This document shows, one piece after another, positions 1 through 64,000 of a stretch of 64,000 bases of DNA (its first letter is position 1; every line of letters starts with the position of its first letter). The notes beneath the pieces are model-generated. The model worked only from the letters and a program-made list of their open reading frames with translations. It searched no databases and was not told the origin of the DNA. Source of the stretch: Cetobacterium sp. ZOR0034 (GTDB lineage: Bacteria; Fusobacteriota; Fusobacteriia; Fusobacteriales; Fusobacteriaceae); NCBI RefSeq assembly GCF_000799075.1, contig NZ_JTLI01000002.1:1-64000 (forward strand), in the 5' to 3' direction. The position numbers and the translations under genes are program-made.

Positions 1-98
1 CCATTCTCTAAAGCTAAATCGATTGCACTCTCTAACGTTAACTCTCTAGAAAAGGCTGCTGTCGAAAGTAATACCAGTAATCCTAATAACTTTTTCAT
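1..98 (-). CDS. TolC-family outer membrane efflux protein, N-terminal fragment
   Basis: Only the first 32 codons are in the window; the gene continues past position 1. The peptide starts MKKLLGLLVLLSTAAFSREL, a Sec signal peptide, followed by LTLESAIDLALEN, which matches the start of mature TolC-family proteins (usually LTLEQAIxLALxNN). The ATG shares one base with the stop codon of the upstream tetR gene (TAATG), and a strong AGGAGG lies inside the 3' end of tetR, so the two are probably translationally coupled. TolC proteins form the outer-membrane channel of tripartite pumps. By inference, membrane fusion and RND or ABC pump genes follow outside the window. Confidence 0.8.
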   Translation of the reverse strand, partial: MKKLLGLLVLLSTAAFSRELTLESAIDLALEN

Positions 99-733
99 TA
101 ATTTCCTCCTGTTAGTAATTTTAAAATACTATTTACAACTAATTCTACTTCTTCCTCTAAATTAATTGCTTTTATTCTATCTTTAAATTCATCAATATCA
201 CTTATAAAATAATCATCTGCATTTTTAAAGAAAAGTCTTTCTAATCTATAAGATTTTATTCCACCCATAATAAATATAACCATTATATCAATCTCTTCAT
301 CTGAGAAATTTTTATTTTGAATATTTTTTATTATCTCTTTTAAAAATTTTCTATTTAAAAATTCTATTTTTAACAATTTTTCTCTCAAAACAGGTGTTAG
401 ATGTTCTAAATTTCTTGTTAAATTTATTAAAATTAAGTGAGATTGTAAATTCTCTGAAGATATTGTAAATCTTTTTATTATAAATAGTTTTAATTGCTCT
501 TTATAATCTAATGGTTGCTTTAACAATACTTTTAACTCTTCTTCTCTTATTTTATAAACTCTTTCTATAATCTCTTCTAACAATATATCCTTAGATTTAA
601 AGTATGTATAAAAACTTCCTTTAGCTATTCCTAAATCGTTAGTAATATCCTCAACTCTTGTTTTAAAAATACCTTTTTTTAATAATACCCCTTTGGCAGC
701 TTCTAAAATTTGCTCTTTTTTTTGGTTTAACAT
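98..733 (-). CDS. TetR/AcrR-family transcriptional regulator
   Basis: A 211-residue protein with a TetR-type N-terminal DNA-binding domain. ILEAAKGVLLKKGIFKTRVE is followed by a helix-turn-helix ending in KGSFYTYFKSKDILL at about residues 40-54. The helical C-terminal half should bind a ligand and dimerise. The start has the strong ribosome site GGGGGG. It is the first gene of a unit with the TolC-like gene, overlapping it by one base. Two copies of a 14-bp palindrome lie in its promoter, so it very likely represses itself and the downstream pump genes, with a toxic compound as inducer. The ligand cannot be read from the sequence. Confidence 0.9.
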   Translation of the reverse strand: MLNQKKEQILEAAKGVLLKKGIFKTRVEDITNDLGIAKGSFYTYFKSKDILLEEIIERVYKIREEELKVLLKQPLDYKEQLKLFIIKRFTISSENLQSHLILINLTRNLEHLTPVLREKLLKIEFLNRKFLKEIIKNIQNKNFSDEEIDIMVIFIMGGIKSYRLERLFFKNADDYFISDIDEFKDRIKAINLEEEVELVVNSILKLLTGGN

Positions 734-761
734 TAAGCCCCCCTTTTTTTCTAATATAAAA

Positions 762-775
762 TGACTAAATAGTCA
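762..775. promoter_or_regulatory. TetR operator copy 1 (downstream of -10)
   Basis: TGACTAAATAGTCA is an inverted repeat (TGACT-N4-AGTCA). It lies just downstream of the -10 box of the tetR promoter, where a bound repressor would block initiation. The same 14-mer appears in reverse orientation 36 bp away. Confidence 0.75.
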
Positions 776-783
776 TACAGCAC

Positions 784-812
784 ATTCTAATCTAAAATGA
801 CTATTTAGTCAA
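784..812 (-). promoter_or_regulatory. tetR promoter
   Basis: On the minus strand, TTGACT (812-807) and TAGAAT (789-784) are separated by 17 bp. The -35 box overlaps operator copy 2 and the start region runs into operator copy 1, a typical autorepressed layout. Confidence 0.75.
798..811. promoter_or_regulatory. TetR operator copy 2 (over -35)
   Basis: TGACTATTTAGTCA is the exact reverse complement of operator copy 1. It overlaps the -35 box of the tetR promoter. The centres of the two sites are 36 bp apart, so two dimers could bind, although this is not on an exact helical repeat. Confidence 0.75.
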
Positions 813-829
813 TGGTTTTTTTCTTTTTT

Positions 830-2404
830 TTACCACACATTGTGTGCATTTGAATTAAATCCAGATGATGTCGAGTAATACTTCGCATCTATTGGTTTGT
901 TTTCGTGTACTAATATCAAACCTTTAGTTGATTTAACTGCTCCAGTCGCTAAATCATTTTCATCAAGATTATTATAAACCTGACTTTGTGTACTATCTAA
1001 AATATGAAAGCCTGATTTACCGTATCTATTTCTTAAAATATCTTTTGCGGCATAGGTTCTTGCTGCAACAGCTTGAACTTTTAAAGCTTCCATCCCAAAG
1101 CTTTTTGGCATTTCACTTGGTACAACTTGTAATAAGTAATCTTCAATATCTATTTCATTTATTAGATTTAATCTTGTTCCACCCTTAGCTAATCTTATTT
1201 CAAAATTACCTCTATAAGTTGGATGAGTATAATTTTTTACATTTCTTTTTATATTTGTTAAAGATACCATTCTATTAGATGAGATAGATATATAGTTTTT
1301 AGTTTTCAACCTTAATTTCCCAGCAACTATTACATGAGTAAATCCATCTTTAGTTATAAAATCTACAGCTGTTCTTGGATTTAGATTTACATTTCCATCT
1401 TTACTTCTAATTTTTATCGACCCTAGAGAATACATTGATATCTTTGTATGATCTATCGTAGAAAATCCTGTTGTCATTATTCCTACTCTTAATTTTTCAT
1501 TAATTCCACTCACTGATCTTATGCTTTTTAATTTAGTATCAGCATAATATCTATCTAAAACCTTTTTATAAGAATAACCTTTATTCTTAGTTAAATCCAT
1601 TGCAGACCACTGTGGAACCCCAGCTCCATGTCCAAATCCACCACCATATATATTATATGCTCCATTACTAGATCTTTCAATAGATAAGAATGCAGATGGA
1701 AGAAGAGATGGATTTCTCGAAATCGGTTTATCTAAATAAGATAAACTTCCACCTTTAGCACCATATATATTTATTTGAGATGTCGTACTACTTTTGCTAA
1801 CCCCTAAGACACTTCTCACATTCCCTTCTTTTGCTACAATATATTGACCTCTAGTCCCTTTTATCATCAATTTTATAACTAATCCAGATTTTCCTCTTTG
1901 AAGTACTCTTATATCTGTAACTTCACCAATTGGATTTAATGGTAATGGTTTTGATATCCACTGACCATTAGAGTGAGTAAGTACCTCTTTTGGTCTTCTA
2001 TTTGCTAATGATACTAAGTTCTTATTTAAAATATTGCTCATCTCTTTTTTACTTAAGCTTAATTTCCATCTCCAATAACTAGAAGCATCACCATTTCCTC
2101 TTGCTTTAGTATTTTTATAAAATGCTAAAAATTCAGCTTCTGAATATACTTTAAAAGGAGTCTTTGGAGATTCCATATCATTTACATATTTTAAATATGG
2201 TATCGAATTCGCTATTGGGAGATTATCTTTCTTGTGAATTCCGTATAAATCTACTCTATCTCCTTTTAAATTGCTTCCTTTACTTGATGCTTTTCCACTT
2301 TCAACTCGTTTATAATAATCCTGCTTCGAAGTACTACTACATCCCGCAAGAGCTAATAAGATAAAACTTGTACTTATTATTGTTTTCATTTTAGTCATTT
2401 TCAT
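830..2404 (-). CDS. SpoIID/LytB-type lipoprotein with circularly permuted domain order
   Basis: A 524-residue lipoprotein: a hydrophobic leader ends in the lipobox LAGC (Cys22). The rest matches SpoIID/LytB peptidoglycan glycosylases, which remove stem peptides or cleave glycan strands, but in swapped order. Residues 69-295 resemble the usual second half: PYLKYVND at 69-76, then GFGHGAGVPQW around His259, then a GYSYKKVLDRYY stretch. Residues 300-524 resemble the usual first half: LRVGI, YRGNFEI, then YLLQVVPSEMP with the probable catalytic Glu431, EALKVQAVAARTYA and YYSTSSGFNSNAHNVW. The protein stops at NVW, the point that PYL normally follows closely. The frame is intact, so this looks like a true circular permutation. 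The start overlaps the kdsB stop (TAATG). The fold assignment is firm; the cellular role is unknown. Confidence 0.8.
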   Translation of the reverse strand: MKMTKMKTIISTSFILLALAGCSSTSKQDYYKRVESGKASSKGSNLKGDRVDLYGIHKKDNLPIANSIPYLKYVNDMESPKTPFKVYSEAEFLAFYKNTKARGNGDASSYWRWKLSLSKKEMSNILNKNLVSLANRRPKEVLTHSNGQWISKPLPLNPIGEVTDIRVLQRGKSGLVIKLMIKGTRGQYIVAKEGNVRSVLGVSKSSTTSQINIYGAKGGSLSYLDKPISRNPSLLPSAFLSIERSSNGAYNIYGGGFGHGAGVPQWSAMDLTKNKGYSYKKVLDRYYADTKLKSIRSVSGINEKLRVGIMTTGFSTIDHTKISMYSLGSIKIRSKDGNVNLNPRTAVDFITKDGFTHVIVAGKLRLKTKNYISISSNRMVSLTNIKRNVKNYTHPTYRGNFEIRLAKGGTRLNLINEIDIEDYLLQVVPSEMPKSFGMEALKVQAVAARTYAAKDILRNRYGKSGFHILDSTQSQVYNNLDENDLATGAVKSTKGLILVHENKPIDAKYYSTSSGFNSNAHNVW

Positions 2405-3141
2405 TATATTTTAATTCCCTTTTCTAAAATATATTTTCTAACTCTTTCTAACTCTTCAGCTGTATCAACTCCTATGATCTCATAAGGTGTTTCTAAAACT
2501 TTTATTCTATAACCATTTTCTAAAACTCTCAACTGCTCTAAAGATTCTGAATTTTCTAAAGGTGTACTTTCTAACTTCGAATACTCTAGTACAAATTCTC
2601 TTTTATATCCATATATTCCTACATGTTTAAAATATATGTCTAAATTTTCATTTCTAGGATATGGAATTACACTTCTAGAAAAATAAATTGCATAATCTTT
2701 TTTATCAGTAATAACTTTAACAAAATTCGGATTTTCTATATCCTCTTTTTTATTTAATTTATGTTTTAATGTTGCCATTTTCAAATCATTTTCCTGTTTA
2801 AAAACCTCTATTAAAGAGTTTATCATATCTGCTTCAATCAATGGTTCATCACCTTGAATATTTATTACTACATCATAATCTGTTATCTTATCACAAACCT
2901 CTGCTATTCTACTAGTTCCATTTAAGTGGTTAGTATCTGTCATAATTACATCCCCACCAAAATTTTTTACTACATCAAAAACTTCTTGAGAATCTGTTGC
3001 TACAACAACTCTATCCAAATTTGATTTCATAGCTCTTTTATAAACCCATTCTATCATTGTATGACCACAAATATCCTTTAATGGCTTTCTTGGTAATCTT
3101 GTTGACTCATATCTTGCTGGAATTACTCCTAAAAACTTCAT
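2404..3141 (-). CDS. kdsB: 3-deoxy-manno-octulosonate cytidylyltransferase
   Basis: This enzyme makes CMP-Kdo from CTP and Kdo, activating the inner-core sugar of LPS in the cytoplasm. The protein starts MKFLGVIPARYESTRLPRKPL, which carries the family's nucleotide-binding motif. VVATDSQEV and INIQGDEPLI follow, as in KdsB. I place the start at the ATG at 3141, which has GGAGG seven bases upstream; the in-frame start 21 bases earlier has no ribosome site. At about 245 residues the length is normal. The stop overlaps the start of the SpoIID-like lipoprotein gene, so the two are co-transcribed. Its presence implies a Kdo-containing LPS. Confidence 0.95.
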   Translation of the reverse strand: MKFLGVIPARYESTRLPRKPLKDICGHTMIEWVYKRAMKSNLDRVVVATDSQEVFDVVKNFGGDVIMTDTNHLNGTSRIAEVCDKITDYDVVINIQGDEPLIEADMINSLIEVFKQENDLKMATLKHKLNKKEDIENPNFVKVITDKKDYAIYFSRSVIPYPRNENLDIYFKHVGIYGYKREFVLEYSKLESTPLENSESLEQLRVLENGYRIKVLETPYEIIGVDTAEELERVRKYILEKGIKI

Positions 3142-3180
3142 TTTACAACCTCCAAAATTCAATGTATAATAAGATTATAC
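3142..3180 (+). promoter_or_regulatory. Divergent promoter region with shared palindromic -10
   Basis: For the plus-strand phosphatase gene there is TTTACA (3142-3147), a 17-bp spacer and TATAAT (3165-3170). The -10 lies in a perfect palindrome, GTATAAT-AAG-ATTATAC (3164-3180), whose other arm reads TATAAT on the minus strand and can serve kdsB, although its -35 is poor. The plus-strand -35 sits against the kdsB start codon. Confidence 0.6.
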
Positions 3181-3231
3181 AAGAATATCATTTTAAAAAA
3201 AAGAGTTTTTATACTTAAAAAGGAGAAATTT

Positions 3232-3846
3232 ATGTTACGTATTTATTTTGTAAGACACGGTGAAACAATTTGGAATACACTTAAAATATTTCAAGGAAGA
3301 TCTAACTCACCTTTAACTGAGTTAGGAATTGAGCAGGCGAAGAAACTTTCTGTTTTTTTAAAGGATATAGAGTTTAATAAAGTTTATTCTTCACCTCAAG
3401 AGAGAGCTATGCAAACAACTAAACTTATCTTAGGAGATAGAAATATTGATATCGTTTCAATTGATGAGTTTCAAGAGATTAATATGGGAAAAGTTGAAGG
3501 TATTCCAAGGGAAGATTTTGAAAAGAATTATCCTATTGAATATCACAATTTCTGGAATAATGCTATAGATTATAATCCAAGCGCATACGAAGGTGAAAGC
3601 TATCAAGAGATTCTTGAAAGAGTTCAAATTGGATTAAATAAACTTATAAATGAAAATTCTTCTGGAAATATTCTAGTTATAAGTCATGGAGTTACGCTAA
3701 AAGCTATTTTCAATATTATTAATGAAAAAGGAATTGATGAGTTTTCAAAACAAGCTGTTCCTGAAAATACAAGCACAACTATTGTTGAATATGATACAAC
3801 TGGATTTAAAATTGTTAAGTTTTCAGATACAGATCATTTAAAATAA
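3232..3846 (+). CDS. Histidine phosphatase family protein
   Basis: A 204-residue member of the phosphoglycerate mutase-like superfamily (branch 1). The phosphohistidine motif FVRHGETIWN is at residues 6-15 (RHG), with the second arginine in SSPQERAMQT and the late catalytic histidine in VISHGVT. The family includes GpmB/PhoE phosphatases and the alpha-ribazole phosphatase CobC, which cannot be told apart by eye; the corrinoid genes are 56 kb away and give no support for CobC. AAGGAG lies seven bases before the ATG. It is transcribed divergently from kdsB and no obvious terminator follows it before the FtsZ-like gene, which has its own promoter. Confidence 0.85.
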   Translation: MLRIYFVRHGETIWNTLKIFQGRSNSPLTELGIEQAKKLSVFLKDIEFNKVYSSPQERAMQTTKLILGDRNIDIVSIDEFQEINMGKVEGIPREDFEKNYPIEYHNFWNNAIDYNPSAYEGESYQEILERVQIGLNKLINENSSGNILVISHGVTLKAIFNIINEKGIDEFSKQAVPENTSTTIVEYDTTGFKIVKFSDTDHLK

Positions 3847-3856
3847 TTTTTTGATA

Positions 3857-3885
3857 TTGACACAAAGGAATTTATGTAGTATTAA
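3857..3885 (+). promoter_or_regulatory. Promoter of the FtsZ-like gene
   Basis: A perfect -35 TTGACA (3857-3862) and a weaker -10 TATTAA (3880-3885) are separated by 17 bp. They lie in the short gap after the phosphatase gene, so the FtsZ-like gene can be expressed by itself. Confidence 0.6.
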
Positions 3886-3933
3886 AGTACTAAACTGTAT
3901 ATTGTTATCTATTTTAATCAGGGGGTGAATTTT

Positions 3934-4893
3934 TTGGGAAATAGCAAATTTAATGTCAATATAAAAGTAATGGGCATTGGTGGCGGTGGTATAAATGCTC
4001 TTGATGAGATTGTAAATTCTGATATTGATGAAGTTACTTTTTTTGCACTTAATACCGATCTTCAAGATTTAAATAGCTCCAAAACTCCTCATAAAATTCA
4101 ACTTGGACCAACGACAACAAAAGGTCTAGGTTGTGGAGGAAATTTGGAACTAGGTGAAAAAGCAACAAAAGAAAGCCTCTCATTTATAAAAAATATTCTT
4201 CGAGGAACAGACTTCTTATTTTTAACATCTACAATGGGTGGTGGAACTGGAAGTGCAGCAACATCTCTAATTGCTAAAATTGCTAAAGAGATGAATATTC
4301 TAACTGTTGCTATTGTCACTAAACCTTTTTCTTTTGAAGGAAAAAGGCGAATGAAAATTGCAGAAATAGGGATAAAAAATCTTACTCCATTTGTTGATTC
4401 ACTTATTGTTATTCCCAATGATAAACTTTTAGATAACTCAAAACCAAATATAACAGTTCAAGAAGCCTTTAAAAAAAGTAACCATGTTCTTCTCACTGCA
4501 GTAAAAGGAATGACGGATTTAATGCTAGCAAAAGGACTTATCAACCTAGATTTTGCTGACATAAAATCTCTTCTTTTAAATTCTGGAGAAGCTATCTTAG
4601 GTTTTGGTGAAGGCTCTGGAGAAAATAGAGCGTATAAAGCTGCTATGGCTGCCGTTGACTCTTCTCTTTTTGAAAGGACAATGACAGGAGCAACAAAACT
4701 TCTAGTTAATATTGTTGGCCCTAAAGATTTAAATTTAATTGAATCTAGTATAATTGTTGACACTATGAAGCAAGAGTGTGCCGCTGACATAGATGACGTT
4801 CTATTTGGAGTTTCCATTGATGATAACTCTTTAGATACTTTAAAAGTTATTTTAGTAGCTAATTCATTTTCAAATATAAAAAAAGGACTTTAA
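3934..4893 (+). CDS. FtsZ-like tubulin-family GTPase lacking the C-terminal tail
   Basis: About 319 residues covering the whole FtsZ GTPase core: the T1 loop IGGGG, FFALNTDLQDL, the T4 tubulin signature GGGTGSA near residue 100, the VTKPFSFEG segment, VDSLIVIPNDKLL and the T7 loop NLDFAD near residue 204. The usual last glycine of T4 (GGGTG[ST]G) is alanine. The protein ends at VILVANSFSNIKKGL, where FtsZ normally continues into a linker and the conserved peptide that binds FtsA. I chose the TTG at 3934 as start: GGGGGTGA is five bases upstream, and the GTG at 3925 lies inside that ribosome site. No ftsA or ftsQ is adjacent, so it may be a second, specialised FtsZ; it could still be the main one. 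Confidence 0.85.
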   Translation: MGNSKFNVNIKVMGIGGGGINALDEIVNSDIDEVTFFALNTDLQDLNSSKTPHKIQLGPTTTKGLGCGGNLELGEKATKESLSFIKNILRGTDFLFLTSTMGGGTGSAATSLIAKIAKEMNILTVAIVTKPFSFEGKRRMKIAEIGIKNLTPFVDSLIVIPNDKLLDNSKPNITVQEAFKKSNHVLLTAVKGMTDLMLAKGLINLDFADIKSLLLNSGEAILGFGEGSGENRAYKAAMAAVDSSLFERTMTGATKLLVNIVGPKDLNLIESSIIVDTMKQECAADIDDVLFGVSIDDNSLDTLKVILVANSFSNIKKGL

Positions 4894-4906
4894 AAGTCCT
4901 TTTTTT
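4878..4906. terminator. Bidirectional terminator with the stop codon as loop
   Basis: A perfect 13-bp stem (4878-4890 with 4894-4906) flanks TAA at 4891-4893, which is the stop codon of the FtsZ-like gene. A-runs and T-runs on both sides let it end transcription both ways. It also ends the long minus-strand block at rluD. Confidence 0.9.
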
Positions 4907-5768
4907 AATCTAATTTATCTAGGTATTCTTTTGGTAGAGGTAACTCTATTTTTAAACCATATTTTGGTATTTCACAATAATAAGAGAATAAGAACATATT
5001 TTTTCCAGCTTTTCCATATTTCCCATCTCCAACTATAGGATGACCTAGGTTTGAAAGTTGAACTCTCAATTGATGTGTTCTTCCTGTTTCTAATCTTCCT
5101 TCTAAAATAGTTTTCTTCTTTCCTCTTTTTAAGATTTTGAAATAAGATATGCTCTCTTTCGCTCCATCTTCATAAGAATCAAGTTCAACAACCTTTGTTT
5201 CCTCTTTTTTTAGATATGTTTTAAGAGTGAAACTATCTTTTAAAACCAAACCATCTACAAGAATATAGTATTTTTTCTCGGTATTTCCCTCTCTAACCTC
5301 TTCAGCTAATTCTCTTGTTACAGTTAGATTCTTCGCACCTATTACTAACCCAGATGTAGATTTATCAATTCTATTTACAAAATTAAATTCATCAGTTTTA
5401 TAGTAGCTCTTAAATAACTCTGAAAGACCGTATTCATGACCACTTCCTTTGTGCATAACCATATCTGCCTCTTTGTTAAATATAACTACTTTTTCATCCT
5501 CATAAACAATACCTTTTTTTAAACTTTCCATATCTTTAGCTGATATCTTCATAAATGATTTTATCTCTGTTTCTCCACCAGATAGTAAAACCTTGACTAT
5601 ATCGCCCTCTTTTAATCTATAGTTTTCTTTAGATTTTTTCCCATTAACTTTTATTTTTCCAGTTCTAATCCCTTTAAAAATTTCAGTCAATGGAGTATTT
5701 TCATATTTTTTTCTTAAAAATCTATCTAATCTAACTTCATGAAAACTAGAGTCTATTACATATTCCAT
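4905..5768 (-). CDS. RluA/RluD-family 23S rRNA pseudouridine synthase
   Basis: A 287-residue enzyme converting uridines to pseudouridine in rRNA. An N-terminal S4 RNA-binding domain (VRLDRFLRKKY to GDIVKVLL, residues 12-62) precedes the synthase domain. The catalytic aspartate is in NRIDKSTSGLV (around residue 136), matching the family motif HRLDxxTSG. LETGRTHQLRVQLSNLGHPIVGD is the typical late motif. RluC and RluD cannot be separated by eye. It is the last gene of the long minus-strand block, two bases downstream of rodA, and its end lies inside the bidirectional terminator. Confidence 0.9.
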   Translation of the reverse strand: MEYVIDSSFHEVRLDRFLRKKYENTPLTEIFKGIRTGKIKVNGKKSKENYRLKEGDIVKVLLSGGETEIKSFMKISAKDMESLKKGIVYEDEKVVIFNKEADMVMHKGSGHEYGLSELFKSYYKTDEFNFVNRIDKSTSGLVIGAKNLTVTRELAEEVREGNTEKKYYILVDGLVLKDSFTLKTYLKKEETKVVELDSYEDGAKESISYFKILKRGKKKTILEGRLETGRTHQLRVQLSNLGHPIVGDGKYGKAGKNMFLFSYYCEIPKYGLKIELPLPKEYLDKLD

Positions 5769-5770
5769 AA

Positions 5771-6874
5771 CTACTCCCTATAAACATTTATACTTTGAAC
5801 GATTCCTAGCATAGCAAATGCAAACAAAAATGATGTTCCTCCATAACTCATAAGAAGAAGAGGAAGCCCTGTAACTGGCATTATACCTGTTACCATTCCA
5901 ACATTTATTACGATGTGGAAAAAGAATATTGCAGAAATTCCATAGCAAATTAATTTTCCAAATCCTTCAGATTTATCTCCTATTCTTAAAATTCCCCATA
6001 GAAGTAACACATAAAGAACTAGTAGAACACATCCACCTACTAAACCTCTCTCTTCTAAAAACACTGCCGCTATAAAATCTGTATGTGATTCTGGTAAAAA
6101 TCTCAATTTACTTTGAGTTCCTTGCAAGAATCCTTTCCCGAAAACTCCACCTGATCCTACCGCTATCATTGATTGAGTTACATTCCATCCACTGCCTAAT
6201 AAATCTGCTTCTGGGTTTAAAAATGTTAATACTCTTTCTTTTTGGTAATCTTTTAATAGAAAAAAGTATCCTATTGGTGCCATTGATATTCCTGCTATTC
6301 CTAATAAAATTATAGTTTTCCAATCTATTCCGTTTATAAAAACTAAAACTAAATATAAGAAAACTATAACTAAAGATGTTCCTAAATCTGGTTGAGCAGC
6401 TATAAGTAAAAATATTGGAATAATATGAAAACTTGTTGCCACAATATTTTTTAATCCTGAAAATTTACTATTAAATTTAGTAGCTAAAACTTCGGAAAAT
6501 GTTAGTACTATAAATAACTTTGAAAACTCAGATGGCTGTATTGTTATAAACCCTAAGTCAATCCATCTTTGAGCTCCTAATCTTTTATCTCCAATAATAA
6601 AAACTAATAACAGGAAGATCACATTTATCAGATAAATAATTTTATAATATTTTCCATAGACTCTATAATCTATAAAAGCAAAGGTAAAATATGTAACTAT
6701 ACCTAATCCTATCCAAACAATCTCTTTATAAAAAAATGATGTTCCTTTATGAATAGTCGCACTGTAAACTGTCAGTAAACTTATCACGACTATGCAAAGT
6801 GCCATATATAAAATCATATTTTTCATTTTTTTTATTCTTTTAACTGTTACTACTAAATCATGATTTTTTCCCAT
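5771..6874 (-). CDS. rodA: RodA-type SEDS peptidoglycan polymerase
   Basis: An integral membrane protein of about 367 residues with roughly ten hydrophobic segments. SEDS proteins polymerise lipid II; RodA works with a class B PBP in side-wall growth. GAQRWIDLGFITIQPSEFSKL and PESHTDFIAAVFLEERGLVG are hallmarks, and the latter is closer to RodA than to FtsW. The ATG at 6874 (GGAG, six bases) is preferred to the TTG just before it. Its neighbours are dut and rluD, with no mreBCD or PBP2 gene nearby, so the RodA-over-FtsW choice rests on motifs only. Confidence 0.88.
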   Translation of the reverse strand: MGKNHDLVVTVKRIKKMKNMILYMALCIVVISLLTVYSATIHKGTSFFYKEIVWIGLGIVTYFTFAFIDYRVYGKYYKIIYLINVIFLLLVFIIGDKRLGAQRWIDLGFITIQPSEFSKLFIVLTFSEVLATKFNSKFSGLKNIVATSFHIIPIFLLIAAQPDLGTSLVIVFLYLVLVFINGIDWKTIILLGIAGISMAPIGYFFLLKDYQKERVLTFLNPEADLLGSGWNVTQSMIAVGSGGVFGKGFLQGTQSKLRFLPESHTDFIAAVFLEERGLVGGCVLLVLYVLLLWGILRIGDKSEGFGKLICYGISAIFFFHIVINVGMVTGIMPVTGLPLLLMSYGGTSFLFAFAMLGIVQSINVYRE

Positions 6875-6883
6875 CAATTTCTC

Positions 6884-7324
6884 CTATTTCCCTGTATGAC
6901 CAAATCCACCTTCAGCTCTAACAGTTGTAGATAACTCTTCTACTTCCTCAAATTCCATTTTATAAACCTTTTGAAGAACTAATTGTCCAATTCTCTCTCC
7001 AGGGTTTACTATGAATTCATCATTACTTAAATTAATTAATATAACTCCAACTTCTCCTCTGTAATCAGAATCAATTGTTCCAGGTGTATTAACTAAAGTG
7101 ATTCCATGCTTCAATGCCAATCCGCTTCTAGGTCTTACCTGAACTTCATATCCAAAAGGAATCTCCATTTTTATTCCTGTTGGAATTAATTTTCTTTCCA
7201 ATGTTTTTAGTGTTACTGGTTCTGTTATATTTGCTTTTACATCCATTCCAGCTGCACCTTCTGTCATATACTTTGGCGCTTCTACTCCATTTTCTAACAC
7301 TAATTTCACAATAACTTTTTCCAT
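6884..7324 (-). CDS. dut: Deoxyuridine 5'-triphosphate nucleotidohydrolase
   Basis: A 146-residue trimeric dUTPase that hydrolyses dUTP to dUMP and pyrophosphate, limiting uracil in DNA and feeding dTMP synthesis. All five motifs are visible: [48 protein letters not shown] and the C-terminal [11 protein letters not shown], which closes over the active site. The length is typical. It lies nine bases after the M16 peptidase gene and nine before rodA on the minus strand, so it is co-transcribed with them. Confidence 0.96.
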
Positions 7325-7333
7325 TTTATCCCC

Positions 7334-8557
7334 TTATATATTACCTAAAATAGTTTTAGATAGTTTATCTTCTATAAATATTTTTTTTGCAACTCTCTTT
7401 ATATCTTCAAGTGTTACGTCTTCAATCTCTTTGATTACTGAATCAATATCTTTCACATAACCATGAACTAAATATGATCCTGCCATTCTAGTCATTTTCC
7501 CCTTACTACTTTCAAGTCCAAATGTAACCATACTTAAGAATTGATTCTTTGCTCTATTTAATTCTTTTTCTGTTATTCCATTTTCTTTCAGTTCTTTTAA
7601 TTCACTTTCGATTATAGATATAACCTCTTTATAATCCTCATGTGTAGTTCCTGCATATACAGTGAATAGTCCACCTTCGTCAAAATTAGAAGTATATGAA
7701 TAAACAGAATAAGCCAATCCTCTTTCTTCTCTTATTTTCTGGAATAATCTCGAGCTCATGTTTCCACCTAAAACATTTGATATAACTGACATTGCAATCC
7801 TATCTTCATCAACATTTGAAACTCCAGGAGTATTTAAACATAGATGTACTTGATTTGTTTCTTGAGAGATTACTTTTTCACCTGAATTTATAAGCATACC
7901 ACCATCATACGCTCTAGGAGTACTATTATCTTTCAATTGCCCTATCCCATTATTCAGCTGTTTAAATACATTATCATGATCTATATTTCCTGCAACTGCA
8001 ACTATTAAATTCTCAGGTTTATACATATCATTAAAATATTTTAAAATGGCTTTTCTATCTATCTTTTTTAAACTCTCAATTGAACCGGCTATTTTCTTAC
8101 TTTGAACACCTGTTATTGCGAAAGCCAAATTCTCCTCATGTACAACCTCTTCTGGAATATCCTCATACATTCTAATCTCTTCTATGATTACATTTCTTTC
8201 CTTTTCAATGTTTTCATCCGTAAACGTTGAGTTTAGAAACATATCATTTAGAATATCAATTCCTTTATGTAGGGTATTTGATGTCATTTGAATATAATAA
8301 GCTGTTTTTTCAACACTTGTATATGCATTTATCATTCCACCTTGATCATCAATCTCTTCTGAAATCTCTTTAGCTGTTCTATTTGTTGTCCCTTTAAATA
8401 ATAAATGCTCTATAAAATGAGAGATTCCCTCTTCACCAGGCAATTCATTTTTTACTCCAGCTCTTACAAAAAAACCTAAGCTTGCAGTATTTATACTTTT
8501 TATATCCTCTGTTAGCAATGTTATTCCATTATCTAACTTCTCAACTTTTATACTCAT
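7334..8557 (-). CDS. M16-family zinc metallopeptidase
   Basis: A 407-residue insulinase/processing-peptidase-type protein. The inverted zinc motif HFIEHLLFKGT (HxxEH) is near residue 47, and the downstream glutamate region IEKERNVIIEEIRMYED supplies the third ligand. The C-terminal half is the second, non-catalytic M16 domain with GGNMSSRLFQKIREERGLAYSVYS. It resembles the PqqL/YmxG group of Firmicutes. It is encoded between lptG and dut in the close-packed block; its substrate cannot be inferred. Confidence 0.93.
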   Translation of the reverse strand: MSIKVEKLDNGITLLTEDIKSINTASLGFFVRAGVKNELPGEEGISHFIEHLLFKGTTNRTAKEISEEIDDQGGMINAYTSVEKTAYYIQMTSNTLHKGIDILNDMFLNSTFTDENIEKERNVIIEEIRMYEDIPEEVVHEENLAFAITGVQSKKIAGSIESLKKIDRKAILKYFNDMYKPENLIVAVAGNIDHDNVFKQLNNGIGQLKDNSTPRAYDGGMLINSGEKVISQETNQVHLCLNTPGVSNVDEDRIAMSVISNVLGGNMSSRLFQKIREERGLAYSVYSYTSNFDEGGLFTVYAGTTHEDYKEVISIIESELKELKENGITEKELNRAKNQFLSMVTFGLESSKGKMTRMAGSYLVHGYVKDIDSVIKEIEDVTLEDIKRVAKKIFIEDKLSKTILGNI

Positions 8558-8565
8558 TTTCCTCC

Positions 8566-9645
8566 TTAATATTCAGCTTTCCTCATGAAGTATATCCCCA
8601 AACATAAAAATATAATATTTGGAATCCATCCACTTATAAACGGGTTCAATATCCCATTTACACTTAAAGCCTCAAATGATGCTTGAACTATATAATATGA
8701 ATATCCCAATCCTACACTTAATGCAATACTTATTGCCGAAGCTCCTCTTACATATCTACTTCCTAAAGATAATCCTAAAAACGAAACTATAAAACTAGCA
8801 AAAGGAAATGAATATCTCTTTCCTAAAACTGCAAGTGATTCTTTTGTATCTCCACCTGTTATACGAATATCTCTAATTGTTTTGGTTATCTCAGCATTTG
8901 TCAACTCATCAGGATCTCCTTGTATAGTTATAAAATCTCCTGGAGCCTTATCTAGTTCTAAATCAATATAACTTTTTTCAATTTTCTGAGCTTTATTTTC
9001 AAAATTATTAATAACTACATCTTTTAAAATCCAAGTATTTTTATCATTATCAAAAACTCCACTCTTCGCAGTTATTATCTCTTTAATATTTTGAAACTCC
9101 TCATCTAATTTTATAATCTCTAAAGAGCTCCCCACATTTTTAACTCTATTAACTATTTTAATATAATAAACTATATTTTTTTCAGTTCTTAAAAAAGCAT
9201 TGTTTTTTGTTGTTGGTAAAACTCTTGTTGAAATATCTCTTCCTGCTCTTAACGCTCGACTTTTGCTCAATGCAAAAGGATGAACTCTATTCATTACCTG
9301 AAAAACAACTAAAGATATTAAAAATGATAATATTATAGGAAATCTTACAATTCTTCTAAAACTTATTCCTGATGTTTTCAATGAAATTATCTCTAAATTA
9401 GATGCCATTCTATTTATACACATCAACGATCCTAAAAGTATTGCCAAAGGTGTAACCTCTATAAATATTTTAGGTAATAGATATAATATGTACGTTATTG
9501 ATTCTGATATACTCATTCTTCCTGCTGTTATATATCTTATTATTTTAAACAATTGACTCAATATAAATATATTAATAAATGCAATCAAACTTAGAAAAAA
9601 TGATTTTAAAAAATTTTTACTTATATATATATCTAACTTCTTCAT
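8566..9645 (-). CDS. lptG: LptF/LptG-family LPS export permease (LptG-like)
   Basis: A 359-residue member of the YjgP/YjgQ family: three N-terminal membrane segments, a periplasmic beta-jellyroll from about residue 130 to 260, then three more segments. LptF and LptG form the membrane part of the LptB2FG ABC exporter that lifts LPS out of the inner membrane onto the periplasmic bridge. It overlaps the upstream lptF by four bases (ATGA). The LptG call over LptF is based on gene order and the EVTPLAILLGSLMCINRMASNLEI stretch and is less sure than the family. lptB and the bridge gene lie upstream in the same block. Confidence 0.88.
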   Translation of the reverse strand: MKKLDIYISKNFLKSFFLSLIAFINIFILSQLFKIIRYITAGRMSISESITYILYLLPKIFIEVTPLAILLGSLMCINRMASNLEIISLKTSGISFRRIVRFPIILSFLISLVVFQVMNRVHPFALSKSRALRAGRDISTRVLPTTKNNAFLRTEKNIVYYIKIVNRVKNVGSSLEIIKLDEEFQNIKEIITAKSGVFDNDKNTWILKDVVINNFENKAQKIEKSYIDLELDKAPGDFITIQGDPDELTNAEITKTIRDIRITGGDTKESLAVLGKRYSFPFASFIVSFLGLSLGSRYVRGASAISIALSVGLGYSYYIVQASFEALSVNGILNPFISGWIPNIIFLCLGIYFMRKAEY

Positions 9646-10721
9646 CTAGCACCACCTGCTTTTCTTTTATATAGTAATAATGTTCCACCAACTAATAATA
9701 GATTTGGTAGCCAAACTCCTACATAAGGTGACACTATCGCCTTATTTGCCATTACCATTCCAACATTCAAAAATACAATATAAGTAAATATAACTGCTAA
9801 ACTAATTCCAAAACTTGCACCTTTACCACTTCTATGATGCCCTATTGAAAGTAGAACACCAAGTACTGCTAAAACAACTGTTGAAAGTGGAATCGCTATT
9901 TTTCTGTTAATCTCTACCAAATATGGTATTTTTTCAATTTTATTTTTATCTTTTAGTCCTTTAAATAGATCTTTTATCGACATCGCTTCTATATCTTTCA
10001 CTTCAATACTTATCTCTTGGAAGTATGAACTTAAAGGAATTTTCTTTTGTTTAAATTCACCTTCTAACTTTAGCGTACCATCTGGATTAAAAGTATAGAA
10101 CTTCGAATCCTCTAATACCATATTTACATTTTTCCAATATGCTTTATCACCTAATAATATTGTTGGATATGTACTCTTGTCATCTTTTTGAAAGATAAGA
10201 ACATTTTGAGCTTCATTAGTTTTTCTTTCTATTCTATCAATATACAAGCTATATTCATCTACTTCATCTATCAATATCTTTTCTTTTAATTGAAAAACAG
10301 GATTTTCATACGCTATTTTCATAGTTATCTCTTCTAGCTTTGTAAATGATCTTGGAATAATACTTTCCTGTAAAAAGAAAATAAATATTGTTATTATTGA
10401 AGCCAATAATACTATTGGCTTCAATATATCTTTTAACGACATTCCTATTGAACTCATTGCTGTAGCTTCACTTGTTCTAGTAAATTTAGAAAAAGTTATC
10501 ATAACTCCTAAAAATACACCCATGGGTATTGTTTGAGATAAAATTGGAGGAAGGTAAAATGATAATATTCTTAATACATCTATCATAGATATCCCTTTTA
10601 CTATTATATTTTCCATAAGAGAAACTATTATCTCTATTAAAAAAATAAACGTAAATAGTGAAACTCCAAATATTATTGGCATTTTTACATCTTCCAATAT
10701 ATATTTCTCTATTATTTTCAT
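9642..10721 (-). CDS. lptF: LptF/LptG-family LPS export permease (LptF-like)
   Basis: A 359-residue paralogue of the next gene with the same plan: membrane helices at both ends around a periplasmic jellyroll. The segment PMGVFLGVMITFSKFTRTSE resembles the conserved part of LptF, where a ligand-gating loop meets the first helices. It should pair with LptG and the ATPase LptB (18907-19632) to power LPS extraction. Cytoplasmic coupling helices are expected in the TSEATAMSSIGMSLKDI stretch. A run of nine bases separates it from cvpA upstream. Confidence 0.88.
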   Translation of the reverse strand: MKIIEKYILEDVKMPIIFGVSLFTFIFLIEIIVSLMENIIVKGISMIDVLRILSFYLPPILSQTIPMGVFLGVMITFSKFTRTSEATAMSSIGMSLKDILKPIVLLASIITIFIFFLQESIIPRSFTKLEEITMKIAYENPVFQLKEKILIDEVDEYSLYIDRIERKTNEAQNVLIFQKDDKSTYPTILLGDKAYWKNVNMVLEDSKFYTFNPDGTLKLEGEFKQKKIPLSSYFQEISIEVKDIEAMSIKDLFKGLKDKNKIEKIPYLVEINRKIAIPLSTVVLAVLGVLLSIGHHRSGKGASFGISLAVIFTYIVFLNVGMVMANKAIVSPYVGVWLPNLLLVGGTLLLYKRKAGGAR

Positions 10722-10730
10722 TTTTTTCTC

Positions 10731-11264
10731 CTAAAACATTTTATTAAAATACTTTTCTACCAGTTCTTTTCCTTTAATGTAATTCAACTCTGATTTAAGT
10801 TCCTTTGGCAGATACTCTTCTATATAATGAGATTTTTCTAAGAAAACTTCATTCGTTTTGCTTTCAATCCCATATTTTTTTAAAGCAGTATACTTCTGAG
10901 CTGAATAATTAAAAATAAACAGTACAATTACTGCAACTACTAGCCCTTTTACTAAACCAAATATTCCTCCAAGTCCTCTTGATAAAAAACCTTTATTTTG
11001 ATTTTTTAAAATAACCCCTATGAAGAACATCAAAATAGCTATTGCAAAATAAGAAGCTATAAAAACTCCTATATATGTTAGTAAAAAATTGTTTTCATTA
11101 TGACTTATTGATAACTTGTTCATAACAATTGGTGTAAATTTTTGAGCTATTATAAAATCTATAAAGATTCCAAATATTGAAAAAAATTGTAATAAAAATC
11201 CATCTTTCAATCCTTCAATTACTGCAAATATAAGTATTATTGCTATTAAAATATCTAAGTACAT
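10731..11264 (-). CDS. CvpA family protein
   Basis: A 177-residue membrane protein with four hydrophobic segments, starting LDILIAIILIFAVIEGLKDGF, which fits the CvpA/colicin V production family (typically D-xxxxxxxxxG-xxGxxxG at the start). Members are linked to colicin V export and, in several bacteria, to resistance to bile or envelope stress; the molecular function is unclear. The C-terminal 50 residues are charged and should be cytoplasmic or periplasmic. It lies between the rRNA methyltransferase gene and lptF, with short gaps. Confidence 0.85.
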   Translation of the reverse strand: MYLDILIAIILIFAVIEGLKDGFLLQFFSIFGIFIDFIIAQKFTPIVMNKLSISHNENNFLLTYIGVFIASYFAIAILMFFIGVILKNQNKGFLSRGLGGIFGLVKGLVVAVIVLFIFNYSAQKYTALKKYGIESKTNEVFLEKSHYIEEYLPKELKSELNYIKGKELVEKYFNKMF

Positions 11265-11281
11265 AATTATTCCCCCTTAAA

Positions 11282-12466
11282 TTAATTATTTACTACTCTT
11301 ACCCATAAAGCTTTTAAATATAAAGTTTCTGGAACATGTAATATCCATGGATGATCTTCTGGTTGATAGTTAATTCCGATTACTTGTAATAGCTTTCCAT
11401 TTTTTGAAGCTGCCATTCTCGTAACTTCTATTAAATCTTGAAGACTCATATGGTATGCACATGTTATAACTCCTACAATTCCTCCATCTTCTATTAATTT
11501 AAAACTCTCATCACAAAGACTAAAGAACATATCTCTTCCTCTTGGAACATCTATTCTTTTCTTTATTAAAGATGGTGGGTCTAATGTTATTACATCGAAT
11601 TTTTCTCCTCTATTTGCTAATATTTTTAGCATTAAGAACGCATCACCCTCTGCTGTTTCAAATTCATTAGTGAATTCGTTTAACTCATAGTTCTCCTTAC
11701 ATAACTCTAACGCATGTGGTTCTTTATCAATCGCAACAACTTTTTTACATCCTTCCTTTAATGCAGCAACTGAGAACCCACCACTACTTGAGAAAACATC
11801 AAGGAATCTTGTATTCTCATTTAAAAATGGTCTAATAAATTTTCTAGAATCTCTTTGATCCAAGAAGAATCCTGTTTTTTGTCCATCAACTATATCTACT
11901 AAATATTTTAATCCATTATCTTCCATAACTATTCTATCTGGAATTTCTCCATATATAATTCCTGTTTGTTGCTCTACTCCCTCGTGAGTTCTATTTTCAA
12001 CATCACTTCTCTCATATATTCCCTTTGGTTTCATAACTTTCTTAATTGCATTTATTATCTCTTGTCTAAAAGCTACTTCTAATCCTGAATTTCTAAATTG
12101 AACAGATACATATTTATCAAACTTATCAATAATTAATCCTGGAATTCCATCTGCCTCTGAATAAAACGCTCTTACACAGTTAGTTTCTGCTAAGATATGT
12201 TTTCTCTTTTCATAAGCTCTTTTTATTTTTTCTAAAATAAGAGTTTTGTCTACAGCTACATCTTTTGTTGTTAACATTCTTACATAAGCATTTGTTGATT
12301 CTGCAACATATCCTTTTCCAACAATCTCTCCATCCGTTGTACAAACTTCAACTATATCTCCATTTTCAATTTTTCCAAATGTATCTGCTATTTCATCTTT
12401 AAAAACATTCGGATAAAAATTCCTAATTTTTTTCTCTTTTCCTGATTCTAATATTACTTTTGCCAT
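11282..12466 (-). CDS. Class I SAM-dependent rRNA methyltransferase (RlmI-like)
   Basis: A 394-residue protein with an N-terminal PUA domain (residues 1-75: VILESGKEKKIRNFYPNVF to DIVEVCTTDGEIVGKGYV) and a Rossmann methyltransferase domain. FLDVFSSSGGFSVAALKEG is the SAM-binding motif I and LDPPSL is motif IV. TCAYHMS contains a cysteine that may serve as the catalytic residue for cytosine-5 methylation, as in RlmI, which modifies 23S rRNA C1962. The exact target base is inferred. It follows alr by 12 bases. Confidence 0.9.
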   Translation of the reverse strand: MAKVILESGKEKKIRNFYPNVFKDEIADTFGKIENGDIVEVCTTDGEIVGKGYVAESTNAYVRMLTTKDVAVDKTLILEKIKRAYEKRKHILAETNCVRAFYSEADGIPGLIIDKFDKYVSVQFRNSGLEVAFRQEIINAIKKVMKPKGIYERSDVENRTHEGVEQQTGIIYGEIPDRIVMEDNGLKYLVDIVDGQKTGFFLDQRDSRKFIRPFLNENTRFLDVFSSSGGFSVAALKEGCKKVVAIDKEPHALELCKENYELNEFTNEFETAEGDAFLMLKILANRGEKFDVITLDPPSLIKKRIDVPRGRDMFFSLCDESFKLIEDGGIVGVITCAYHMSLQDLIEVTRMAASKNGKLLQVIGINYQPEDHPWILHVPETLYLKALWVRVVNN

Positions 12467-12478
12467 TTATTTTCTCCT

Positions 12479-13588
12479 TTAAACTTTTCCTATTAAACTA
12501 TTAACTAAATAAGGTTTTCCATCTCTTAAGTAAACTCTGCTAACTCTTCTACTTAAGCCTGTAAAAAGCTCATAGATTGATGAGCCTACTATTTTTGATT
12601 TTTCAAAAATATCTTCTCCCATAACAACCACTTCATCTCCTGCTTTTACCTTATCTTTTAACTCCTTTGGTATTCTTACCATCAACATATCCATGCATAC
12701 TCTTCCAACTATACTGCACTCTACCCCATGAATTTCAACTGTTCCCTTATTTGACAGCTCTCTTCTAAAGCCATCTGCATATCCTACAGTTATCGTTGCT
12801 ATTAAGTCACCCTTATGCCCTTTTCCTACTCTTCCATAAGATATATCTATATCCTCTTTTAGTTCTTTAATGAAAAGAATTCTACTTTTTAAAGTAAATA
12901 CTCTTTTTAAACCTTCTATTACTCCCTCTCCATAAACACCATACATTATTATTCCAGCTCTAACTAAGTTACTTTGAGGAATTTTAGAAAACTTTAATAT
13001 TCCACCACTATTAAGAATATGGATATATTTTATCTCTTTCAACTTTTCAAAATATTTAAATTTTTCTAACTGTATTTTTGTATAGTTTACCGATTCGTCA
13101 TCTGACTCATCTGAAACCGATAGATGAGAATACACACCAACTACATCAATATTTTTCGCCTTACATATTTCAATAGCTTTTTTAGCTTCATCTACTGTAA
13201 ATCCTACTCTTCCCATCCCTGTATCTACTTTTATATGGACTTTCAATGAAAGATTGTTCTCATAAATATACTCTATTTGAGTGAAATCAGTTAAAGTTAC
13301 TTGAATATCTTTCTCTTGGGCATTTTTCAACTCTTCGTTAAAAGTTCCAGCTAAAATTAAAACTTCTTTTTTAAAACCGCTGTTCCTTAGTTCGATCCCC
13401 TCTTCTAAAGATGAAACACCAAATATTTCTACTCCCATATTTGATAGTTCTTTCGCTACTGTAACTGCTCCCATTCCATAGGCATCTGCTTTTATAATTG
13501 CCATTATGTCTCTGTCATGAGATAGTTCTTTTATTTTTTTTATATTATATTCTAAGTTATCTAGATCTATCTCTGCCCACGTTCTCAT
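12479..13588 (-). CDS. alr: Alanine racemase
   Basis: A PLP enzyme interconverting L- and D-alanine for peptidoglycan. The start is MRTWAEIDLDNLEYNIKKIK, and the PLP lysine is in AIIKADAYGMGAV near residue 36. The second catalytic residue, the tyrosine of MYGVYGE or its neighbourhood, and SIVGRVCMDMLMVRI complete the pattern. I use the ATG at 13588 because GGAGG lies five bases upstream; the in-frame TTG at 13600 overlaps that site. About 369 residues is normal. A hairpin with little U-tract lies between secF and alr, so alr may get only part of the upstream transcript. Confidence 0.96.
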   Translation of the reverse strand: MRTWAEIDLDNLEYNIKKIKELSHDRDIMAIIKADAYGMGAVTVAKELSNMGVEIFGVSSLEEGIELRNSGFKKEVLILAGTFNEELKNAQEKDIQVTLTDFTQIEYIYENNLSLKVHIKVDTGMGRVGFTVDEAKKAIEICKAKNIDVVGVYSHLSVSDESDDESVNYTKIQLEKFKYFEKLKEIKYIHILNSGGILKFSKIPQSNLVRAGIIMYGVYGEGVIEGLKRVFTLKSRILFIKELKEDIDISYGRVGKGHKGDLIATITVGYADGFRRELSNKGTVEIHGVECSIVGRVCMDMLMVRIPKELKDKVKAGDEVVVMGEDIFEKSKIVGSSIYELFTGLSRRVSRVYLRDGKPYLVNSLIGKV

Positions 13589-13617
13589 TGCTTCCTCCAA
13601 CTCTTATTAAGTAGATT

Positions 13618-13640
13618 AAGCCACCTTTTTCAGGTGGCTT
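13618..13640. terminator. Hairpin between secF and alr
   Basis: AAGCCACC (13618-13625) pairs with GGTGGCTT (13633-13640) around a 7-nt loop. The strong T-run follows on the plus strand; on the coding minus strand the tail is TTAATC. It should act best on antisense transcripts and only weakly, if at all, on secF-to-alr readthrough. Confidence 0.6.
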
Positions 13641-13646
13641 TTTTTA

Positions 13647-14585
13647 TTATACTACAATCTTTTCTTCAGGATCTGAATTATCATCGTCATCATCTTTTTT
13701 AGGTTCGTATTTTTCATCTCTTTTTTTCTCAAAAAGATATACTAACGGAGCTGAAATATAAAGCGAAGAATATGTTCCAACACCTATCCCTACTAATAGA
13801 GTTGTTGTGAATGTTCTTAAGCTATCTCCACCGAAAACTAAAATTGCTACTAAAGCTAATAACGTTGTAACTGAAGTATTAATTGATCTTACTAAAACTT
13901 GGTTTAAACTTCTGTTTAGTACTTCTCCAAAAGTCATATCCGATTTTTTTCTTAAACTCTCTCTAATTCTATCATAAATAATGATTGTATCATTAATAGA
14001 ATATCCTAATATTGTTAATATCGCCGCTATAAATGGAGTATCTACTTCATAACCCAATAGTGCGATTACTCCTAAAGCTGCCGTTACATCATGTAATAGT
14101 GTTAATATTCCAGCTATTGCAAATTTAAATTCATATCTCATAGTTATATATAGAACTATTAATAATCCTCCAATTACCAAAGCATAGATAGCTGAAGTTT
14201 TTAACTCTTGACCTATTGTTGCTCCAACTTTTTCGGCTCTTTCTAACTTATAATCACCTATATCTTTAAGTTTCGTTAGTAACTCTTGAGTTTGAGCTTC
14301 GCTCATCTCAGCTGTTCTTATTATTACATTATTATCAGCTTGAGAAACTTGAACTTTTCTTGCTGTTGATGCTAGTTGCGGGATTTCTACAGCTAATCCA
14401 TCTAGTTCTTTATTAACTTCAGCTAAAGTTATATTATTTGTATAGTTTAATTGAATTAAACTTCCACCAGTAAAATCTATTCCATAATTTAATCCTTTAG
14501 CAAAGAACATTCCTAGGAATACCATAAAAGATATTGTTGATAACATTACCCATTTTTTACTATGCTTTATTACCTCAATATACAT
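13647..14585 (-). CDS. secF: Protein translocase subunit SecF
   Basis: A 312-residue membrane protein of the RND superfamily that works with SecD to use the proton or sodium gradient in the late steps of Sec export. The N-terminal helix is followed by GLNYGIDFTGGSLIQLNY, then a small periplasmic domain, then five membrane segments with GYSINDTIIIYDRIRE. The C-terminus is acidic (several Asp in a row near residues 298-306), as seen in other SecF proteins. It lies four bases after secD. Confidence 0.96.
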   Translation of the reverse strand: MYIEVIKHSKKWVMLSTISFMVFLGMFFAKGLNYGIDFTGGSLIQLNYTNNITLAEVNKELDGLAVEIPQLASTARKVQVSQADNNVIIRTAEMSEAQTQELLTKLKDIGDYKLERAEKVGATIGQELKTSAIYALVIGGLLIVLYITMRYEFKFAIAGILTLLHDVTAALGVIALLGYEVDTPFIAAILTILGYSINDTIIIYDRIRESLRKKSDMTFGEVLNRSLNQVLVRSINTSVTTLLALVAILVFGGDSLRTFTTTLLVGIGVGTYSSLYISAPLVYLFEKKRDEKYEPKKDDDDDNSDPEEKIVV

Positions 14586-14589
14586 CTAC

Positions 14590-15810
14590 TTACCCCCTTT
14601 TCACACCGAAGAACTCTGTTCTTTTTATTTTGAATAGATCTACAATAGTTGTTAACAGAACTTTTGTTATAAAAATAGCTGTAAGCATTGAAGCTACTGT
14701 TCCTATCGTTAAAGTTACTGCAAACCCTTTTACAGTTCCAGTACCAAACATAAATAACACAAGAGCTGTTAATAACGTTGTAACGTTAGCATCGATTATT
14801 GAAGCTATCCCCTTACTGAATCCAAGTTTTATTGCTCCTGCTATAGTATTTCCTAATTTCAATTCATCTTTTATTCTTTCAAATATAATAACATTCGCAT
14901 CTACTGCCATACCTGCCGAAAGAATCATACCTGCTATACCAGGTAATGTTAAAGTTGCATCTATAAAGTTTAACATTGCGAACATTACAAGTCCAAAGCT
15001 TAATAGAGCTAAATCTGCAACGAATCCTGGAAGTCTATACATGAACAACATGAAAACTCCAATTAGTCCAACAGCAACCATAGCTGCTGTTTTACTCTGA
15101 GCAATTGATTCATCTCCTAAAGATGCTCCAACTATTCTTGTTTCAATTATTTCAGCCTTAACTGGCAGTGCTCCTGCATTTAAAAGTGTCGCTGTTTTCT
15201 TAGCTTCATCTGGAGTATAGTTTCCTGTTATCACTCCATTTCCACTTGGAATTTCACTATTGATTGATGGAGCGGTTTGAACTTCACCATCTAAAGTTAT
15301 AGCTAATCTTCTTCCTATATTTTCTCTTGTTATTCTTGCAAACTCCTTAGCGCCCTCTATACTCATTTCAAATTGAATCTGAGGTCTACCTAAGTTATCA
15401 TAAGATACTTCTGCTTTTTTTAGAGCTCCACCTGTTAGCAGTGTTGGTCCTAATGAACCGTCATCATTCATTATTTTAAACTCCATTAAAGCTGTCTTAC
15501 CTATCATATTAACCGCTTCTTCTGAATTTGTAATTCCAGGTAACTCTATTATAACTCTATCCATACCTGCTCTTTGAACAACTGATTCTGCCACTCCAAG
15601 ACCGTTTATTCTTCTATCTAAAACCTCTATTAATCTATTCATTGCATCATCATCCAATTGTGCTCCAGACTCAGGCTGAGCTTGTAATACTACATAAACT
15701 CCACCTTTTAAATCCAATCCTAACTTAGTCGGTCTCATCACTGCTAACCACCAAGAACAAACTAGTATAACTAATACAAAAAATAGTTTTGTCATCCCCT
15801 TAAAATTCAT
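14590..15810 (-). CDS. secD: Protein translocase subunit SecD
   Basis: A membrane protein of about 406 residues. LGLDLKGGVYVVLQAQ marks the start of the P1 head domain after the first helix. RINGLGVAE and VIIELPGI follow, then the helical part with GMILSAGMAVDANVIIFERIKDEL, the gradient-coupled transmembrane region. I chose the ATG at 15810 (MNFKGMTK), which has GGAGG five bases upstream; the longer in-frame start lacks one. It is shorter than E. coli SecD (615 residues), as in many non-proteobacterial species. It pairs with the next gene, secF. Confidence 0.95.
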   Translation of the reverse strand: MNFKGMTKLFFVLVILVCSWWLAVMRPTKLGLDLKGGVYVVLQAQPESGAQLDDDAMNRLIEVLDRRINGLGVAESVVQRAGMDRVIIELPGITNSEEAVNMIGKTALMEFKIMNDDGSLGPTLLTGGALKKAEVSYDNLGRPQIQFEMSIEGAKEFARITRENIGRRLAITLDGEVQTAPSINSEIPSGNGVITGNYTPDEAKKTATLLNAGALPVKAEIIETRIVGASLGDESIAQSKTAAMVAVGLIGVFMLFMYRLPGFVADLALLSFGLVMFAMLNFIDATLTLPGIAGMILSAGMAVDANVIIFERIKDELKLGNTIAGAIKLGFSKGIASIIDANVTTLLTALVLFMFGTGTVKGFAVTLTIGTVASMLTAIFITKVLLTTIVDLFKIKRTEFFGVKRG

Positions 15811-15826
15811 GTTCGCCTCCACTTAG

Positions 15827-16246
15827 TTATTTTTTCATGTCTAAAAAGGTTTGTAATATGATTGCTGCTGCTACCTTATCAACTACTTTCCTTTTCTCTT
15901 TGGCTCCCCTTAAATTTGTTTCGTTTAACATTCTATCTGCTGAAACAGTGGAAAGTCTTTCATCTACTTCGAAGAACTCTAATCCTTCGATAGATTTATT
16001 TAGTTTCTCCATAAATTCTCTTACTTTTTCGGCTTGACGCTTCTCTGTTCCATCTAAACTTTTAGGGATTCCAATTACTATGGATTTAGTATTTTCCTCT
16101 CTACAAAGTTCAGCGATTCTTTTTACTGCTTTTGTCTTTCTTCTATCTATAACTTCTAGGGGAGTGGCTACCATCCCCATTAGATCTGATTTCGCCACTC
16201 CAATTCTTACATCTCCTACATCTAAAGAAAGATATCTTTTATACAT
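15827..16246 (-). CDS. ruvX: RuvX/YqgF-family nuclease
   Basis: About 139 residues with an RNase H-like fold, starting MYKRYLSLDVGDVRIGVAKSD; the first catalytic aspartate is in LDVG. EFFEVDERLSTVSAD carries the second acidic group and KVVDKVAAAIILQTFLD the last. Family members act as Holliday junction resolvases or in 16S rRNA 5'-end maturation. The ATG at 16246 has GGAGG eight bases upstream. It lies between alaS and secD; the alaS-ruvX link is common in low-GC bacteria. Confidence 0.92.
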   Translation of the reverse strand: MYKRYLSLDVGDVRIGVAKSDLMGMVATPLEVIDRRKTKAVKRIAELCREENTKSIVIGIPKSLDGTEKRQAEKVREFMEKLNKSIEGLEFFEVDERLSTVSADRMLNETNLRGAKEKRKVVDKVAAAIILQTFLDMKK

Positions 16247-16261
16247 ATAATCTTCCTCCAA

Positions 16262-18868
16262 TTATAATGAACTTGCTAAAATCTCCTTAATTGCAGCTAA
16301 AGCTTCTTTAACTTTTGCTCCATTTTTTCCTCCAGCTTGTGCGAAGTCAGGTCTTCCTCCACCATTTCCTTCAGCTATCTTAGCAGCTTCTCTTACTAAA
16401 TCTCCAGCTTTTACTTTTCCAATTAAATCTTTTGTTACTCCAATTGCGAATATAGCTTTATCATTATTTGATCCTAAAGCAATTACACAACTTCCTAATT
16501 TATCTTTTGCTTTATCAACGATTTCTCTTAATGAATCAGCTTCTTTATCTGTGAAGTCTTGTACTAAAACTTTAACTCCGTTTATCTCTTCAACTTGATC
16601 AAATAGAGAGTTTGCTTCAAATGTTGCCACTTTAGCTTTTAAAGTTTCAACTTCTTTCGCTAAATCTCTTACTTCTTCAACAACTTTTTCAGATCTCTCT
16701 TCAACTTTGTTTACATCCGTTTTTAAATTTTTAGCTACTCTTTTCATTGTTTTTTCCATCTCTAAAATAGCTAAGTAAGCTTTATAACTTGTTTGAGCTT
16801 CTATTCTTCTTACTCCAGCAGCTACTCCAGCTTCTGAAACTATTTTAAATATACCAATTTTACTGATATTATTTATATGTGTTCCACCACAAAGTTCCAT
16901 CGAATAGTCTCCAATAGTTACAACTCTAACTTCATCTCCATATTTATCTCCGAATAAAGCTGTCGCTCCTTTAGCTTTAGCATCATCCATAGACATTACA
17001 TCTGCATTTACAGCTGTTGCCATAAAGATTCTTTCGTTTACAGCTTTCTCTACTTTTTCTAACTCTTCAACTGTTAATCCTTCATAGTGATTGAAGTCAA
17101 ATCTTAATCTATCTGCTCCACAAGATGATCCAGCTTGTTGAACATGAGTTCCTAATACATCTTTTAAAGCTTGATGTAATAAGTGAGTTGCAGTATGATT
17201 TTTAGCTACTTCCTCTCTTCTTACTGGATCTACAGTTAAGTTTAGTAAAGTTCCCTCTACTAACTCTTCCATTCCACTTTCAATTTCAACAATATGAGTA
17301 TATATCTCTTTTTGCTTTTGAACATCTAAAACTTTAGCTACTAAGTTTTCTCCTTCTACGATTCCGTGGTCAGCTTCTTGTCCTCCCGACTCAGCATAGA
17401 ACGGAGTTTGATCGAATATTAAAGCATATCTATTATCCTCTAAAGCTCTTACGCTTAAAAGAGTTGCAGCAGTCATTAAATCACAATATCCAGTAAACTC
17501 TGTTTTACCGTGCTTGTCGTAGAACTCCTCTATAAAGCTATCTTGCCCTTTTTCCATTACAACAGTTCTAGATGATCTAGCTTTTTCTCTTTGCTCCTCC
17601 ATCTTTTCTACGAACTCTTCATTTGAAACCTCTATACCATTTTCCTCACAAATCTCTTCTGTCAGTTCATATGGGAATCCATAAGTATCATAAAGTTTAA
17701 ATGTGATATCTCCAGAAAGTTTTGTTTCACCTTTAGCTTTTACTGAATTTATTTCATTTGTTACTAATTGCATTCCTTGATCCAGAGTATTAGAGAATTT
17801 TTCCTCTTCTATTTTTACAACTTTTTTGATGTGTTCAATATTTTTTCTTAACTCTGGGTATGCTTCTTCCATTATTTCAACAACTTTATCTACCATCTCA
17901 TACATAAATAACTCTTTTCTTCCTAAAAGTCTTCCATGTCTTACGGCTCTTCTTAAGATTCTTCTTAAAACATATCCTCTTCCTTCGTTAGATGGAATTA
18001 CTCCGTCATTTACTAAAAATGTTACAGCTCTTGAATGATCTGTTATTACCTTTAGTGAGAAATCTTTTTCAGGTGCTACACCATATTGTGTATTAGTTAA
18101 TCTTCCTGCTTCTTCAACAATTGGGAATAATAAATCTGTTTCAAAGTTATTAGATTTACCTTGAACCATTGCAGCTACTCTTTCTAATCCTGCACCAGTA
18201 TCTATATTCTTTTTTGGTAATGGTTGTAATGAACCATCTTCCATTCTATTCCACTCTGTGAATACTAAGTTCCATATTTCAATAAATCTGTTATCTGTTC
18301 CTTCATCACCTAGTTTAGAGTTTTCATCTCCTCCATAAGCTGATCCTAAGTCAACATGTATTTCTGAACATGGTCCACAAGAACCTGTAGGTCCTGCTGC
18401 CCACCAGTTCTCTGACTCTCCCATTCTTACTATTCTTTCTTTAGGGAAATTACATTTTTCAATCCAAATTTGCTCAGCTTCATCATCTGTTGTGAAAACT
18501 GAAACCCATAATTTATCCTTCTCTAATTTTAGCACTTCAGTTATAAACTCCCAAGACCAAATTATAGCTTCCTCTCTAAAGTAATCTCCAAATGAGAAGT
18601 TTCCTAACATTTCGAAGAATGTATGGTGTCTAGCTGTTCTTCCAACATTTTCTAAGTCATTAGTTCTGATACATTTTTGATAAGTTGTTACTCTTGGAGT
18701 TGGGGCTTCTTTTTGTCCTAAGAAATAAGGTTTAAACGGTACCATCCCTGCAACTGTTAATAAAAGAGTTGGATCATCAGGAATAAGTGATGCACTTTCA
18801 AAGTGCTTATGAGCTTTTTCTTCAAAAAACTTTATAAATTTACTTCTAATTTGATTACCTGTTAACAT
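16262..18868 (-). CDS. alaS: Alanyl-tRNA synthetase
   Basis: An 868-residue class II synthetase that charges tRNA-Ala. The catalytic domain is at the N-terminus (MLTGNQIRSKFIKFFEEKAH, then TYQKCIRTNDLENVG and the motif 3 region). The editing domain carries the zinc motifs HTATHLLHQAL and CGGTHINN, which remove mischarged serine and glycine. A coiled-coil region (about 700-770) and the C-Ala domain with NGGGRPDFAQAGG follow. The length is normal (E. coli 876). It is encoded between lptB and ruvX in the close-packed block. Confidence 0.98.
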   Translation of the reverse strand: MLTGNQIRSKFIKFFEEKAHKHFESASLIPDDPTLLLTVAGMVPFKPYFLGQKEAPTPRVTTYQKCIRTNDLENVGRTARHHTFFEMLGNFSFGDYFREEAIIWSWEFITEVLKLEKDKLWVSVFTTDDEAEQIWIEKCNFPKERIVRMGESENWWAAGPTGSCGPCSEIHVDLGSAYGGDENSKLGDEGTDNRFIEIWNLVFTEWNRMEDGSLQPLPKKNIDTGAGLERVAAMVQGKSNNFETDLLFPIVEEAGRLTNTQYGVAPEKDFSLKVITDHSRAVTFLVNDGVIPSNEGRGYVLRRILRRAVRHGRLLGRKELFMYEMVDKVVEIMEEAYPELRKNIEHIKKVVKIEEEKFSNTLDQGMQLVTNEINSVKAKGETKLSGDITFKLYDTYGFPYELTEEICEENGIEVSNEEFVEKMEEQREKARSSRTVVMEKGQDSFIEEFYDKHGKTEFTGYCDLMTAATLLSVRALEDNRYALIFDQTPFYAESGGQEADHGIVEGENLVAKVLDVQKQKEIYTHIVEIESGMEELVEGTLLNLTVDPVRREEVAKNHTATHLLHQALKDVLGTHVQQAGSSCGADRLRFDFNHYEGLTVEELEKVEKAVNERIFMATAVNADVMSMDDAKAKGATALFGDKYGDEVRVVTIGDYSMELCGGTHINNISKIGIFKIVSEAGVAAGVRRIEAQTSYKAYLAILEMEKTMKRVAKNLKTDVNKVEERSEKVVEEVRDLAKEVETLKAKVATFEANSLFDQVEEINGVKVLVQDFTDKEADSLREIVDKAKDKLGSCVIALGSNNDKAIFAIGVTKDLIGKVKAGDLVREAAKIAEGNGGGRPDFAQAGGKNGAKVKEALAAIKEILASSL

Positions 18869-18906
18869 GTTTTTGTTTCCTCCGCTATATTTTTAAAAAT
18901 TTTTAT

Positions 18907-19632
18907 TTAATCTAATTTAAAGTTTTCTCCTAAATATACCTTTTTAGCCATTTCATTATTAGCTATCTCTTCTGGAGTTCCACTTATTAAAACTTTTCCA
19001 TTAGCCATTATATAAGCTTTTTCTGTAATAGACAACGTCTCTCTAACCGAGTGATCCGTTATCAATATTCCCAATCCTCTTTGCTTTAAATACCTAATGA
19101 TTTGTTGAATGTCCTCAACAGCTATTGGGTCTACCCCTGCAAATGGTTCATCCAATAGAATAAAATCTGGGTCGTTTGCTATTGTTCTAGCTATTTCAAC
19201 CCTTCTTCTCTCTCCTCCAGAAAGAGAATATCCCATTGATTTTGCTACATGAGTAAGTTTGAACTCCTCTAAAAGTTCTGTCATTTTTTTCATCTGTTCA
19301 GCTTTAGGTAAACCTTTCATCTCTAATATAGCTAATATATTATCTTCAACTGATAGATTTCTAAAAATTGACGGTTCTTGGGCTAAGTATCCAATTCCCA
19401 TATCAGCTCTTTTATACATCGGATAATCTGTTATATCCACTTCATTTATAAAAACTTCACCCTTTTCAGGTTTTACAATACCGGTTATCATGTAAAATGT
19501 TGTTGTTTTTCCAGCTCCGTTTGGTCCTAGAAGTCCTACAATTTCACCTTTTTTTACTTCTAAACTCACTTCATTAACAACTTTTCTCTTTTTATAACTT
19601 TTACATAATCCTTGAGCAACTATACTTCTCAT
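18907..19632 (-). CDS. lptB: LPS export ABC transporter ATP-binding protein LptB
   Basis: A 241-residue ABC ATPase. It has Walker A GPNGAGKTT (34-42), the Q-loop segment YLAQEPSIFRNLSV, the signature LSGGERRRVEIAR and Walker B FILLDEPFAGVDPI, all very close to LptB. The dimer drives LptFG to extract LPS. Nine bases separate it from the bridge protein gene upstream, and lptF and lptG lie about 8 kb downstream in the same block, supporting LptB rather than a branched-chain amino-acid transporter ATPase. Confidence 0.95.
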   Translation of the reverse strand: MRSIVAQGLCKSYKKRKVVNEVSLEVKKGEIVGLLGPNGAGKTTTFYMITGIVKPEKGEVFINEVDITDYPMYKRADMGIGYLAQEPSIFRNLSVEDNILAILEMKGLPKAEQMKKMTELLEEFKLTHVAKSMGYSLSGGERRRVEIARTIANDPDFILLDEPFAGVDPIAVEDIQQIIRYLKQRGLGILITDHSVRETLSITEKAYIMANGKVLISGTPEEIANNEMAKKVYLGENFKLD

Positions 19633-19641
19633 AGATTCTCC

Positions 19642-22398
19642 TTATTTTTTCATAATTTTGTTATATCCTGAATTTATTTGATTTTTATTAGTGATGCTTT
19701 TACTCTCGTTTGCTTTGTAATCAACAAATACATTTCCTCTAGCTTTAGCCTTGTTTGTTTTCATGTCATAGTCTACTTCGTCTGCAGTTATTATTGAATC
19801 ACCATCATCTACAAATACATCACCTCTTAACTCAGCTAAGTTTTCCTTATTTTTTAACTTAGCTTTTATCGATGTAGCATTTAAAGTTTTATCCTTATCT
19901 TTTCTAACGATAACAACTTTTCCAACTAGATCAATTACTTCAGTATTTAAATTCCCTGTCATCATATTTGAAGTTACAGTTGTTACAACTCCATTTTGAT
20001 CTTTCATGACAGCTTTTGTATTATCTTTTCCAAATACCAATTTTTTTTCTGGTTGTATCTCTAAATAATCTGAATACAGAGTTGTTCCCTCTTTTACAAT
20101 AACAGCATTCTTTCTAATTTCAACTCTTTGAATCTCATTTTTACCTTGAGCATTCTTTTTAAAATAAGCTCTTACAAAGTCTCCTTTGAAGTTAACTGGG
20201 ATACCATCTTGATAAATTACACCAGAAACATTCCCAATAAAATCTAAATTCATATTGTCCAAAGTCCCTTCAACCTTATCCCCTTTGAATTCTTCATTTA
20301 TTTTAGATTTTATAACTACATTATTTCCACTTAAGTGACTGCTTTTTTTATTCAACTCTCCACTACTCATAGTTATATTATAATCCATATATTGTATATT
20401 TACAGGAAGATTTGATTTAGCAATCTCTGTATTTTGATTATATTGTAAACGCTGTCCTTTTAAAGTAGATATGTCATCTTTAATCTCTGCATTCCCTTCA
20501 AGTATAAACTCTCCTTGAGAAACAAAGTACTTTATTATATCACTTTTTGAAGCATTCTTCACATCTTTTCCACTAAAATTTTCTCCAGTGAACAATTTTT
20601 TCTCAGTTTCATAGATACCGTTATACATTTTCCCATTACTTTTCTTTATTTTATCTTCAAATACAATCTCTCCAGGTATATAAATCTTTTGATCTTTTAT
20701 TTGATAATCTGCCGAATTTGCATTCGCTACAACATCTCCACTCGTCAAAATCAATTTATCTTTTATTTTTACAAACTCATTTTCCTTAAACTCTCCTGTT
20801 GTTGAAATAACCTTAGTATCACCTTTTTTATCAAAAGCTACTAAGTCTTTTTCAACTACACCGATTCCTGTTTTTTGATTAAATTCTAGATTAGTTCCTT
20901 GAACACTGTTATTTGTGCTAACATATTTAAATGCACCAAATGATTTGAATACTTCTGTAGTTAAATTATACTCACCTTTCAGGCCTTCAAAACTATCTTT
21001 TTCCGCTTTTCTTTTTAAAAGATATTTCTCAGGAAGGTATACAAACCCTTTTTTTCCTAAATAATCAACTTTTGAACTTTCAAAAATATATCTTTTATCT
21101 TCAAAATAGGCATCACCATCAACTAAATAGCTATCCTCATTTCTATCGAAATCAACTCTATCTCCTGAGGCAGATTGATTTTCTACTATATCTCTTATTG
21201 TCCCCTTTACTACATATCCTTTTCCTGTTAATTTATTATAAAAGAAACTTTCTCCCTTACTGTCATATTGTTCACTAAAATATGTGTATCCATCTTTTAA
21301 ATAAAGCTCGCCTGTAACTGTTTGATATTTTAAGTTTTTTGTTAAAATATTATTCGTTGGACTTGTATATTCTATATTTTTATCGGCTATTAGTTCAAGA
21401 TCTTTTGTATCAGTTGAGTATATCGCCATATCAGCCTTTAATTTACCACCATCTTTATCTGTCCCGTTTACATTTCCCTTCACTATTAACTTTTTAGTTA
21501 TTTTATTGTAGATACCATCATCACCTATAAAAGAGTATACTCCATTACTTCCTTTAATTTTTCCATTAAAGTTAATATTATCTCCTCCATCCGATGTTAT
21601 GCTTTCCATATCAATTTTATATCCATCTGCTAATATATAAACATTTTTGCTAATTTTAAAGGATTCTGTTTTATCGTTTAAAGTTAAATCTTCTCCATAT
21701 AGCTTTATTCCATTATAATCTAATTCGAAAGGATTTGAGCTAGTCAATAGATTTGTTTTCGTGTCATATTTTAATCCTTTAAAATTACCACTTAAAATAC
21801 CTGACCCATCTCCTAGATTACTTCCTGACAAAAATGCTTGTCCCTCTATATTCATTATTTTATCTTTATCATTATACTTTGCTTGCTGGGCTGACAATGT
21901 TATATTTTTTGTTTTAAAACTTACATCCCCTGATAAAGTCACATTCTCCATTTTTAAATCACTTTTAAAATTTTGACCTGAAACCTCTATCCCTTCCTCT
22001 TTATTGATTGCAGTTACACCTATTGTTGACTCAATCTCTCCATTTGCTTTTGTATATTTTGCTTCTTGAGTTTCAAATTCCCAACCATTTAAACTTTTTC
22101 CTAAAATATTAGATTTTAATAAAAGGTTTTTTCCGGCATCTAAAATCGCATTATCTCCTGTTAAAACCATTCCATCTAAAACTGCTTTTGCTTTTTCAAA
22201 TGTTGTTTCATTTTTCCCTATAAAGTCTTTTTGTTTATCAGCTTCTATATGATATCCCTCTGTATCATATATTGCTCCTGTCGTTTCAACAATTTCCTCT
22301 TTTTTCTCTATTTTTTTCTCATCACCAAAATAATTGAAATATCCCAAAACCAATGCTGCTGCTATAACAATTCTATAAGTCAACTTCTTCTTATCCAT
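19642..22398 (-). CDS. Giant LptC/LptA (OstA-like) periplasmic LPS-bridge protein
   Basis: A 918-residue protein with an N-terminal membrane anchor (residues 8-23), then a very long beta-rich region made of repeated OstA-type units of the form DxxxYxxxxxxxxxxGNV. Examples are ATKYTKANGEIEST-like repeats early on, and at the C-terminus TTLYSDYLEIQPEKKLVFG, MTGNLNTEVIDLVGKVVIV and ITADEVDYDMKTNKAKARGNV, which resemble LptA. E. coli LptC and LptA are about 190 residues each, so this single chain is nearly five times as long and could span the periplasm without separate LptA oligomers. It is encoded directly upstream of lptB. The role in LPS transport is inferred from context and repeats. Confidence 0.8.
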   Translation of the reverse strand: MDKKKLTYRIVIAAALVLGYFNYFGDEKKIEKKEEIVETTGAIYDTEGYHIEADKQKDFIGKNETTFEKAKAVLDGMVLTGDNAILDAGKNLLLKSNILGKSLNGWEFETQEAKYTKANGEIESTIGVTAINKEEGIEVSGQNFKSDLKMENVTLSGDVSFKTKNITLSAQQAKYNDKDKIMNIEGQAFLSGSNLGDGSGILSGNFKGLKYDTKTNLLTSSNPFELDYNGIKLYGEDLTLNDKTESFKISKNVYILADGYKIDMESITSDGGDNINFNGKIKGSNGVYSFIGDDGIYNKITKKLIVKGNVNGTDKDGGKLKADMAIYSTDTKDLELIADKNIEYTSPTNNILTKNLKYQTVTGELYLKDGYTYFSEQYDSKGESFFYNKLTGKGYVVKGTIRDIVENQSASGDRVDFDRNEDSYLVDGDAYFEDKRYIFESSKVDYLGKKGFVYLPEKYLLKRKAEKDSFEGLKGEYNLTTEVFKSFGAFKYVSTNNSVQGTNLEFNQKTGIGVVEKDLVAFDKKGDTKVISTTGEFKENEFVKIKDKLILTSGDVVANANSADYQIKDQKIYIPGEIVFEDKIKKSNGKMYNGIYETEKKLFTGENFSGKDVKNASKSDIIKYFVSQGEFILEGNAEIKDDISTLKGQRLQYNQNTEIAKSNLPVNIQYMDYNITMSSGELNKKSSHLSGNNVVIKSKINEEFKGDKVEGTLDNMNLDFIGNVSGVIYQDGIPVNFKGDFVRAYFKKNAQGKNEIQRVEIRKNAVIVKEGTTLYSDYLEIQPEKKLVFGKDNTKAVMKDQNGVVTTVTSNMMTGNLNTEVIDLVGKVVIVRKDKDKTLNATSIKAKLKNKENLAELRGDVFVDDGDSIITADEVDYDMKTNKAKARGNVFVDYKANESKSITNKNQINSGYNKIMKK

Positions 22399-22406
22399 AC
22401 TGCCTC

Positions 22407-25031
22407 CTAGTTTAAGATACGTTTTAATTCATTTAACTTTAAAAAGGCGTCTAAAGGTGTCATTTTATCTAATTCAACCTCTTTTAAAAGACGTAAAACT
22501 ATTTTTTCCTCATTTTCTAATTGTACAATATTTTCTTCCACTTTTTTTACAGGTTCCTCTTTTACTTCCGCTTCAAAATCTCCAAATAATATCAATTGCT
22601 CTTTTTTTACTTTTTTCTCTATAATCATTTTTCTATTTTCTAAAACTTTTAGCATCTCTTTTGCTCTATCCAAAATCTCTTTTGGAAGTCCTGCTAATCT
22701 TGCAACTTCGATTCCATAAGATTTATCTGCTCCACCTTTTACAATCTCTCTTAAAAAGGTAATCTCTTTTTCATCCTCTTTTACTTCGATTCTAAAGTTT
22801 GCTGATTTATTTAACTTTGATTCTAGCTGAGTCAATTCATGATAATGCGTTGCAAATATAGTTTTTGCTTCTATATTATCGTGGATATACTCTGTTATAG
22901 CCGTAGCTATAGAAATTCCATCAAATGTTGATGTCCCTCTTCCTATCTCATCTAAAATTATAAATGAATTTTTTGTTGAACTATTTACAATATTCGCAAC
23001 CTCACTCATCTCTAACATAAACGTCGATTGACCAGTTACTAAATCGTCGCTAGCTCCAATTCTTGTAAATATTTTATCCACTATCCCTATTCTAGCATAT
23101 TCTGCAGGAACATAACACCCCATATGTGCCATAATTAAAATTAGTGCTACTTGCTTCATATATGTCGATTTTCCAGACATATTTGGTCCTGTTAAAATTA
23201 TTAGATTCTTATCATCATTTAAAACAATACTGTTCTTTATAAAGTTTTCTCTTCCAACTAATTGCTCAACAATCGGATGTCTTCCACCTATAATTTCTAA
23301 CTCTCCATCTTTAGTTATTTCCGGCTTAACATATCCATTCTTAGTTGCAATATGAGCAAAGTTTGAAATAACATCTAAATATGCAATCTTATACGCTAAC
23401 TCGTGAAGAATTTTTCTGAATACTTTTATCTCTTCCGAAATCTCTTTAAATAATAAATACTCTAAGTTTTCAATCTTATCTTTCGCATTTAACACTTTCT
23501 CTTCATAAACTTTCAAATCTTCTACAATATATCTTTCTGCATTTGCTAACGTCTGCTTTCTTATATAATCATCAGGTACTAAATGAATATTAGCTTTTGT
23601 AATCTCTATGAAGTAACCAAAAACTTTATTATATTTTATTTTTAATCCTTTAATACCCGTTCTATCTCTTTCTCTATTTTCAATCTCTAAAATCGTATCT
23701 TTTCCATTATTAGAAATATTATGTAGTTCATCTAAATCTGAATTATAACCTTCTCTAATCATTCCTCCCTCTCTAACAGAGAACGGAACCTCATCTTTTA
23801 TCGATCTTTCAATCAAGTTATATATTTTTACTAATTCATCTAAAGCTATTTCAAAAATCGGAGCGCCTTTCAATACCTTGTATATATCTAAACTATTTAT
23901 AATAGATTTTTTCAAAGCCACTAAATCTCTTGCATTTTCATTTCCTAAAACTAACTTACCTATTATTCTTTCTATATCATATATATCTTTAAGTCTATCT
24001 CTAACTTCCTCTCTCAAAAGAACATTTTCATAGAAAAAATCAATATCATTTTGTCTTTCTAATATTATCTCTTCAGAAATCGATGGATTTTTCAAAAAAT
24101 GTTTTAACAGTCTACTTCCCATTGAACTCTTGCATCCATCTAAAACCCATTGTAAAGTACCTAAAACACCATTTTCTCTAGTAGAAGCTACAATATCTAA
24201 ATTTCTTTGAGTTGTTAAATTCAGTTCCATTATATCTTCACTACCAGTATATACTATTTTATCTACTGGAATATCATTTCCTTTTTGTAACTCCAAAACA
24301 TAATCTAGCACCATCGCAGCTGCTTCAACAGCTATAATTTTTCCATTCAAGTCAAAACTATCTAAAGAAATCACTTTAAAGTACTCTTTTAAATATTCTT
24401 CACTCTTTTTTATTTTTAAACATGGACTAATATTTATTTTATTTAATTGAGCAAATTGCTTCAACTCTTTTTCTAGTTCAGGATATGAAACTTCATCAAT
24501 TAAAACCTCTCTTGGAGAAACCTTATTTATTTCGCCCAATATTTTATATATGTAGTCTTCGGTTCTAGGTTTTTCTGTCGCTATAAATTCTCCCGTAGTT
24601 ATATCTATATATGTTAATCCTATACCATCTTTTTTCAAGACGATTCCCATTAAATAATTATTACTTTTTTCATCTAAATATTCTGTATCAATTATTGTTC
24701 CTGGAGTTATTACTCTAACCACTTCTCTTTTTACTAATCCCTTAGTTGCTTTTGGGTCTTCTACTTGCTCACAGATAGCTACCTTATATCCTTTGGCTAC
24801 AAGCTTTCCTATATACCCTGCCGATGAATGGTATGGGATTCCCGCTAAGGGAACCTCTATACCTTTCTCTTTGTTTCTACTTGTTAACGTTAATCCTAAT
24901 TCCTTTGACACTATTACTGCATCATTGAAGAACATTTCATAGAAATCACCTAATCTAAAAAATAAAATGCTATCTTGATTCTGTTCTTTTATCTCTTTAT
25001 ATTGAGCCATTAATGGCGTATCTGCTGACAA
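22407..25031 (-). CDS. mutS: DNA mismatch repair protein MutS
   Basis: An 874-residue protein of normal MutS length. The mismatch-binding domain starts PLMAQYKEIKEQNQDSILFFRLGDFYEMF, with the Phe-x-Glu wedge motif (FYEMF). The ATPase domain carries Walker A GPNMSGKSTYMKQVALI, DEIGRGTSTFDG as Walker B, and ATHYHELTQLE. A linker and the C-terminal region with LKEVELDKMTPLDAFLKLNELK (dimerisation/tetramer part) follow. No mutL is adjacent in the window. It lies 17 bases after the dihydrouridine synthase gene and nine before the Lpt bridge gene. Confidence 0.98.
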   Translation of the reverse strand: MSADTPLMAQYKEIKEQNQDSILFFRLGDFYEMFFNDAVIVSKELGLTLTSRNKEKGIEVPLAGIPYHSSAGYIGKLVAKGYKVAICEQVEDPKATKGLVKREVVRVITPGTIIDTEYLDEKSNNYLMGIVLKKDGIGLTYIDITTGEFIATEKPRTEDYIYKILGEINKVSPREVLIDEVSYPELEKELKQFAQLNKINISPCLKIKKSEEYLKEYFKVISLDSFDLNGKIIAVEAAAMVLDYVLELQKGNDIPVDKIVYTGSEDIMELNLTTQRNLDIVASTRENGVLGTLQWVLDGCKSSMGSRLLKHFLKNPSISEEIILERQNDIDFFYENVLLREEVRDRLKDIYDIERIIGKLVLGNENARDLVALKKSIINSLDIYKVLKGAPIFEIALDELVKIYNLIERSIKDEVPFSVREGGMIREGYNSDLDELHNISNNGKDTILEIENRERDRTGIKGLKIKYNKVFGYFIEITKANIHLVPDDYIRKQTLANAERYIVEDLKVYEEKVLNAKDKIENLEYLLFKEISEEIKVFRKILHELAYKIAYLDVISNFAHIATKNGYVKPEITKDGELEIIGGRHPIVEQLVGRENFIKNSIVLNDDKNLIILTGPNMSGKSTYMKQVALILIMAHMGCYVPAEYARIGIVDKIFTRIGASDDLVTGQSTFMLEMSEVANIVNSSTKNSFIILDEIGRGTSTFDGISIATAITEYIHDNIEAKTIFATHYHELTQLESKLNKSANFRIEVKEDEKEITFLREIVKGGADKSYGIEVARLAGLPKEILDRAKEMLKVLENRKMIIEKKVKKEQLILFGDFEAEVKEEPVKKVEENIVQLENEEKIVLRLLKEVELDKMTPLDAFLKLNELKRILN

Positions 25032-25048
25032 AAAATCACTTCTCCTTA

Positions 25049-25984
25049 TTATAAATTTTCCTTAGCTTTCTCTAATAGAGCTACTAACTCATCATAATTA
25101 TCTATCTGATTTATAGCCCCTTTCAATACAGCTCCATTTCTTATCCCTTTTAAGTACCAACACAGATGTTTTCTTAGTTCAAATAGAAATTTTTTATCAG
25201 GATTATCTAACTTGGCTTGAAGAGTATGTTTGATAGCCATATCTAATCTCATCTCTGGAGTTAAAACAGTTTGAACATCTCCAGTTTCAAATTTTTCTTT
25301 TATTTGCTTAATTAACCAAGGATTTCCACATATTCCTCTTGCCAACATTATTCCATCCACACCTGAATATTTTACTTTTTCATAGGCATCATCTGCAGTA
25401 AATATATCTCCATTTCCTATAACCTCTATATTTACACTTTCTTTAACCTCTTTAATCAGTTCCCAATCTGCAGTTCCACTATACATCTGTTCTCTTGTTC
25501 TTCCGTGTATAGTAATATGTTTACATCCCGCTTCTTCAGCTATTTGTCCTACCAATTTATGCTGTTTTAATCCTTTATAACCTACTCTTGTTTTTAATGA
25601 TAAATCAACATCATCAGCTATATTAGCTCTTATCTCACACAGGATTTTTTTTATATGATCTGGATCTTCTAAAAGAGCGGCTCCATATCCATTTTTTATT
25701 ATCTTATTTACTGGACAACCTGCATTCACATCTATATGTTTTACACCTAACTTCTCAGTTATATATTTTGCACTATGAACCATTTTATCAACATCTCTTC
25801 CAAATATTTGAACAGCCTCTCCCTCTCTTATTCTTAATATTTGATTCAATGTCTTTTCATTTTCCATCTCTAAGGCATTTATACTTACCATCTCCGTAAA
25901 CATAAGATCAGGTTTATATTCTTCTAAAATTCCTCTAAATGTATAATCTGTAACTCCCGCTAGTGGAGCAATATATATCTTCAT
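25049..25984 (-). CDS. tRNA-dihydrouridine synthase (DusB-like)
   Basis: About 311 residues, an FMN-binding TIM barrel that reduces uridines in tRNA to dihydrouridine. Motifs: IAPLAGVTDYTFR at the start, DVNAGCPVNKIIKNGYGAALL with the catalytic cysteine near residue 89, TIHGRTREQMYSG, IGNGDI and GIMLARGICGNPW. I use the ATG at 25984, which has GGAGG five bases upstream; the longer in-frame start lacks one. It begins the long minus-strand block behind a clear promoter. Confidence 0.93.
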   Translation of the reverse strand: MKIYIAPLAGVTDYTFRGILEEYKPDLMFTEMVSINALEMENEKTLNQILRIREGEAVQIFGRDVDKMVHSAKYITEKLGVKHIDVNAGCPVNKIIKNGYGAALLEDPDHIKKILCEIRANIADDVDLSLKTRVGYKGLKQHKLVGQIAEEAGCKHITIHGRTREQMYSGTADWELIKEVKESVNIEVIGNGDIFTADDAYEKVKYSGVDGIMLARGICGNPWLIKQIKEKFETGDVQTVLTPEMRLDMAIKHTLQAKLDNPDKKFLFELRKHLCWYLKGIRNGAVLKGAINQIDNYDELVALLEKAKENL

Positions 25985-26017
25985 TTTACCTCCAAAATAA
26001 CACATTGTTATCCAAAA

Positions 26018-26046
26018 ATTTTACCATATTTTCAAGAGTTTTTCAA
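26018..26046 (-). promoter_or_regulatory. Promoter of the dus-mutS-lpt block
   Basis: On the minus strand, TTGAAA (26046-26041) and TAAAAT (26023-26018) are 17 bp apart, 34 bases before the dus start codon. It is the clearest promoter for the long run of genes down to rluD. Internal promoters were not sought exhaustively. Confidence 0.65.
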
Positions 26047-26113
26047 TGTTAAATAGGTTCTAGAATTACTCTCCCTAACTCTTTTTATATATAAAAATTA
26101 TACCATAAAAATT

Positions 26114-26144
26114 AAAATACCCCAAAGATTTGGGGTATTTTTTA
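26114..26144. terminator. Terminator after tsaD
   Basis: AAAATACCCCAAA (26114-26126) pairs with TTTGGGGTATTTT (26129-26141). The stem overlaps the end of tsaD. T-rich tails on both strands allow termination either way. It isolates tsaD from the dus block. Confidence 0.85.
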
Positions 26145-27152
26145 ATCTTTCATTATATCTAATGTAGCTTTTCCATTTAAAGTTAAATCTGCAAAAATTT
26201 CGCCTTTTCCATAATTTAATTTGTAATAAGCTGCTGCTGCTATCATTGCAGCATTATCTGTACAATATGACATCGATGGATAGTTAACTTTCACTCCTAT
26301 TTTTTCTGCTCTTTTTGCCAGCTCTGTTCTTAATAATGAGTTAGCTGCAACTCCTCCAGCTATTACAATCTGTTTAACGCCTTTATCTTGAACTGCTTTT
26401 AAAGTTTTTTTACAAAGAATATCTACGACTTTCTCTTGGAATGACGCAGATAAGTCTTCAGGTTTAAAATCTTCTCCCTTCATTCTTGCTTTGTTTACAG
26501 CATTTATAACTGAAGTTTTTATTCCTGAGAAACTAAAATCATATCCATCTACTTTCGGTTCAGGTATTTTCAAAGCATCCTTATTTCCTTTATAATAAAG
26601 TTTGTCTACAATAGGTCCACCAGGATATCCTATTCCCATTACTCTAGCTACCTTATCATAGCTTTCACCTACCGCATCGTCTAGTGTTGCACCTAAATTT
26701 ATAAAATTATGATTTTCATCTATATAAACTATATTAGTATGACCACCAGATACAACTAAAGCGATACACGGTAACTCTATGTTGTGTTCTATAAAGTTTC
26801 CATATATATGTGCTTTTATATGATGAACTGGGATTAATGGTATATCATTTCCATATGCTAATCCTTTTGCAAAAGATATTCCTACCAGTAAAGCCCCAAT
26901 CAGTCCTGGAGCATATGTTACAGCTATATAATCTACATCATCCATAGTTATTTTAGCTTCTTCTAAACTCTCTTCTAATATTGTAGCTATATTTTTTATA
27001 TGATGTCTTGAAGCTATTTCTGGAACAACTCCACCATACTCTTTATGTATATCTATTTGAGAAGAGATATTATTAGATAAAACCTCTTTACCATCTTTTA
27101 AAACAGCTATCGACGTTTCATCACAAGATGTTTCTATTCCTAATATTATCAT
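26142..27152 (-). CDS. tsaD: tRNA N6-adenosine threonylcarbamoyltransferase
   Basis: A 336-residue ASKHA-fold protein that, with TsaB, TsaE and TsaC, makes t6A37 in ANN-decoding tRNAs. It starts IILGIETSCDETSIAVL. The metal-binding histidines are in VHHIKAHIYGNF, and SGGHTNIVYI and GGPIVDKLYY are typical, as is VIAGGVAANSLLR. The length is standard. It forms a single-gene unit between the pflA terminator and its own terminator, with a TATAAT hexamer about 30 bases upstream of the start. tsaB and tsaE are not in the window. Confidence 0.97.
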   Translation of the reverse strand: MIILGIETSCDETSIAVLKDGKEVLSNNISSQIDIHKEYGGVVPEIASRHHIKNIATILEESLEEAKITMDDVDYIAVTYAPGLIGALLVGISFAKGLAYGNDIPLIPVHHIKAHIYGNFIEHNIELPCIALVVSGGHTNIVYIDENHNFINLGATLDDAVGESYDKVARVMGIGYPGGPIVDKLYYKGNKDALKIPEPKVDGYDFSFSGIKTSVINAVNKARMKGEDFKPEDLSASFQEKVVDILCKKTLKAVQDKGVKQIVIAGGVAANSLLRTELAKRAEKIGVKVNYPSMSYCTDNAAMIAAAAYYKLNYGKGEIFADLTLNGKATLDIMKD

Positions 27153-27204
27153 TGGATTCTCCTTCTTTTTTTACTTAATTATATCATATTTTTTACCAAA
27201 GTAT

Positions 27205-27243
27205 ATAAAAAACTACCTTAGAACAAATTAGCTCTAAGGTAGT
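27205..27243 (-). terminator. Terminator after pflA
   Basis: On the minus strand, ACTACCTTAGA pairs with TCTAAGGTAGT (27233-27243 with 27212-27222) around a 10-nt loop, followed by a run of T residues (complement of 27205-27211). It ends the pflB-pflA unit. Confidence 0.88.
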
Positions 27244-27253
27244 CAAAACTTTA

Positions 27254-27979
27254 TTATTTAACTGATAAACCTCTACTTTTGAATATGTTTTTAGCATTTT
27301 CAAATCTTTCAGCTGAAAGTTGCTCTACTCCTTTTAAAGGGTACTCTAGACCAATCTTTTGCCATTTATACTCTCCTAAAGAGTGATATGGTAAAACTTC
27401 TACTTTTTCAAGATTATCAAAATCTTTTAAGTAATCAGCTAATTTTCCTAATAATTCATCATTATCAGTGATCCCTGGAACAACAACGTGTCTTACCCAC
27501 ATCGGTTTTCCAATCTCTTTTAAATACTGTGCAAATTTTAAAGTAGGTTCTAAGTCAACACCAGTTAACTCTTTATATTGTATAGGATCTATTGATTTTA
27601 TATCTAGTAATACAAGATCTGCATATTCTAAAGCTTCTTTAACTTTATCGTTAAATAAATATCCAGAAGTATCGATCGCTGTGTGTATTCCCTCTTTCTT
27701 ACAAAGTTTCAATAGTTCTTTTACATATTCGGGTTGAGTTAACGGATCTCCACCGGTAACCGTAACTCCTCCCTTTTTTATAAAGTTTTTATATTTACAG
27801 ATTTCTAAGAAAGTTTGTTCAGGAGTCTCCAGAGATTTCGCTTCCTCTTTTTTCCAAGTATCACAGTTATGACAATATTTACATCTCAAAGGACATCCTT
27901 GAGTAAATACTACATATCTAATACCTGGTCCATCTACAGTTCCAAAACTCTCGTGTGAGTGTATAAATCCCTTTTTCAT
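27254..27979 (-). CDS. pflA: Pyruvate formate-lyase activating enzyme
   Basis: A 241-residue radical-SAM enzyme. The cluster motif is CPLRCKYCHNC (CxxxCxxC, at about residues 29-37), after the start GFIHSHESFGTVDGPGIRYVVF typical of PflA. TVTGGDPLTQPEY follows in the SAM-binding region. It makes the glycyl radical on PflB under anoxic conditions. It lies 32 bases downstream of pflB, the common order, and its transcript ends at the hairpin that follows. Confidence 0.97.
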   Translation of the reverse strand: MKKGFIHSHESFGTVDGPGIRYVVFTQGCPLRCKYCHNCDTWKKEEAKSLETPEQTFLEICKYKNFIKKGGVTVTGGDPLTQPEYVKELLKLCKKEGIHTAIDTSGYLFNDKVKEALEYADLVLLDIKSIDPIQYKELTGVDLEPTLKFAQYLKEIGKPMWVRHVVVPGITDNDELLGKLADYLKDFDNLEKVEVLPYHSLGEYKWQKIGLEYPLKGVEQLSAERFENAKNIFKSRGLSVK

Positions 27980-28011
27980 TTCTTAGCACATCCTTTATAT
28001 TACTTTATTAA

Positions 28012-30252
28012 TTACATATTTCCGTTAATTGTTCTTGAAATAACGTCTAATTGTTGCTCTTTTGTTAATCTTACGAAGTTAACTGCGTATCCAGAAACTC
28101 TGATTGTTAATTGAGGGTACTTCTCAGGGTTAGCCATTGCATCCTCTAATAAAGCCTTATCGAACACGTTAACATTTAAATGTTGTCCTCCATCAGCTGT
28201 GAAGTATCCATCCATTAATCCTACTAAGTTCTCTACTCTTTCTTCTCTAGATTTTCCTAAAGCTCCTGGAGTGATAGCAAACGTGTAAGAAATTCCATCT
28301 TCTGCATGGTGGAATGGTAACTTAGCTACTGAAGCAAGTGCTGCTACAGCTCCTCTCTTATCTCTTCCGTTCATTGGGTTAGCTCCTGGAGAGAATGGAG
28401 TTCCTGCTGGTCTTCCACAAGGAGTAGTTCCTGTTTTCTTTCCGTAAACTACGTTTGAAGTAATTGTTAAGATAGATTGAGTTGCTTTTGAATTTCTGTA
28501 AGTTTCATGAGTTCTGATGTAGTTCATGAATTTCTCCATAATTTCAACTGCTAATTTATCTGTATTGTCATCGTTGTTTCCGAATGCTACGTATTCTCCT
28601 TCTCTTACGAAGTCAACAGCGATTCCTCTTTCATCTCTGATTACTCTTACTTTTGCATCTCTGATAGCTGCTAACGAGTCAGCAACGATTGATAATCCTG
28701 CAATTCCTGATGCTTGAGTTCTTAAAACATCTACATCATGAAGTGACATTTCGAATGCTTCGTAAGAATATTTGTCGTGCATGTAGTGGATAACTTTAAG
28801 AGCATTGATGTATACTCCTGCTAACCATTTTAACATTAAGTCATATTTTTCCATAACTTCATTGAAATCTAAGTACTCAGAAGTGATTCCTTCGAATTTA
28901 GGTGCAACTTGTGCTCCTGACTTCTCATCTCTTCCACCGTTGATTACATATAATAAAGCTTTTGGTAAGTTTACTCTAGCTCCGAAGAATTGCATTTGCT
29001 TTCCTATTTTCATTGGAGAAACACAACATGCGATTCCGTAGTCGTCACCTAAGTCTGGTCTCATTAAATCATCGTTTTCGTATTGGATAGCTGATGTATC
29101 TATTGAAACTTTAGCACAGAAGTTCTTCCAGTTTTCTGGAGATTTTTGTGACCATAATACTGTTAAGTTTGGCTCTGGAGCTGGTCCTAAGTTGTAAAGA
29201 GTATTTAAGTATCTGAACGCAGTTTTAGAAACTAAAGTTCTTCCGTCTACTCCTTCTCCTCCTAAAGCTTCTGTTACCCAAGTAGGATCTCCTGAGAATA
29301 ACTCGTTGTACTCTGGAGTTCTTAAGAATCTAATGATTCTTAATTTTATAATAAATTGGTCGATTAAGTCTTGAGCTTCAGTTTCAGTGATTAATCCTTT
29401 AGCTAAGTCTCTTTCGATGAAGATATCTAAGAATGTAGCAGTTCTTCCAACTGACATTGCAGCTCCATCTTGATCTTTAGTTGCTGCTAAGTATGCGAAG
29501 TATACCCATTGTACAGCTTCTTTTGCATTTGTAGCTGGCTTTGTAACGTCGAATCCGTAAGAAGCACACATTTTTACGAATAATTTTAACGCATTGATTT
29601 GCTCAGTGATTTCTTCTCTTTTTCTGATTATTTCTTCAGTTAATTCTGGAGATTCAGCTTTCTTTAATTCGAATTTTCTTTCTTCGATTAATCTGTCTAC
29701 TCCGTATAGAGCTACTCTTCTGTAGTCTCCGATTATTCTTCCTCTTCCGTAAGCATCTGGTAATCCAGTTACGATTCCTGATTTTCTTACAGCTTTCATA
29801 TCATCTGTATAAGCTGAGAAAACTCCTTCGTTATGAGTTTTTCTGTATCTTGAGAATATTTCTTTTGTTATTGGATCGATTTCGTATCCGTAAGCATTAA
29901 GAGAGTTTTCAACCATTCTTAATCCACCTTTTGGATAAATACCTCTCTTTAATGGTGCATCTGTTTGTAATCCAACGATTGATTCGTTTTCTTTTGAGAT
30001 GTACCCAGGTCCATAAGTATCGATAGCTTGTGGAGTTCTAGTTTCTGCATCGTAAACTCCTTTTGCAATTTCTACTTTGAACATTTCTGTTAATTTTGAC
30101 CAAACAGCTTTTGTATTTTCAGTAGCTCCTGCTAAGAAAGCTTCGTCACCAGTGTATGGTGTGTAGTTGTTTTGAATGAAATCTCTAACGTTGATTTCTT
30201 TCTTCCATAAGTTTCCTTTGAATTCTGACCAGTAAGATTGTAAGTTTTCCAT
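28012..30252 (-). CDS. pflB: Pyruvate formate-lyase (formate C-acetyltransferase)
   Basis: About 746 residues. It splits pyruvate with CoA to acetyl-CoA and formate. The paired active-site cysteines are in ACCVSPM, followed by [12 protein letters not shown]. The glycyl-radical loop is [10 protein letters not shown] near the C-terminus, where the Gly is activated by PflA. I place the start at the ATG at 30252 ([11 protein letters not shown]), which has AGGAGG seven bases upstream and fits PFL sequences; the open frame runs 25 codons further without a ribosome site. The codon choice is noticeably restricted, as expected of a highly expressed gene. Confidence 0.97.
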
Positions 30253-30342
30253 CTTTTTCCTCCTGAATGGATTATAATTTTTATATATTCCACTTATATT
30301 TTTGGTTAAAGCTCTGTTAAGCTTCACTTAATTTTCAAGGAG

Positions 30343-30371
30343 ATTATAGCACAAATAATAATTAGTGTCAA
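30343..30371 (-). promoter_or_regulatory. Near-consensus pflB promoter
   Basis: On the minus strand, TTGACA (30371-30366), 17 bp, then TATAAT (30348-30343), with TGC directly before the -10 (extended -10). It leaves a leader of about 85 bases before the pflB ATG, in which AAGCT and AGCTT could form a short hairpin. No clear Rex or FNR site was recognised. Confidence 0.85.
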
Positions 30372-30423
30372 ACTTTTCCAGACTTTTTAGCGGTTAATTT
30401 TATACTAAATTAGTGGTTATTTT

Positions 30424-31164
30424 TTAATTATTTTTTACAATTTTCTCATTACCTACCAATTCTTGAACAATCTCACTAAGATTTTTGCCATTTTCTAAGT
30501 ACATTTTCTTCAAATCTATCGGTTTTCCTACAGTTACACGAACCTTTTTATTTGGATTAATTTTTATACTTTTTCTACTTTGAACAAAAAAAGTTCCATC
30601 AATTGTTACAGGTAAAATAATTCCATTAGTTTCTGTTGCTAATTTAAAACTTCCTTTCTTAAAAGTTCCCATTTTTCCAGTTAATGTTCTTTCTCCTTCT
30701 GGAAATATAACTGTTGGATATCCCTGTTTAACTATATCAACAGCTTTCTTTATACTTTTTATTCCTTCTCTTGGATTAGATCTATCTAAAAATATGCATT
30801 TACTCATTTTCATCCACATAGAATAAAATGGCCAACTTTCCATCTCTTTTTTAGCCACAAATCCTAAGGGAAGATCTAGTGCTGCAACTAAAACAGGAAT
30901 GTCTAAGTTACTTTCATGGTTTGCAACTACAACAACCCCATCTTCTCTTTTTAATTTTCTATATGCTTTTTCATCTAAATAAGTAACCTCTAAATCTATC
31001 TTTGCCGCTTTTATCAAACTCATACACAGTTGCTCTCTTAAAACTTTTCTTGCTTCTAACGGAGCTTTCTCACTAGACATTTTCTTTATCTTTCCAGCTT
31101 TAAATATAGTTATATATGCAAAATTAAGTAGCGCTACAAACGTAACTTTTATCAATGTTAACAT
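30424..31164 (-). CDS. plsC: 1-acyl-sn-glycerol-3-phosphate acyltransferase
   Basis: A 246-residue membrane-associated acyltransferase that converts lysophosphatidic acid to phosphatidic acid. The catalytic motif VVANHESNLDIP (H-x4-D) is near residue 80. FLDRSNPREG is motif II, and IFPEGERTLTG is motif III. One hydrophobic segment is at the N-terminus. It overlaps the end of recX by seven bases and is the last gene of the LPS-core/recA unit. Confidence 0.93.
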   Translation of the reverse strand: MLTLIKVTFVALLNFAYITIFKAGKIKKMSSEKAPLEARKVLREQLCMSLIKAAKIDLEVTYLDEKAYRKLKREDGVVVVANHESNLDIPVLVAALDLPLGFVAKKEMESWPFYSMWMKMSKCIFLDRSNPREGIKSIKKAVDIVKQGYPTVIFPEGERTLTGKMGTFKKGSFKLATETNGIILPVTIDGTFFVQSRKSIKINPNKKVRVTVGKPIDLKKMYLENGKNLSEIVQELVGNEKIVKNN

Positions 31165-31718
31165 TCTTCCTCCTGTTTTCTAGTCATAATCTTTTTTATA
31201 TCTCCGTAAGAATAACCTTTTCTCATTAATGAAGCTATCTTTTTTTGATCATCTCTATTTCCAAGCTTATCCCAAGCCTTCGATAACTCCTCTAATTCAT
31301 CATCATCTTCATATATATTTAAACTTTCTTTTATTATATCTGGTGAAATACCTTTTAATCTGAGATCATATTCAAGCTTTTTTCTTCCACCTTTTCTATT
31401 TTTAACAAAATTTTGAGCAAATTCTATATCGTTGATATAATCTAGCTCCTCTAATCTTTCTACTACTTTTAAAACTACTGCTTTTTCCCAATATTTTTGT
31501 ACAAGTTTTGTATAAATCTCTTTTTTACTATAATCTCTTTTGGCTAAATAATAATATGAAGTAGAGAGAGCAGCTAACTCTAACACTTGTAAGTATTCCT
31601 CGTGAGATAGCTCCTCTCTCTTTTTTAAATCATATTTATTTACTATTTCATTATTCAAGCCAATATTTAAACCATTTTCAAAGAGATAATTATTCTTCAA
31701 TAGCCTCTTCAGTTTCAA
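31158..31718 (-). CDS. recX: Regulatory protein RecX
   Basis: RecX modulates RecA filaments. The helical repeats are visible: [43 protein letters not shown] and [23 protein letters not shown]. The frame is open to an ATG at 31751, but I favour the TTG at 31718 ([10 protein letters not shown]): AAGGAG precedes it by nine bases, and the shorter start fits RecX proteins. Either way it overlaps the 3' end of recA, so translation is probably coupled. The start is the uncertain part; the identity is firm. Confidence 0.85.
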
Positions 31719-32763
31719 TATCGCCCTCTCCTTCTGATGTATGAAGTACAATAGTGTTCTTCTCTAAAAGTTGATTTACTTTTTCCTCAATAGCTGCTAA
31801 TAATTCTGGTTCAGCTTCTAATCTAGCTTTTACATTTTCTTTACCTTGCCCTAATCTGATATCTCCAAAACTAAACCATGCTCCTGATTTTGCTACGATA
31901 TCATTATCTAAAGCCATATCCATTATCTCCCCAACTCTAGATATTCCTTTTCCATACATAATTTGGAATTTAGCTTCTCTAAATGGAGGCGCTACTTTAT
32001 TCTTAGTAACTTTTACAACTGTTTCATTTCCTATGATTTCTTCTCCTTGTTTTACACTTCCAATTCTCTTTACTTCCATTCTAACTGAAGAGTAGAACTT
32101 TAAAGCTTTTCCACCTGTTGTAGTTGTTTGAGGTCCAAAACTGAATCCACCAATCTTATCTCTAACTTGGTTTATAAATATCATAGTTGTTTTTGATTTA
32201 TTTATTGACGCTGTTAACTTTCTTAAAGCTTTCGACATTAATCTTGCTTGAAGTCCCATTTGTTGATCTGACATCTCACCATCTATCTCAGCTTTTGGAA
32301 CTAATGCCGCTACTGAATCGACTACTATAACATCTATAGCTCCCGATCTAACTAACATATCCGCAATCTCTAACGCTTGTTCTCCAAAATCTGGTTGAGA
32401 GATTAATAACTCGTCTACATCTACACCTAAAGCTTTTGCATAAACTGGATCCAATGCATGCTCAGCATCTATAAATGCTGCTACTCCTCCAAGCTTTTGA
32501 GCTTGAGCCACAACATGTAATGCTATTGTAGTTTTACCTGAACTTTCAGCTCCATAAACCTCAATTATTCTACCTCTAGGTACTCCTCCTAATCCAAGAG
32601 CTAAATCCAAGTTTATACTTCCCGTTGAAATTACTTCAATGTTCATTCCTTGGTTTTCACCTAGTTTCATTATTGAACCATCACCAAAGTCTTTTCTAAT
32701 CTGCTTTAACGCTGTCTCTAATGCTTTTGACTTATCTGTTGTTTCTACTGACTTTTTTGCCAT
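31690..32763 (-). CDS. recA: Recombinase RecA
   Basis: About 357 residues. Walker A is [13 protein letters not shown] and Walker B is [36 protein letters not shown] and [12 protein letters not shown] are core RecA motifs; the C-terminus is acidic, as usual. It acts in homologous recombination and, where present, the SOS response. The ATG at 32763 ([11 protein letters not shown]) has GGGAGGT upstream, and this ribosome site overlaps the stop of the preceding heptosyltransferase gene. No SOS box or separate promoter is obvious in the five-base gap, so expression may come from the LPS-core transcript. Confidence 0.98.
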
Positions 32764-32768
32764 TTCAA

Positions 32769-33767
32769 CTACCTCCCATTTTTTTCTATTATCTCCATTA
32801 CTCTTGTCGCACTCAGTTTTTTCATACAATTAAAATGTTTTTGTGGACAGTTTTTGTCTCCGTGTAAACTGCAAGGTGAACAAGGTTCATTTAAATAAAT
32901 CAATTTATTATTTTCATCATATTCAAACATCTCGGGACTAGTTGGTCCAAAGATTACAAATGTTGGGCATTTAACACCTCTAGCAATATGAAATGGTCCA
33001 GAATCATTTGTTACTAAAAACTTAGCTTTAGATAGTAAAGCTCCACTCTCTTTAAGATTTAATTTTCCTGCTAAATTTATTGCTATTCCACCACTTAGAT
33101 TCTTTATTTTCTCACACATCTCATACTCTGCAGCAGAGCCTATTATAATAGGTTTTTTCCCATATTTATTATAAAGTAGTTTTGACAATTCTGCAAACCC
33201 TTCTTTTGTCCACTTTTTAGTTTCCTTTGATGCGCCTGGGGCTATCATCGGAACATTTTCATATTCTATACATAATGTTTTTAATTTTTCCACATCTTTT
33301 TGTTCGAAACTAAATGTTAAATCCTCACCCTGATACTCCAAACCCAAAACTTTAAAAGCACCAAAATAATTTTTAATTATCGTATTATCAACTTTATATT
33401 TTGTAGCTTTTGTTTTAACTAATATTGTTTTTAAAAGTCCTCTTTTTTTATATGTATACACATTTTTAGAAATAACACTACTTATAATTTTTGATCTTAC
33501 TTTTGAATGTAAATCAAAAACGTAATCATAATTATTTTTCTTTAATTCTTTACCAAAGGCTATCATATTTTTTAACCCATCATGTTTCTCTTTATTAAAC
33601 AATATTAAATTATCTATATAAGGACACCCTGAAATAGAATCTTTAAAGTTTTCCATAACCAAAAAGTCTATAACTATATCAGGGTACTTTTTTTTCAATT
33701 CTTTCAGTACCGGTGTCGTTAGGATGACATCCCCTATCGAACTTAGTCTTATAATCAAAACTCTCAA
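32769..33767 (-). CDS. Glycosyltransferase family 9 (heptosyltransferase-like)
   Basis: A 332-residue GT9 protein: [24 protein letters not shown] at the start and [21 protein letters not shown] and [15 protein letters not shown] in the nucleotide-sugar half. Such enzymes add heptose (or related sugars) to the LPS inner core at the cytoplasmic face. The C-terminus has [20 protein letters not shown], a Cys/His-rich stretch shared with the gene at 34444-35454. The donor and acceptor cannot be told. It lies one base after the kinase gene. Confidence 0.9.
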
Positions 33768-33768
33768 T

Positions 33769-34440
33769 TTATCTTTCCTTTCTTCGAATAATTTTCTTCA
33801 TTCTCCCAATCCAATGTAGATAAATATTTAAAGATTTAGCTAACTTATAACTTAATGAGGTTTTGTCATAGATGTCAATCTCCTTATGACAACTCTCTTC
33901 TAAATATATAAATTCATAAGCCGCTCCTGCTTTACCATATTTATTTTTTATCAATTTCACATCTATTAAATAGACTTCATCTTTTAATATCATAAAATTA
34001 TCAAGTTGTGAATCACCATGTAAGTATCCTTTTTTATGAATTTTTTCTAATTCATTTTTAACAAAAAAAAGCTCATTGATCGTTGCTGTTTTTCCTTCTA
34101 AATAGGAACTTATAAAAAATGAATCAAAACACATTCCAAACACTCTTTTTTCCCAATACATAATTGGAGTCGCACCTTTAAATCCTAACTCTGATATTCT
34201 TAAACAATTAGAATACTCTCTTCTACTTTCACTTCCTCTAAAAAATGATAATATTCTTTGCCAAACTCTTTTATTTTTTTCTTTAGGAACTTTGTAAACA
34301 TATTGTTCCTCATCAACTTTTATCAAAAGAACATGGCTTCTTTTATCATCTTTTAAAACTTTCAAAATAGTAAACTCATTATTTTTTATTCTATTTGGTA
34401 AATTAAACTTTATAGAACTGTTACAAACAACTTTCTCCAT
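33769..34440 (-). CDS. LPS core heptose kinase-like protein (WaaY/RfaY-like)
   Basis: A 223-residue protein with a small kinase fold. VYKVPKEK should hold the ATP-binding lysine; GYLHGDSQLDNFMI carries the catalytic loop (HGDxxxxN), and VYLIDVKLI the metal-binding aspartate. The closest fit is WaaY/RfaY, which phosphorylates a core heptose; WaaP is a related alternative. It sits between two heptosyltransferase genes, which supports a core-modifying role. Phosphate groups on the core would bind divalent cations and stabilise the outer membrane. Confidence 0.8.
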   Translation of the reverse strand: MEKVVCNSSIKFNLPNRIKNNEFTILKVLKDDKRSHVLLIKVDEEQYVYKVPKEKNKRVWQRILSFFRGSESRREYSNCLRISELGFKGATPIMYWEKRVFGMCFDSFFISSYLEGKTATINELFFVKNELEKIHKKGYLHGDSQLDNFMILKDEVYLIDVKLIKNKYGKAGAAYEFIYLEESCHKEIDIYDKTSLSYKLAKSLNIYLHWIGRMKKIIRRKER

Positions 34441-34443
34441 AGA

Positions 34444-35454
34444 TTACCTCTTTAAAGCTTGTAAAATTTTATCAAATACCTTTTCTGGTTTTATTTCCAA
34501 CATACATTTAAAATGCCCCTTTGGACACTTATTTCCACCATGAATTCCACATGGTCTACAAGGTAAGCCTTCAATTTCTAAAACCTCACTATTTTCACTC
34601 CAAGGAAAAAATCCAAACTCTTTTACTGTCGGTCCAAACAAAGCTATTATTCTCGTATTTTTAAAAGCTGATGCTATATGAATCGGAGATGAATCATTTG
34701 TCAGTACAACTCTCACTCTTCTTAAGACTTCAGCTAATTCTAAAAGTGTTGTTTTTCCTCTCAAGTCAATAACTCCCTTAGATGTGTGGACATTTAAAAA
34801 CATCTCATCTTTTCCGCCGATAACTATTACTTTTTTATTATTTTCTATCAACAAATCTATAACTTTATTAAAATATTCTAAAGGCCACTTTTTAGTAAAC
34901 CACTTACTTCCAGGAGCTATAGCTATAACATCTTCATTTTCTAATCCATTTTCTTCCCAAATTCTATTTATGATTTCAGTGTCTTTTTTACTTGGATATA
35001 ATTCTATCGGATAATCCTCTCTCGAATTTTTAGGTATCTCTCCCATAAATGAAAGTAACTTTTCTACTTCATGCTTTTCTTTATCGTACTTAACTTTGTC
35101 CGTAAAGAGGATTGCTCCACTTGCAGTATCATAACCTATTCTTTTTGGAGATCTTGTTAACCACGAAAGTATAGAACTACGCAAGTATCTATGAGGAGTC
35201 AAAACTAAATTAAAGTTCTCATATCTCAATCTTCTTCCCAATGCAATAAGTCCTTTAAATCCTGAATGAGTTCCTCTTTTATCATACTCTATTATCTCTG
35301 TTATATCCTCATTATTTCTCAAAATGCTTGCACCAACTGGAGTTGTTACATATGTAATCTTAGATTCAGGGTACACCTCTTTTATTCTTTTTATCAGTGG
35401 TGTAGACAGTACAATATCCCCAATAAAAGCTGTATGTATAATCAATATCTTCAC
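34444..35454 (-). CDS. LPS heptosyltransferase (WaaF-like, GT9)
   Basis: A 336-residue GT9 protein. It starts MKILIIHTAFIGDIVLSTPL, and IAIAPGSKWFTKKWPLEYF and VVLTNDSSPIHIASAF are core donor-binding motifs. It resembles heptosyltransferase II (WaaF), which adds the second L,D-heptose. The C-terminus CRPCGIHGGNKCPKGHFKCM matches the tail of the GT9 protein two genes downstream, and similar Cys/His tails are known in other heptosyltransferases. It is three bases from both neighbours, within the LPS-core unit. Confidence 0.88.
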   Translation of the reverse strand: MKILIIHTAFIGDIVLSTPLIKRIKEVYPESKITYVTTPVGASILRNNEDITEIIEYDKRGTHSGFKGLIALGRRLRYENFNLVLTPHRYLRSSILSWLTRSPKRIGYDTASGAILFTDKVKYDKEKHEVEKLLSFMGEIPKNSREDYPIELYPSKKDTEIINRIWEENGLENEDVIAIAPGSKWFTKKWPLEYFNKVIDLLIENNKKVIVIGGKDEMFLNVHTSKGVIDLRGKTTLLELAEVLRRVRVVLTNDSSPIHIASAFKNTRIIALFGPTVKEFGFFPWSENSEVLEIEGLPCRPCGIHGGNKCPKGHFKCMLEIKPEKVFDKILQALKR

Positions 35455-35456
35455 TA

Positions 35457-36482
35457 TTATCTCTCCAATCTATCTATTATCTCTTGAACAATTCTTTCTT
35501 CAACTTTATCTGTATATGAATCAAAGTTTTTATGTTTATAGTTCTCTTTACTATTCTCATCCGGAATTACATAAGTTACGTCCTCATCTCCATATACTCC
35601 CCATCTTGTTGGACTCTGAGTTGGCTTTTTAGGGTATAGTGCAACTATACTTTTCTGTAAAGAGCCAGCTATATGAGTAGGTCCTGTCGATCCACCAAAA
35701 TAAACTTTTGATTTGTTTATCACCGCGCCAATATTTAAAAGTTCTCCACCATTTGCAAATAAATAAACTCTATCTCTATCTATCTTTTTTATTAGATCTA
35801 AACCTCTCTCTTCATCTGAGATATGTGCTGTTATTATTACATCTAAATTTTCTACTCTATCTATAATTTTTGTTAAAATATTAGCATACTGTTCATCTGT
35901 TATATTTTTAGCTGAACCTCCCATAAAAGGATTTACAACTAGCACTTTTTTCCCTATATTATTATCTTTAAAAAATTTTTCCGCTGACTCAATATTATTT
36001 TTATCTAAATAAATCGCTGTATTTATCTCAAATCTTTCTTCGAAAAGTTTCTTGTCTAATTTTTTTATTAAATCTAGATTATACTCAGCTTCATGTTTTA
36101 TAGATTTTGATCTTTTTTGAAGAACACCTTTATTGAAAGTAAAAAATGATTTTAATTTTGAAAGAGGTCCTATCTTAACCTTTGCTTTACTCGCTTTTGC
36201 TAATTGCATAACAAAATCATCTACATATAAAGCTATAAAAACATCTGCATTAAAATACTCGATTTTTTCTAATAATTCTTTTTGTCTATATCTATCTATT
36301 TGAACTACTCTATTTATATAAGGTAGATTTTTTACTATGTTATAATTATAATTTCTAACTAATAAAGTTATTTCTGCATCCGGATACATCTTTCTGATCA
36401 TAAAAAAACTTGGGATTGATAAAATTAAGTCGCCTATTTTATCCGTTCTTGCTATTATTATTTTTTTGTAAGTACGAGCCAT
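35457..36482 (-). CDS. Glycosyltransferase family 9 protein
   Basis: A 341-residue GT9 member: IIIARTDKIGDLILSIPSFFMIRKM at the start and VNPFMGGSAKNITDEQY and VYFGGSTGPTHIAGSLQ in the second half. It lacks the Cys-rich tail of the other two GT9 proteins here, so it probably uses a different acceptor. Its start lies 44 bases inside the end of the GT2 gene upstream, and a GGGAG ten bases before the ATG supports that start. It is part of LPS core synthesis by context. Confidence 0.88.
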   Translation of the reverse strand: MARTYKKIIIARTDKIGDLILSIPSFFMIRKMYPDAEITLLVRNYNYNIVKNLPYINRVVQIDRYRQKELLEKIEYFNADVFIALYVDDFVMQLAKASKAKVKIGPLSKLKSFFTFNKGVLQKRSKSIKHEAEYNLDLIKKLDKKLFEERFEINTAIYLDKNNIESAEKFFKDNNIGKKVLVVNPFMGGSAKNITDEQYANILTKIIDRVENLDVIITAHISDEERGLDLIKKIDRDRVYLFANGGELLNIGAVINKSKVYFGGSTGPTHIAGSLQKSIVALYPKKPTQSPTRWGVYGDEDVTYVIPDENSKENYKHKNFDSYTDKVEERIVQEIIDRLER

Positions 36483-37227
36483 TTTTATACATCTCCCTTA
36501 ATTTAAAATATTTAACCATCGAATATAAAGAACTTGTTGATGCTATAACAAATCCTTCAACTCCATCTAAAAAACCTAATCTAAATATATACATTCTTAA
36601 AAATTTATATAGAGGATTAATTACGATATCAAACACACTTGCTTTTTTTCCTTTTTTATAGTAATCTTTAGCACCTTCTGTTGTATATCTATTAAATCTA
36701 TTAAAATAATCTTCCATTGTTAAATAGGAATGATGCAAAATATCTTCCTTTATTTTATATATCTCTTTATCTGTTTCAAAAGCTTCATGGACCATATTAT
36801 CATTAAATTTTCCAGATCCTTTTTTAAATAACCTAATAGCGTAAGAAGTTCCCCATCCACCATGTTTCAATTCTTTTCCAAAACACACAGATAATCTATT
36901 TATTTTATATATCTCTTTTTTATCATCTTCATTTGCTACTATCTCTTTTATTTTTCTTTTCAATTCTTCTGAAATCTCTTCATCTGCATCTATATTTAAA
37001 ATCCAAGTCCCTTCACATTTTTCTATAGCCGAATTTCTTTGAGGTCCATATCCTTTCCAAGATTCAGTGTGAAACTTTGCTCCAAATTCTTTTGCTATCG
37101 CTTCTGTTGAATCAGTTGATCCACTATCAACAATAACTATCTCATCTGCTAACTCTTTAATCGATTCTAATGTTTTTCTTAAAATTTTCTCTTCGTTAAA
37201 GGTTATCATTGCAACAGATATCTTCAT
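36439..37227 (-). CDS. Glycosyltransferase family 2 (WaaE/KdtX-like)
   Basis: A 262-residue GT-A-fold enzyme. It starts ISVAMITFNEEKILRKTLESI and carries IVDSGSTDSTEAIAKEFGA; the metal-binding DxD is in ILNIDADEEIS. HHSYLTMEDYFNRFNRYTTEGA resembles the WaaE/KdtX group, which adds beta-glucose to the first core heptose. The last 60 residues hold a hydrophobic stretch that may sit on the membrane. It is the first gene of the LPS-core unit, directly behind a promoter. Confidence 0.88.
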   Translation of the reverse strand: MKISVAMITFNEEKILRKTLESIKELADEIVIVDSGSTDSTEAIAKEFGAKFHTESWKGYGPQRNSAIEKCEGTWILNIDADEEISEELKRKIKEIVANEDDKKEIYKINRLSVCFGKELKHGGWGTSYAIRLFKKGSGKFNDNMVHEAFETDKEIYKIKEDILHHSYLTMEDYFNRFNRYTTEGAKDYYKKGKKASVFDIVINPLYKFLRMYIFRLGFLDGVEGFVIASTSSLYSMVKYFKLREMYKNGSYLQKNNNSKNG

Positions 37228-37261
37228 TTTTCCACCCTCTCTTTATTACTACTTACTTTTA

Positions 37262-37290
37262 ATTATATCAAATTATACGTTAATTTACAA
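37262..37290 (-). promoter_or_regulatory. Promoter of the LPS-core/recA unit
   Basis: On the minus strand, TTGTAA (37290-37285), 17 bp, then TATAAT (37267-37262), 35 bases before the GT2 start. A second TATAAT lies ten bases further upstream. It lies just downstream of the nifJ terminator and may drive eight genes through to plsC. Confidence 0.65.
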
Positions 37291-37304
37291 AAAAGTTTTG
37301 TAAT

Positions 37305-37338
37305 AAAAAAAGAGATAAGGTATCTCTACCTTATCTCT
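37305..37338 (-). terminator. Terminator after nifJ
   Basis: AGAGATAAGGTA (37311-37322) pairs with TACCTTATCTCT (37327-37338) around a 4-nt loop, followed on the minus strand by a T-run (complement of 37305-37310). It closes the nifJ transcript 14 bases after the stop codon. Confidence 0.9.
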
Positions 37339-37351
37339 ATAGTTCAAAGAA

Positions 37352-40300
37352 TTACTTAGCTTCTGATGTGAAGTCTAATGATGCAAGTCTTTGGTATTGT
37401 CTCCATCTTCTTTGAGATTCTGACTTATTCTTAGCGAACAGTACTGATGCATGTTCTGGTTGAGATTTAGCTAATGTAGCATATCTAACCTCTCCCATTA
37501 AGTAGTCATTGTAGTTATCCCAGTTTGGTTCTTTACAATCAATTTGAAGTGGGTTTTTACCTTCTGCTTCTAATAATGGATTGTATCTGAAGATTGGCCA
37601 GTATCCACACTCAGTAGCTTTTTTCATCTCAAGTTGACTGTTACCCATTCCGTTCTTTAATCCATGACTGATACAAGGTGCATAAGCTATGATTAATGAT
37701 GGTCCTGGATAAGCCTCAGCTTCAGCGATTGCTTTTAAGTATTGAGCTTGGTTAGCTCCCATAGATACTTGAGCAACATATATATGTCCATAAGACATAG
37801 CAATTGCAGCTAAATCTTTCTTCTTATTAGGTTTTCCTGCAGCCGCGAATTTCGCTACCGCTCCTGTTTGAGTTGATTTAGATGCTTGTCCTCCAGTGTT
37901 AGAATAGATTTCAGTATCCATTACTAAAACGTTAACATCATCTGAAGAAGCTAAAACGTGGTCTAATCCTCCATAACCGATGTCATAAGCCCATCCGTCT
38001 CCTCCAAATATCCATTGTGATTTTTTAACAATGTATTGTTTTAACTCTAGAAGTTCTGCTGCTACTGCACAATCACAAGCTTCTAAAGCTGGTACTAATC
38101 TATCTCTGATCTCTTTTGTTTTGTTTCCATCTGCTCTATTAGCAAGCCATTCAGTGAACATTGCTGCAACCTCTTCAGAAACATTGTTCATGTTTTCTTC
38201 CATGATTGTTGCAATTCTATCTCTCATAGCTTCAACAGCAGTTGCCATTCCATATCCAAACTCTGCGTTATCCTCGAATAATGAGTTAGCCCATGATGGA
38301 CCTTCTCCACAGCTATTTGTTGTGTATGGAGTTGATGGTGCTGATCCTCCATATATTGAAGAACATCCTGTAGCGTTAGCTATCATCATTCTGTCTCCAA
38401 ATAATTGAGTTATTGCCTTAATGTAAGGAGTTTCTCCACATCCTCCACAAGCTCCGTGGAACTCGAATAATGGTTGTGCAAATTGCGATCCTTTTACTGA
38501 TGATTTTGGCATTAAGTTATCTTTATAAGTTACTTCATTGAATAGGTAATCTGCATTTTCTTGCTCACCTTTTTCAACTTCTTGTCCAATTGGTACCATT
38601 ACTAAAGCTTTCTCTTTAGCTGGACATACGTTAGCACATAGTCCACATCCTGTACAATCTAATGGAGATACTTGAATCTTATACTCTAGTCCTTCTAAAC
38701 CTTTTCCAATTGGAGTTTTTGTTTTTAACTCGTTTGGTGCTCCTGCTTTTTCCTCAGCTGTCATTAAGAATGGTCTAATAACTGCATGTGGACAAACATA
38801 AGAACATTGGTTACATTGGATACAGTTTTCTGATTTCCACTCAGGAACGTTTACTGCAACTCCTCTCTTTTCAAAAGCAGTTGTACCGTTCTCAAATGTT
38901 CCATCCTCATATCCTAAGAAAGTAGAAACTGGTAAGTTTTCACCTTGTAAAGCATTTACTGGTTTAGCAATTTTTTCTACGAATGCTTCTAACTTAGTTG
39001 TCGTTCCACATCCGCATCCTGTACAAGAGCAAGCTCCTTTTTCTTCTGCTACAACTTCTGTTGTTAAGTTAGCCCATGATGGATCAACAGCTATTTCAAC
39101 TAACTCTCCAGCTCCCTTATCGATAGCTTCGTAGTTCATCTTAACAATAGCGTCACCTTTCTTAGCGTAAGATTTTTCCGCATATTGCTTCATATAGCTT
39201 TGTGCATCCTCAAATGGAATAACGTCAGCTAATTTAAAGAATGCTGATTGCATTATTGTATTAGTTCTTCCTGATAATCCAATTTCTGTAGCTAACTTAT
39301 TAGCATTTATAATATAGAATTTAGCATTTTTCTCTGCTAAAGTTTTCTTAACTGAATTTGGTAAGTGAGCAACAACCTCATCTTTATCCCACACACAGTT
39401 TAATAGGAATGTTCCACCTTGCTTTAATCCACCAATCATATCGTATTGAGTTAAGTACGCTGGTACTGAACAAGCTACGAAGTTAGGTGCTGATACTAAG
39501 TAAGTTGATTTAATTGGATTTTTTCCAAATCTTAAATGAGATCTAGTTGATCCTCCAGATTTTTTTGAATCATATGCAAAGTATCCTTGTGCATATAAAT
39601 CTGTTTTATCTCCGATAATCTTAATTGAGTTTTTGTTAGCTCCAACTGTTCCATCTGATCCAAGTCCGAAGAATAAGCACTCTCTTACTCCTTCTGCTCC
39701 TGTTTCAATGTGTGGTCCTACTTCTAATGATTTGAAAGTAACGTCATCGTTAATACCTACTACGAATCCATTCTTTGGCTCATCTTGCTTTAAGTTGTCG
39801 AATACAGCTTTCATTTGTGCTGGTGTTGTATCCTTAGAAGATAATCCATATCTTCCACCTACGATTACTGGAGCGTTTTCCATTCCGTAGAATAGTCCTC
39901 TTACGTCCATATATAATGGCTCTCCTAATGATCCAGGCTCTTTTGTTCTATCTAATACAGCGATTTTCTTAACTGTCTTAGGGAATACGTTGAAGAAGTA
40001 CTCAGCTGAGAATGGTCTATATAAGTGTACATTTATAAGTCCTACTTTTTCTCCTTTTGCTACTAAGTAATCAACAGTTTCTATTAATGTTTCACAAACA
40101 GATCCCATAGCAATAACAATATGCTCTGCATCTGCTGCTCCATAATAATTAAATGGCTTATAATCTCTTCCAGTTACTTTTGAAATTTCTTCCATGTATC
40201 CAGCTACGATTGCAGGAACTGCGTCGTAGAATTTATTTTGTACTTCTCTTGTTTGGAAGTAGATATCATCGTTTTGAGCTGTACCTTTTGTTACTGGGTG

Positions 40301-40933
40301 CTCAGGGTTTAATGCTCTTTCTCTGAAAGCTTTTATAGCATCCATATCAACTAAACCTTTAAATACTTCAAAGTCCATTACTTCAACTTTTTGGATTTCG
40401 TGTGAAGTTCTGAATCCATCGAATATATTCATGAAAGGTACTCTAGATTTAATTGTTGCTAAGTGAGCAACTCCTGATAAATCCATTACTTCTTGTACTG
40501 AGCTTTCAAATAACATAGCAAATCCAGTTTGTCTAGCTGCATAAACGTCTTGATGATCTCCAAAGATTGATAATGCTTGTGCTGCTAATGCTCTCGCAGA
40601 TACATGAATAACTGATGGTAATAACTCTCCAGCTATTTTGTACATATTAGGAACTTTTAATAGTAATCCTTGAGATGCTGTATATGTAGTAGTTAAAGCT
40701 CCCGCTTGTAACGATCCGTGAACTGTTCCTGCTGCTCCAGCTTCTGATTGCATTTCCACAACCTTAACTGGAACTCCAAACATGTTTTTCATTCCTCTTG
40801 ATGCCCACTCGTCAGTGTACTCAGCCATTGGCGATGATGGAGTTATTGGATAGATTCCTGCTACTTCTGTAAAAGCATATGAAGCATATGCTGCAGCTTG
40901 GTTTCCGTCCATAGTTTGCATTTTTTTAGCCAT
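37352..40933 (-). CDS. nifJ: Pyruvate:ferredoxin (flavodoxin) oxidoreductase
   Basis: A 1193-residue single-chain PFOR that oxidises pyruvate with CoA to acetyl-CoA and CO2, reducing ferredoxin. The order is standard: an N-terminal TPP-related domain (GNQAAAYASYAFTEVAGIYPITP), the CoA and gamma domains, two [4Fe-4S] motifs (CIQCNQCSYVCPHA and CTGCGLCANVCPA), then the TPP domain with GDGWAYDIGYGGLDHV. The proximal cluster cysteines are CGGCGE and further on. An unusual insert, CSCTGCGC at residues 635-642, precedes the ferredoxin-like part. GGGAGG lies eight bases before the ATG. It is a single-gene unit with its own promoter and terminator. Confidence 0.97.
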   Translation of the reverse strand: MAKKMQTMDGNQAAAYASYAFTEVAGIYPITPSSPMAEYTDEWASRGMKNMFGVPVKVVEMQSEAGAAGTVHGSLQAGALTTTYTASQGLLLKVPNMYKIAGELLPSVIHVSARALAAQALSIFGDHQDVYAARQTGFAMLFESSVQEVMDLSGVAHLATIKSRVPFMNIFDGFRTSHEIQKVEVMDFEVFKGLVDMDAIKAFRERALNPEHPVTKGTAQNDDIYFQTREVQNKFYDAVPAIVAGYMEEISKVTGRDYKPFNYYGAADAEHIVIAMGSVCETLIETVDYLVAKGEKVGLINVHLYRPFSAEYFFNVFPKTVKKIAVLDRTKEPGSLGEPLYMDVRGLFYGMENAPVIVGGRYGLSSKDTTPAQMKAVFDNLKQDEPKNGFVVGINDDVTFKSLEVGPHIETGAEGVRECLFFGLGSDGTVGANKNSIKIIGDKTDLYAQGYFAYDSKKSGGSTRSHLRFGKNPIKSTYLVSAPNFVACSVPAYLTQYDMIGGLKQGGTFLLNCVWDKDEVVAHLPNSVKKTLAEKNAKFYIINANKLATEIGLSGRTNTIMQSAFFKLADVIPFEDAQSYMKQYAEKSYAKKGDAIVKMNYEAIDKGAGELVEIAVDPSWANLTTEVVAEEKGACSCTGCGCGTTTKLEAFVEKIAKPVNALQGENLPVSTFLGYEDGTFENGTTAFEKRGVAVNVPEWKSENCIQCNQCSYVCPHAVIRPFLMTAEEKAGAPNELKTKTPIGKGLEGLEYKIQVSPLDCTGCGLCANVCPAKEKALVMVPIGQEVEKGEQENADYLFNEVTYKDNLMPKSSVKGSQFAQPLFEFHGACGGCGETPYIKAITQLFGDRMMIANATGCSSIYGGSAPSTPYTTNSCGEGPSWANSLFEDNAEFGYGMATAVEAMRDRIATIMEENMNNVSEEVAAMFTEWLANRADGNKTKEIRDRLVPALEACDCAVAAELLELKQYIVKKSQWIFGGDGWAYDIGYGGLDHVLASSDDVNVLVMDTEIYSNTGGQASKSTQTGAVAKFAAAGKPNKKKDLAAIAMSYGHIYVAQVSMGANQAQYLKAIAEAEAYPGPSLIIAYAPCISHGLKNGMGNSQLEMKKATECGYWPIFRYNPLLEAEGKNPLQIDCKEPNWDNYNDYLMGEVRYATLAKSQPEHASVLFAKNKSESQRRWRQYQRLASLDFTSEAK

Positions 40934-40976
40934 TTGAATTGTCCTCCCTTTTTTAATTGACTCTAAAGTTAACTCT

Positions 40977-41005
40977 ATTTTACGAATATTACTCTAAATT
41001 GTCAA
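40977..41005 (-). promoter_or_regulatory. nifJ promoter
   Basis: On the minus strand, TTGACA (41005-41000), 17 bp, then TAAAAT (40982-40977), 44 bases before the nifJ ATG. The remaining 100 bases up to ackA contain A/T-rich DNA and no clear terminator. Confidence 0.75.
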
Positions 41006-41107
41006 TTAAACTTCTAAGTTTTTTTAAGAAATTTTTAAACTAATTCAACCAAATATAATTTTTTACTGACTAATATGTTTATTTTTAAAACAACCTTCGA
41101 CACAAAA

Positions 41108-42313
41108 CTACTTTGTAGCGTTTACTATTTCGTAAGTATCTCTAGCTATTACTAACTCTTCGTTTGTAGGAATTTTGAAAGCTTTTACTTTCGAAGTTTC
41201 TTTAGTTAAAAGAACATTTCCTTTTTGTCTCTTAGAGTTAACTTCTTTATCTAACTCAAGTCCTAAGAACTCTAATCCTCTTAAAACATCTTCTCTAGTT
41301 TTTCCAGAATTCTCTCCGATTCCTCCAGTGAAGCAAATTGCATCTACTCCACCCATTTGTGCAGCGTAGTTTCCTACATATCCTCTGATTTTGTAAGCGA
41401 ACATGTTTTCTGCTAATATAGCTCTTTCATTTCCTGCTGCTGCTGCCATTTCCATATCTCTACAGTCTGATGACTCTCCGAATACTCCTAAGATTCCAGA
41501 TTGCTTGTTCATTCTGTCGTCCATCTCTTTATCAGATAATCCTCTTTTGTTCTTGATGAATAAAACTGCTGCTGGATCGATATCTCCACATCTAGTTCCC
41601 ATCATTATACCTTGTAATGGAGTTAATCCCATTGTTGTATCAATACATACACCATTTTTAACTGCAGATACTGATCCACCGTTTCCTAAGTGACATACGA
41701 TTATTTTTGATTCAGCAGGGTTTCCTAATAACTCTTGAGCTACTCCTGAAACGAACTTATGAGATGTTCCGTGGAATCCGTACTTTCTAACTTTTAACTC
41801 TGTATAATCTGCGTATGGTAATGCATACATGTAAGCTTCTTTAGGCATAGTTTGGTGGAATGACGTATCGAATACTCCTACGTTTGGTTTTCCAGGCATT
41901 AACTCTTGCATTGTTCTGATTCCTAATAGGTTTGCAGGGTTATGTAATGGAGCTAATTCTGAACACTCTTCCATAGCTTCCATAACTTCTGGAGTTACTA
42001 ATACAGATGAAGCGAACTTTTCTCCTCCATGTACAACTCTGTGACCGATAGCATCGATCTCTTCTACTGATTTGATTACTCCGTACTCTGGATTAGTAAT
42101 AGCTTTTATTACTAATTCTAAAGCTTCCTTATGAGTAGGCATAGCTTCTTTTATTTCGATTTCGAAGTCGTTTGCTGGAGTTTCATATTCCATTTTTGAT
42201 CCTTCGATTCCGATTCTCTCACAAAGTCCGATTGCAAAAAGCTCTCCAGACTCAGGGTTTAATAATTGGTACTTTAGAGACGAACTACCACAGTTAATAA
42301 CTAAAACTTTCAT
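41108..42313 (-). CDS. ackA: Acetate kinase
   Basis: About 401 residues. It transfers phosphate from acetyl-phosphate to ADP, the ATP-yielding last step of acetate fermentation. Motifs: MKVLVINCGSSSLKYQL, HRVVHGGEKF, VFDTSFHQTMP, CHLGNGGSVSAVKNG and ICFTGGIGENS. I use the ATG at 42313, preceded by AAGGTGG; the frame is open 21 codons upstream but reads through a hairpin. It lies downstream of pta, the usual partner, with 93 bases between them. Confidence 0.97.
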   Translation of the reverse strand: MKVLVINCGSSSLKYQLLNPESGELFAIGLCERIGIEGSKMEYETPANDFEIEIKEAMPTHKEALELVIKAITNPEYGVIKSVEEIDAIGHRVVHGGEKFASSVLVTPEVMEAMEECSELAPLHNPANLLGIRTMQELMPGKPNVGVFDTSFHQTMPKEAYMYALPYADYTELKVRKYGFHGTSHKFVSGVAQELLGNPAESKIIVCHLGNGGSVSAVKNGVCIDTTMGLTPLQGIMMGTRCGDIDPAAVLFIKNKRGLSDKEMDDRMNKQSGILGVFGESSDCRDMEMAAAAGNERAILAENMFAYKIRGYVGNYAAQMGGVDAICFTGGIGENSGKTREDVLRGLEFLGLELDKEVNSKRQKGNVLLTKETSKVKAFKIPTNEELVIARDTYEIVNATK

Positions 42314-42354
42314 TAAATTTACCACCTTAATTTTTATTTTATAATATATTTTAT

Positions 42355-42384
42355 TCAGTGAGAGAGCCACTCTCACTGATTTTT
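42355..42384. terminator. Hairpin between pta and ackA
   Basis: TCAGTGAGAG (42355-42364) pairs with CTCTCACTGA (42370-42379) around a 5-nt loop. The T-run follows on the plus strand; on the coding strand the hairpin is followed by AATAAAATAT, so it would not be an efficient terminator for pta. It may adjust ackA levels or protect transcript ends. Confidence 0.55.
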
Positions 42385-42406
42385 AACCTTAATCTTGTTT
42401 AGACGA

Positions 42407-43405
42407 TTATTTTCCAGCTTGAACTGAAGTTATTGCAGTTAAATCTACGATATCTTTAACTGAACATCCTCTTGATAAATCGTTGATTGGAGCTGCTAAT
42501 CCTTGAATTAAAGGACCATAAGCTTCTGCATTAGCTAATCTTTGAACTAATTTATATCCAATATTTCCTGCTGCTAAGTTAGGGAATATTAATACGTTAG
42601 CATGTCCTGCAACTTTTGATTCTGGAGCTTTCTTTAATCCTACTGCTGCAACTAAAGCCGCGTCAGCTTGTAACTCTTCCTCAAATGCGAACTCTGCATT
42701 TCTTTCTCTTAAGATTTCTCCTGCTCTTTTTACAACATCTACTGAATCATGCTTTGCAGATCCTTTTGTAGAGAATGACATAAGTGCAACTTTTGGATCT
42801 AATCCTGCAACTGTAGATGCTGTTATTGCTGCTTCTGAAGCGATATCAGCTAATTGCTCTGAAGTTGGTTCTGGTATTACAGCACAATCACCGAATACTA
42901 AGATTTCTCCATAAGTTTCTATGTTATGCTTTAATTCCATTAAGAATACTGATGATACAGTTTTTACTCCTGCTTTAGTTCCAACAACTTGTAATCCAGC
43001 TCTTAATACGTTTGCTGTAGGTGAATCTGATCCTGAAACCATTCCAGCTACATCTCCCATTTTAACCATCATAGCACCAAAGAAGTTAACATCTGTCGTT
43101 AATAATCTTTCTGCTTCTTCTGGAGTCATTCCTTTTTTCGCTCTTAATTCACAAAGCTTCTCTACATAAGATGATAACTTCTCAGTAGTTTTTGGATCAA
43201 TTATTTCTACACCTTCTAATGATACTCCTAGGTTTGCAGCGAATTTTTCAATTGTCTCTGCATCTCCTACTAGTACAGGAGTTCCCAACTTCTCCTCAAC
43301 TACTCCTGCTGCTGCTCTGATTACTCTCTCATCAGTAGCCTCAGGAAGAACTATTTTGTTTCCTAAAGTTTTTGCTTTTTCTTTAATTTGAACTATAATG
43401 CTCAC
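42407..43405 (-). CDS. pta: Phosphate acetyltransferase
   Basis: A 332-residue short-form Pta that converts acetyl-CoA and phosphate to acetyl-phosphate. KIVLPEATDERVIRAAAGV at the start and GMVSGSDSPTANVLRAGLQVVGTK and VLIFPNLAAGNIGYKLVQRL are conserved. It lacks the regulatory N-terminal domains of the E. coli enzyme. AGGAGG lies six bases before the ATG. The 134-base leader is A/T-rich; TTGTAA-17-TAATAT is a possible promoter, but other hexamers fit as well. Confidence 0.97.
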   Translation of the reverse strand: MSIIVQIKEKAKTLGNKIVLPEATDERVIRAAAGVVEEKLGTPVLVGDAETIEKFAANLGVSLEGVEIIDPKTTEKLSSYVEKLCELRAKKGMTPEEAERLLTTDVNFFGAMMVKMGDVAGMVSGSDSPTANVLRAGLQVVGTKAGVKTVSSVFLMELKHNIETYGEILVFGDCAVIPEPTSEQLADIASEAAITASTVAGLDPKVALMSFSTKGSAKHDSVDVVKRAGEILRERNAEFAFEEELQADAALVAAVGLKKAPESKVAGHANVLIFPNLAAGNIGYKLVQRLANAEAYGPLIQGLAAPINDLSRGCSVKDIVDLTAITSVQAGK

Positions 43406-43539
43406 TTTAAGTCCTCCTTGATTTTTATTAAATAAAATCGCACTTTTTTAATCATACTGTAATAGTGCTCATAATTTTCAACTATATATTAACAAATTTT
43501 ATATATATTTACAACAGAAATTCTATTTTTTTTAATATC

Positions 43540-44700
43540 TTAGTCAAAAATTGCCTGTATATACTCTTTACTGTTAAACTCTCTTAAATCCTCTATTCCC
43601 TCTCCTACACCTATATATTTTATAGGTTTTTTAAGTTCTTCGGAGATACTAAATAAAATTCCACCCTTCGCTGTTCCATCTAATTTAGTAACTACAAATC
43701 CTGTTAATTCTGTTACCTCATTAAATACTCTTGCTTGAATTAGACCATTTTGTCCAGTTGTTCCATCTAAAACTAGTATAGACTCGTATGGTTGGTCTCC
43801 TATCTTTCTTTTTATAATATTATTAATCTTTTCTAATTCTTTCATTAGGTTATTTTTATTGTGTAGTCTTCCAGCTGTATCGATAATTACAACATCTGCA
43901 TTTTTATCTTCTCCAGCTTTTAGTGTATCAAAAACAACTGCTCCAGGATCTGCTCCATCTGGATGCTTTACAAGTTCTGCTCCAGCTCTTTTAGCCCATT
44001 CTTCTAATTGCTCAACTGCTGCCGCTCTAAATGTATCTGCTGCACCTATAACAACTTTTTTCCCATCTTTAACTAATTTTGATGCTACTTTTCCAATTGT
44101 AGTTGTTTTTCCAACTCCATTTACACCTACTATTAGAATTACATTCATTCTTCCCGGTTGAATATCTAGGTTTGTATTTTCTGTTATTAAATAACTTTCT
44201 AAAACATCTTTTAATACCGGATAAACATCTTCAGGATTTTTAACTCCTCTTGCTTTTACTTCAGCCTTTAAGTCTTTAACTATTTTCAAAGTCATCTCTA
44301 TTCCAATATCAGACTGAACTAATGTATCTTCTAACTCTTCATACATCTCTCCATCCACTATTGATTTTCCTGTGAAAATATTTTTTAAGGTTCCAAAAAG
44401 CCCCTCTCTAGATTTGAATAGTTTTTCTTTTAAAGATGTAAAGAAGCTTCTTTTTTCAACTTTAGGTTTCTCAACATAAACTATCTCTTCCTCTATCTTC
44501 TCTTCTTCTTGCGACTCATTTTCTAAAGCTGTTTCAACAGCTTCATCAATTTTTTGTTCCTCTTCTATTTTTTCTTCAACCAACTCATCAGAAATCGGTT
44601 GCTCTATCTCTTCTTTTATAACCTCTTGCTCTAACTTTTCTTTTTGCTCTTCTATTTTCTCTTCTTTTTTTCTACCGAAAAGTTTATTAAAAAATCCCAT
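43540..44700 (-). CDS. ftsY: Signal recognition particle receptor FtsY
   Basis: A 386-residue SRP GTPase. The first 75 residues are very acidic (Glu-rich), the A domain that contacts membrane and SecYEG. The NG domain follows: GVNGVGKTTTIGKVASKL (G1), DTFRAAAVEQLEEW, DTAGRLHNKNNLMKEL (G3) and TKLDGTAKGGILF (G4). It docks SRP-ribosome complexes at the membrane. It lies 14 bases after the FAD protein gene and is the last gene of its run; no strong terminator hairpin was seen after it. Confidence 0.96.
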   Translation of the reverse strand: MGFFNKLFGRKKEEKIEEQKEKLEQEVIKEEIEQPISDELVEEKIEEEQKIDEAVETALENESQEEEKIEEEIVYVEKPKVEKRSFFTSLKEKLFKSREGLFGTLKNIFTGKSIVDGEMYEELEDTLVQSDIGIEMTLKIVKDLKAEVKARGVKNPEDVYPVLKDVLESYLITENTNLDIQPGRMNVILIVGVNGVGKTTTIGKVASKLVKDGKKVVIGAADTFRAAAVEQLEEWAKRAGAELVKHPDGADPGAVVFDTLKAGEDKNADVVIIDTAGRLHNKNNLMKELEKINNIIKRKIGDQPYESILVLDGTTGQNGLIQARVFNEVTELTGFVVTKLDGTAKGGILFSISEELKKPIKYIGVGEGIEDLREFNSKEYIQAIFD

Positions 44701-44714
44701 TGTGCTCCTCCAAA

Positions 44715-46106
44715 TTATTTAGAAATTATGTGTCTTACTGCTAAGATCCCCATTACAGCAGCTATATTTAATCCACTTCCATATCCTGAGCTATCCCCTG
44801 CTGCATATAATCCTTTTACATTTGTCTCCATGTTAGCGTCTATCGTTATTCTAGTACTTCTAAATTTAATCTCTGGGAAATAAAGTAATAAATCGCTCGA
44901 AGCAAATCCTGGAGTTATTTTATCATGTACTTCAATGAACTCTATAATGTTGTCTAAAATTCTTTTTGGACAAGCTAAGGCGATATCTCCTGCTACATAA
45001 TCCTCCGTTGTAGGAACTATATTTAATCTTGCTATTGATTCATCTGTCGATCTTCTACCAACTTTTAAATCTCCATAAGATTGCATTAATATTTTTCCAC
45101 CAGTTAACATCGATGACATTTTCGCTATTGCTGTTGCATACTCAAATGGTTGCTTAAACGGTTGTGTGAACGTCTTTGTACATAATAACGCTAAATTTGT
45201 ATTTTGTGATTTTTTATCTTTATATGCATGACCGTTAGCTAAAACTACGTCATCACTATGTTTCTCAGCTGCAATAAATCCACTTGGATTCGAGCAGAAC
45301 GTTCTCATCTTATCTCTATATTTTGTAGTGTGGTATATCATTTTAGCTTCATAGAAGTTTTCATTGATATCTTTCATTACCAAATCAGGAATCTCAACTC
45401 TAACTCCTAAATCAACAGCTCCAGTCTCATAAGTTACACCAGATGTTTCACACATCTCCATAAGCTTTTTAGCTCCACTTCTTCCTAATCCTATTACAAC
45501 GTTATCTGCGTAATAGTTCTCATCTTCACCTTTTTTATTTTTTACAGTTACTCCCTTAATAGTTCCATTTTCAATAATTAAAGCCTCTGCTGATCTTTCA
45601 GTTATGAACTCTACTCCTCTTTCTAAAAGCTCATTTACTAATTTCGTATATAACTCTCTCGAACCATCTGTTCCTAAATGCATTGTTGGAGTATCAACTA
45701 ATTGTACATTATTTTCAATACATCTCTTTTTTATATCTAACATAGTTTGGTTATATTCTAATCCTGATGGTTTTTCATCAAATCCAAAATCCTTATATAT
45801 ATCAGCTACATACTGAATAGTTTCATTTACAATCGTTTTTCCAGTTAGAACATGAACATCTCCTCCAACTCTATAATCCATATTGAATTTAGAATCCGAG
45901 AAAGCTCCTGCTCCTGAAACACCATATATTATTGCACAAGTTGGGCACTTAACACATGTTCCTAACTTCTCCTTTGGACAAACTCTTTGAGTTAACATTC
46001 TTCCTTTATCTAAAACTAAAACTTTTAAATCCTTATTCTTTTTTATCGCCTCATATGCTCCAAAAACTCCGGCTTGTCCGCCACCTAAAAATATAATATC
46101 GTACAT
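44715..46106 (-). CDS. Uncharacterised FAD-dependent dehydrogenase (COG2509-like)
   Basis: A 463-residue flavoprotein. The FAD-binding motif IIFLGGGQAGVFGAYEAI is at residues 4-21, and GLYAAGDSSGYGSGLNIAAVMGI is the C-terminal flavin motif. LGTCVKCPTCAIIYGVSGAGAFSDSKFN near residue 55-80 is typical of this little-studied group and has a CxxC. The substrate is unknown; FAD/NAD(P)-type folds of this kind oxidise or reduce diverse compounds. It follows the pseudopilin-like gene by 21 bases. Confidence 0.8.
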   Translation of the reverse strand: MYDIIFLGGGQAGVFGAYEAIKKNKDLKVLVLDKGRMLTQRVCPKEKLGTCVKCPTCAIIYGVSGAGAFSDSKFNMDYRVGGDVHVLTGKTIVNETIQYVADIYKDFGFDEKPSGLEYNQTMLDIKKRCIENNVQLVDTPTMHLGTDGSRELYTKLVNELLERGVEFITERSAEALIIENGTIKGVTVKNKKGEDENYYADNVVIGLGRSGAKKLMEMCETSGVTYETGAVDLGVRVEIPDLVMKDINENFYEAKMIYHTTKYRDKMRTFCSNPSGFIAAEKHSDDVVLANGHAYKDKKSQNTNLALLCTKTFTQPFKQPFEYATAIAKMSSMLTGGKILMQSYGDLKVGRRSTDESIARLNIVPTTEDYVAGDIALACPKRILDNIIEFIEVHDKITPGFASSDLLLYFPEIKFRSTRITIDANMETNVKGLYAAGDSSGYGSGLNIAAVMGILAVRHIISK

Positions 46107-46127
46107 TTCTTTCCTCCATTTTTGTTA

Positions 46128-46604
46128 CTACTGTCTATTCCAGTTTATTTTTTCTATATATATATCTTCTGGCAAGTTTGGATGTATCTCTCCAGTTTTC
46201 TGAGAATAATTGTAATTCCATCCTCCATTTTTACTTCCCTTTTCAAAGTCTTGTATATCATAAACTTCATTTGATGCAATAATAGAATTACTTCCATAAG
46301 TTTTTGCCAGTGTTTTTCTTCCATAAATCTCTGCAAAAGAGATCTTCTGTCCCTTGCTATTTGTATAGTCTAAGAGATGTAGATTTAAATTTACTCCAGG
46401 TTTTGTTAATTCTGGATAATCACCTGTTAGCTGATAATATCTCTCTAATGCTATTCTAAGTTCTTTTGTATTTCTTATAGTTTCATCTATTTTATATGTT
46501 CCTGTTAAGTCATCAATTCCTCTCATAGCCAAATAGATAAATAGAATTGTTACTGCTATATTTACAATCCAGTTTAAAGTAGTTATTCTCCCATCTCTTT
46601 CCAT
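46128..46604 (-). CDS. Pseudopilin-like membrane protein without prepilin leader
   Basis: A 158-residue protein with one hydrophobic segment (about 12-27), then IRNTKELRIALERYYQLTGDYPEL, the helix-plus-loop pattern of type II/IV pseudopilins, and a C-terminal NGGWNYNYSQKTGEIHPN stretch like the GWxYdxxtGxixxN end of GspG-type proteins. The start MERDGRITTLNWIVN has no prepilin peptidase site (GFTLIE) and no Glu5. No other secretion or pilus gene is near. It lies between yqeH and the FAD protein gene. It could be an exapted pilin fold; the function is unknown. Confidence 0.65.
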   Translation of the reverse strand: MERDGRITTLNWIVNIAVTILFIYLAMRGIDDLTGTYKIDETIRNTKELRIALERYYQLTGDYPELTKPGVNLNLHLLDYTNSKGQKISFAEIYGRKTLAKTYGSNSIIASNEVYDIQDFEKGSKNGGWNYNYSQKTGEIHPNLPEDIYIEKINWNRQ

Positions 46605-46625
46605 ATACCTTGCAACCCTCTTATT

Positions 46626-47738
46626 TTATGATCTTCTTGGTTTTATAAATGCATCTCTTATTATTATCTCTCCACCTTTTGGTGATGTGATTTCTACATA
46701 AAGAGGTCCTCTTTTTACAGATAACCATCCTAATCCTTTGAATACTAGTTCCTCTCCTGTTTCTACAGTATAGATTTCCGATTCTTTTTCTAAAGAATTA
46801 AACTCATCTCTACAGTCATCACATGGTGGTGCTATGAAATCTGCTCCATTCATTAACTCTTCAGCCTTATCAATATTAGTTTCATGGAATGTAACTCCTT
46901 TTGAAGCATATACTGAGAATATCGGTTTTAAATCATCTTCATTTAATATCTTCATTTGAATCATTCCACCAATTAAGATTACTCTATTTTTTTGAACTTT
47001 ATAAGTCTTTCTAGAAATCTCATTTGCTGGGATTATATTTTGATTACACTCTTGACAAACAAAATCTGAGAATCTTCCCTCTGGAATTAATCCTGGAGTA
47101 TCTATTAATGTAATTTTAGAGAAAGGTATCTCTGTCTTTACACTTTTTAAAGTTGTTCCTGGGAACTTAGAAACAGTTACTCTTTTGGCTCCAATAAGTT
47201 TATTGATTATACTTGATTTTCCAACATTTGTTACTCCTAAAACTAATGCTTTAGCTCCATTTGGATAAAAATGCTTTATTTTTTTGAATATTCCATTTAT
47301 TCCATATCCATTCTTTGAACTCACAATTGCGATATCTAAAGGTGCAACTCCCTCTTCTGCTAATCTTCCTTTTACCCAATCAGCAACTTCTGATGGATGC
47401 TTATCATCCGGTATTAAGTCCAACTTATTTATAACTACTATTGAATCCATCTCTCTCAATACATCAAGTATCTCGTCATCAAATGAACCTTCGAAGTCTA
47501 TTATATCAAACACAGGAATAGCTACATCCGCTTCTGCTAAACTCTTTTTAACTTCAGCTCTATAGTCTTCTTTCGTCATTTTTATAGGTATATATTGTCC
47601 ATAATTTTTTATTTTAAAACATCTTTGGCAAAGTAACTCTTTGTTATCTCCTTCTAAAACAGATTTAGGTAAATATCCATTAGAACTAGGATTTTCACCT
47701 TGAAGTTCAATTCCACATCCTATACATTTTTTCGTCAT
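46626..47738 (-). CDS. yqeH: Ribosome biogenesis GTPase YqeH
   Basis: About 370 residues, a circularly permuted GTPase that helps 30S subunit assembly. The N-terminal zinc finger is CIGCGIELQ...CQRCFKI. The G motifs appear in order G4 (INKLDLIP), G5 (SSKNGYG), G1 (GVTNVGKSSIINKL), G3 (DTPGL), as expected. I use the ATG at 47738, which has AAGGAG five bases upstream, rather than the GTG six bases earlier, which overlaps the ribosome site. It follows the Xer-type recombinase gene on the minus strand by about 40 bases. Confidence 0.94.
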   Translation of the reverse strand: MTKKCIGCGIELQGENPSSNGYLPKSVLEGDNKELLCQRCFKIKNYGQYIPIKMTKEDYRAEVKKSLAEADVAIPVFDIIDFEGSFDDEILDVLREMDSIVVINKLDLIPDDKHPSEVADWVKGRLAEEGVAPLDIAIVSSKNGYGINGIFKKIKHFYPNGAKALVLGVTNVGKSSIINKLIGAKRVTVSKFPGTTLKSVKTEIPFSKITLIDTPGLIPEGRFSDFVCQECNQNIIPANEISRKTYKVQKNRVILIGGMIQMKILNEDDLKPIFSVYASKGVTFHETNIDKAEELMNGADFIAPPCDDCRDEFNSLEKESEIYTVETGEELVFKGLGWLSVKRGPLYVEITSPKGGEIIIRDAFIKPRRS

Positions 47739-47778
47739 AAACACTCCTTCAATTATATAATATTAATATTTCTATGCT

Positions 47779-48681
47779 CTATTCTGCACTTAACTCTTTA
47801 GCTAACTCTTTTCTTTTCTTTCTCTCTAATGCTTCTATATAAATTTTTGTTGAATCTAAATTTGTATGCCCTAACAATTTTTGTAGTTGATTTAAAGTCA
47901 TACCATTCTCTAGCATATGAACAGCAAATGTGTGTCTAAAGCTATGGGGACTAATCTCTTTTGTTATTCCTGCTCTCAAAGCGTATCTATCTATCAATCT
48001 TCTAAGAGAACGGTCTGTCAGTCTTCCACCTGACCCATTAACAAAAAGAATCTCTTTTTTATAACGCTCTCCTAGCTTTTCTTTTTTTGCCTGAATGTAT
48101 CTTTTTAAAAACTCTCTTGTTCTCTCGCTAAAAAAAACTGTTCTATATTTTTTAAAGCTGCTTACAATAACCTCTCTTTTTTCAGTTTCAAAAACTTCTT
48201 CTCCTAAACCTAATAACTCCTGAGAAGTTATACCACTTGAATATAAAAGTTCAACTATCAGTCTATCTCTTAAACTATGATAATTTTTTAACTCGATTGC
48301 TTTTCTTAAATCTTTTATCTCTTTTAAGCTCAAAGCTTCAGGCACTCCTCTATCGTAACTAGGAGCCACTATCAACTGAGCTGGATTACTTTTTATTTTC
48401 TCAACATCTTTTAAATATTTAAAAAATGATTTTAAAGATGAAATTTTTCTATTCAAAGATCTTTTTCCTATATCTTCATTTTGAAGCTCTATCAAAAACT
48501 CTCTAAAATTAAATCCATCTATATCTGAAATTTTCTCAAGGTCATTACATTTTATAATGTACTCATTGAATCTATATAAATCTATTTTAAGCGATTTAAT
48601 TGTATTTAAACTTTTCCCTTTTGCAAATTCACAGTGATATAAAAATTCTTTTATATCACTTAATAAATTAAGAGTACCCAT
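47779..48681 (-). CDS. Xer-type tyrosine recombinase with altered catalytic arginine
   Basis: A 300-residue protein with a SAM-like N-terminal domain (residues 5-95) and a tyrosine recombinase catalytic domain. HSFRHTFAVHMLENG (His and second Arg), LLGHTNLDSTKIYIEA (second His and the Tyr nucleophile) are present. The first catalytic arginine, normally in TGLRxSEL, is replaced: the sequence reads SGITSQEL with Thr152. This is the xerC position of the dprA-topA-trmFO-xerC neighbourhood. Without Arg I, strand cleavage may be impaired, so XerC function is uncertain. The start has AAGGAG nearby and lies 13 bases after trmFO. Confidence 0.85.
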   Translation of the reverse strand: MGTLNLLSDIKEFLYHCEFAKGKSLNTIKSLKIDLYRFNEYIIKCNDLEKISDIDGFNFREFLIELQNEDIGKRSLNRKISSLKSFFKYLKDVEKIKSNPAQLIVAPSYDRGVPEALSLKEIKDLRKAIELKNYHSLRDRLIVELLYSSGITSQELLGLGEEVFETEKREVIVSSFKKYRTVFFSERTREFLKRYIQAKKEKLGERYKKEILFVNGSGGRLTDRSLRRLIDRYALRAGITKEISPHSFRHTFAVHMLENGMTLNQLQKLLGHTNLDSTKIYIEALERKKRKELAKELSAE

Positions 48682-48693
48682 CCCAAACTCCTT

Positions 48694-50004
48694 TTACTTA
48701 TCTTGGCTTAACTTTTCATCTAAATAATCTAAAGCTATTTTAGAAATTTTATTATATTTTTCTTTTTTATCCTTTATTCTTTCCTCTAAAGATCTTATTA
48801 CTCCAAAATTTGGTCCCATCGGCTGGAAATTTTTCTTCTCTTCTGTTATATATTTTATTATTGCACCAATTGAGCTTCTATCATCTAAAATTAAAGGTTG
48901 TTTTCCATCCATTTTTCTTAAAATATTTGTAGCTGCCATCATTCCTGTTGCAATAGCACAAACATATCCCTCTCCACCTGTTATTTGTCCAGCAAAATAT
49001 ATATCTTCATTCGATTTTAAATTTAGTGCAGGTGTTAATAGTTTTGTTGAATTTATAAATGTATTTCTATGCATTACACCATATCTTATAAACTCTGCAT
49101 TTTCTAATCCAGGGATCATAGAAAATACTCTTTTTTGTTCTCCCCATTTTAAATTAGTTTGGAATCCAACTAAGTTATAAAGCTTACCATCTTTGTCATC
49201 TTGTCTTAATTGAATTACAGCAAAATCCTCTCTACCTGTTTTAGGATTTGTTAAACCTTTTGGTTTTAATGGTCCAAATAATAGTGTCTTAAACCCTCTT
49301 TGAGCTATTCTCTCAACTGGCATACATGCTTCAAACAGTTTTTCCTCTTCAAACTTTTTCATAGGAGCTCTTTCTGCAGCTATTAATTCATCATAGAAGG
49401 CTTGATATTGCTCTTTATCCATCGGACAGTTTATATACTCTCCCTCTCCCTTATCATATCTTGATTGGAAGTAAACCTTATCTTTATCAATCGATTCTAA
49501 TGTCACTATTGGTGCTGCTGCATCGTAGAAATATAGATATTCCTGTTCTAACATCTCTGCTATATTTTTAGAAAGATCCTCAGAAGTTAATGGTCCACTT
49601 GCTACAACTACAATTTTATCTTTTGGTATCTCTTTTAATTCATCATATACAATCTCTATATTTTCCATAGATTGTAACTTTTTTGTTACTATTTCTGAAA
49701 ACCCTTCTCTATCTACTGCTAAAGCTTGTCCCGCAGGTACTTTAGTTTCATCTGCAATCTCTATCAATAAAGAACCCATTCTTCTTAACTCTTCTTTCAT
49801 TAGTCCCGAGGCATTTCCTAAATGATCTCCACCTAATGAATTACTACATACTAACTCTGCAAATTTATCACTCTTATGAGCTTCTGTTGAAACCTTTGGT
49901 CTCATCTCATATAATTTTACTTTTACTCCATTTTTCGCTAATTGATATGCTGCTTCTGAACCGGCTAGTCCAGCTCCTATTACTATAACTTCCTTGTTTC
50001 TCAT
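48694..50004 (-). CDS. trmFO: Methylenetetrahydrofolate-tRNA (uracil-5-)-methyltransferase
   Basis: A 436-residue FAD enzyme that makes m5U54 in tRNA using methylene-tetrahydrofolate. VIVIGAGLAGSEAAYQLAKNG is the FAD-binding motif, followed by LVCSNSLGGDHLGNASGLMKEELR, typical of TrmFO (Gid). The cysteine in ACMPVE and YVCAIATG are conserved. It is encoded between topA and the Xer-type gene, a position kept in many Firmicutes. Confidence 0.97.
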   Translation of the reverse strand: MRNKEVIVIGAGLAGSEAAYQLAKNGVKVKLYEMRPKVSTEAHKSDKFAELVCSNSLGGDHLGNASGLMKEELRRMGSLLIEIADETKVPAGQALAVDREGFSEIVTKKLQSMENIEIVYDELKEIPKDKIVVVASGPLTSEDLSKNIAEMLEQEYLYFYDAAAPIVTLESIDKDKVYFQSRYDKGEGEYINCPMDKEQYQAFYDELIAAERAPMKKFEEEKLFEACMPVERIAQRGFKTLLFGPLKPKGLTNPKTGREDFAVIQLRQDDKDGKLYNLVGFQTNLKWGEQKRVFSMIPGLENAEFIRYGVMHRNTFINSTKLLTPALNLKSNEDIYFAGQITGGEGYVCAIATGMMAATNILRKMDGKQPLILDDRSSIGAIIKYITEEKKNFQPMGPNFGVIRSLEERIKDKKEKYNKISKIALDYLDEKLSQDK

Positions 50005-50033
50005 CTATTCTCCTTTTTTATACATACAAAAGT

Positions 50034-50051
50034 CTCGCCTAAAAAGGCGAG
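50034..50051. terminator. Hairpin after topA
   Basis: CTCGCCT pairs with AGGCGAG around AAAA. Short T-runs interrupted by other bases follow on both strands, so it may only partly terminate topA transcription before trmFO. Confidence 0.6.
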
Positions 50052-50056
50052 TCCTT

Positions 50057-52318
50057 TTATTTATCTTTTTTTTCTTTTTCTAATTTTTTTATATTTTTAC
50101 ACTCTGGATATCCTGTACATGCTAAGAATTTTCCCCATCTTCCTCTTCCGATTTTAAATGGTTTTCCACACTTTTCACAATTTCCAGCATTTTTTAAAAT
50201 CTCATTTTCTTCTTTCTGAATTCTCTCCATTATCCAATTCAATTGAACAACACCATCAATCTCTTCTATTGATGAATTCATTAAAAGTTTTTTTACTTCA
50301 GCTGGCAAAGAAACTCTTTCATTGTCATCTTTAAAGTTTTCGCTTTCTAAATAACTTCCAAATCTTCCAAGCTTTAAAAGTAATCTACTTCCATTTTCAG
50401 AATAAACATCTGTCAACTTTCCTTGTTTGACTCTCAGTTGTTCTTCTAAAAGTTCCTTTACCTTTATATCACCTTTTTTTATGTCATCTAAAGGAATATC
50501 TATCCCTTTTAGAGAGTATTTCTCTTTACACTCTTCATCGACACAACACAGGTATCTTCCAAATCTTCCATTTTTCATTATCATATTTCCTTTTCCACAA
50601 GGACAAGGTACATCTGATGTTATAATTCTGTTTGTTTCTTCTTCAACTTTAACTTTATAAAGTTCTAAATCTTTCGCAAGTTTTGAGTAGAAATTTTCTA
50701 AAATACCTATCCAATCTCTTTCACCCTCTTCAACTAAATCTAATCCATCCTCTAAAGAAGCTGTAAATTTAACATCCATTATATCTTTGAAGTTTTTCTC
50801 TAAAATTGATTTTATTTCATATCCCAGCTCTGTAGGTACGAAACTTTTTCCTTCTAATACAACATACTCTCTTTTCTTTAAAGTTTCAATTATCGAAGCA
50901 TATGTAGATGGTCTTCCTATTCCTTCAGCTTCTAGTTTCTTAACTAATGACGATTCTGTCAATCTTGCTGGCGGTTTTGTCCAATCCTCTTTTATATTTA
51001 ATTTCTTTAACTGTAAGAAATCGCCCTCATTTATCGCTGGGAACTCTCCTAGCGGCAATTCCTCTTCATCTTTAAAAACTTTATAATAACCATCAAATGT
51101 TATTTTATTTAGAGTTCCTCTAAATTGATAATCTCCATTTTCTAAAATTATTTCAAATTGCTCATATTCCATAGGAGCTAACTGCGAAATCATAAATCTT
51201 TCCCAAATAAGTTTGTATAATTTATATTGATCTGGAGTTAAATCCTTCTTTATTTTATCAGGCTCTAAATATATATCCGTTGGTCTTACCGCTTCATGGG
51301 CGTCTTGAATCTTCTCATCTTTTTTCTTTTTTGTAGTTTCTTTTCCCAGGTATTCTTTACCAAACATCTCTAATATATAGCTTTTGGCCATACCTTTAGC
51401 CTCTTCTGAAACTCTTGTTGAATCCGTTCTCATATATGTTATCAAACCTTTTTGGTTTCCTTCAATACTTATTCCTTCATATAAACCTTGAGCTACTGAC
51501 ATTGTTTTTGATGCAGAAAACCCTAAATACGAAGATGATAATTGCTGTAATGTACTTGTTTTTAATGGTAAAGGTGGATTTTTTGATTTTTTACTAACTT
51601 TTGAGTTTATAACAGCATACTCAGAATTTAGAGTTAATTGTATATCTTTCACCACATCTTCATCTGTAACTCTTTCAAATCTTTTTCCTGCTATTTTATA
51701 AAGAGAAAGATTCATTTTATTTTTGAACTCCCCTTTTATATCCCAAAACTTCTCAGGTATAAACTTTTTTATTTTATCCTCTAAATCACAAACTAACTTT
51801 AATGCAACCGATTGAACTCTTCCAGCACTTGTATTCGAAGATATTGATTTCCATAATAAAGGACTTATCTCATATCCAACTAATCTATCTAAAATTCTTC
51901 TTGCTTGTTGAGCATTAACTCTATTAATATCAACTTTTCTAGGATTTTTTATAGCTTCTCTTATGGCAGTGTTTGTAATCTCATTAAACTCTATTCTATT
52001 AGCTTCGTTCTCATCTAATTTCAATGTTTGAGCTATATGCCAAGCTATAGCCTCTCCTTCTCTATCCGGATCGGATGCTAGATATACTTTATTCGACTTC
52101 TTAGCTAAATCTTTTAAGGTTTTTATTACATCGCCTTTTCCTCTTATTGTTGAATAGCTTGGTTTAAATCCGTCCCCCACATCTACTCCAATTTTACTCT
52201 TAGGTAAATCTCTTACATGTCCAAATGAAGCTGTTACATGAAAATTATTCCCCAATATTTTTTCAATTGTTTTCGCTTTTGCAGGAGATTCCACTATTAC
52301 TAAATTTTTTTTCGCCAC
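50057..52318 (-). CDS. topA: DNA topoisomerase I
   Basis: About 753 residues, a type IA enzyme relaxing negative supercoils. The Toprim domain starts NLVIVESPAKAKTIEKILG, with SDPDREGEAIAWH. The active-site tyrosine is in GLITYMRTDSTRVS. Two zinc-ribbon-type domains end the protein: CPCGKGNMIMKNGRFGRYLCC and CEKCGKPFKIGRGRWGKFLAC. I use the GTG at 52318: AGGGGTGA lies five bases upstream, whereas the ATG 33 bases earlier has none. It follows dprA and precedes trmFO. Confidence 0.96.
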   Translation of the reverse strand: MAKKNLVIVESPAKAKTIEKILGNNFHVTASFGHVRDLPKSKIGVDVGDGFKPSYSTIRGKGDVIKTLKDLAKKSNKVYLASDPDREGEAIAWHIAQTLKLDENEANRIEFNEITNTAIREAIKNPRKVDINRVNAQQARRILDRLVGYEISPLLWKSISSNTSAGRVQSVALKLVCDLEDKIKKFIPEKFWDIKGEFKNKMNLSLYKIAGKRFERVTDEDVVKDIQLTLNSEYAVINSKVSKKSKNPPLPLKTSTLQQLSSSYLGFSASKTMSVAQGLYEGISIEGNQKGLITYMRTDSTRVSEEAKGMAKSYILEMFGKEYLGKETTKKKKDEKIQDAHEAVRPTDIYLEPDKIKKDLTPDQYKLYKLIWERFMISQLAPMEYEQFEIILENGDYQFRGTLNKITFDGYYKVFKDEEELPLGEFPAINEGDFLQLKKLNIKEDWTKPPARLTESSLVKKLEAEGIGRPSTYASIIETLKKREYVVLEGKSFVPTELGYEIKSILEKNFKDIMDVKFTASLEDGLDLVEEGERDWIGILENFYSKLAKDLELYKVKVEEETNRIITSDVPCPCGKGNMIMKNGRFGRYLCCVDEECKEKYSLKGIDIPLDDIKKGDIKVKELLEEQLRVKQGKLTDVYSENGSRLLLKLGRFGSYLESENFKDDNERVSLPAEVKKLLMNSSIEEIDGVVQLNWIMERIQKEENEILKNAGNCEKCGKPFKIGRGRWGKFLACTGYPECKNIKKLEKEKKDK

Positions 52319-52414
52319 TACTTTCACCCCTAATTTTTTCTCTATATACATTATTCGCTCTTAATTATATTAGAAAATACTAAAAAAATCAACTAAGGGC
52401 ACCAAGTTTCCCAT

Positions 52415-53479
52415 TTACAAACGCCTTCGATAATGACCTGCTGGAAGACTTTGAACATACCCCTCTATTTCTAACTCCATTAAATTGCTCAGTAATTCAC
52501 TAGTTTGACACTCAACTTCTCTTTTAATTTCCTCTAAGTGCATTTTCGTTTTTAATACACTATAAATTTTTAATTTTATTCCAGTTAAACGATTTAACTC
52601 TTCACCAGTTTCTGTTTTTTTACTCCATTCATATTCTTTTAATATATCATCTCCATGGGTTACTAATTTAGCTTGAGAGTTTTTTATAAGCTCGTTACAC
52701 CCTTGAGAAAGAGGATATGTTATATCTCCTGGAATTGCAAATACATCCCTTCCTTCATCCAATGCTAAATTTGCTGTTATTAAACTTCCGCCTTTCATAG
52801 AACTTTCAATAACAACTGTTCCCACACTAAGACCTGCTATAATTCTATTTCTAATAGGAAATTTTTCAGGACTAGGTTCTGCTCCTAACGGAAATTCTGA
52901 TATAACTAAACCTTTTTTCTCTATCTCTTTCCTTAGTTTTATGTTACTCCGAGGATAATCTATATTTATCCCACACCCTAAAACTGCTACTGTTTTACCA
53001 TTCAATTTTAAAGTTTCACTATGAGCAAAAGAGTCTATTCCTAAAGCCAATCCACTAACAATAACAACTTCACCATCTACTAATCCCTTTATTATCTTTT
53101 GACATCCTAGCTCTCCATATTTTGTAGCTCTTCTTGTCCCAATAACAGAGATTATTCTTTTTTTACTTAAAAGCTCTATATTTCCTTTATAAAAAAGAAA
53201 AAGTGGAGGTTTTGAAATATTCTTCAAGCTTTCTGGATATCTGTAGTCGTTTAAGTCTATCAACCCTATCCTGTTTCTTTCTAAATAATCCATAACCTCC
53301 AGGTATTTTTCACAATTATGTGAGTTGGCAATAAGTTCGGTATCTTCCGAGGTTAAACTTAATATATTTTCCAGTTCATTTAGATTAGTAAAAATATCTT
53401 TATATCTTTTATAACGATTCATCAAAACTCTAATCTTACTACTTTTCAATCCTATTAACTTTAATCGATACCACTCCAT
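52415..53479 (-). CDS. dprA: DNA-processing protein DprA
   Basis: A 354-residue protein that loads RecA on incoming single-stranded DNA in transformation. The Rossmann-like core shows VIGTRRATKYGELGCQKI, VSGLALGIDSFAHSETLK, AVLGCGINIDYPRSN and ESSMKGGSLITANLALDEGRDVFAIPG. A winged-helix-like C-terminal domain (about 290-354) follows. No other competence genes are in the window; dprA is widespread even in species not known to be transformable. It sits ahead of topA, as in Firmicutes. Confidence 0.94.
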   Translation of the reverse strand: MEWYRLKLIGLKSSKIRVLMNRYKRYKDIFTNLNELENILSLTSEDTELIANSHNCEKYLEVMDYLERNRIGLIDLNDYRYPESLKNISKPPLFLFYKGNIELLSKKRIISVIGTRRATKYGELGCQKIIKGLVDGEVVIVSGLALGIDSFAHSETLKLNGKTVAVLGCGINIDYPRSNIKLRKEIEKKGLVISEFPLGAEPSPEKFPIRNRIIAGLSVGTVVIESSMKGGSLITANLALDEGRDVFAIPGDITYPLSQGCNELIKNSQAKLVTHGDDILKEYEWSKKTETGEELNRLTGIKLKIYSVLKTKMHLEEIKREVECQTSELLSNLMELEIEGYVQSLPAGHYRRRL

Positions 53480-53494
53480 CTTTCACCTCTCTAA

Positions 53495-54115
53495 TTATCT
53501 AGAATAAGTAGATGTCAACATATTGCTGATCTCTTTTGATTGAGGGTAAACTCTTCTTCCCTCTTGAAGTATCTCTCTTGCTCTATCTATCTTTTTTTCC
53601 GCTAAATAAATATCACCTAACGCCAAGAAGCCTTCTACTGTTGGAGAATAGTTCATATATATCTGAATATCCTCTATAGCTTTATTATATCGCCCTAAAT
53701 TTCTATACGCTAACCCTCTCCCTAAATAAGCCTCTTTCATACTCGGTTCAATTGTTATTGCCACACTATAAAAATCGATTGCTTTATTATAATCCCCTAT
53801 AAATCTATAACTTGTTGCTGCTCCAAATAGATTTCTCGAACTATCTATATTACTGCTAAAAATCTGAGCAGCTCTCTCATATTTCCTATTTCTAAAATAC
53901 TGATCTCCTAAATAAAAAATACTATTCTCGTTGCTACTTATCGATGATAAATAACTTTTAAAATATCTTTCATATTCTTTTATAAGAACTGCAGCTTTAT
54001 CCCTATCATCCTCTCTCGCTATTTGAGCTTCTAAGTTTTGAATTTGAGCCGGTCTTTCTTCAGCAAAACTTCCTAAACTCAAAAGAATAAATATTAAACA
54101 AAATATCTTTTTCAT
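53495..54115 (-). CDS. Exported tetratricopeptide-repeat protein
   Basis: A 206-residue protein with a signal peptide (MKKIFCLIFILLSLGSFAEE) and several TPR units from about residue 60, including YRFIGDYNKAIDFYSVAITIEPS and YLGRGLAYRNLGRYNKAIEDI. TPR folds mediate protein contacts; in the periplasm such proteins often serve envelope assembly. No specific partner is evident. It lies one base from xseA and 16 from dprA, so it is part of this run. Confidence 0.85.
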   Translation of the reverse strand: MKKIFCLIFILLSLGSFAEERPAQIQNLEAQIAREDDRDKAAVLIKEYERYFKSYLSSISSNENSIFYLGDQYFRNRKYERAAQIFSSNIDSSRNLFGAATSYRFIGDYNKAIDFYSVAITIEPSMKEAYLGRGLAYRNLGRYNKAIEDIQIYMNYSPTVEGFLALGDIYLAEKKIDRAREILQEGRRVYPQSKEISNMLTSTYSR

Positions 54116-55315
54116 TTATTTTATCTCCTTTACTTCACTTATTATTTTTCCAAAATTTAATATTGTTTCTATCTCATCTCCAACTTTTATCTCTGATAAA
54201 TTTTTCAAAGATTTATTTTTAGATTTTGTTATAGAATACCCTCTACTTAAAACTGCTAATGGATTTAATCCAATTATTTTTTCTGTTCTTAGTTCTAACT
54301 CGTGTCTCTTTTCTTTAAAAATGTTATTTAACGATTTTTCTAATCTTTCTTCTAAATATACTAAATTTTGATTTTTCTCCTCTATTGTTCTAATAAAATT
54401 TTTTAAAACATAGTTGTTTTTTAGTTTTTCTAACTCATCTTTTTTCAACCTTAAAGTTCTATCAATAGAGCTTCTCACTCTCTTTTCTCTATCTAGTATC
54501 TGTTTTTCTATTTCCGATTTTACAGGTATGGCTATCTCTACAGCTTGAGTTGGTGTTGCTGCTCTTACATCTGCAACCAAATCTGAAAGTAAATTATCAA
54601 TCTCATGACCTACAGCTGATATTATCGGTTTTTCACTTCTATAAAAAGCTCTTGCTACCTCTTCTTCATTAAAGGCCCACAAATCCTCAACACTTCCACC
54701 ACCACGTCCAGCTATTATCAAATCAACTTCAGGAATTCTATTTAATGTTTCGATCCCTTTTACAATCTCCTCTTTAGCCCCAATTCCTTGTACCTTAGCC
54801 GAATAAATATAGATATCTATATTTTCAAATCTTTTTCTAGTTGTATTTACTATATCATGAAAAGCTGCTCCTGTATATGCTGTTACAATTCCAATTGCAT
54901 TTGGATATTTAGGAAGTCTTTTTTTAAATAAGGGTGAAAATAACCCCTCTTTTTCTAAATCATTTTTTAGTTTTTCCAATTTTGCAAACATCTCTCCAAG
55001 CTTATCTTCTTTTTGAACATGTCTAACTAATACTTGAAAATCTCCTCTAGCCTCATAAAATCCTACATCACCAAATATTTTTATAGAATCCCCCTCTTTC
55101 AAATCCTCAGGAATTCTTTTGTATTTATAGTTAAATGCAGCACACTTTATTTGGCTACTTTTATCCTTTAATGTAAAATACAGATGTCCACTCTTATAGT
55201 AAGTTACTCCTGATAACTCTCCTTTCAAAAAAAATTCTTGAAAATTTGGATTTTCATCTATATACCCTTTTACCATTTTATTGAACTCTGTTACACTATA
55301 AACTATCTCATCCAT
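54116..55315 (-). CDS. xseA: Exodeoxyribonuclease VII large subunit
   Basis: A 399-residue subunit of ExoVII, which degrades single-stranded DNA. An N-terminal OB domain (GELSGVTYYKSGHLYFTLKDK) binds DNA; the catalytic region has GIVTAYTGAAFHDIV, LIIAGRGGGSVEDLWAFNEEEVARA and SAVGHEID. A coiled-coil region (about 270-340) is followed by PLAVLSRGYSI. The small subunit gene xseB is not next to it in the window. Confidence 0.96.
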   Translation of the reverse strand: MDEIVYSVTEFNKMVKGYIDENPNFQEFFLKGELSGVTYYKSGHLYFTLKDKSSQIKCAAFNYKYKRIPEDLKEGDSIKIFGDVGFYEARGDFQVLVRHVQKEDKLGEMFAKLEKLKNDLEKEGLFSPLFKKRLPKYPNAIGIVTAYTGAAFHDIVNTTRKRFENIDIYIYSAKVQGIGAKEEIVKGIETLNRIPEVDLIIAGRGGGSVEDLWAFNEEEVARAFYRSEKPIISAVGHEIDNLLSDLVADVRAATPTQAVEIAIPVKSEIEKQILDREKRVRSSIDRTLRLKKDELEKLKNNYVLKNFIRTIEEKNQNLVYLEERLEKSLNNIFKEKRHELELRTEKIIGLNPLAVLSRGYSITKSKNKSLKNLSEIKVGDEIETILNFGKIISEVKEIK

Positions 55316-55324
55316 AAATATCTC

Positions 55325-57295
55325 CTATATCTCTAAAAGCATTAGTTTTAACTTATTCATCTCATCTCTTTTTTGTATCGCTTTCTCGAAATCTAACTCT
55401 TCTGATAATATTTTTATCTCTTTCAGCAGGATATTTATCTCTTTTTCAATATCCTCTTTACTGCTGAAATGTTTAGAGCTTTGCTCATCTTTGTCTCCAT
55501 TATCCCACGTAAATAGAGATTCAGATACTTCTCTATATATTGTTTTAGGTTCTATTCCATTCAATAGATTGTACTCTCGTTGCTTCTTTCGTCTTCTATT
55601 TGTTTCATCGATAGCGTATTTCATAGAATCTGTTATTACATCTCCATACAAAATTACTCTTCCATCAACATTCCTTGCCGCTCTTCCTATTGTCTGAACT
55701 AAAGATCTTTTGCTTCTTAAGAATCCCTCTTTATCTGCTTCTAAGATAGCAACTAATGAAACTTCTGGTATATCTAGCCCCTCTCTCAAAAGATTTATTC
55801 CAACAAGAACATCGAACTCTCCTTTTCTTAATCCTTTGATTATCTCTATCCTTTCAAGAGTGTCTATATCTGAATGCATATATTTCACTTTGACACCCAA
55901 AGTCATATAATATTCAGAAAGTTCTTCTGCCATTTTTTTTGTAAGCGTTGTTACAAGAACTCTCTCTTTTTTCAATACATTTTTTCTTATCTCTTCTAAT
56001 AAATCATCCACTTGATTTTTAGTCTCTTTAACTTCAATTACAGGATCTAAAATACCGGTAGGCCTAACTAACTGTTCAGCTATATATCCTTTGGAATGCT
56101 CAATCTCAAAATCTCCTGGGGTTGCTGATATAAATATAGTTTGCTTACAATTCTCTCTGAATTCTTCAAATGTAAGAGGTCTATTATCTAAAGCTGATTT
56201 TACTCTAAATCCATTTTCAACTAATGATGTTTTTCTAGCTCTATCTCCATTGTACATCCCTCTTATTTGAGGAACTCCAATATGAGACTCATCTATATAT
56301 ACCACAAAATCCTTTGGAAAATAATCCATCAAAGTATCTGGTTTGTCCCCTGGATTTTTATTTGTTAAGTATCGTGAATAGTTTTCAATCCCTTTACAAT
56401 ATCCAACTTCTCTTATCATCTCTAAATCATACTCTGTTCTTTGCTTCAATCTTTGGGCTTCTAAAAGTTTTCCTTTACTCTCAAATTCTTTAACTTCATT
56501 TTTCAAATCACTTTTTATTCTTTCTACTATCGCTTCTTGCTCACTCTCTTCTGTGACATAATGAGTTGCTGGCGATATAGCTATTCTCTCTAAATTCTTT
56601 TTGACCTTCTGACCTGTTAAAGTATTTATTTCTGAAATATCTTCTATATCATCTCCCCAAAACTCTATTCTATATCCATTCTCCATATAAGATGGATATA
56701 TATCAATTACATCCCCTTTTACTCTAAATTTACCTCTTTCAAAAGCTAAATCGTTTCTTTCATATCTTAGCTCTATTAATTTAGATATCAATTTTTTTCT
56801 ACTATATCCTGTTTTTTTATCAATTGCAATCGTTAATTTCTTATATGTATCTGGGGATCCTAATCCGTATATCGCGGAAACTGAAGCTACAATTATTACA
56901 TCTTTTCTATTTATTAGTGCCGCCGTTGCAGCATTTCTAAATTTATCAATCTCATCATTTATAGATGAATCTTTTTCTATATAGGTATCAGTTGTTGCTA
57001 TATAAGCTTCTGGTTGATAATAATCATAGTATGATACAAAATACTCAACTGCATTATCTGGAAAAAAACTTCTATATTCTGAAAACAATTGAGCTGCTAA
57101 GGTTTTATTTGGTGCTAAAATCAAGGCTGGTCTTCCACTTTCCTTTATTATATTTGCTACAGTAAATGTTTTTCCAGATCCTGTTACCCCTAAAAGAGTC
57201 TGATCTTTAATTCCATCTTTCAATCCTTTAACTAATTTTTTGATAGCTTCTGGCTGATCTCCTGTAGGAGTATATTTAGAACTTATCTTAAACAT
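55325..57295 (-). CDS. uvrB: Excinuclease ABC subunit B
   Basis: About 656 residues. Walker A is GVTGSGKTFTVANII, the damage-probing beta-hairpin is in YYDYYQPEAYIATTDTYIEK, and LREGLDIPEVSLVAILEADK and QTIGRAARN are helicase motifs. The C-terminal UVR domain (FEKAIQKRDEMNKLKLM) binds UvrC. I use the ATG at 57295 (MFKISSKYTPTGDQPEAI), which has GGAGG upstream and matches UvrB starts. It lies downstream of the tRNA methyltransferase gene after a hairpin. uvrA and uvrC are not in the window. Confidence 0.97.
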   Translation of the reverse strand: MFKISSKYTPTGDQPEAIKKLVKGLKDGIKDQTLLGVTGSGKTFTVANIIKESGRPALILAPNKTLAAQLFSEYRSFFPDNAVEYFVSYYDYYQPEAYIATTDTYIEKDSSINDEIDKFRNAATAALINRKDVIIVASVSAIYGLGSPDTYKKLTIAIDKKTGYSRKKLISKLIELRYERNDLAFERGKFRVKGDVIDIYPSYMENGYRIEFWGDDIEDISEINTLTGQKVKKNLERIAISPATHYVTEESEQEAIVERIKSDLKNEVKEFESKGKLLEAQRLKQRTEYDLEMIREVGYCKGIENYSRYLTNKNPGDKPDTLMDYFPKDFVVYIDESHIGVPQIRGMYNGDRARKTSLVENGFRVKSALDNRPLTFEEFRENCKQTIFISATPGDFEIEHSKGYIAEQLVRPTGILDPVIEVKETKNQVDDLLEEIRKNVLKKERVLVTTLTKKMAEELSEYYMTLGVKVKYMHSDIDTLERIEIIKGLRKGEFDVLVGINLLREGLDIPEVSLVAILEADKEGFLRSKRSLVQTIGRAARNVDGRVILYGDVITDSMKYAIDETNRRRKKQREYNLLNGIEPKTIYREVSESLFTWDNGDKDEQSSKHFSSKEDIEKEINILLKEIKILSEELDFEKAIQKRDEMNKLKLMLLEI

Positions 57296-57314
57296 AATCG
57301 CCTCCATTAAAATA

Positions 57315-57338
57315 GGGAGAGGTTTATTATCCTCTCCC
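57315..57338. terminator. Hairpin upstream of uvrB
   Basis: GGGAGAGG pairs with CCTCTCCC around an 8-nt loop. On the minus strand the tail is TATTTTAATGG, a weak U-tract, so it may only partly terminate the transcript of the upstream genes. No separate uvrB promoter fits easily in the remaining bases. Confidence 0.6.
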
Positions 57339-57349
57339 ATAAAATCTCT

Positions 57350-58024
57350 TTAATTATCGTTTAAAAAAATAGGAGTTTCAATTTTTAATATATTTTTTCT
57401 CCCTTTACTAGCTTCAATTAAAACTATACTTGAATCCTTGTCTTTTGAATAGTGAACAAATTTTACTCTTTTTACAGAAAATCCACATTTTCCAAGTTCC
57501 TCTGATATCTCTAAAAATCTGTAACTTTTGTGAACCATAAATAGTTCGCCTCTTGGCTTCAATAGCCTTTTTGCATTTTCAACAAACTCTTTTAAATTTA
57601 GTTTTATCTCGTGTCTAGCTATACTTTTTATATCTTTTTCGTTAATCTCTTTGCCATCTAAAACCATATATGGCGGATTTGAAATTATATAATCATATGT
57701 ATTTCCCTCTCCAAGATCTTTTACATCTATATTCACAATTTCAACTTTTTCTTCTAAGTTATTTCTCTTTATATTTCTTACTGCCAACTCAGCAATTTCT
57801 TTTTGAATTTCTACAGCTTTCATTTTAGTAATTTTATCTTTAGCACATAAAAGTACTGGAATAGCTCCGTTTCCTGTGCCTATCTCCAAAACTTTTGCAT
57901 TCTTTTTCCCATTGAAAAAATTAGACAGTAGAACTGCATCAGTTCCAAACCTAAATCCATCTTTTTTTTGAATTAAGCTATATCCATCACAGATGTTAGC
58001 TATATCTTCATTTTCTAAAACCAT
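57350..58024 (-). CDS. TrmN6-like tRNA1(Val) adenine-N6 methyltransferase
   Basis: A 224-residue class I methyltransferase. The SAM site is VLEIGTGNGAIPVLL, and the N6-adenine motif is NPPYM near residue 113. The start DGYSLIQKKDGFRFGTDAVLLSNFF is typical of the TrmN6/YfiC/YabB group that modifies A37 of tRNA1(Val) in E. coli. As in Firmicutes (yabB), it follows ricT. The exact substrate is inferred. The last residues FLNDN have no clear domain. Confidence 0.88.
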   Translation of the reverse strand: MVLENEDIANICDGYSLIQKKDGFRFGTDAVLLSNFFNGKKNAKVLEIGTGNGAIPVLLCAKDKITKMKAVEIQKEIAELAVRNIKRNNLEEKVEIVNIDVKDLGEGNTYDYIISNPPYMVLDGKEINEKDIKSIARHEIKLNLKEFVENAKRLLKPRGELFMVHKSYRFLEISEELGKCGFSVKRVKFVHYSKDKDSSIVLIEASKGRKNILKIETPIFLNDN

Positions 58025-58033
58025 TTGTGTTTA

Positions 58034-59026
58034 CTACTCCTTTTCTAAAACTTTATGTTGCAATTCTTCAGTCGATAAAACATTTTGTAATTTTTTAGCT
58101 TCTTTTTTATTGAATTTTATTTCATCGATAAGAACTTTCATGATTCCTTTTCCTTCAACATCAACATATAAGAATCCATTTAGAGGACTGATACTCATTA
58201 CTTTCCCCTCACCTTTAGTTGTTTTAACTAACTGATTTACAGCTGGATAAACTCTTAATGCTTCTTCGTATTGTTTATATTCATAATTGATACAGCAAAG
58301 TAATCTTCCACATACTCCTGAAATTTTTGTTGGATTAATTACCAGCCCTTGGTCTCTTGCCATTTTTATTGATACTGAATCAAACTTATTGATAAATGTT
58401 CTACAACAAAGTTCCTTTCCACATACTCCTATATTTCCAAGAATTCTAGCTTCATCTCTCACACCAATTTGTCTTAACTCTATTCTTAATTTAAAGATAT
58501 TTGCTAAATCTTTTACTAAATCTCTGAAATCAATTCTTCCTTCAGCTGTGAAATAAAATATAAGTTTTGTTTTATCAAATGTATATTCAGTTTCAATAAG
58601 CTTCATTGGAAGTTTATGATGATTTATTCTCTCTTTACATACCTTAAAAGCTTCATTCGCTTCTAAACGAAGTGTCTCATATTTTTTAATCTCTTCTTCG
58701 CTTGCTTTTTTTACAACTGGTTTTAGTGGTAAAACCAATACTCTTTCTGGAAGCTGCATAGGTCCACCATAAACAATACCAATCTCTTTTCCTCTTATAG
58801 TGTCAACGATTACCCTGTCACCTTTTTTATACTCTATATCATCTACAATTTCAAAACTATATCTTTTCTTTGTAGTTTCAAACATAACACCTAGTATATT
58901 GTAAAGTTTATTTGGATCTGATACGATCTCTTCTTGTTCTTTTTGTTCTTCGTTTTGAATTTCATCCACTTTTGCTAATGTTGTTTCATCTATATTTTTA
59001 TCTATTTCTAAATTTCCTTGTGCCAT
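58034..59026 (-). CDS. ricT: PSP1-domain protein RicT (YaaT-like)
   Basis: A 330-residue protein with the PSP1 domain and its cysteine set: NIGVCGKELCCRTFINKF, then SGVCGRLLCCINYEY. In Bacillus RicT, with RicA and RicF, carries [4Fe-4S] clusters and affects RNase Y activity and phosphorelay signalling. The first 45 residues are acidic and probably disordered. It starts with an ATG after GGGAGG. Transfer of the Bacillus role to this organism is inference. Confidence 0.9.
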   Translation of the reverse strand: MAQGNLEIDKNIDETTLAKVDEIQNEEQKEQEEIVSDPNKLYNILGVMFETTKKRYSFEIVDDIEYKKGDRVIVDTIRGKEIGIVYGGPMQLPERVLVLPLKPVVKKASEEEIKKYETLRLEANEAFKVCKERINHHKLPMKLIETEYTFDKTKLIFYFTAEGRIDFRDLVKDLANIFKLRIELRQIGVRDEARILGNIGVCGKELCCRTFINKFDSVSIKMARDQGLVINPTKISGVCGRLLCCINYEYKQYEEALRVYPAVNQLVKTTKGEGKVMSISPLNGFLYVDVEGKGIMKVLIDEIKFNKKEAKKLQNVLSTEELQHKVLEKE

Positions 59027-59086
59027 ATTTCCTCCCGCGAAAATCTTAACGTTCTATAATATAGAGTATATCATATTTTTCATCTT

Positions 59087-60046
59087 TTAAGAATTTATTT
59101 TGAGATAATTTAACTGCTCTAAAACTTTCTCTTTTAAGTCTAACAGAGATGTAAAACCTAACTCTAAATTTATATATTTCAAATTAGGTAAGTGTTTCAT
59201 TATTTTATTTAGACCACCTTCATACACTAAATGAGGATCTATATTTTTCATGTGCTTTAGTTCTATTTGAAATTTTTCAAATCGATCTCCTTCTTTCCAC
59301 TTAGAAACTTCAGTTTTGAAATCACTATCCAAATAGTTTCCAAACTTCACTCCATTTACATGTAATCCAAATATATAGTTTTTCAACTCTTTCATCCTCT
59401 CAATTCTATCAATTATAAAATCATCAGCTTCTTTAAAATTTGTTACTGATCTCTCTAAACAAATTAGATGTGAAAAATCTAAAAGAAGCCCTTTATTTTG
59501 ATAGTTCACCTTTTCAATAAAATATTTTGTCATCTCATAACTTCTAAAATTTAATCCTGGCCAAGGTAGATTTTCAAATAACAACAACGGACCTTCCCCC
59601 TCAAAAACTTCATTTATTATTTTTATACACTCATTTAAAACTTCTAAATCTGTATACTCAAAATCAAAATCAAATATATCTTTAGGTCGAACATGTGACA
59701 CATGAAAAACCATGTATTTAGCTCCTATTCTTTTAGCGTTTTCAAATTGCTCTTTAAATGTTTCTAACAAAATATTTTTATCAAAGCCTCTATAATAATT
59801 TTTTATCCCTTCATCATTATAAAAATCCTCTTTAACTTTCTTCCAGTCACCTTTCCAAAATTCCAACCACGTTGGATAATATAAAAGATGCACTCCTTTT
59901 ACTGGATAATTTCGGTACTCTGAAAAATCCAAGTGATCTCCAATAATTGTTTCTATTCCCGATATACCTTTTTGACTAAGTTGACTATATATAACTTCAA
60001 ACTCCTGCTGCTCATTTTTCTTGGGTACAAAACTAAATGTTATCAT
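59087..60046 (-). CDS. cbiR: Probable cobamide-remodelling phosphodiesterase CbiR
   Basis: A 319-residue TIM barrel of the AP endonuclease 2 superfamily. VKGVHLLYYPTWLEFWKGD, YMVFHVSHVRP, LLLFENLPWPG and GLLLDFSHLICL hold likely metal ligands (His, Glu, Asp). CbiR, described in Akkermansia, belongs to this superfamily and hydrolyses the phosphoribosyl bond in the nucleotide loop of cobamides to start lower-ligand exchange. Here the start overlaps the end of a BtuF-like gene (ATGA), next to a riboswitch-controlled BtuB-like gene. The family is clear; CbiR is inferred from sequence character and context. Another sugar-phosphate isomerase-like role is the alternative. Confidence 0.65.
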   Translation of the reverse strand: MITFSFVPKKNEQQEFEVIYSQLSQKGISGIETIIGDHLDFSEYRNYPVKGVHLLYYPTWLEFWKGDWKKVKEDFYNDEGIKNYYRGFDKNILLETFKEQFENAKRIGAKYMVFHVSHVRPKDIFDFDFEYTDLEVLNECIKIINEVFEGEGPLLLFENLPWPGLNFRSYEMTKYFIEKVNYQNKGLLLDFSHLICLERSVTNFKEADDFIIDRIERMKELKNYIFGLHVNGVKFGNYLDSDFKTEVSKWKEGDRFEKFQIELKHMKNIDPHLVYEGGLNKIMKHLPNLKYINLELGFTSLLDLKEKVLEQLNYLKINS

Positions 60047-60897
60047 CTCTTCAACACTTCCTTTAATGCTCTTAAAGCTTTTAAAACCCTTGTTGATGGT
60101 CTATTAATGCTTTCATCAACAAAATAAACATTTCTATTTTTTATAGCATCTACCTCTTGCCATTCAACTCTTTTTAATATCTCTTCTATCATATATTTTC
60201 TATCTTCGCCTACTAATATAATTTCTGGATTTTTTTCTAGAATAGATTCTAATGGTGGTGAAATCCATCCCTTCTCACTTTTAAAAATATTTCTTCCACC
60301 TATACTTTCTAAAGCATCGTTTAAAAAAGTTTCAGCTCCTGTTGTATATATAGGGCTATCCAAAATTTCAAAATAAACTCTTTTATTTTCTAAATTTCTA
60401 TTTGAAACTATCATCTTCAACTCTTCAATAAATCTATCCTTCAATTTTTGGGCCTCATCTTTTCTATTTAAAACTTCGCCTATCTCTGTTACAGAATCCG
60501 CTACTTCAGAAAGTGATTTTGGACTTTTAATAACATACACTGGAATTCCAACTTCATCAAAAAATTTTAAACTTTCTTTTCCTTTTTTCAAATTATGATG
60601 AGATGAAATTACTAAGTCTGGCATTAATTCTACTATCTTTTCCTCATTCAAATCATCACTTCTTAAAAAACCTTTTCCCTTTAATCTTTCATCTACTTTT
60701 TCTGAATAACTATCTACCCCTATTAGCAAATCTACTAAACCCATGTCTACAATAATCTCTGTATTAGATGGTACAGTCGATATTACTCTTTCAATATTTT
60801 CTGGTATTTCAATTACTCTTCCTGTACTATCTACTAATACTCTTGAAAAACAAATTGTGAAAATGAAAGTGTTTAATATCATTATTTTTTTTAACAT
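60043..60897 (-). CDS. BtuF-like corrinoid-binding periplasmic protein
   Basis: About 284 residues of a cluster A (TroA-like) solute-binding protein. A signal peptide (residues 1-17) is followed by VDSTGRVIEIPENIERVISTVPSNTEI and LVDLLIGVDSYSE, typical of vitamin B12/iron-complex binding proteins, and ISSHHNLKKGKESL. I use the ATG at 60897, after AAGGAG. No lipobox is seen, so it is probably free in the periplasm. The permease and ATPase (BtuC, BtuD) are absent from the window. B12 as ligand is inferred from neighbours. Confidence 0.82.
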   Translation of the reverse strand: MLKKIMILNTFIFTICFSRVLVDSTGRVIEIPENIERVISTVPSNTEIIVDMGLVDLLIGVDSYSEKVDERLKGKGFLRSDDLNEEKIVELMPDLVISSHHNLKKGKESLKFFDEVGIPVYVIKSPKSLSEVADSVTEIGEVLNRKDEAQKLKDRFIEELKMIVSNRNLENKRVYFEILDSPIYTTGAETFLNDALESIGGRNIFKSEKGWISPPLESILEKNPEIILVGEDRKYMIEEILKRVEWQEVDAIKNRNVYFVDESINRPSTRVLKALRALKEVLKR

Positions 60898-60922
60898 TGC
60901 CCTCTCCTTCAAATAATATGAA

Positions 60923-60953
60923 AAATGCCCCTTTCAAACTTTGAAAAGAGCAT
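60923..60953 (-). terminator. Terminator after btuB-like gene
   Basis: On the minus strand ATGCTCTTTTCAAA pairs with TTTGAAAGGGGCAT (two G-U pairs), followed by TTTTTCATATT. It begins eight bases after the receptor stop codon. The btuF-cbiR pair then depends on readthrough, since no separate promoter is clear in the remaining 25 bases. Confidence 0.75.
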
Positions 60954-60960
60954 CTCTTTC

Positions 60961-62883
60961 TTAGAAGCTGTACTTAACTCCTAAATAATAATTTCTTTCT
61001 GCTGCTGGATAATATACTCTTCCAAATCTTGGATCCCAACTACTCGCTTCTTTATATCCTATGTAATCATAATATTTTTCATTAAATAGGTTATTTACTC
61101 CTACACTTACAATTAATCCATCTTTAAAGTCATATGACATAGATATTCCACTTATTAAATAACTATTCACTTTTTCTCTTATATTTTCTTCATCAGATGC
61201 ATCAAAAGCTTTACCATAATACTCCCAAGAGTTATTTAAAGTTAACTTATCATTAAATCTATAATTAAAGTTCAATACTCCCTTTACATTTGGAACCCCT
61301 GGAATATCCTTTCCATCTTTAAACTCTGTTCTCATATATGTCAATGATTCTGAAATCGTCAACTTATCAAAGTAGTGCTCTAATGAAACCTCGATTCCTT
61401 TTCTTTTACTTGTTCCATCTAAATTTCTATTACTTTTCTCATCAGTTGAATCATTTTTTCCATAAAAAATTTCGTTCTCAGTCTCAATATAGAATACAGA
61501 TGTCGAAACATATGTATTTCCTATGTAATCCTTTACTCCAACTTCATAAGTTTCTGTTCTTTGAGGTTTATATTCTCCATCCCAAGCACGAATCTCATCA
61601 GTATTTGGAGCTCTAAATCCTGTTGTATAACTTACATAAGTCGATCCTGAATCTGAATATAGATAACTTCCTGTTAGCTCAACTGCATCCTCTTTAAATT
61701 TTTTGTTATATTTTATTTTATTTTTATTTTCATCATCCTTCAAACCATTGTACTCTATATTTTGTCTTCTATACCCTTGGGTAAATCTAAACTTATCAAT
61801 AGTATAACTATTTATTAAAAATCCACCCAATGAATCTTTTTCTGCCTTTCCATTTCCATATGCAAAATCCGTTGTATGTCCTTTATAAATATCTCCGCCT
61901 ATAACAACATAACTATCATCTAAGTAAGAGTATTTCAATTGTGGTTTTAAGTATTTTATCTCGGTTTTATAGTTACTTCCATTTGAAGAGTATCTTTCAT
62001 GAGTAAATGTTCCTAATAATTTAAATTCTAAATTAGAATCAATATTATATACATAATCTCCAGCAAAATCATTTTTCTCTGTTTTCCCATCAACTTTCCA
62101 TGTCTTCGGGTTACTTGAAACTTGAGTTCTATCTCCGTCAACCTCTTCTCTTGTTAAACTTCCAGGAGCTCTAAACTCATTATTCGAATAATTATATTTA
62201 AATCCAAACTCTCCATCTGCTAACTTATATCTTGTTCTAAGTCCAAAACTTTCTAAATCATCCTTAGCATAATCTCTATATCCATCTTTCTCTTTTTTTA
62301 AATAATCTAATTCTAAAGATAGTTTGTCGTTAATCTTAGTTCCATATATAGCCTGCTGTTTCTTTAACCCATATGATCCTATTTCACTATTTAAGCTACC
62401 ATAGTTCTTTTTATCCTTTGGCATTTTAGTTACAATATTTATTGTTCCACCAATCGCTCCATCTCCATATAAAACAGAACCTCCCGAAGGAATAACCTCT
62501 ATTCTTTCTATATTATCTACAGGGATTGAACTTGTTTTATATCCTGATAAATCTATTGAGTTTATCGGTGCCCCATCTACAAGAACTATTACATTTGATT
62601 TTGCTGTTGCTCCTTGCCCTCTCATATCAAAAGCCGCATCTGCTCCACCCATCTCTTTAACAGTTACACTCGATACTAATTTTAAAGCTTCCGCTACTGT
62701 CTTCGCTCCTCTTTGCTCTATCTCTTCGGCCGTTAAAACAGTTATATTTTTTGGAATATCTGCTACTGTTGCAAAAGTATTTTCACTCGTTATAACACTT
62801 TCTTCTAGCTTTACAACTTTTTGTTCTGCCACAGCTAAATTAGCTACAACAACTAATGCTCCTAATAAAAATTTTTTATTCAC
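60961..62883 (-). CDS. btuB: TonB-dependent corrinoid receptor (BtuB-like)
   Basis: About 640 residues. A signal peptide (ends ANLAVA) is followed by a TonB box-like stretch KLEESVITSE and the plug domain (TVLTAEEIEQRGAKTVAEALK, VIVLVDGAPINS, RIEVIPSGGSVLYGDGAIGGTINIVTK). The 22-strand barrel ends in YYLGVKYSF with the terminal aromatic residue. It imports cobamides across the outer membrane using TonB energy. I use the GTG at 62883, which has GGGAGG nine bases upstream; the ATG at 62901 lacks a ribosome site. The cobalamin riboswitch just upstream is the main evidence for the ligand. Confidence 0.9.
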   Translation of the reverse strand: MNKKFLLGALVVVANLAVAEQKVVKLEESVITSENTFATVADIPKNITVLTAEEIEQRGAKTVAEALKLVSSVTVKEMGGADAAFDMRGQGATAKSNVIVLVDGAPINSIDLSGYKTSSIPVDNIERIEVIPSGGSVLYGDGAIGGTINIVTKMPKDKKNYGSLNSEIGSYGLKKQQAIYGTKINDKLSLELDYLKKEKDGYRDYAKDDLESFGLRTRYKLADGEFGFKYNYSNNEFRAPGSLTREEVDGDRTQVSSNPKTWKVDGKTEKNDFAGDYVYNIDSNLEFKLLGTFTHERYSSNGSNYKTEIKYLKPQLKYSYLDDSYVVIGGDIYKGHTTDFAYGNGKAEKDSLGGFLINSYTIDKFRFTQGYRRQNIEYNGLKDDENKNKIKYNKKFKEDAVELTGSYLYSDSGSTYVSYTTGFRAPNTDEIRAWDGEYKPQRTETYEVGVKDYIGNTYVSTSVFYIETENEIFYGKNDSTDEKSNRNLDGTSKRKGIEVSLEHYFDKLTISESLTYMRTEFKDGKDIPGVPNVKGVLNFNYRFNDKLTLNNSWEYYGKAFDASDEENIREKVNSYLISGISMSYDFKDGLIVSVGVNNLFNEKYYDYIGYKEASSWDPRFGRVYYPAAERNYYLGVKYSF

Positions 62884-62927
62884 TTTTTTTAATCCTCCCA
62901 TTCTGTCACTCGCAGATTTAAATTTTA

Positions 62928-63062
62928 TGGCAGGTATCCTGACTCAACTTCATCCTAACAATAGCCCTTCCCAGTTTCCCAGTGGTTTTACTATCTTCGT
63001 CCATTTCACAGTGGCGTGACCGTTTAAGATTCTCACTTAATTCCCTTTTAATTTCAAAACCA
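62928..63062 (-). promoter_or_regulatory. Cobalamin riboswitch
   Basis: On the minus strand the conserved parts appear in order: AAGGGAATT then GTGAGAATC, ACGGTCACGCCACTGTG (B12 box), CTGGGAAACTGGGAAGG, and AGTCAGGATACCTGCC at the 3' end. Between the aptamer and the ribosome site, TCTG-CGAGTGA-CAGA (62916-62902) forms a small hairpin whose loop holds AGTG, complementary to CACT of the B12 box; this suits the known kissing-loop arrangement. With no strong terminator before the gene, control is probably at translation start. Confidence 0.95.
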
Positions 63063-63071
63063 TACTAATTT

Positions 63072-63077
63072 ATTATA
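63072..63077 (-). promoter_or_regulatory. -10 box of the btuB leader promoter
   Basis: TATAAT on the minus strand lies just upstream of the aptamer. No good -35 hexamer is found at 16-18 bp (the best is TTTTAA). The gap between btuB and ogt (62884-63195) holds only the riboswitch and this divergent pair of promoters. Confidence 0.5.
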
Positions 63078-63138
63078 CTACAATTATTTTGTTTTTAAAA
63101 GTTTTAACCTTTTAACGAACATGTTTTTTTAAATAATC

Positions 63139-63167
63139 TTGATTTTTTTCTATTATTTCAGTATAAT
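63139..63167 (+). promoter_or_regulatory. ogt promoter
   Basis: TTGATT (63139-63144), 17 bp, then TATAAT (63162-63167), giving a leader of about 20 bases before the ogt ATG. Confidence 0.8.
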
Positions 63168-63195
63168 CTAAAATTATGTTTTAATAGGAGGTCTT

Positions 63196-63675
63196 ATGAA
63201 AAATATAGTTCCAGGTTATTTTTATATTTTTGATACTCCACTCGGATTACTTAAAATAGAAGCAAATGAAGAAGAAGTCACAAAAATAGAACTCAACAAT
63301 CCCTCTTCAAATAGAACCTTTAAACTTACAAAACTTTTAGAAAAAGCTTTTAAAGAGATTGAAGAGTTTTTAAACGGAAAAAGAAAATACTTCACTTTTA
63401 AAATAAATCCATCAGGAACAGAATTTCAAAAATCTGTTTGGAATGCTCTTTTAAAAATACCTTATGGTGAAGTAAAATCATATAAAGACATTGCCATCGC
63501 TATTGGAAATCCAAAGGCTTGTAGAGCTGTCGGAATGGCAAATAATAAAAATCCAATTCCCATAGTTATTCCCTGTCATAGAGTTATTGGTAGTAATGGA
63601 AAATTAACAGGTTACGCGTATGGATTAACTTTAAAGGATGAATTATTACATTTAGAAAAAAAAGGTACAAAATAA
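63196..63675 (+). CDS. ogt: Methylated-DNA--protein-cysteine methyltransferase
   Basis: A 159-residue suicide repair protein that takes O6-alkyl groups from guanine onto its cysteine. The active site is IPIVIPCHRVIG (PCHRV), preceded by GTEFQKSVWNALLKIPYGEVKSYKDIA and GNPKACRAVGMANNKNP, with the arginine finger in CRAVG. The length fits Ogt rather than the longer Ada. AGGAGG lies four to five bases before the ATG. It has its own promoter and ends in a terminator with the stop codon as loop. Confidence 0.96.
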   Translation: MKNIVPGYFYIFDTPLGLLKIEANEEEVTKIELNNPSSNRTFKLTKLLEKAFKEIEEFLNGKRKYFTFKINPSGTEFQKSVWNALLKIPYGEVKSYKDIAIAIGNPKACRAVGMANNKNPIPIVIPCHRVIGSNGKLTGYAYGLTLKDELLHLEKKGTK

Positions 63676-63689
63676 TTTTGTACCTTTTT
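63659..63689. terminator. Bidirectional terminator with the stop codon as loop
   Basis: AAAAAGGTACAAAA (63659-63672) pairs with TTTTGTACCTTTTT (63676-63689). The loop TAA (63673-63675) is the ogt stop codon. A- and T-runs on both sides serve the convergent ogt and symporter genes. Confidence 0.9.
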
Positions 63690-63691
63690 CA

Positions 63692-64000
63692 TTATGCTTC
63701 AACTACCCTTTTACAGAATACTTTCTCAGCTATATAAACTGTTATTAAATTTGTCATAAATCCTGGTAATAGCTCATACATATAAGCATCTAATCCAATA
63801 ACTTTCCAGATTAAAAACACAAATGTCCCCACTAAAATTCCTGATAAAACACTTTTTGCACTTACATCTTTTAAATATAAAACACCTATTATTGCTGGTC
63901 CAAATATTGTCCCAAATCCTCCCCAAGCATATGCAACTAGCGATAAAACTTTAGCATTTTGATTAAGAGCAAATAATAAAGCTAGTAATGCAATCACTAC
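63692..64000 (-). CDS. Sodium/solute symporter, C-terminal part (PutP-like)
   Basis: Only the last 102 codons are present; the gene continues past 64000. NAKVLSLVAYAWGGFGTIFGPAIIGVLY resembles the late membrane segments of sodium/proline symporters (SSS family; PutP reads SLVSYAWAGFGAAFGP). It contains three hydrophobic stretches and a short basic tail. Proline or another amino acid is the likely substrate, but the binding residues are outside the window. The stop lies two bases after the shared terminator hairpin. Confidence 0.85.
   Translation of the reverse strand, partial: VVIALLALLFALNQNAKVLSLVAYAWGGFGTIFGPAIIGVLYLKDVSAKSVLSGILVGTFVFLIWKVIGLDAYMYELLPGFMTNLITVYIAEKVFCKRVVEA

Follow-up and report, generated by a model that had tools for sequence, protein, structure and literature searches.

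A circularly permuted SpoIID/LytB gene encoding a putative lipoprotein beside kdsB in Fusobacterium and Cetobacterium

We analysed a window of 64,000 nucleotides from Cetobacterium sp. ZOR0034, near the start of which a SpoIID/LytB gene with exchanged domain halves directly follows kdsB. The features of this locus are given below by their positions in the window.

830 to 2404, minus strand: circularly permuted SpoIID/LytB gene, putative lipoprotein of 524 amino acids (open reading frame, TIGR02669 in two swapped stretches, rotation scan)
2339 to 2404, minus strand: predicted lipoprotein signal sequence (residues 1-22) with the lipobox LAGC, whose Cys22 does not vary among 19 aligned permuted homologues
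2201 to 2338, minus strand: probably flexible tether, residues 23-68, of low confidence in the AlphaFold model
1508 to 2200, minus strand: former C-terminal half, moved to the front (residues 69-299), running from PYLKYVND through YGGGFGHGAGVPQW (His259) to GYSYKKVLDRYYADTKL
1208 to 1507, minus strand: former N-terminal beta subdomain (residues 300-399; LRVGI ... TYRG)
833 to 1207, minus strand: former N-terminal catalytic half, moved to the end (residues 400-524), with PF08486 at 410-500 and Glu431
2404 to 3162, minus strand: kdsB (CMP-Kdo synthetase), immediately upstream of the permuted gene, a neighbour kept throughout the permuted clade

The permuted reading frame is intact and PF08486 is its sole Pfam match. 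Its new C-terminus, ...AHNVW, is the end of the old catalytic half. The stop codon of kdsB overlaps the start of the permuted gene (TAATG at 2404), which suggests that the gene is translationally coupled to this LPS gene. A lipoprotein anchor had been proposed in the preliminary description, and the comparison of homologues agreed with it: an invariant Cys follows the signal peptide within a lipobox, as expected of a bacterial lipoprotein, and lipidation at Cys22 is predicted. With a simple pattern, the lipobox was recognised in 41 of 48 permuted sequences. Also near the permuted gene, on the plus strand (3925-4893), is a second FtsZ of 322 amino acids with Tubulin and FtsZ_C domains, apparently without the usual C-terminal tail; a longer FtsZ is encoded on the same contig (C2:110725-111714).

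The order of the halves was assessed with TIGR02669, the NCBIfam model of SpoIID/LytB (270 positions, curated cut-off 83.3 bits). The native sequence matched in two stretches (164.1 bits), the better of which placed residues 414-524 on profile positions 2-111; when residues 1-298 were searched alone, residues 158-293 matched positions 150-269. Reordering the protein (299-524 followed by 69-298) merged these into a single stretch over positions 2-269 with 172.7 bits, so that the cut-off was exceeded in either order. The family model has the N half before the C half, while 46 proteins from 44 genomes carry C then N, and we therefore regard the protein as a permuted variant and not as a standard TIGR02669 member. 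Scores against TIGR02870, the sporulation-specific SpoIID model, were 112.5 bits (native) and 119.8 bits (reordered); these lie below the equivalog cut-off of 234.75 and rule out identity with the sporulation equivalog.

As a second approach, the mature sequence was rotated in 3-residue steps and each rotation was scored against an independent profile built from canonical clostridial proteins. The optimum was a cut at residues 297-300, which gave one match over positions 3-454 of 455 with 441.3 bits, against 255.9 bits for the best single match of the unrotated protein. For canonical clostridial controls the gain on rotation was 0 bits, while three further permuted homologues gained 176-192 bits at the equivalent point. 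Together with the TIGR02669 reordering, this bears out the circular permutation that had been proposed from the sequence. The catalytic half of canonical clostridial relatives finishes with ...(E/D)VW, and a variable loop, usually of the form FPGxxxPYL, connects it to the C-terminal half. The permuted proteins stop exactly at VW, and behind the leader their front half opens with PYL or a motif like it, placing the break where it was first described, between NVW and PYLKYVND. A linker of some ten residues (KSIRSVSGINEKLRVGI in the protein from the window) connects the old termini. The SpoIID/LytB domain is thus in swapped order with a single precise breakpoint.

We surveyed homologues across Fusobacteriota and found a TIGR02669 match in 77 of 98 genomes, 44 of them permuted and 33 canonical by match order. 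The permuted genomes belong to eight genera (g1-g6, g11 and g12), all within the family of the window, and form one clade on the rpoB tree (SH-aLRT 99), where a single change of state suffices. Since the permuted copies are one clade in the gene tree as well, one origin is enough to explain them. The dN/dS of the window gene was 0.09-0.24 (about 0.09 against near relatives), so the gene is under purifying selection; it is shared by ancestry and conserved throughout the clade. Among named records, an end-to-end permuted protein was found in Fusobacterium animalis and F. vincentii. Nearly all permuted copies have the final Trp; an additional paralog and a broken frame are the exceptions. In two genomes of g11 a further permuted paralog lies apart from kdsB (L083:3596-5203 and L085:3812-5311), and the one in L083 has lost the conserved Trp. 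In genome G051 the permuted frame (L088:4098-5624) ends early near its 3' end (...DKPADA), which is either a true truncation or a sequencing error.

The canonical SpoIID of Fusobacteriota sits in an mltG-(radical SAM)-spoIID-tilS-ftsH cluster. In the window genome this ancestral site (L239:3897-7940) holds tightly packed mltG, radical SAM, tilS and ftsH genes and is empty of spoIID, with a gap of 63 nt between the radical SAM gene and tilS where relatives carry it. The permuted gene is at a different locus, directly after kdsB, which adjoins every primary permuted copy that has upstream sequence. Trees built from the reordered domain gathered the permuted proteins into one clade (99/99) that grouped with long canonical clostridial proteins, separate from canonical Fusobacteriota SpoIID. 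Forcing the permuted and canonical Fusobacteriota proteins together was 46 log units worse (AU p = 0.0225), a moderate rejection, and support for the exact sister group was low (bootstrap 38-39 in places). Permuted and clostridial proteins have in common a long C-half (~230 aa), whereas the C-halves of canonical Fusobacteriota match over ~100-135 aa only, at ~100 bits. Canonical-order relatives with the full B-N-C architecture are present in Clostridia.

The preliminary description had implied that a resident enzyme was rearranged into a lipoprotein. Both the closeness to the long clostridial proteins and the locus, with the resident gene missing from its ancestral site, speak against this. 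Tree placement, AU test and long C-half make transfer of a clostridial-type gene, its permutation and loss of the resident gene the best reading, for which we infer the direction of transfer and the site of permutation from sequence comparison. It is unlikely that the resident spoIID was instead permuted and moved beside kdsB without horizontal transfer, the clostridial similarity then reflecting fast change in other Fusobacteriota. Such a history would fit the absence of the resident gene from exactly those lineages that have the permuted one, and the AU p value is not extreme, but it has to contend with the strong separation in the gene tree, the difference in C-half length and the different loci.

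We looked for the permuted order elsewhere and found none among ~820 draws of Clostridia and Bacillota genomes at the cut-offs used. Searches of two other phyla gave no matches at all and carry no weight on this point. Clostridial ORFs of 900-1400 aa (G306, G309, G310), considered as tandem intermediates, contain one B-N-C unit each, flanked by unrelated sequence, and ORFs of ~500 aa from G577, G615 and G679, about as long as the permuted protein, proved canonical in order on checking. Matches in viral contigs were weak and mainly to one half. Some clostridial and Paenibacillus SpoIID/LytB proteins (L135, L136, L141, L279), 900-1400 aa or more in length, contain sizeable additional regions; the Paenibacillus protein bears the annotation family 10 glycosylhydrolase.

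Under clostridial-type acquisition, a canonical spoIID/lytB gene with beta subdomain, catalytic half and C-terminal half would have entered the Fusobacterium-Cetobacterium stem and come to sit behind kdsB. The simplest route to its rearrangement would be an in-frame tandem duplication, after which the front of the first copy and the back of the second disappeared. Duplication and trimming, as proposed earlier, are plausible, but no tandem-duplicate intermediate was seen among the sampled Clostridia and Bacillota. A short linker would join the old ends, with the new ends opening in the loop between ...VW and ...PYL, and the resident canonical spoIID of the mltG-tilS operon would have been lost. 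The product would be exported and lipidated at Cys22, about 45 flexible residues tethering it to the old C-terminal half, and both halves would still build a single active site from Glu431 and the GxGHGxG...Q loop.

An AlphaFold model of the permuted protein, built on 19 permuted homologues, had a pLDDT of 82.3 and a pTM of 0.80, with low confidence at residues 1-9 and 14-64 (pLDDT <50 over 14-64). Its secondary-structure elements map one-to-one onto a canonical clostridial relative with two blocks exchanged: in their succession of strands and helices, residues 112-294 correspond to 423-593 of the canonical protein, and residues 304-523 to 153-369. The only significant Foldseek matches of the canonical relative's model in the PDB were the SpoIID structures 5i1t (E 2e-13; TM 0.76 by target length) and 4rwr. 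The permuted model gave no significant Foldseek match to the PDB. Foldseek aligns residues in sequence order, and this order dependence may be the reason for the null result.

The swapped order might also arise by domain shuffling, in which two halves that fold separately were joined the other way round and function independently of each other or in trans. We think this improbable. The break does fall in the loop between the PF08486 part and the remainder, and PF08486 alone is a 97-aa unit. TIGR02669 nevertheless treats both halves as one domain, and rotation restores one continuous match. Both halves hold invariant residues and are present in nearly every full-length homologue examined, and the pTM of the whole protein points the same way.

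Glu431 aligns with the catalytic Glu101 of Clostridioides difficile SpoIID. An alanine mutant of Glu101 was inactive on amidase-treated peptidoglycan and did not complement sporulation (PMC6221140). Glu431, His259, the GxGHGxG...Q motif and many neighbouring residues are invariant in 19 diverse permuted homologues. The window genome has a gene for at least one clear N-acetylmuramoyl-L-alanine amidase, which could make the substrate of the permuted enzyme. From the Glu431/Glu101 match, the invariant motifs and the encoded amidase, the protein is expected to be a lytic transglycosylase acting on denuded glycan. It is predicted to be lipid-anchored and probably septal, and would cleave glycan strands that amidases have already stripped of peptides.

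There is a slim chance that the protein is enzymatically dead and acts instead as a lipoprotein that binds peptidoglycan or forms a scaffold, a role that the altered anchor geometry predicted from the lipobox could accommodate. The invariance of Glu431 and GxGHGxG...Q across the 19 homologues and the strong purifying selection argue for retained activity, as does the fact that, except in g11, the permuted gene is the only SpoIID-family gene of these genomes. An assembly rearrangement or frameshift artefact has practically no chance of explaining the swapped order and is ruled out, together with coincidence, by the identical order and break in 44 independently assembled genomes of eight genera and in the named F. 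animalis record.

Taken as a whole, we consider it likely that the window gene encodes a natural circular permutant, derived by acquisition of a clostridial-type gene, its rearrangement and loss of the resident copy, which would now act as a lipid-anchored lytic transglycosylase. More tentatively, replacement of the resident enzyme in the Fusobacterium-Cetobacterium ancestor might have changed how the septal wall is processed. It is possible, though we would not favour it, that the new anchor geometry, with the lipid on the old C-terminal half and the catalytic half free, altered where or how septal peptidoglycan is cut.

Circular permutations that occur in nature seldom combine a dated single origin with canonical sister sequences and a new architecture that is conserved. 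The present example has become fixed across a whole genus group, to which Fusobacterium species of the nucleatum complex (F. animalis, F. vincentii) belong. It offers a clean test of how well a cell-wall enzyme tolerates moved termini, and of whether anchor position governs access to the wall. The SpoIID/LytB family is well known; in the literature searched, mostly journals available without subscription, we found no report of a permuted SpoIID, nor any of SpoIID together with Fusobacterium or circular permutation. Domain-based annotation masks the swapped order, the gene being deposited just as a SpoIID/LytB domain protein. The same permuted protein in F. animalis (WP_320949739.1), which also adjoins kdsB, is annotated only as 'SpoIID/LytB domain-containing protein', with the permutation unmentioned.

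Both halves of the permuted protein are found in known SpoIID/LytB proteins (TIGR02669, PF08486; SpoIID of Bacillus and C. difficile; PDB 4rwr, 5i1t, 5txu), with which it has in common the catalytic Glu, the GxGHGxGxxQ motif and, after rotation, full profile coverage. Unlike the SpoIID of Bacillus and C. difficile, it has reversed halves and a putative lipoprotein anchor, and the Cys/His zinc motif of C. difficile SpoIID was not seen in its sequence. Its hosts are not known for spore formation. The canonical SpoIID of other Fusobacteriota belongs to the same family and phylum, and its gene is missing where the permuted one occurs; it differs in its canonical order, shorter C-half, other locus and separate clade. 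Nearest in the tree are the long canonical SpoIID/LytB proteins of Clostridia (for example L144, L140, L138 and the Caloramator protein L004), which have the beta subdomain and long C-half of the permuted protein but retain the canonical order, with an N-terminal membrane anchor and ~150-500 residues in front.
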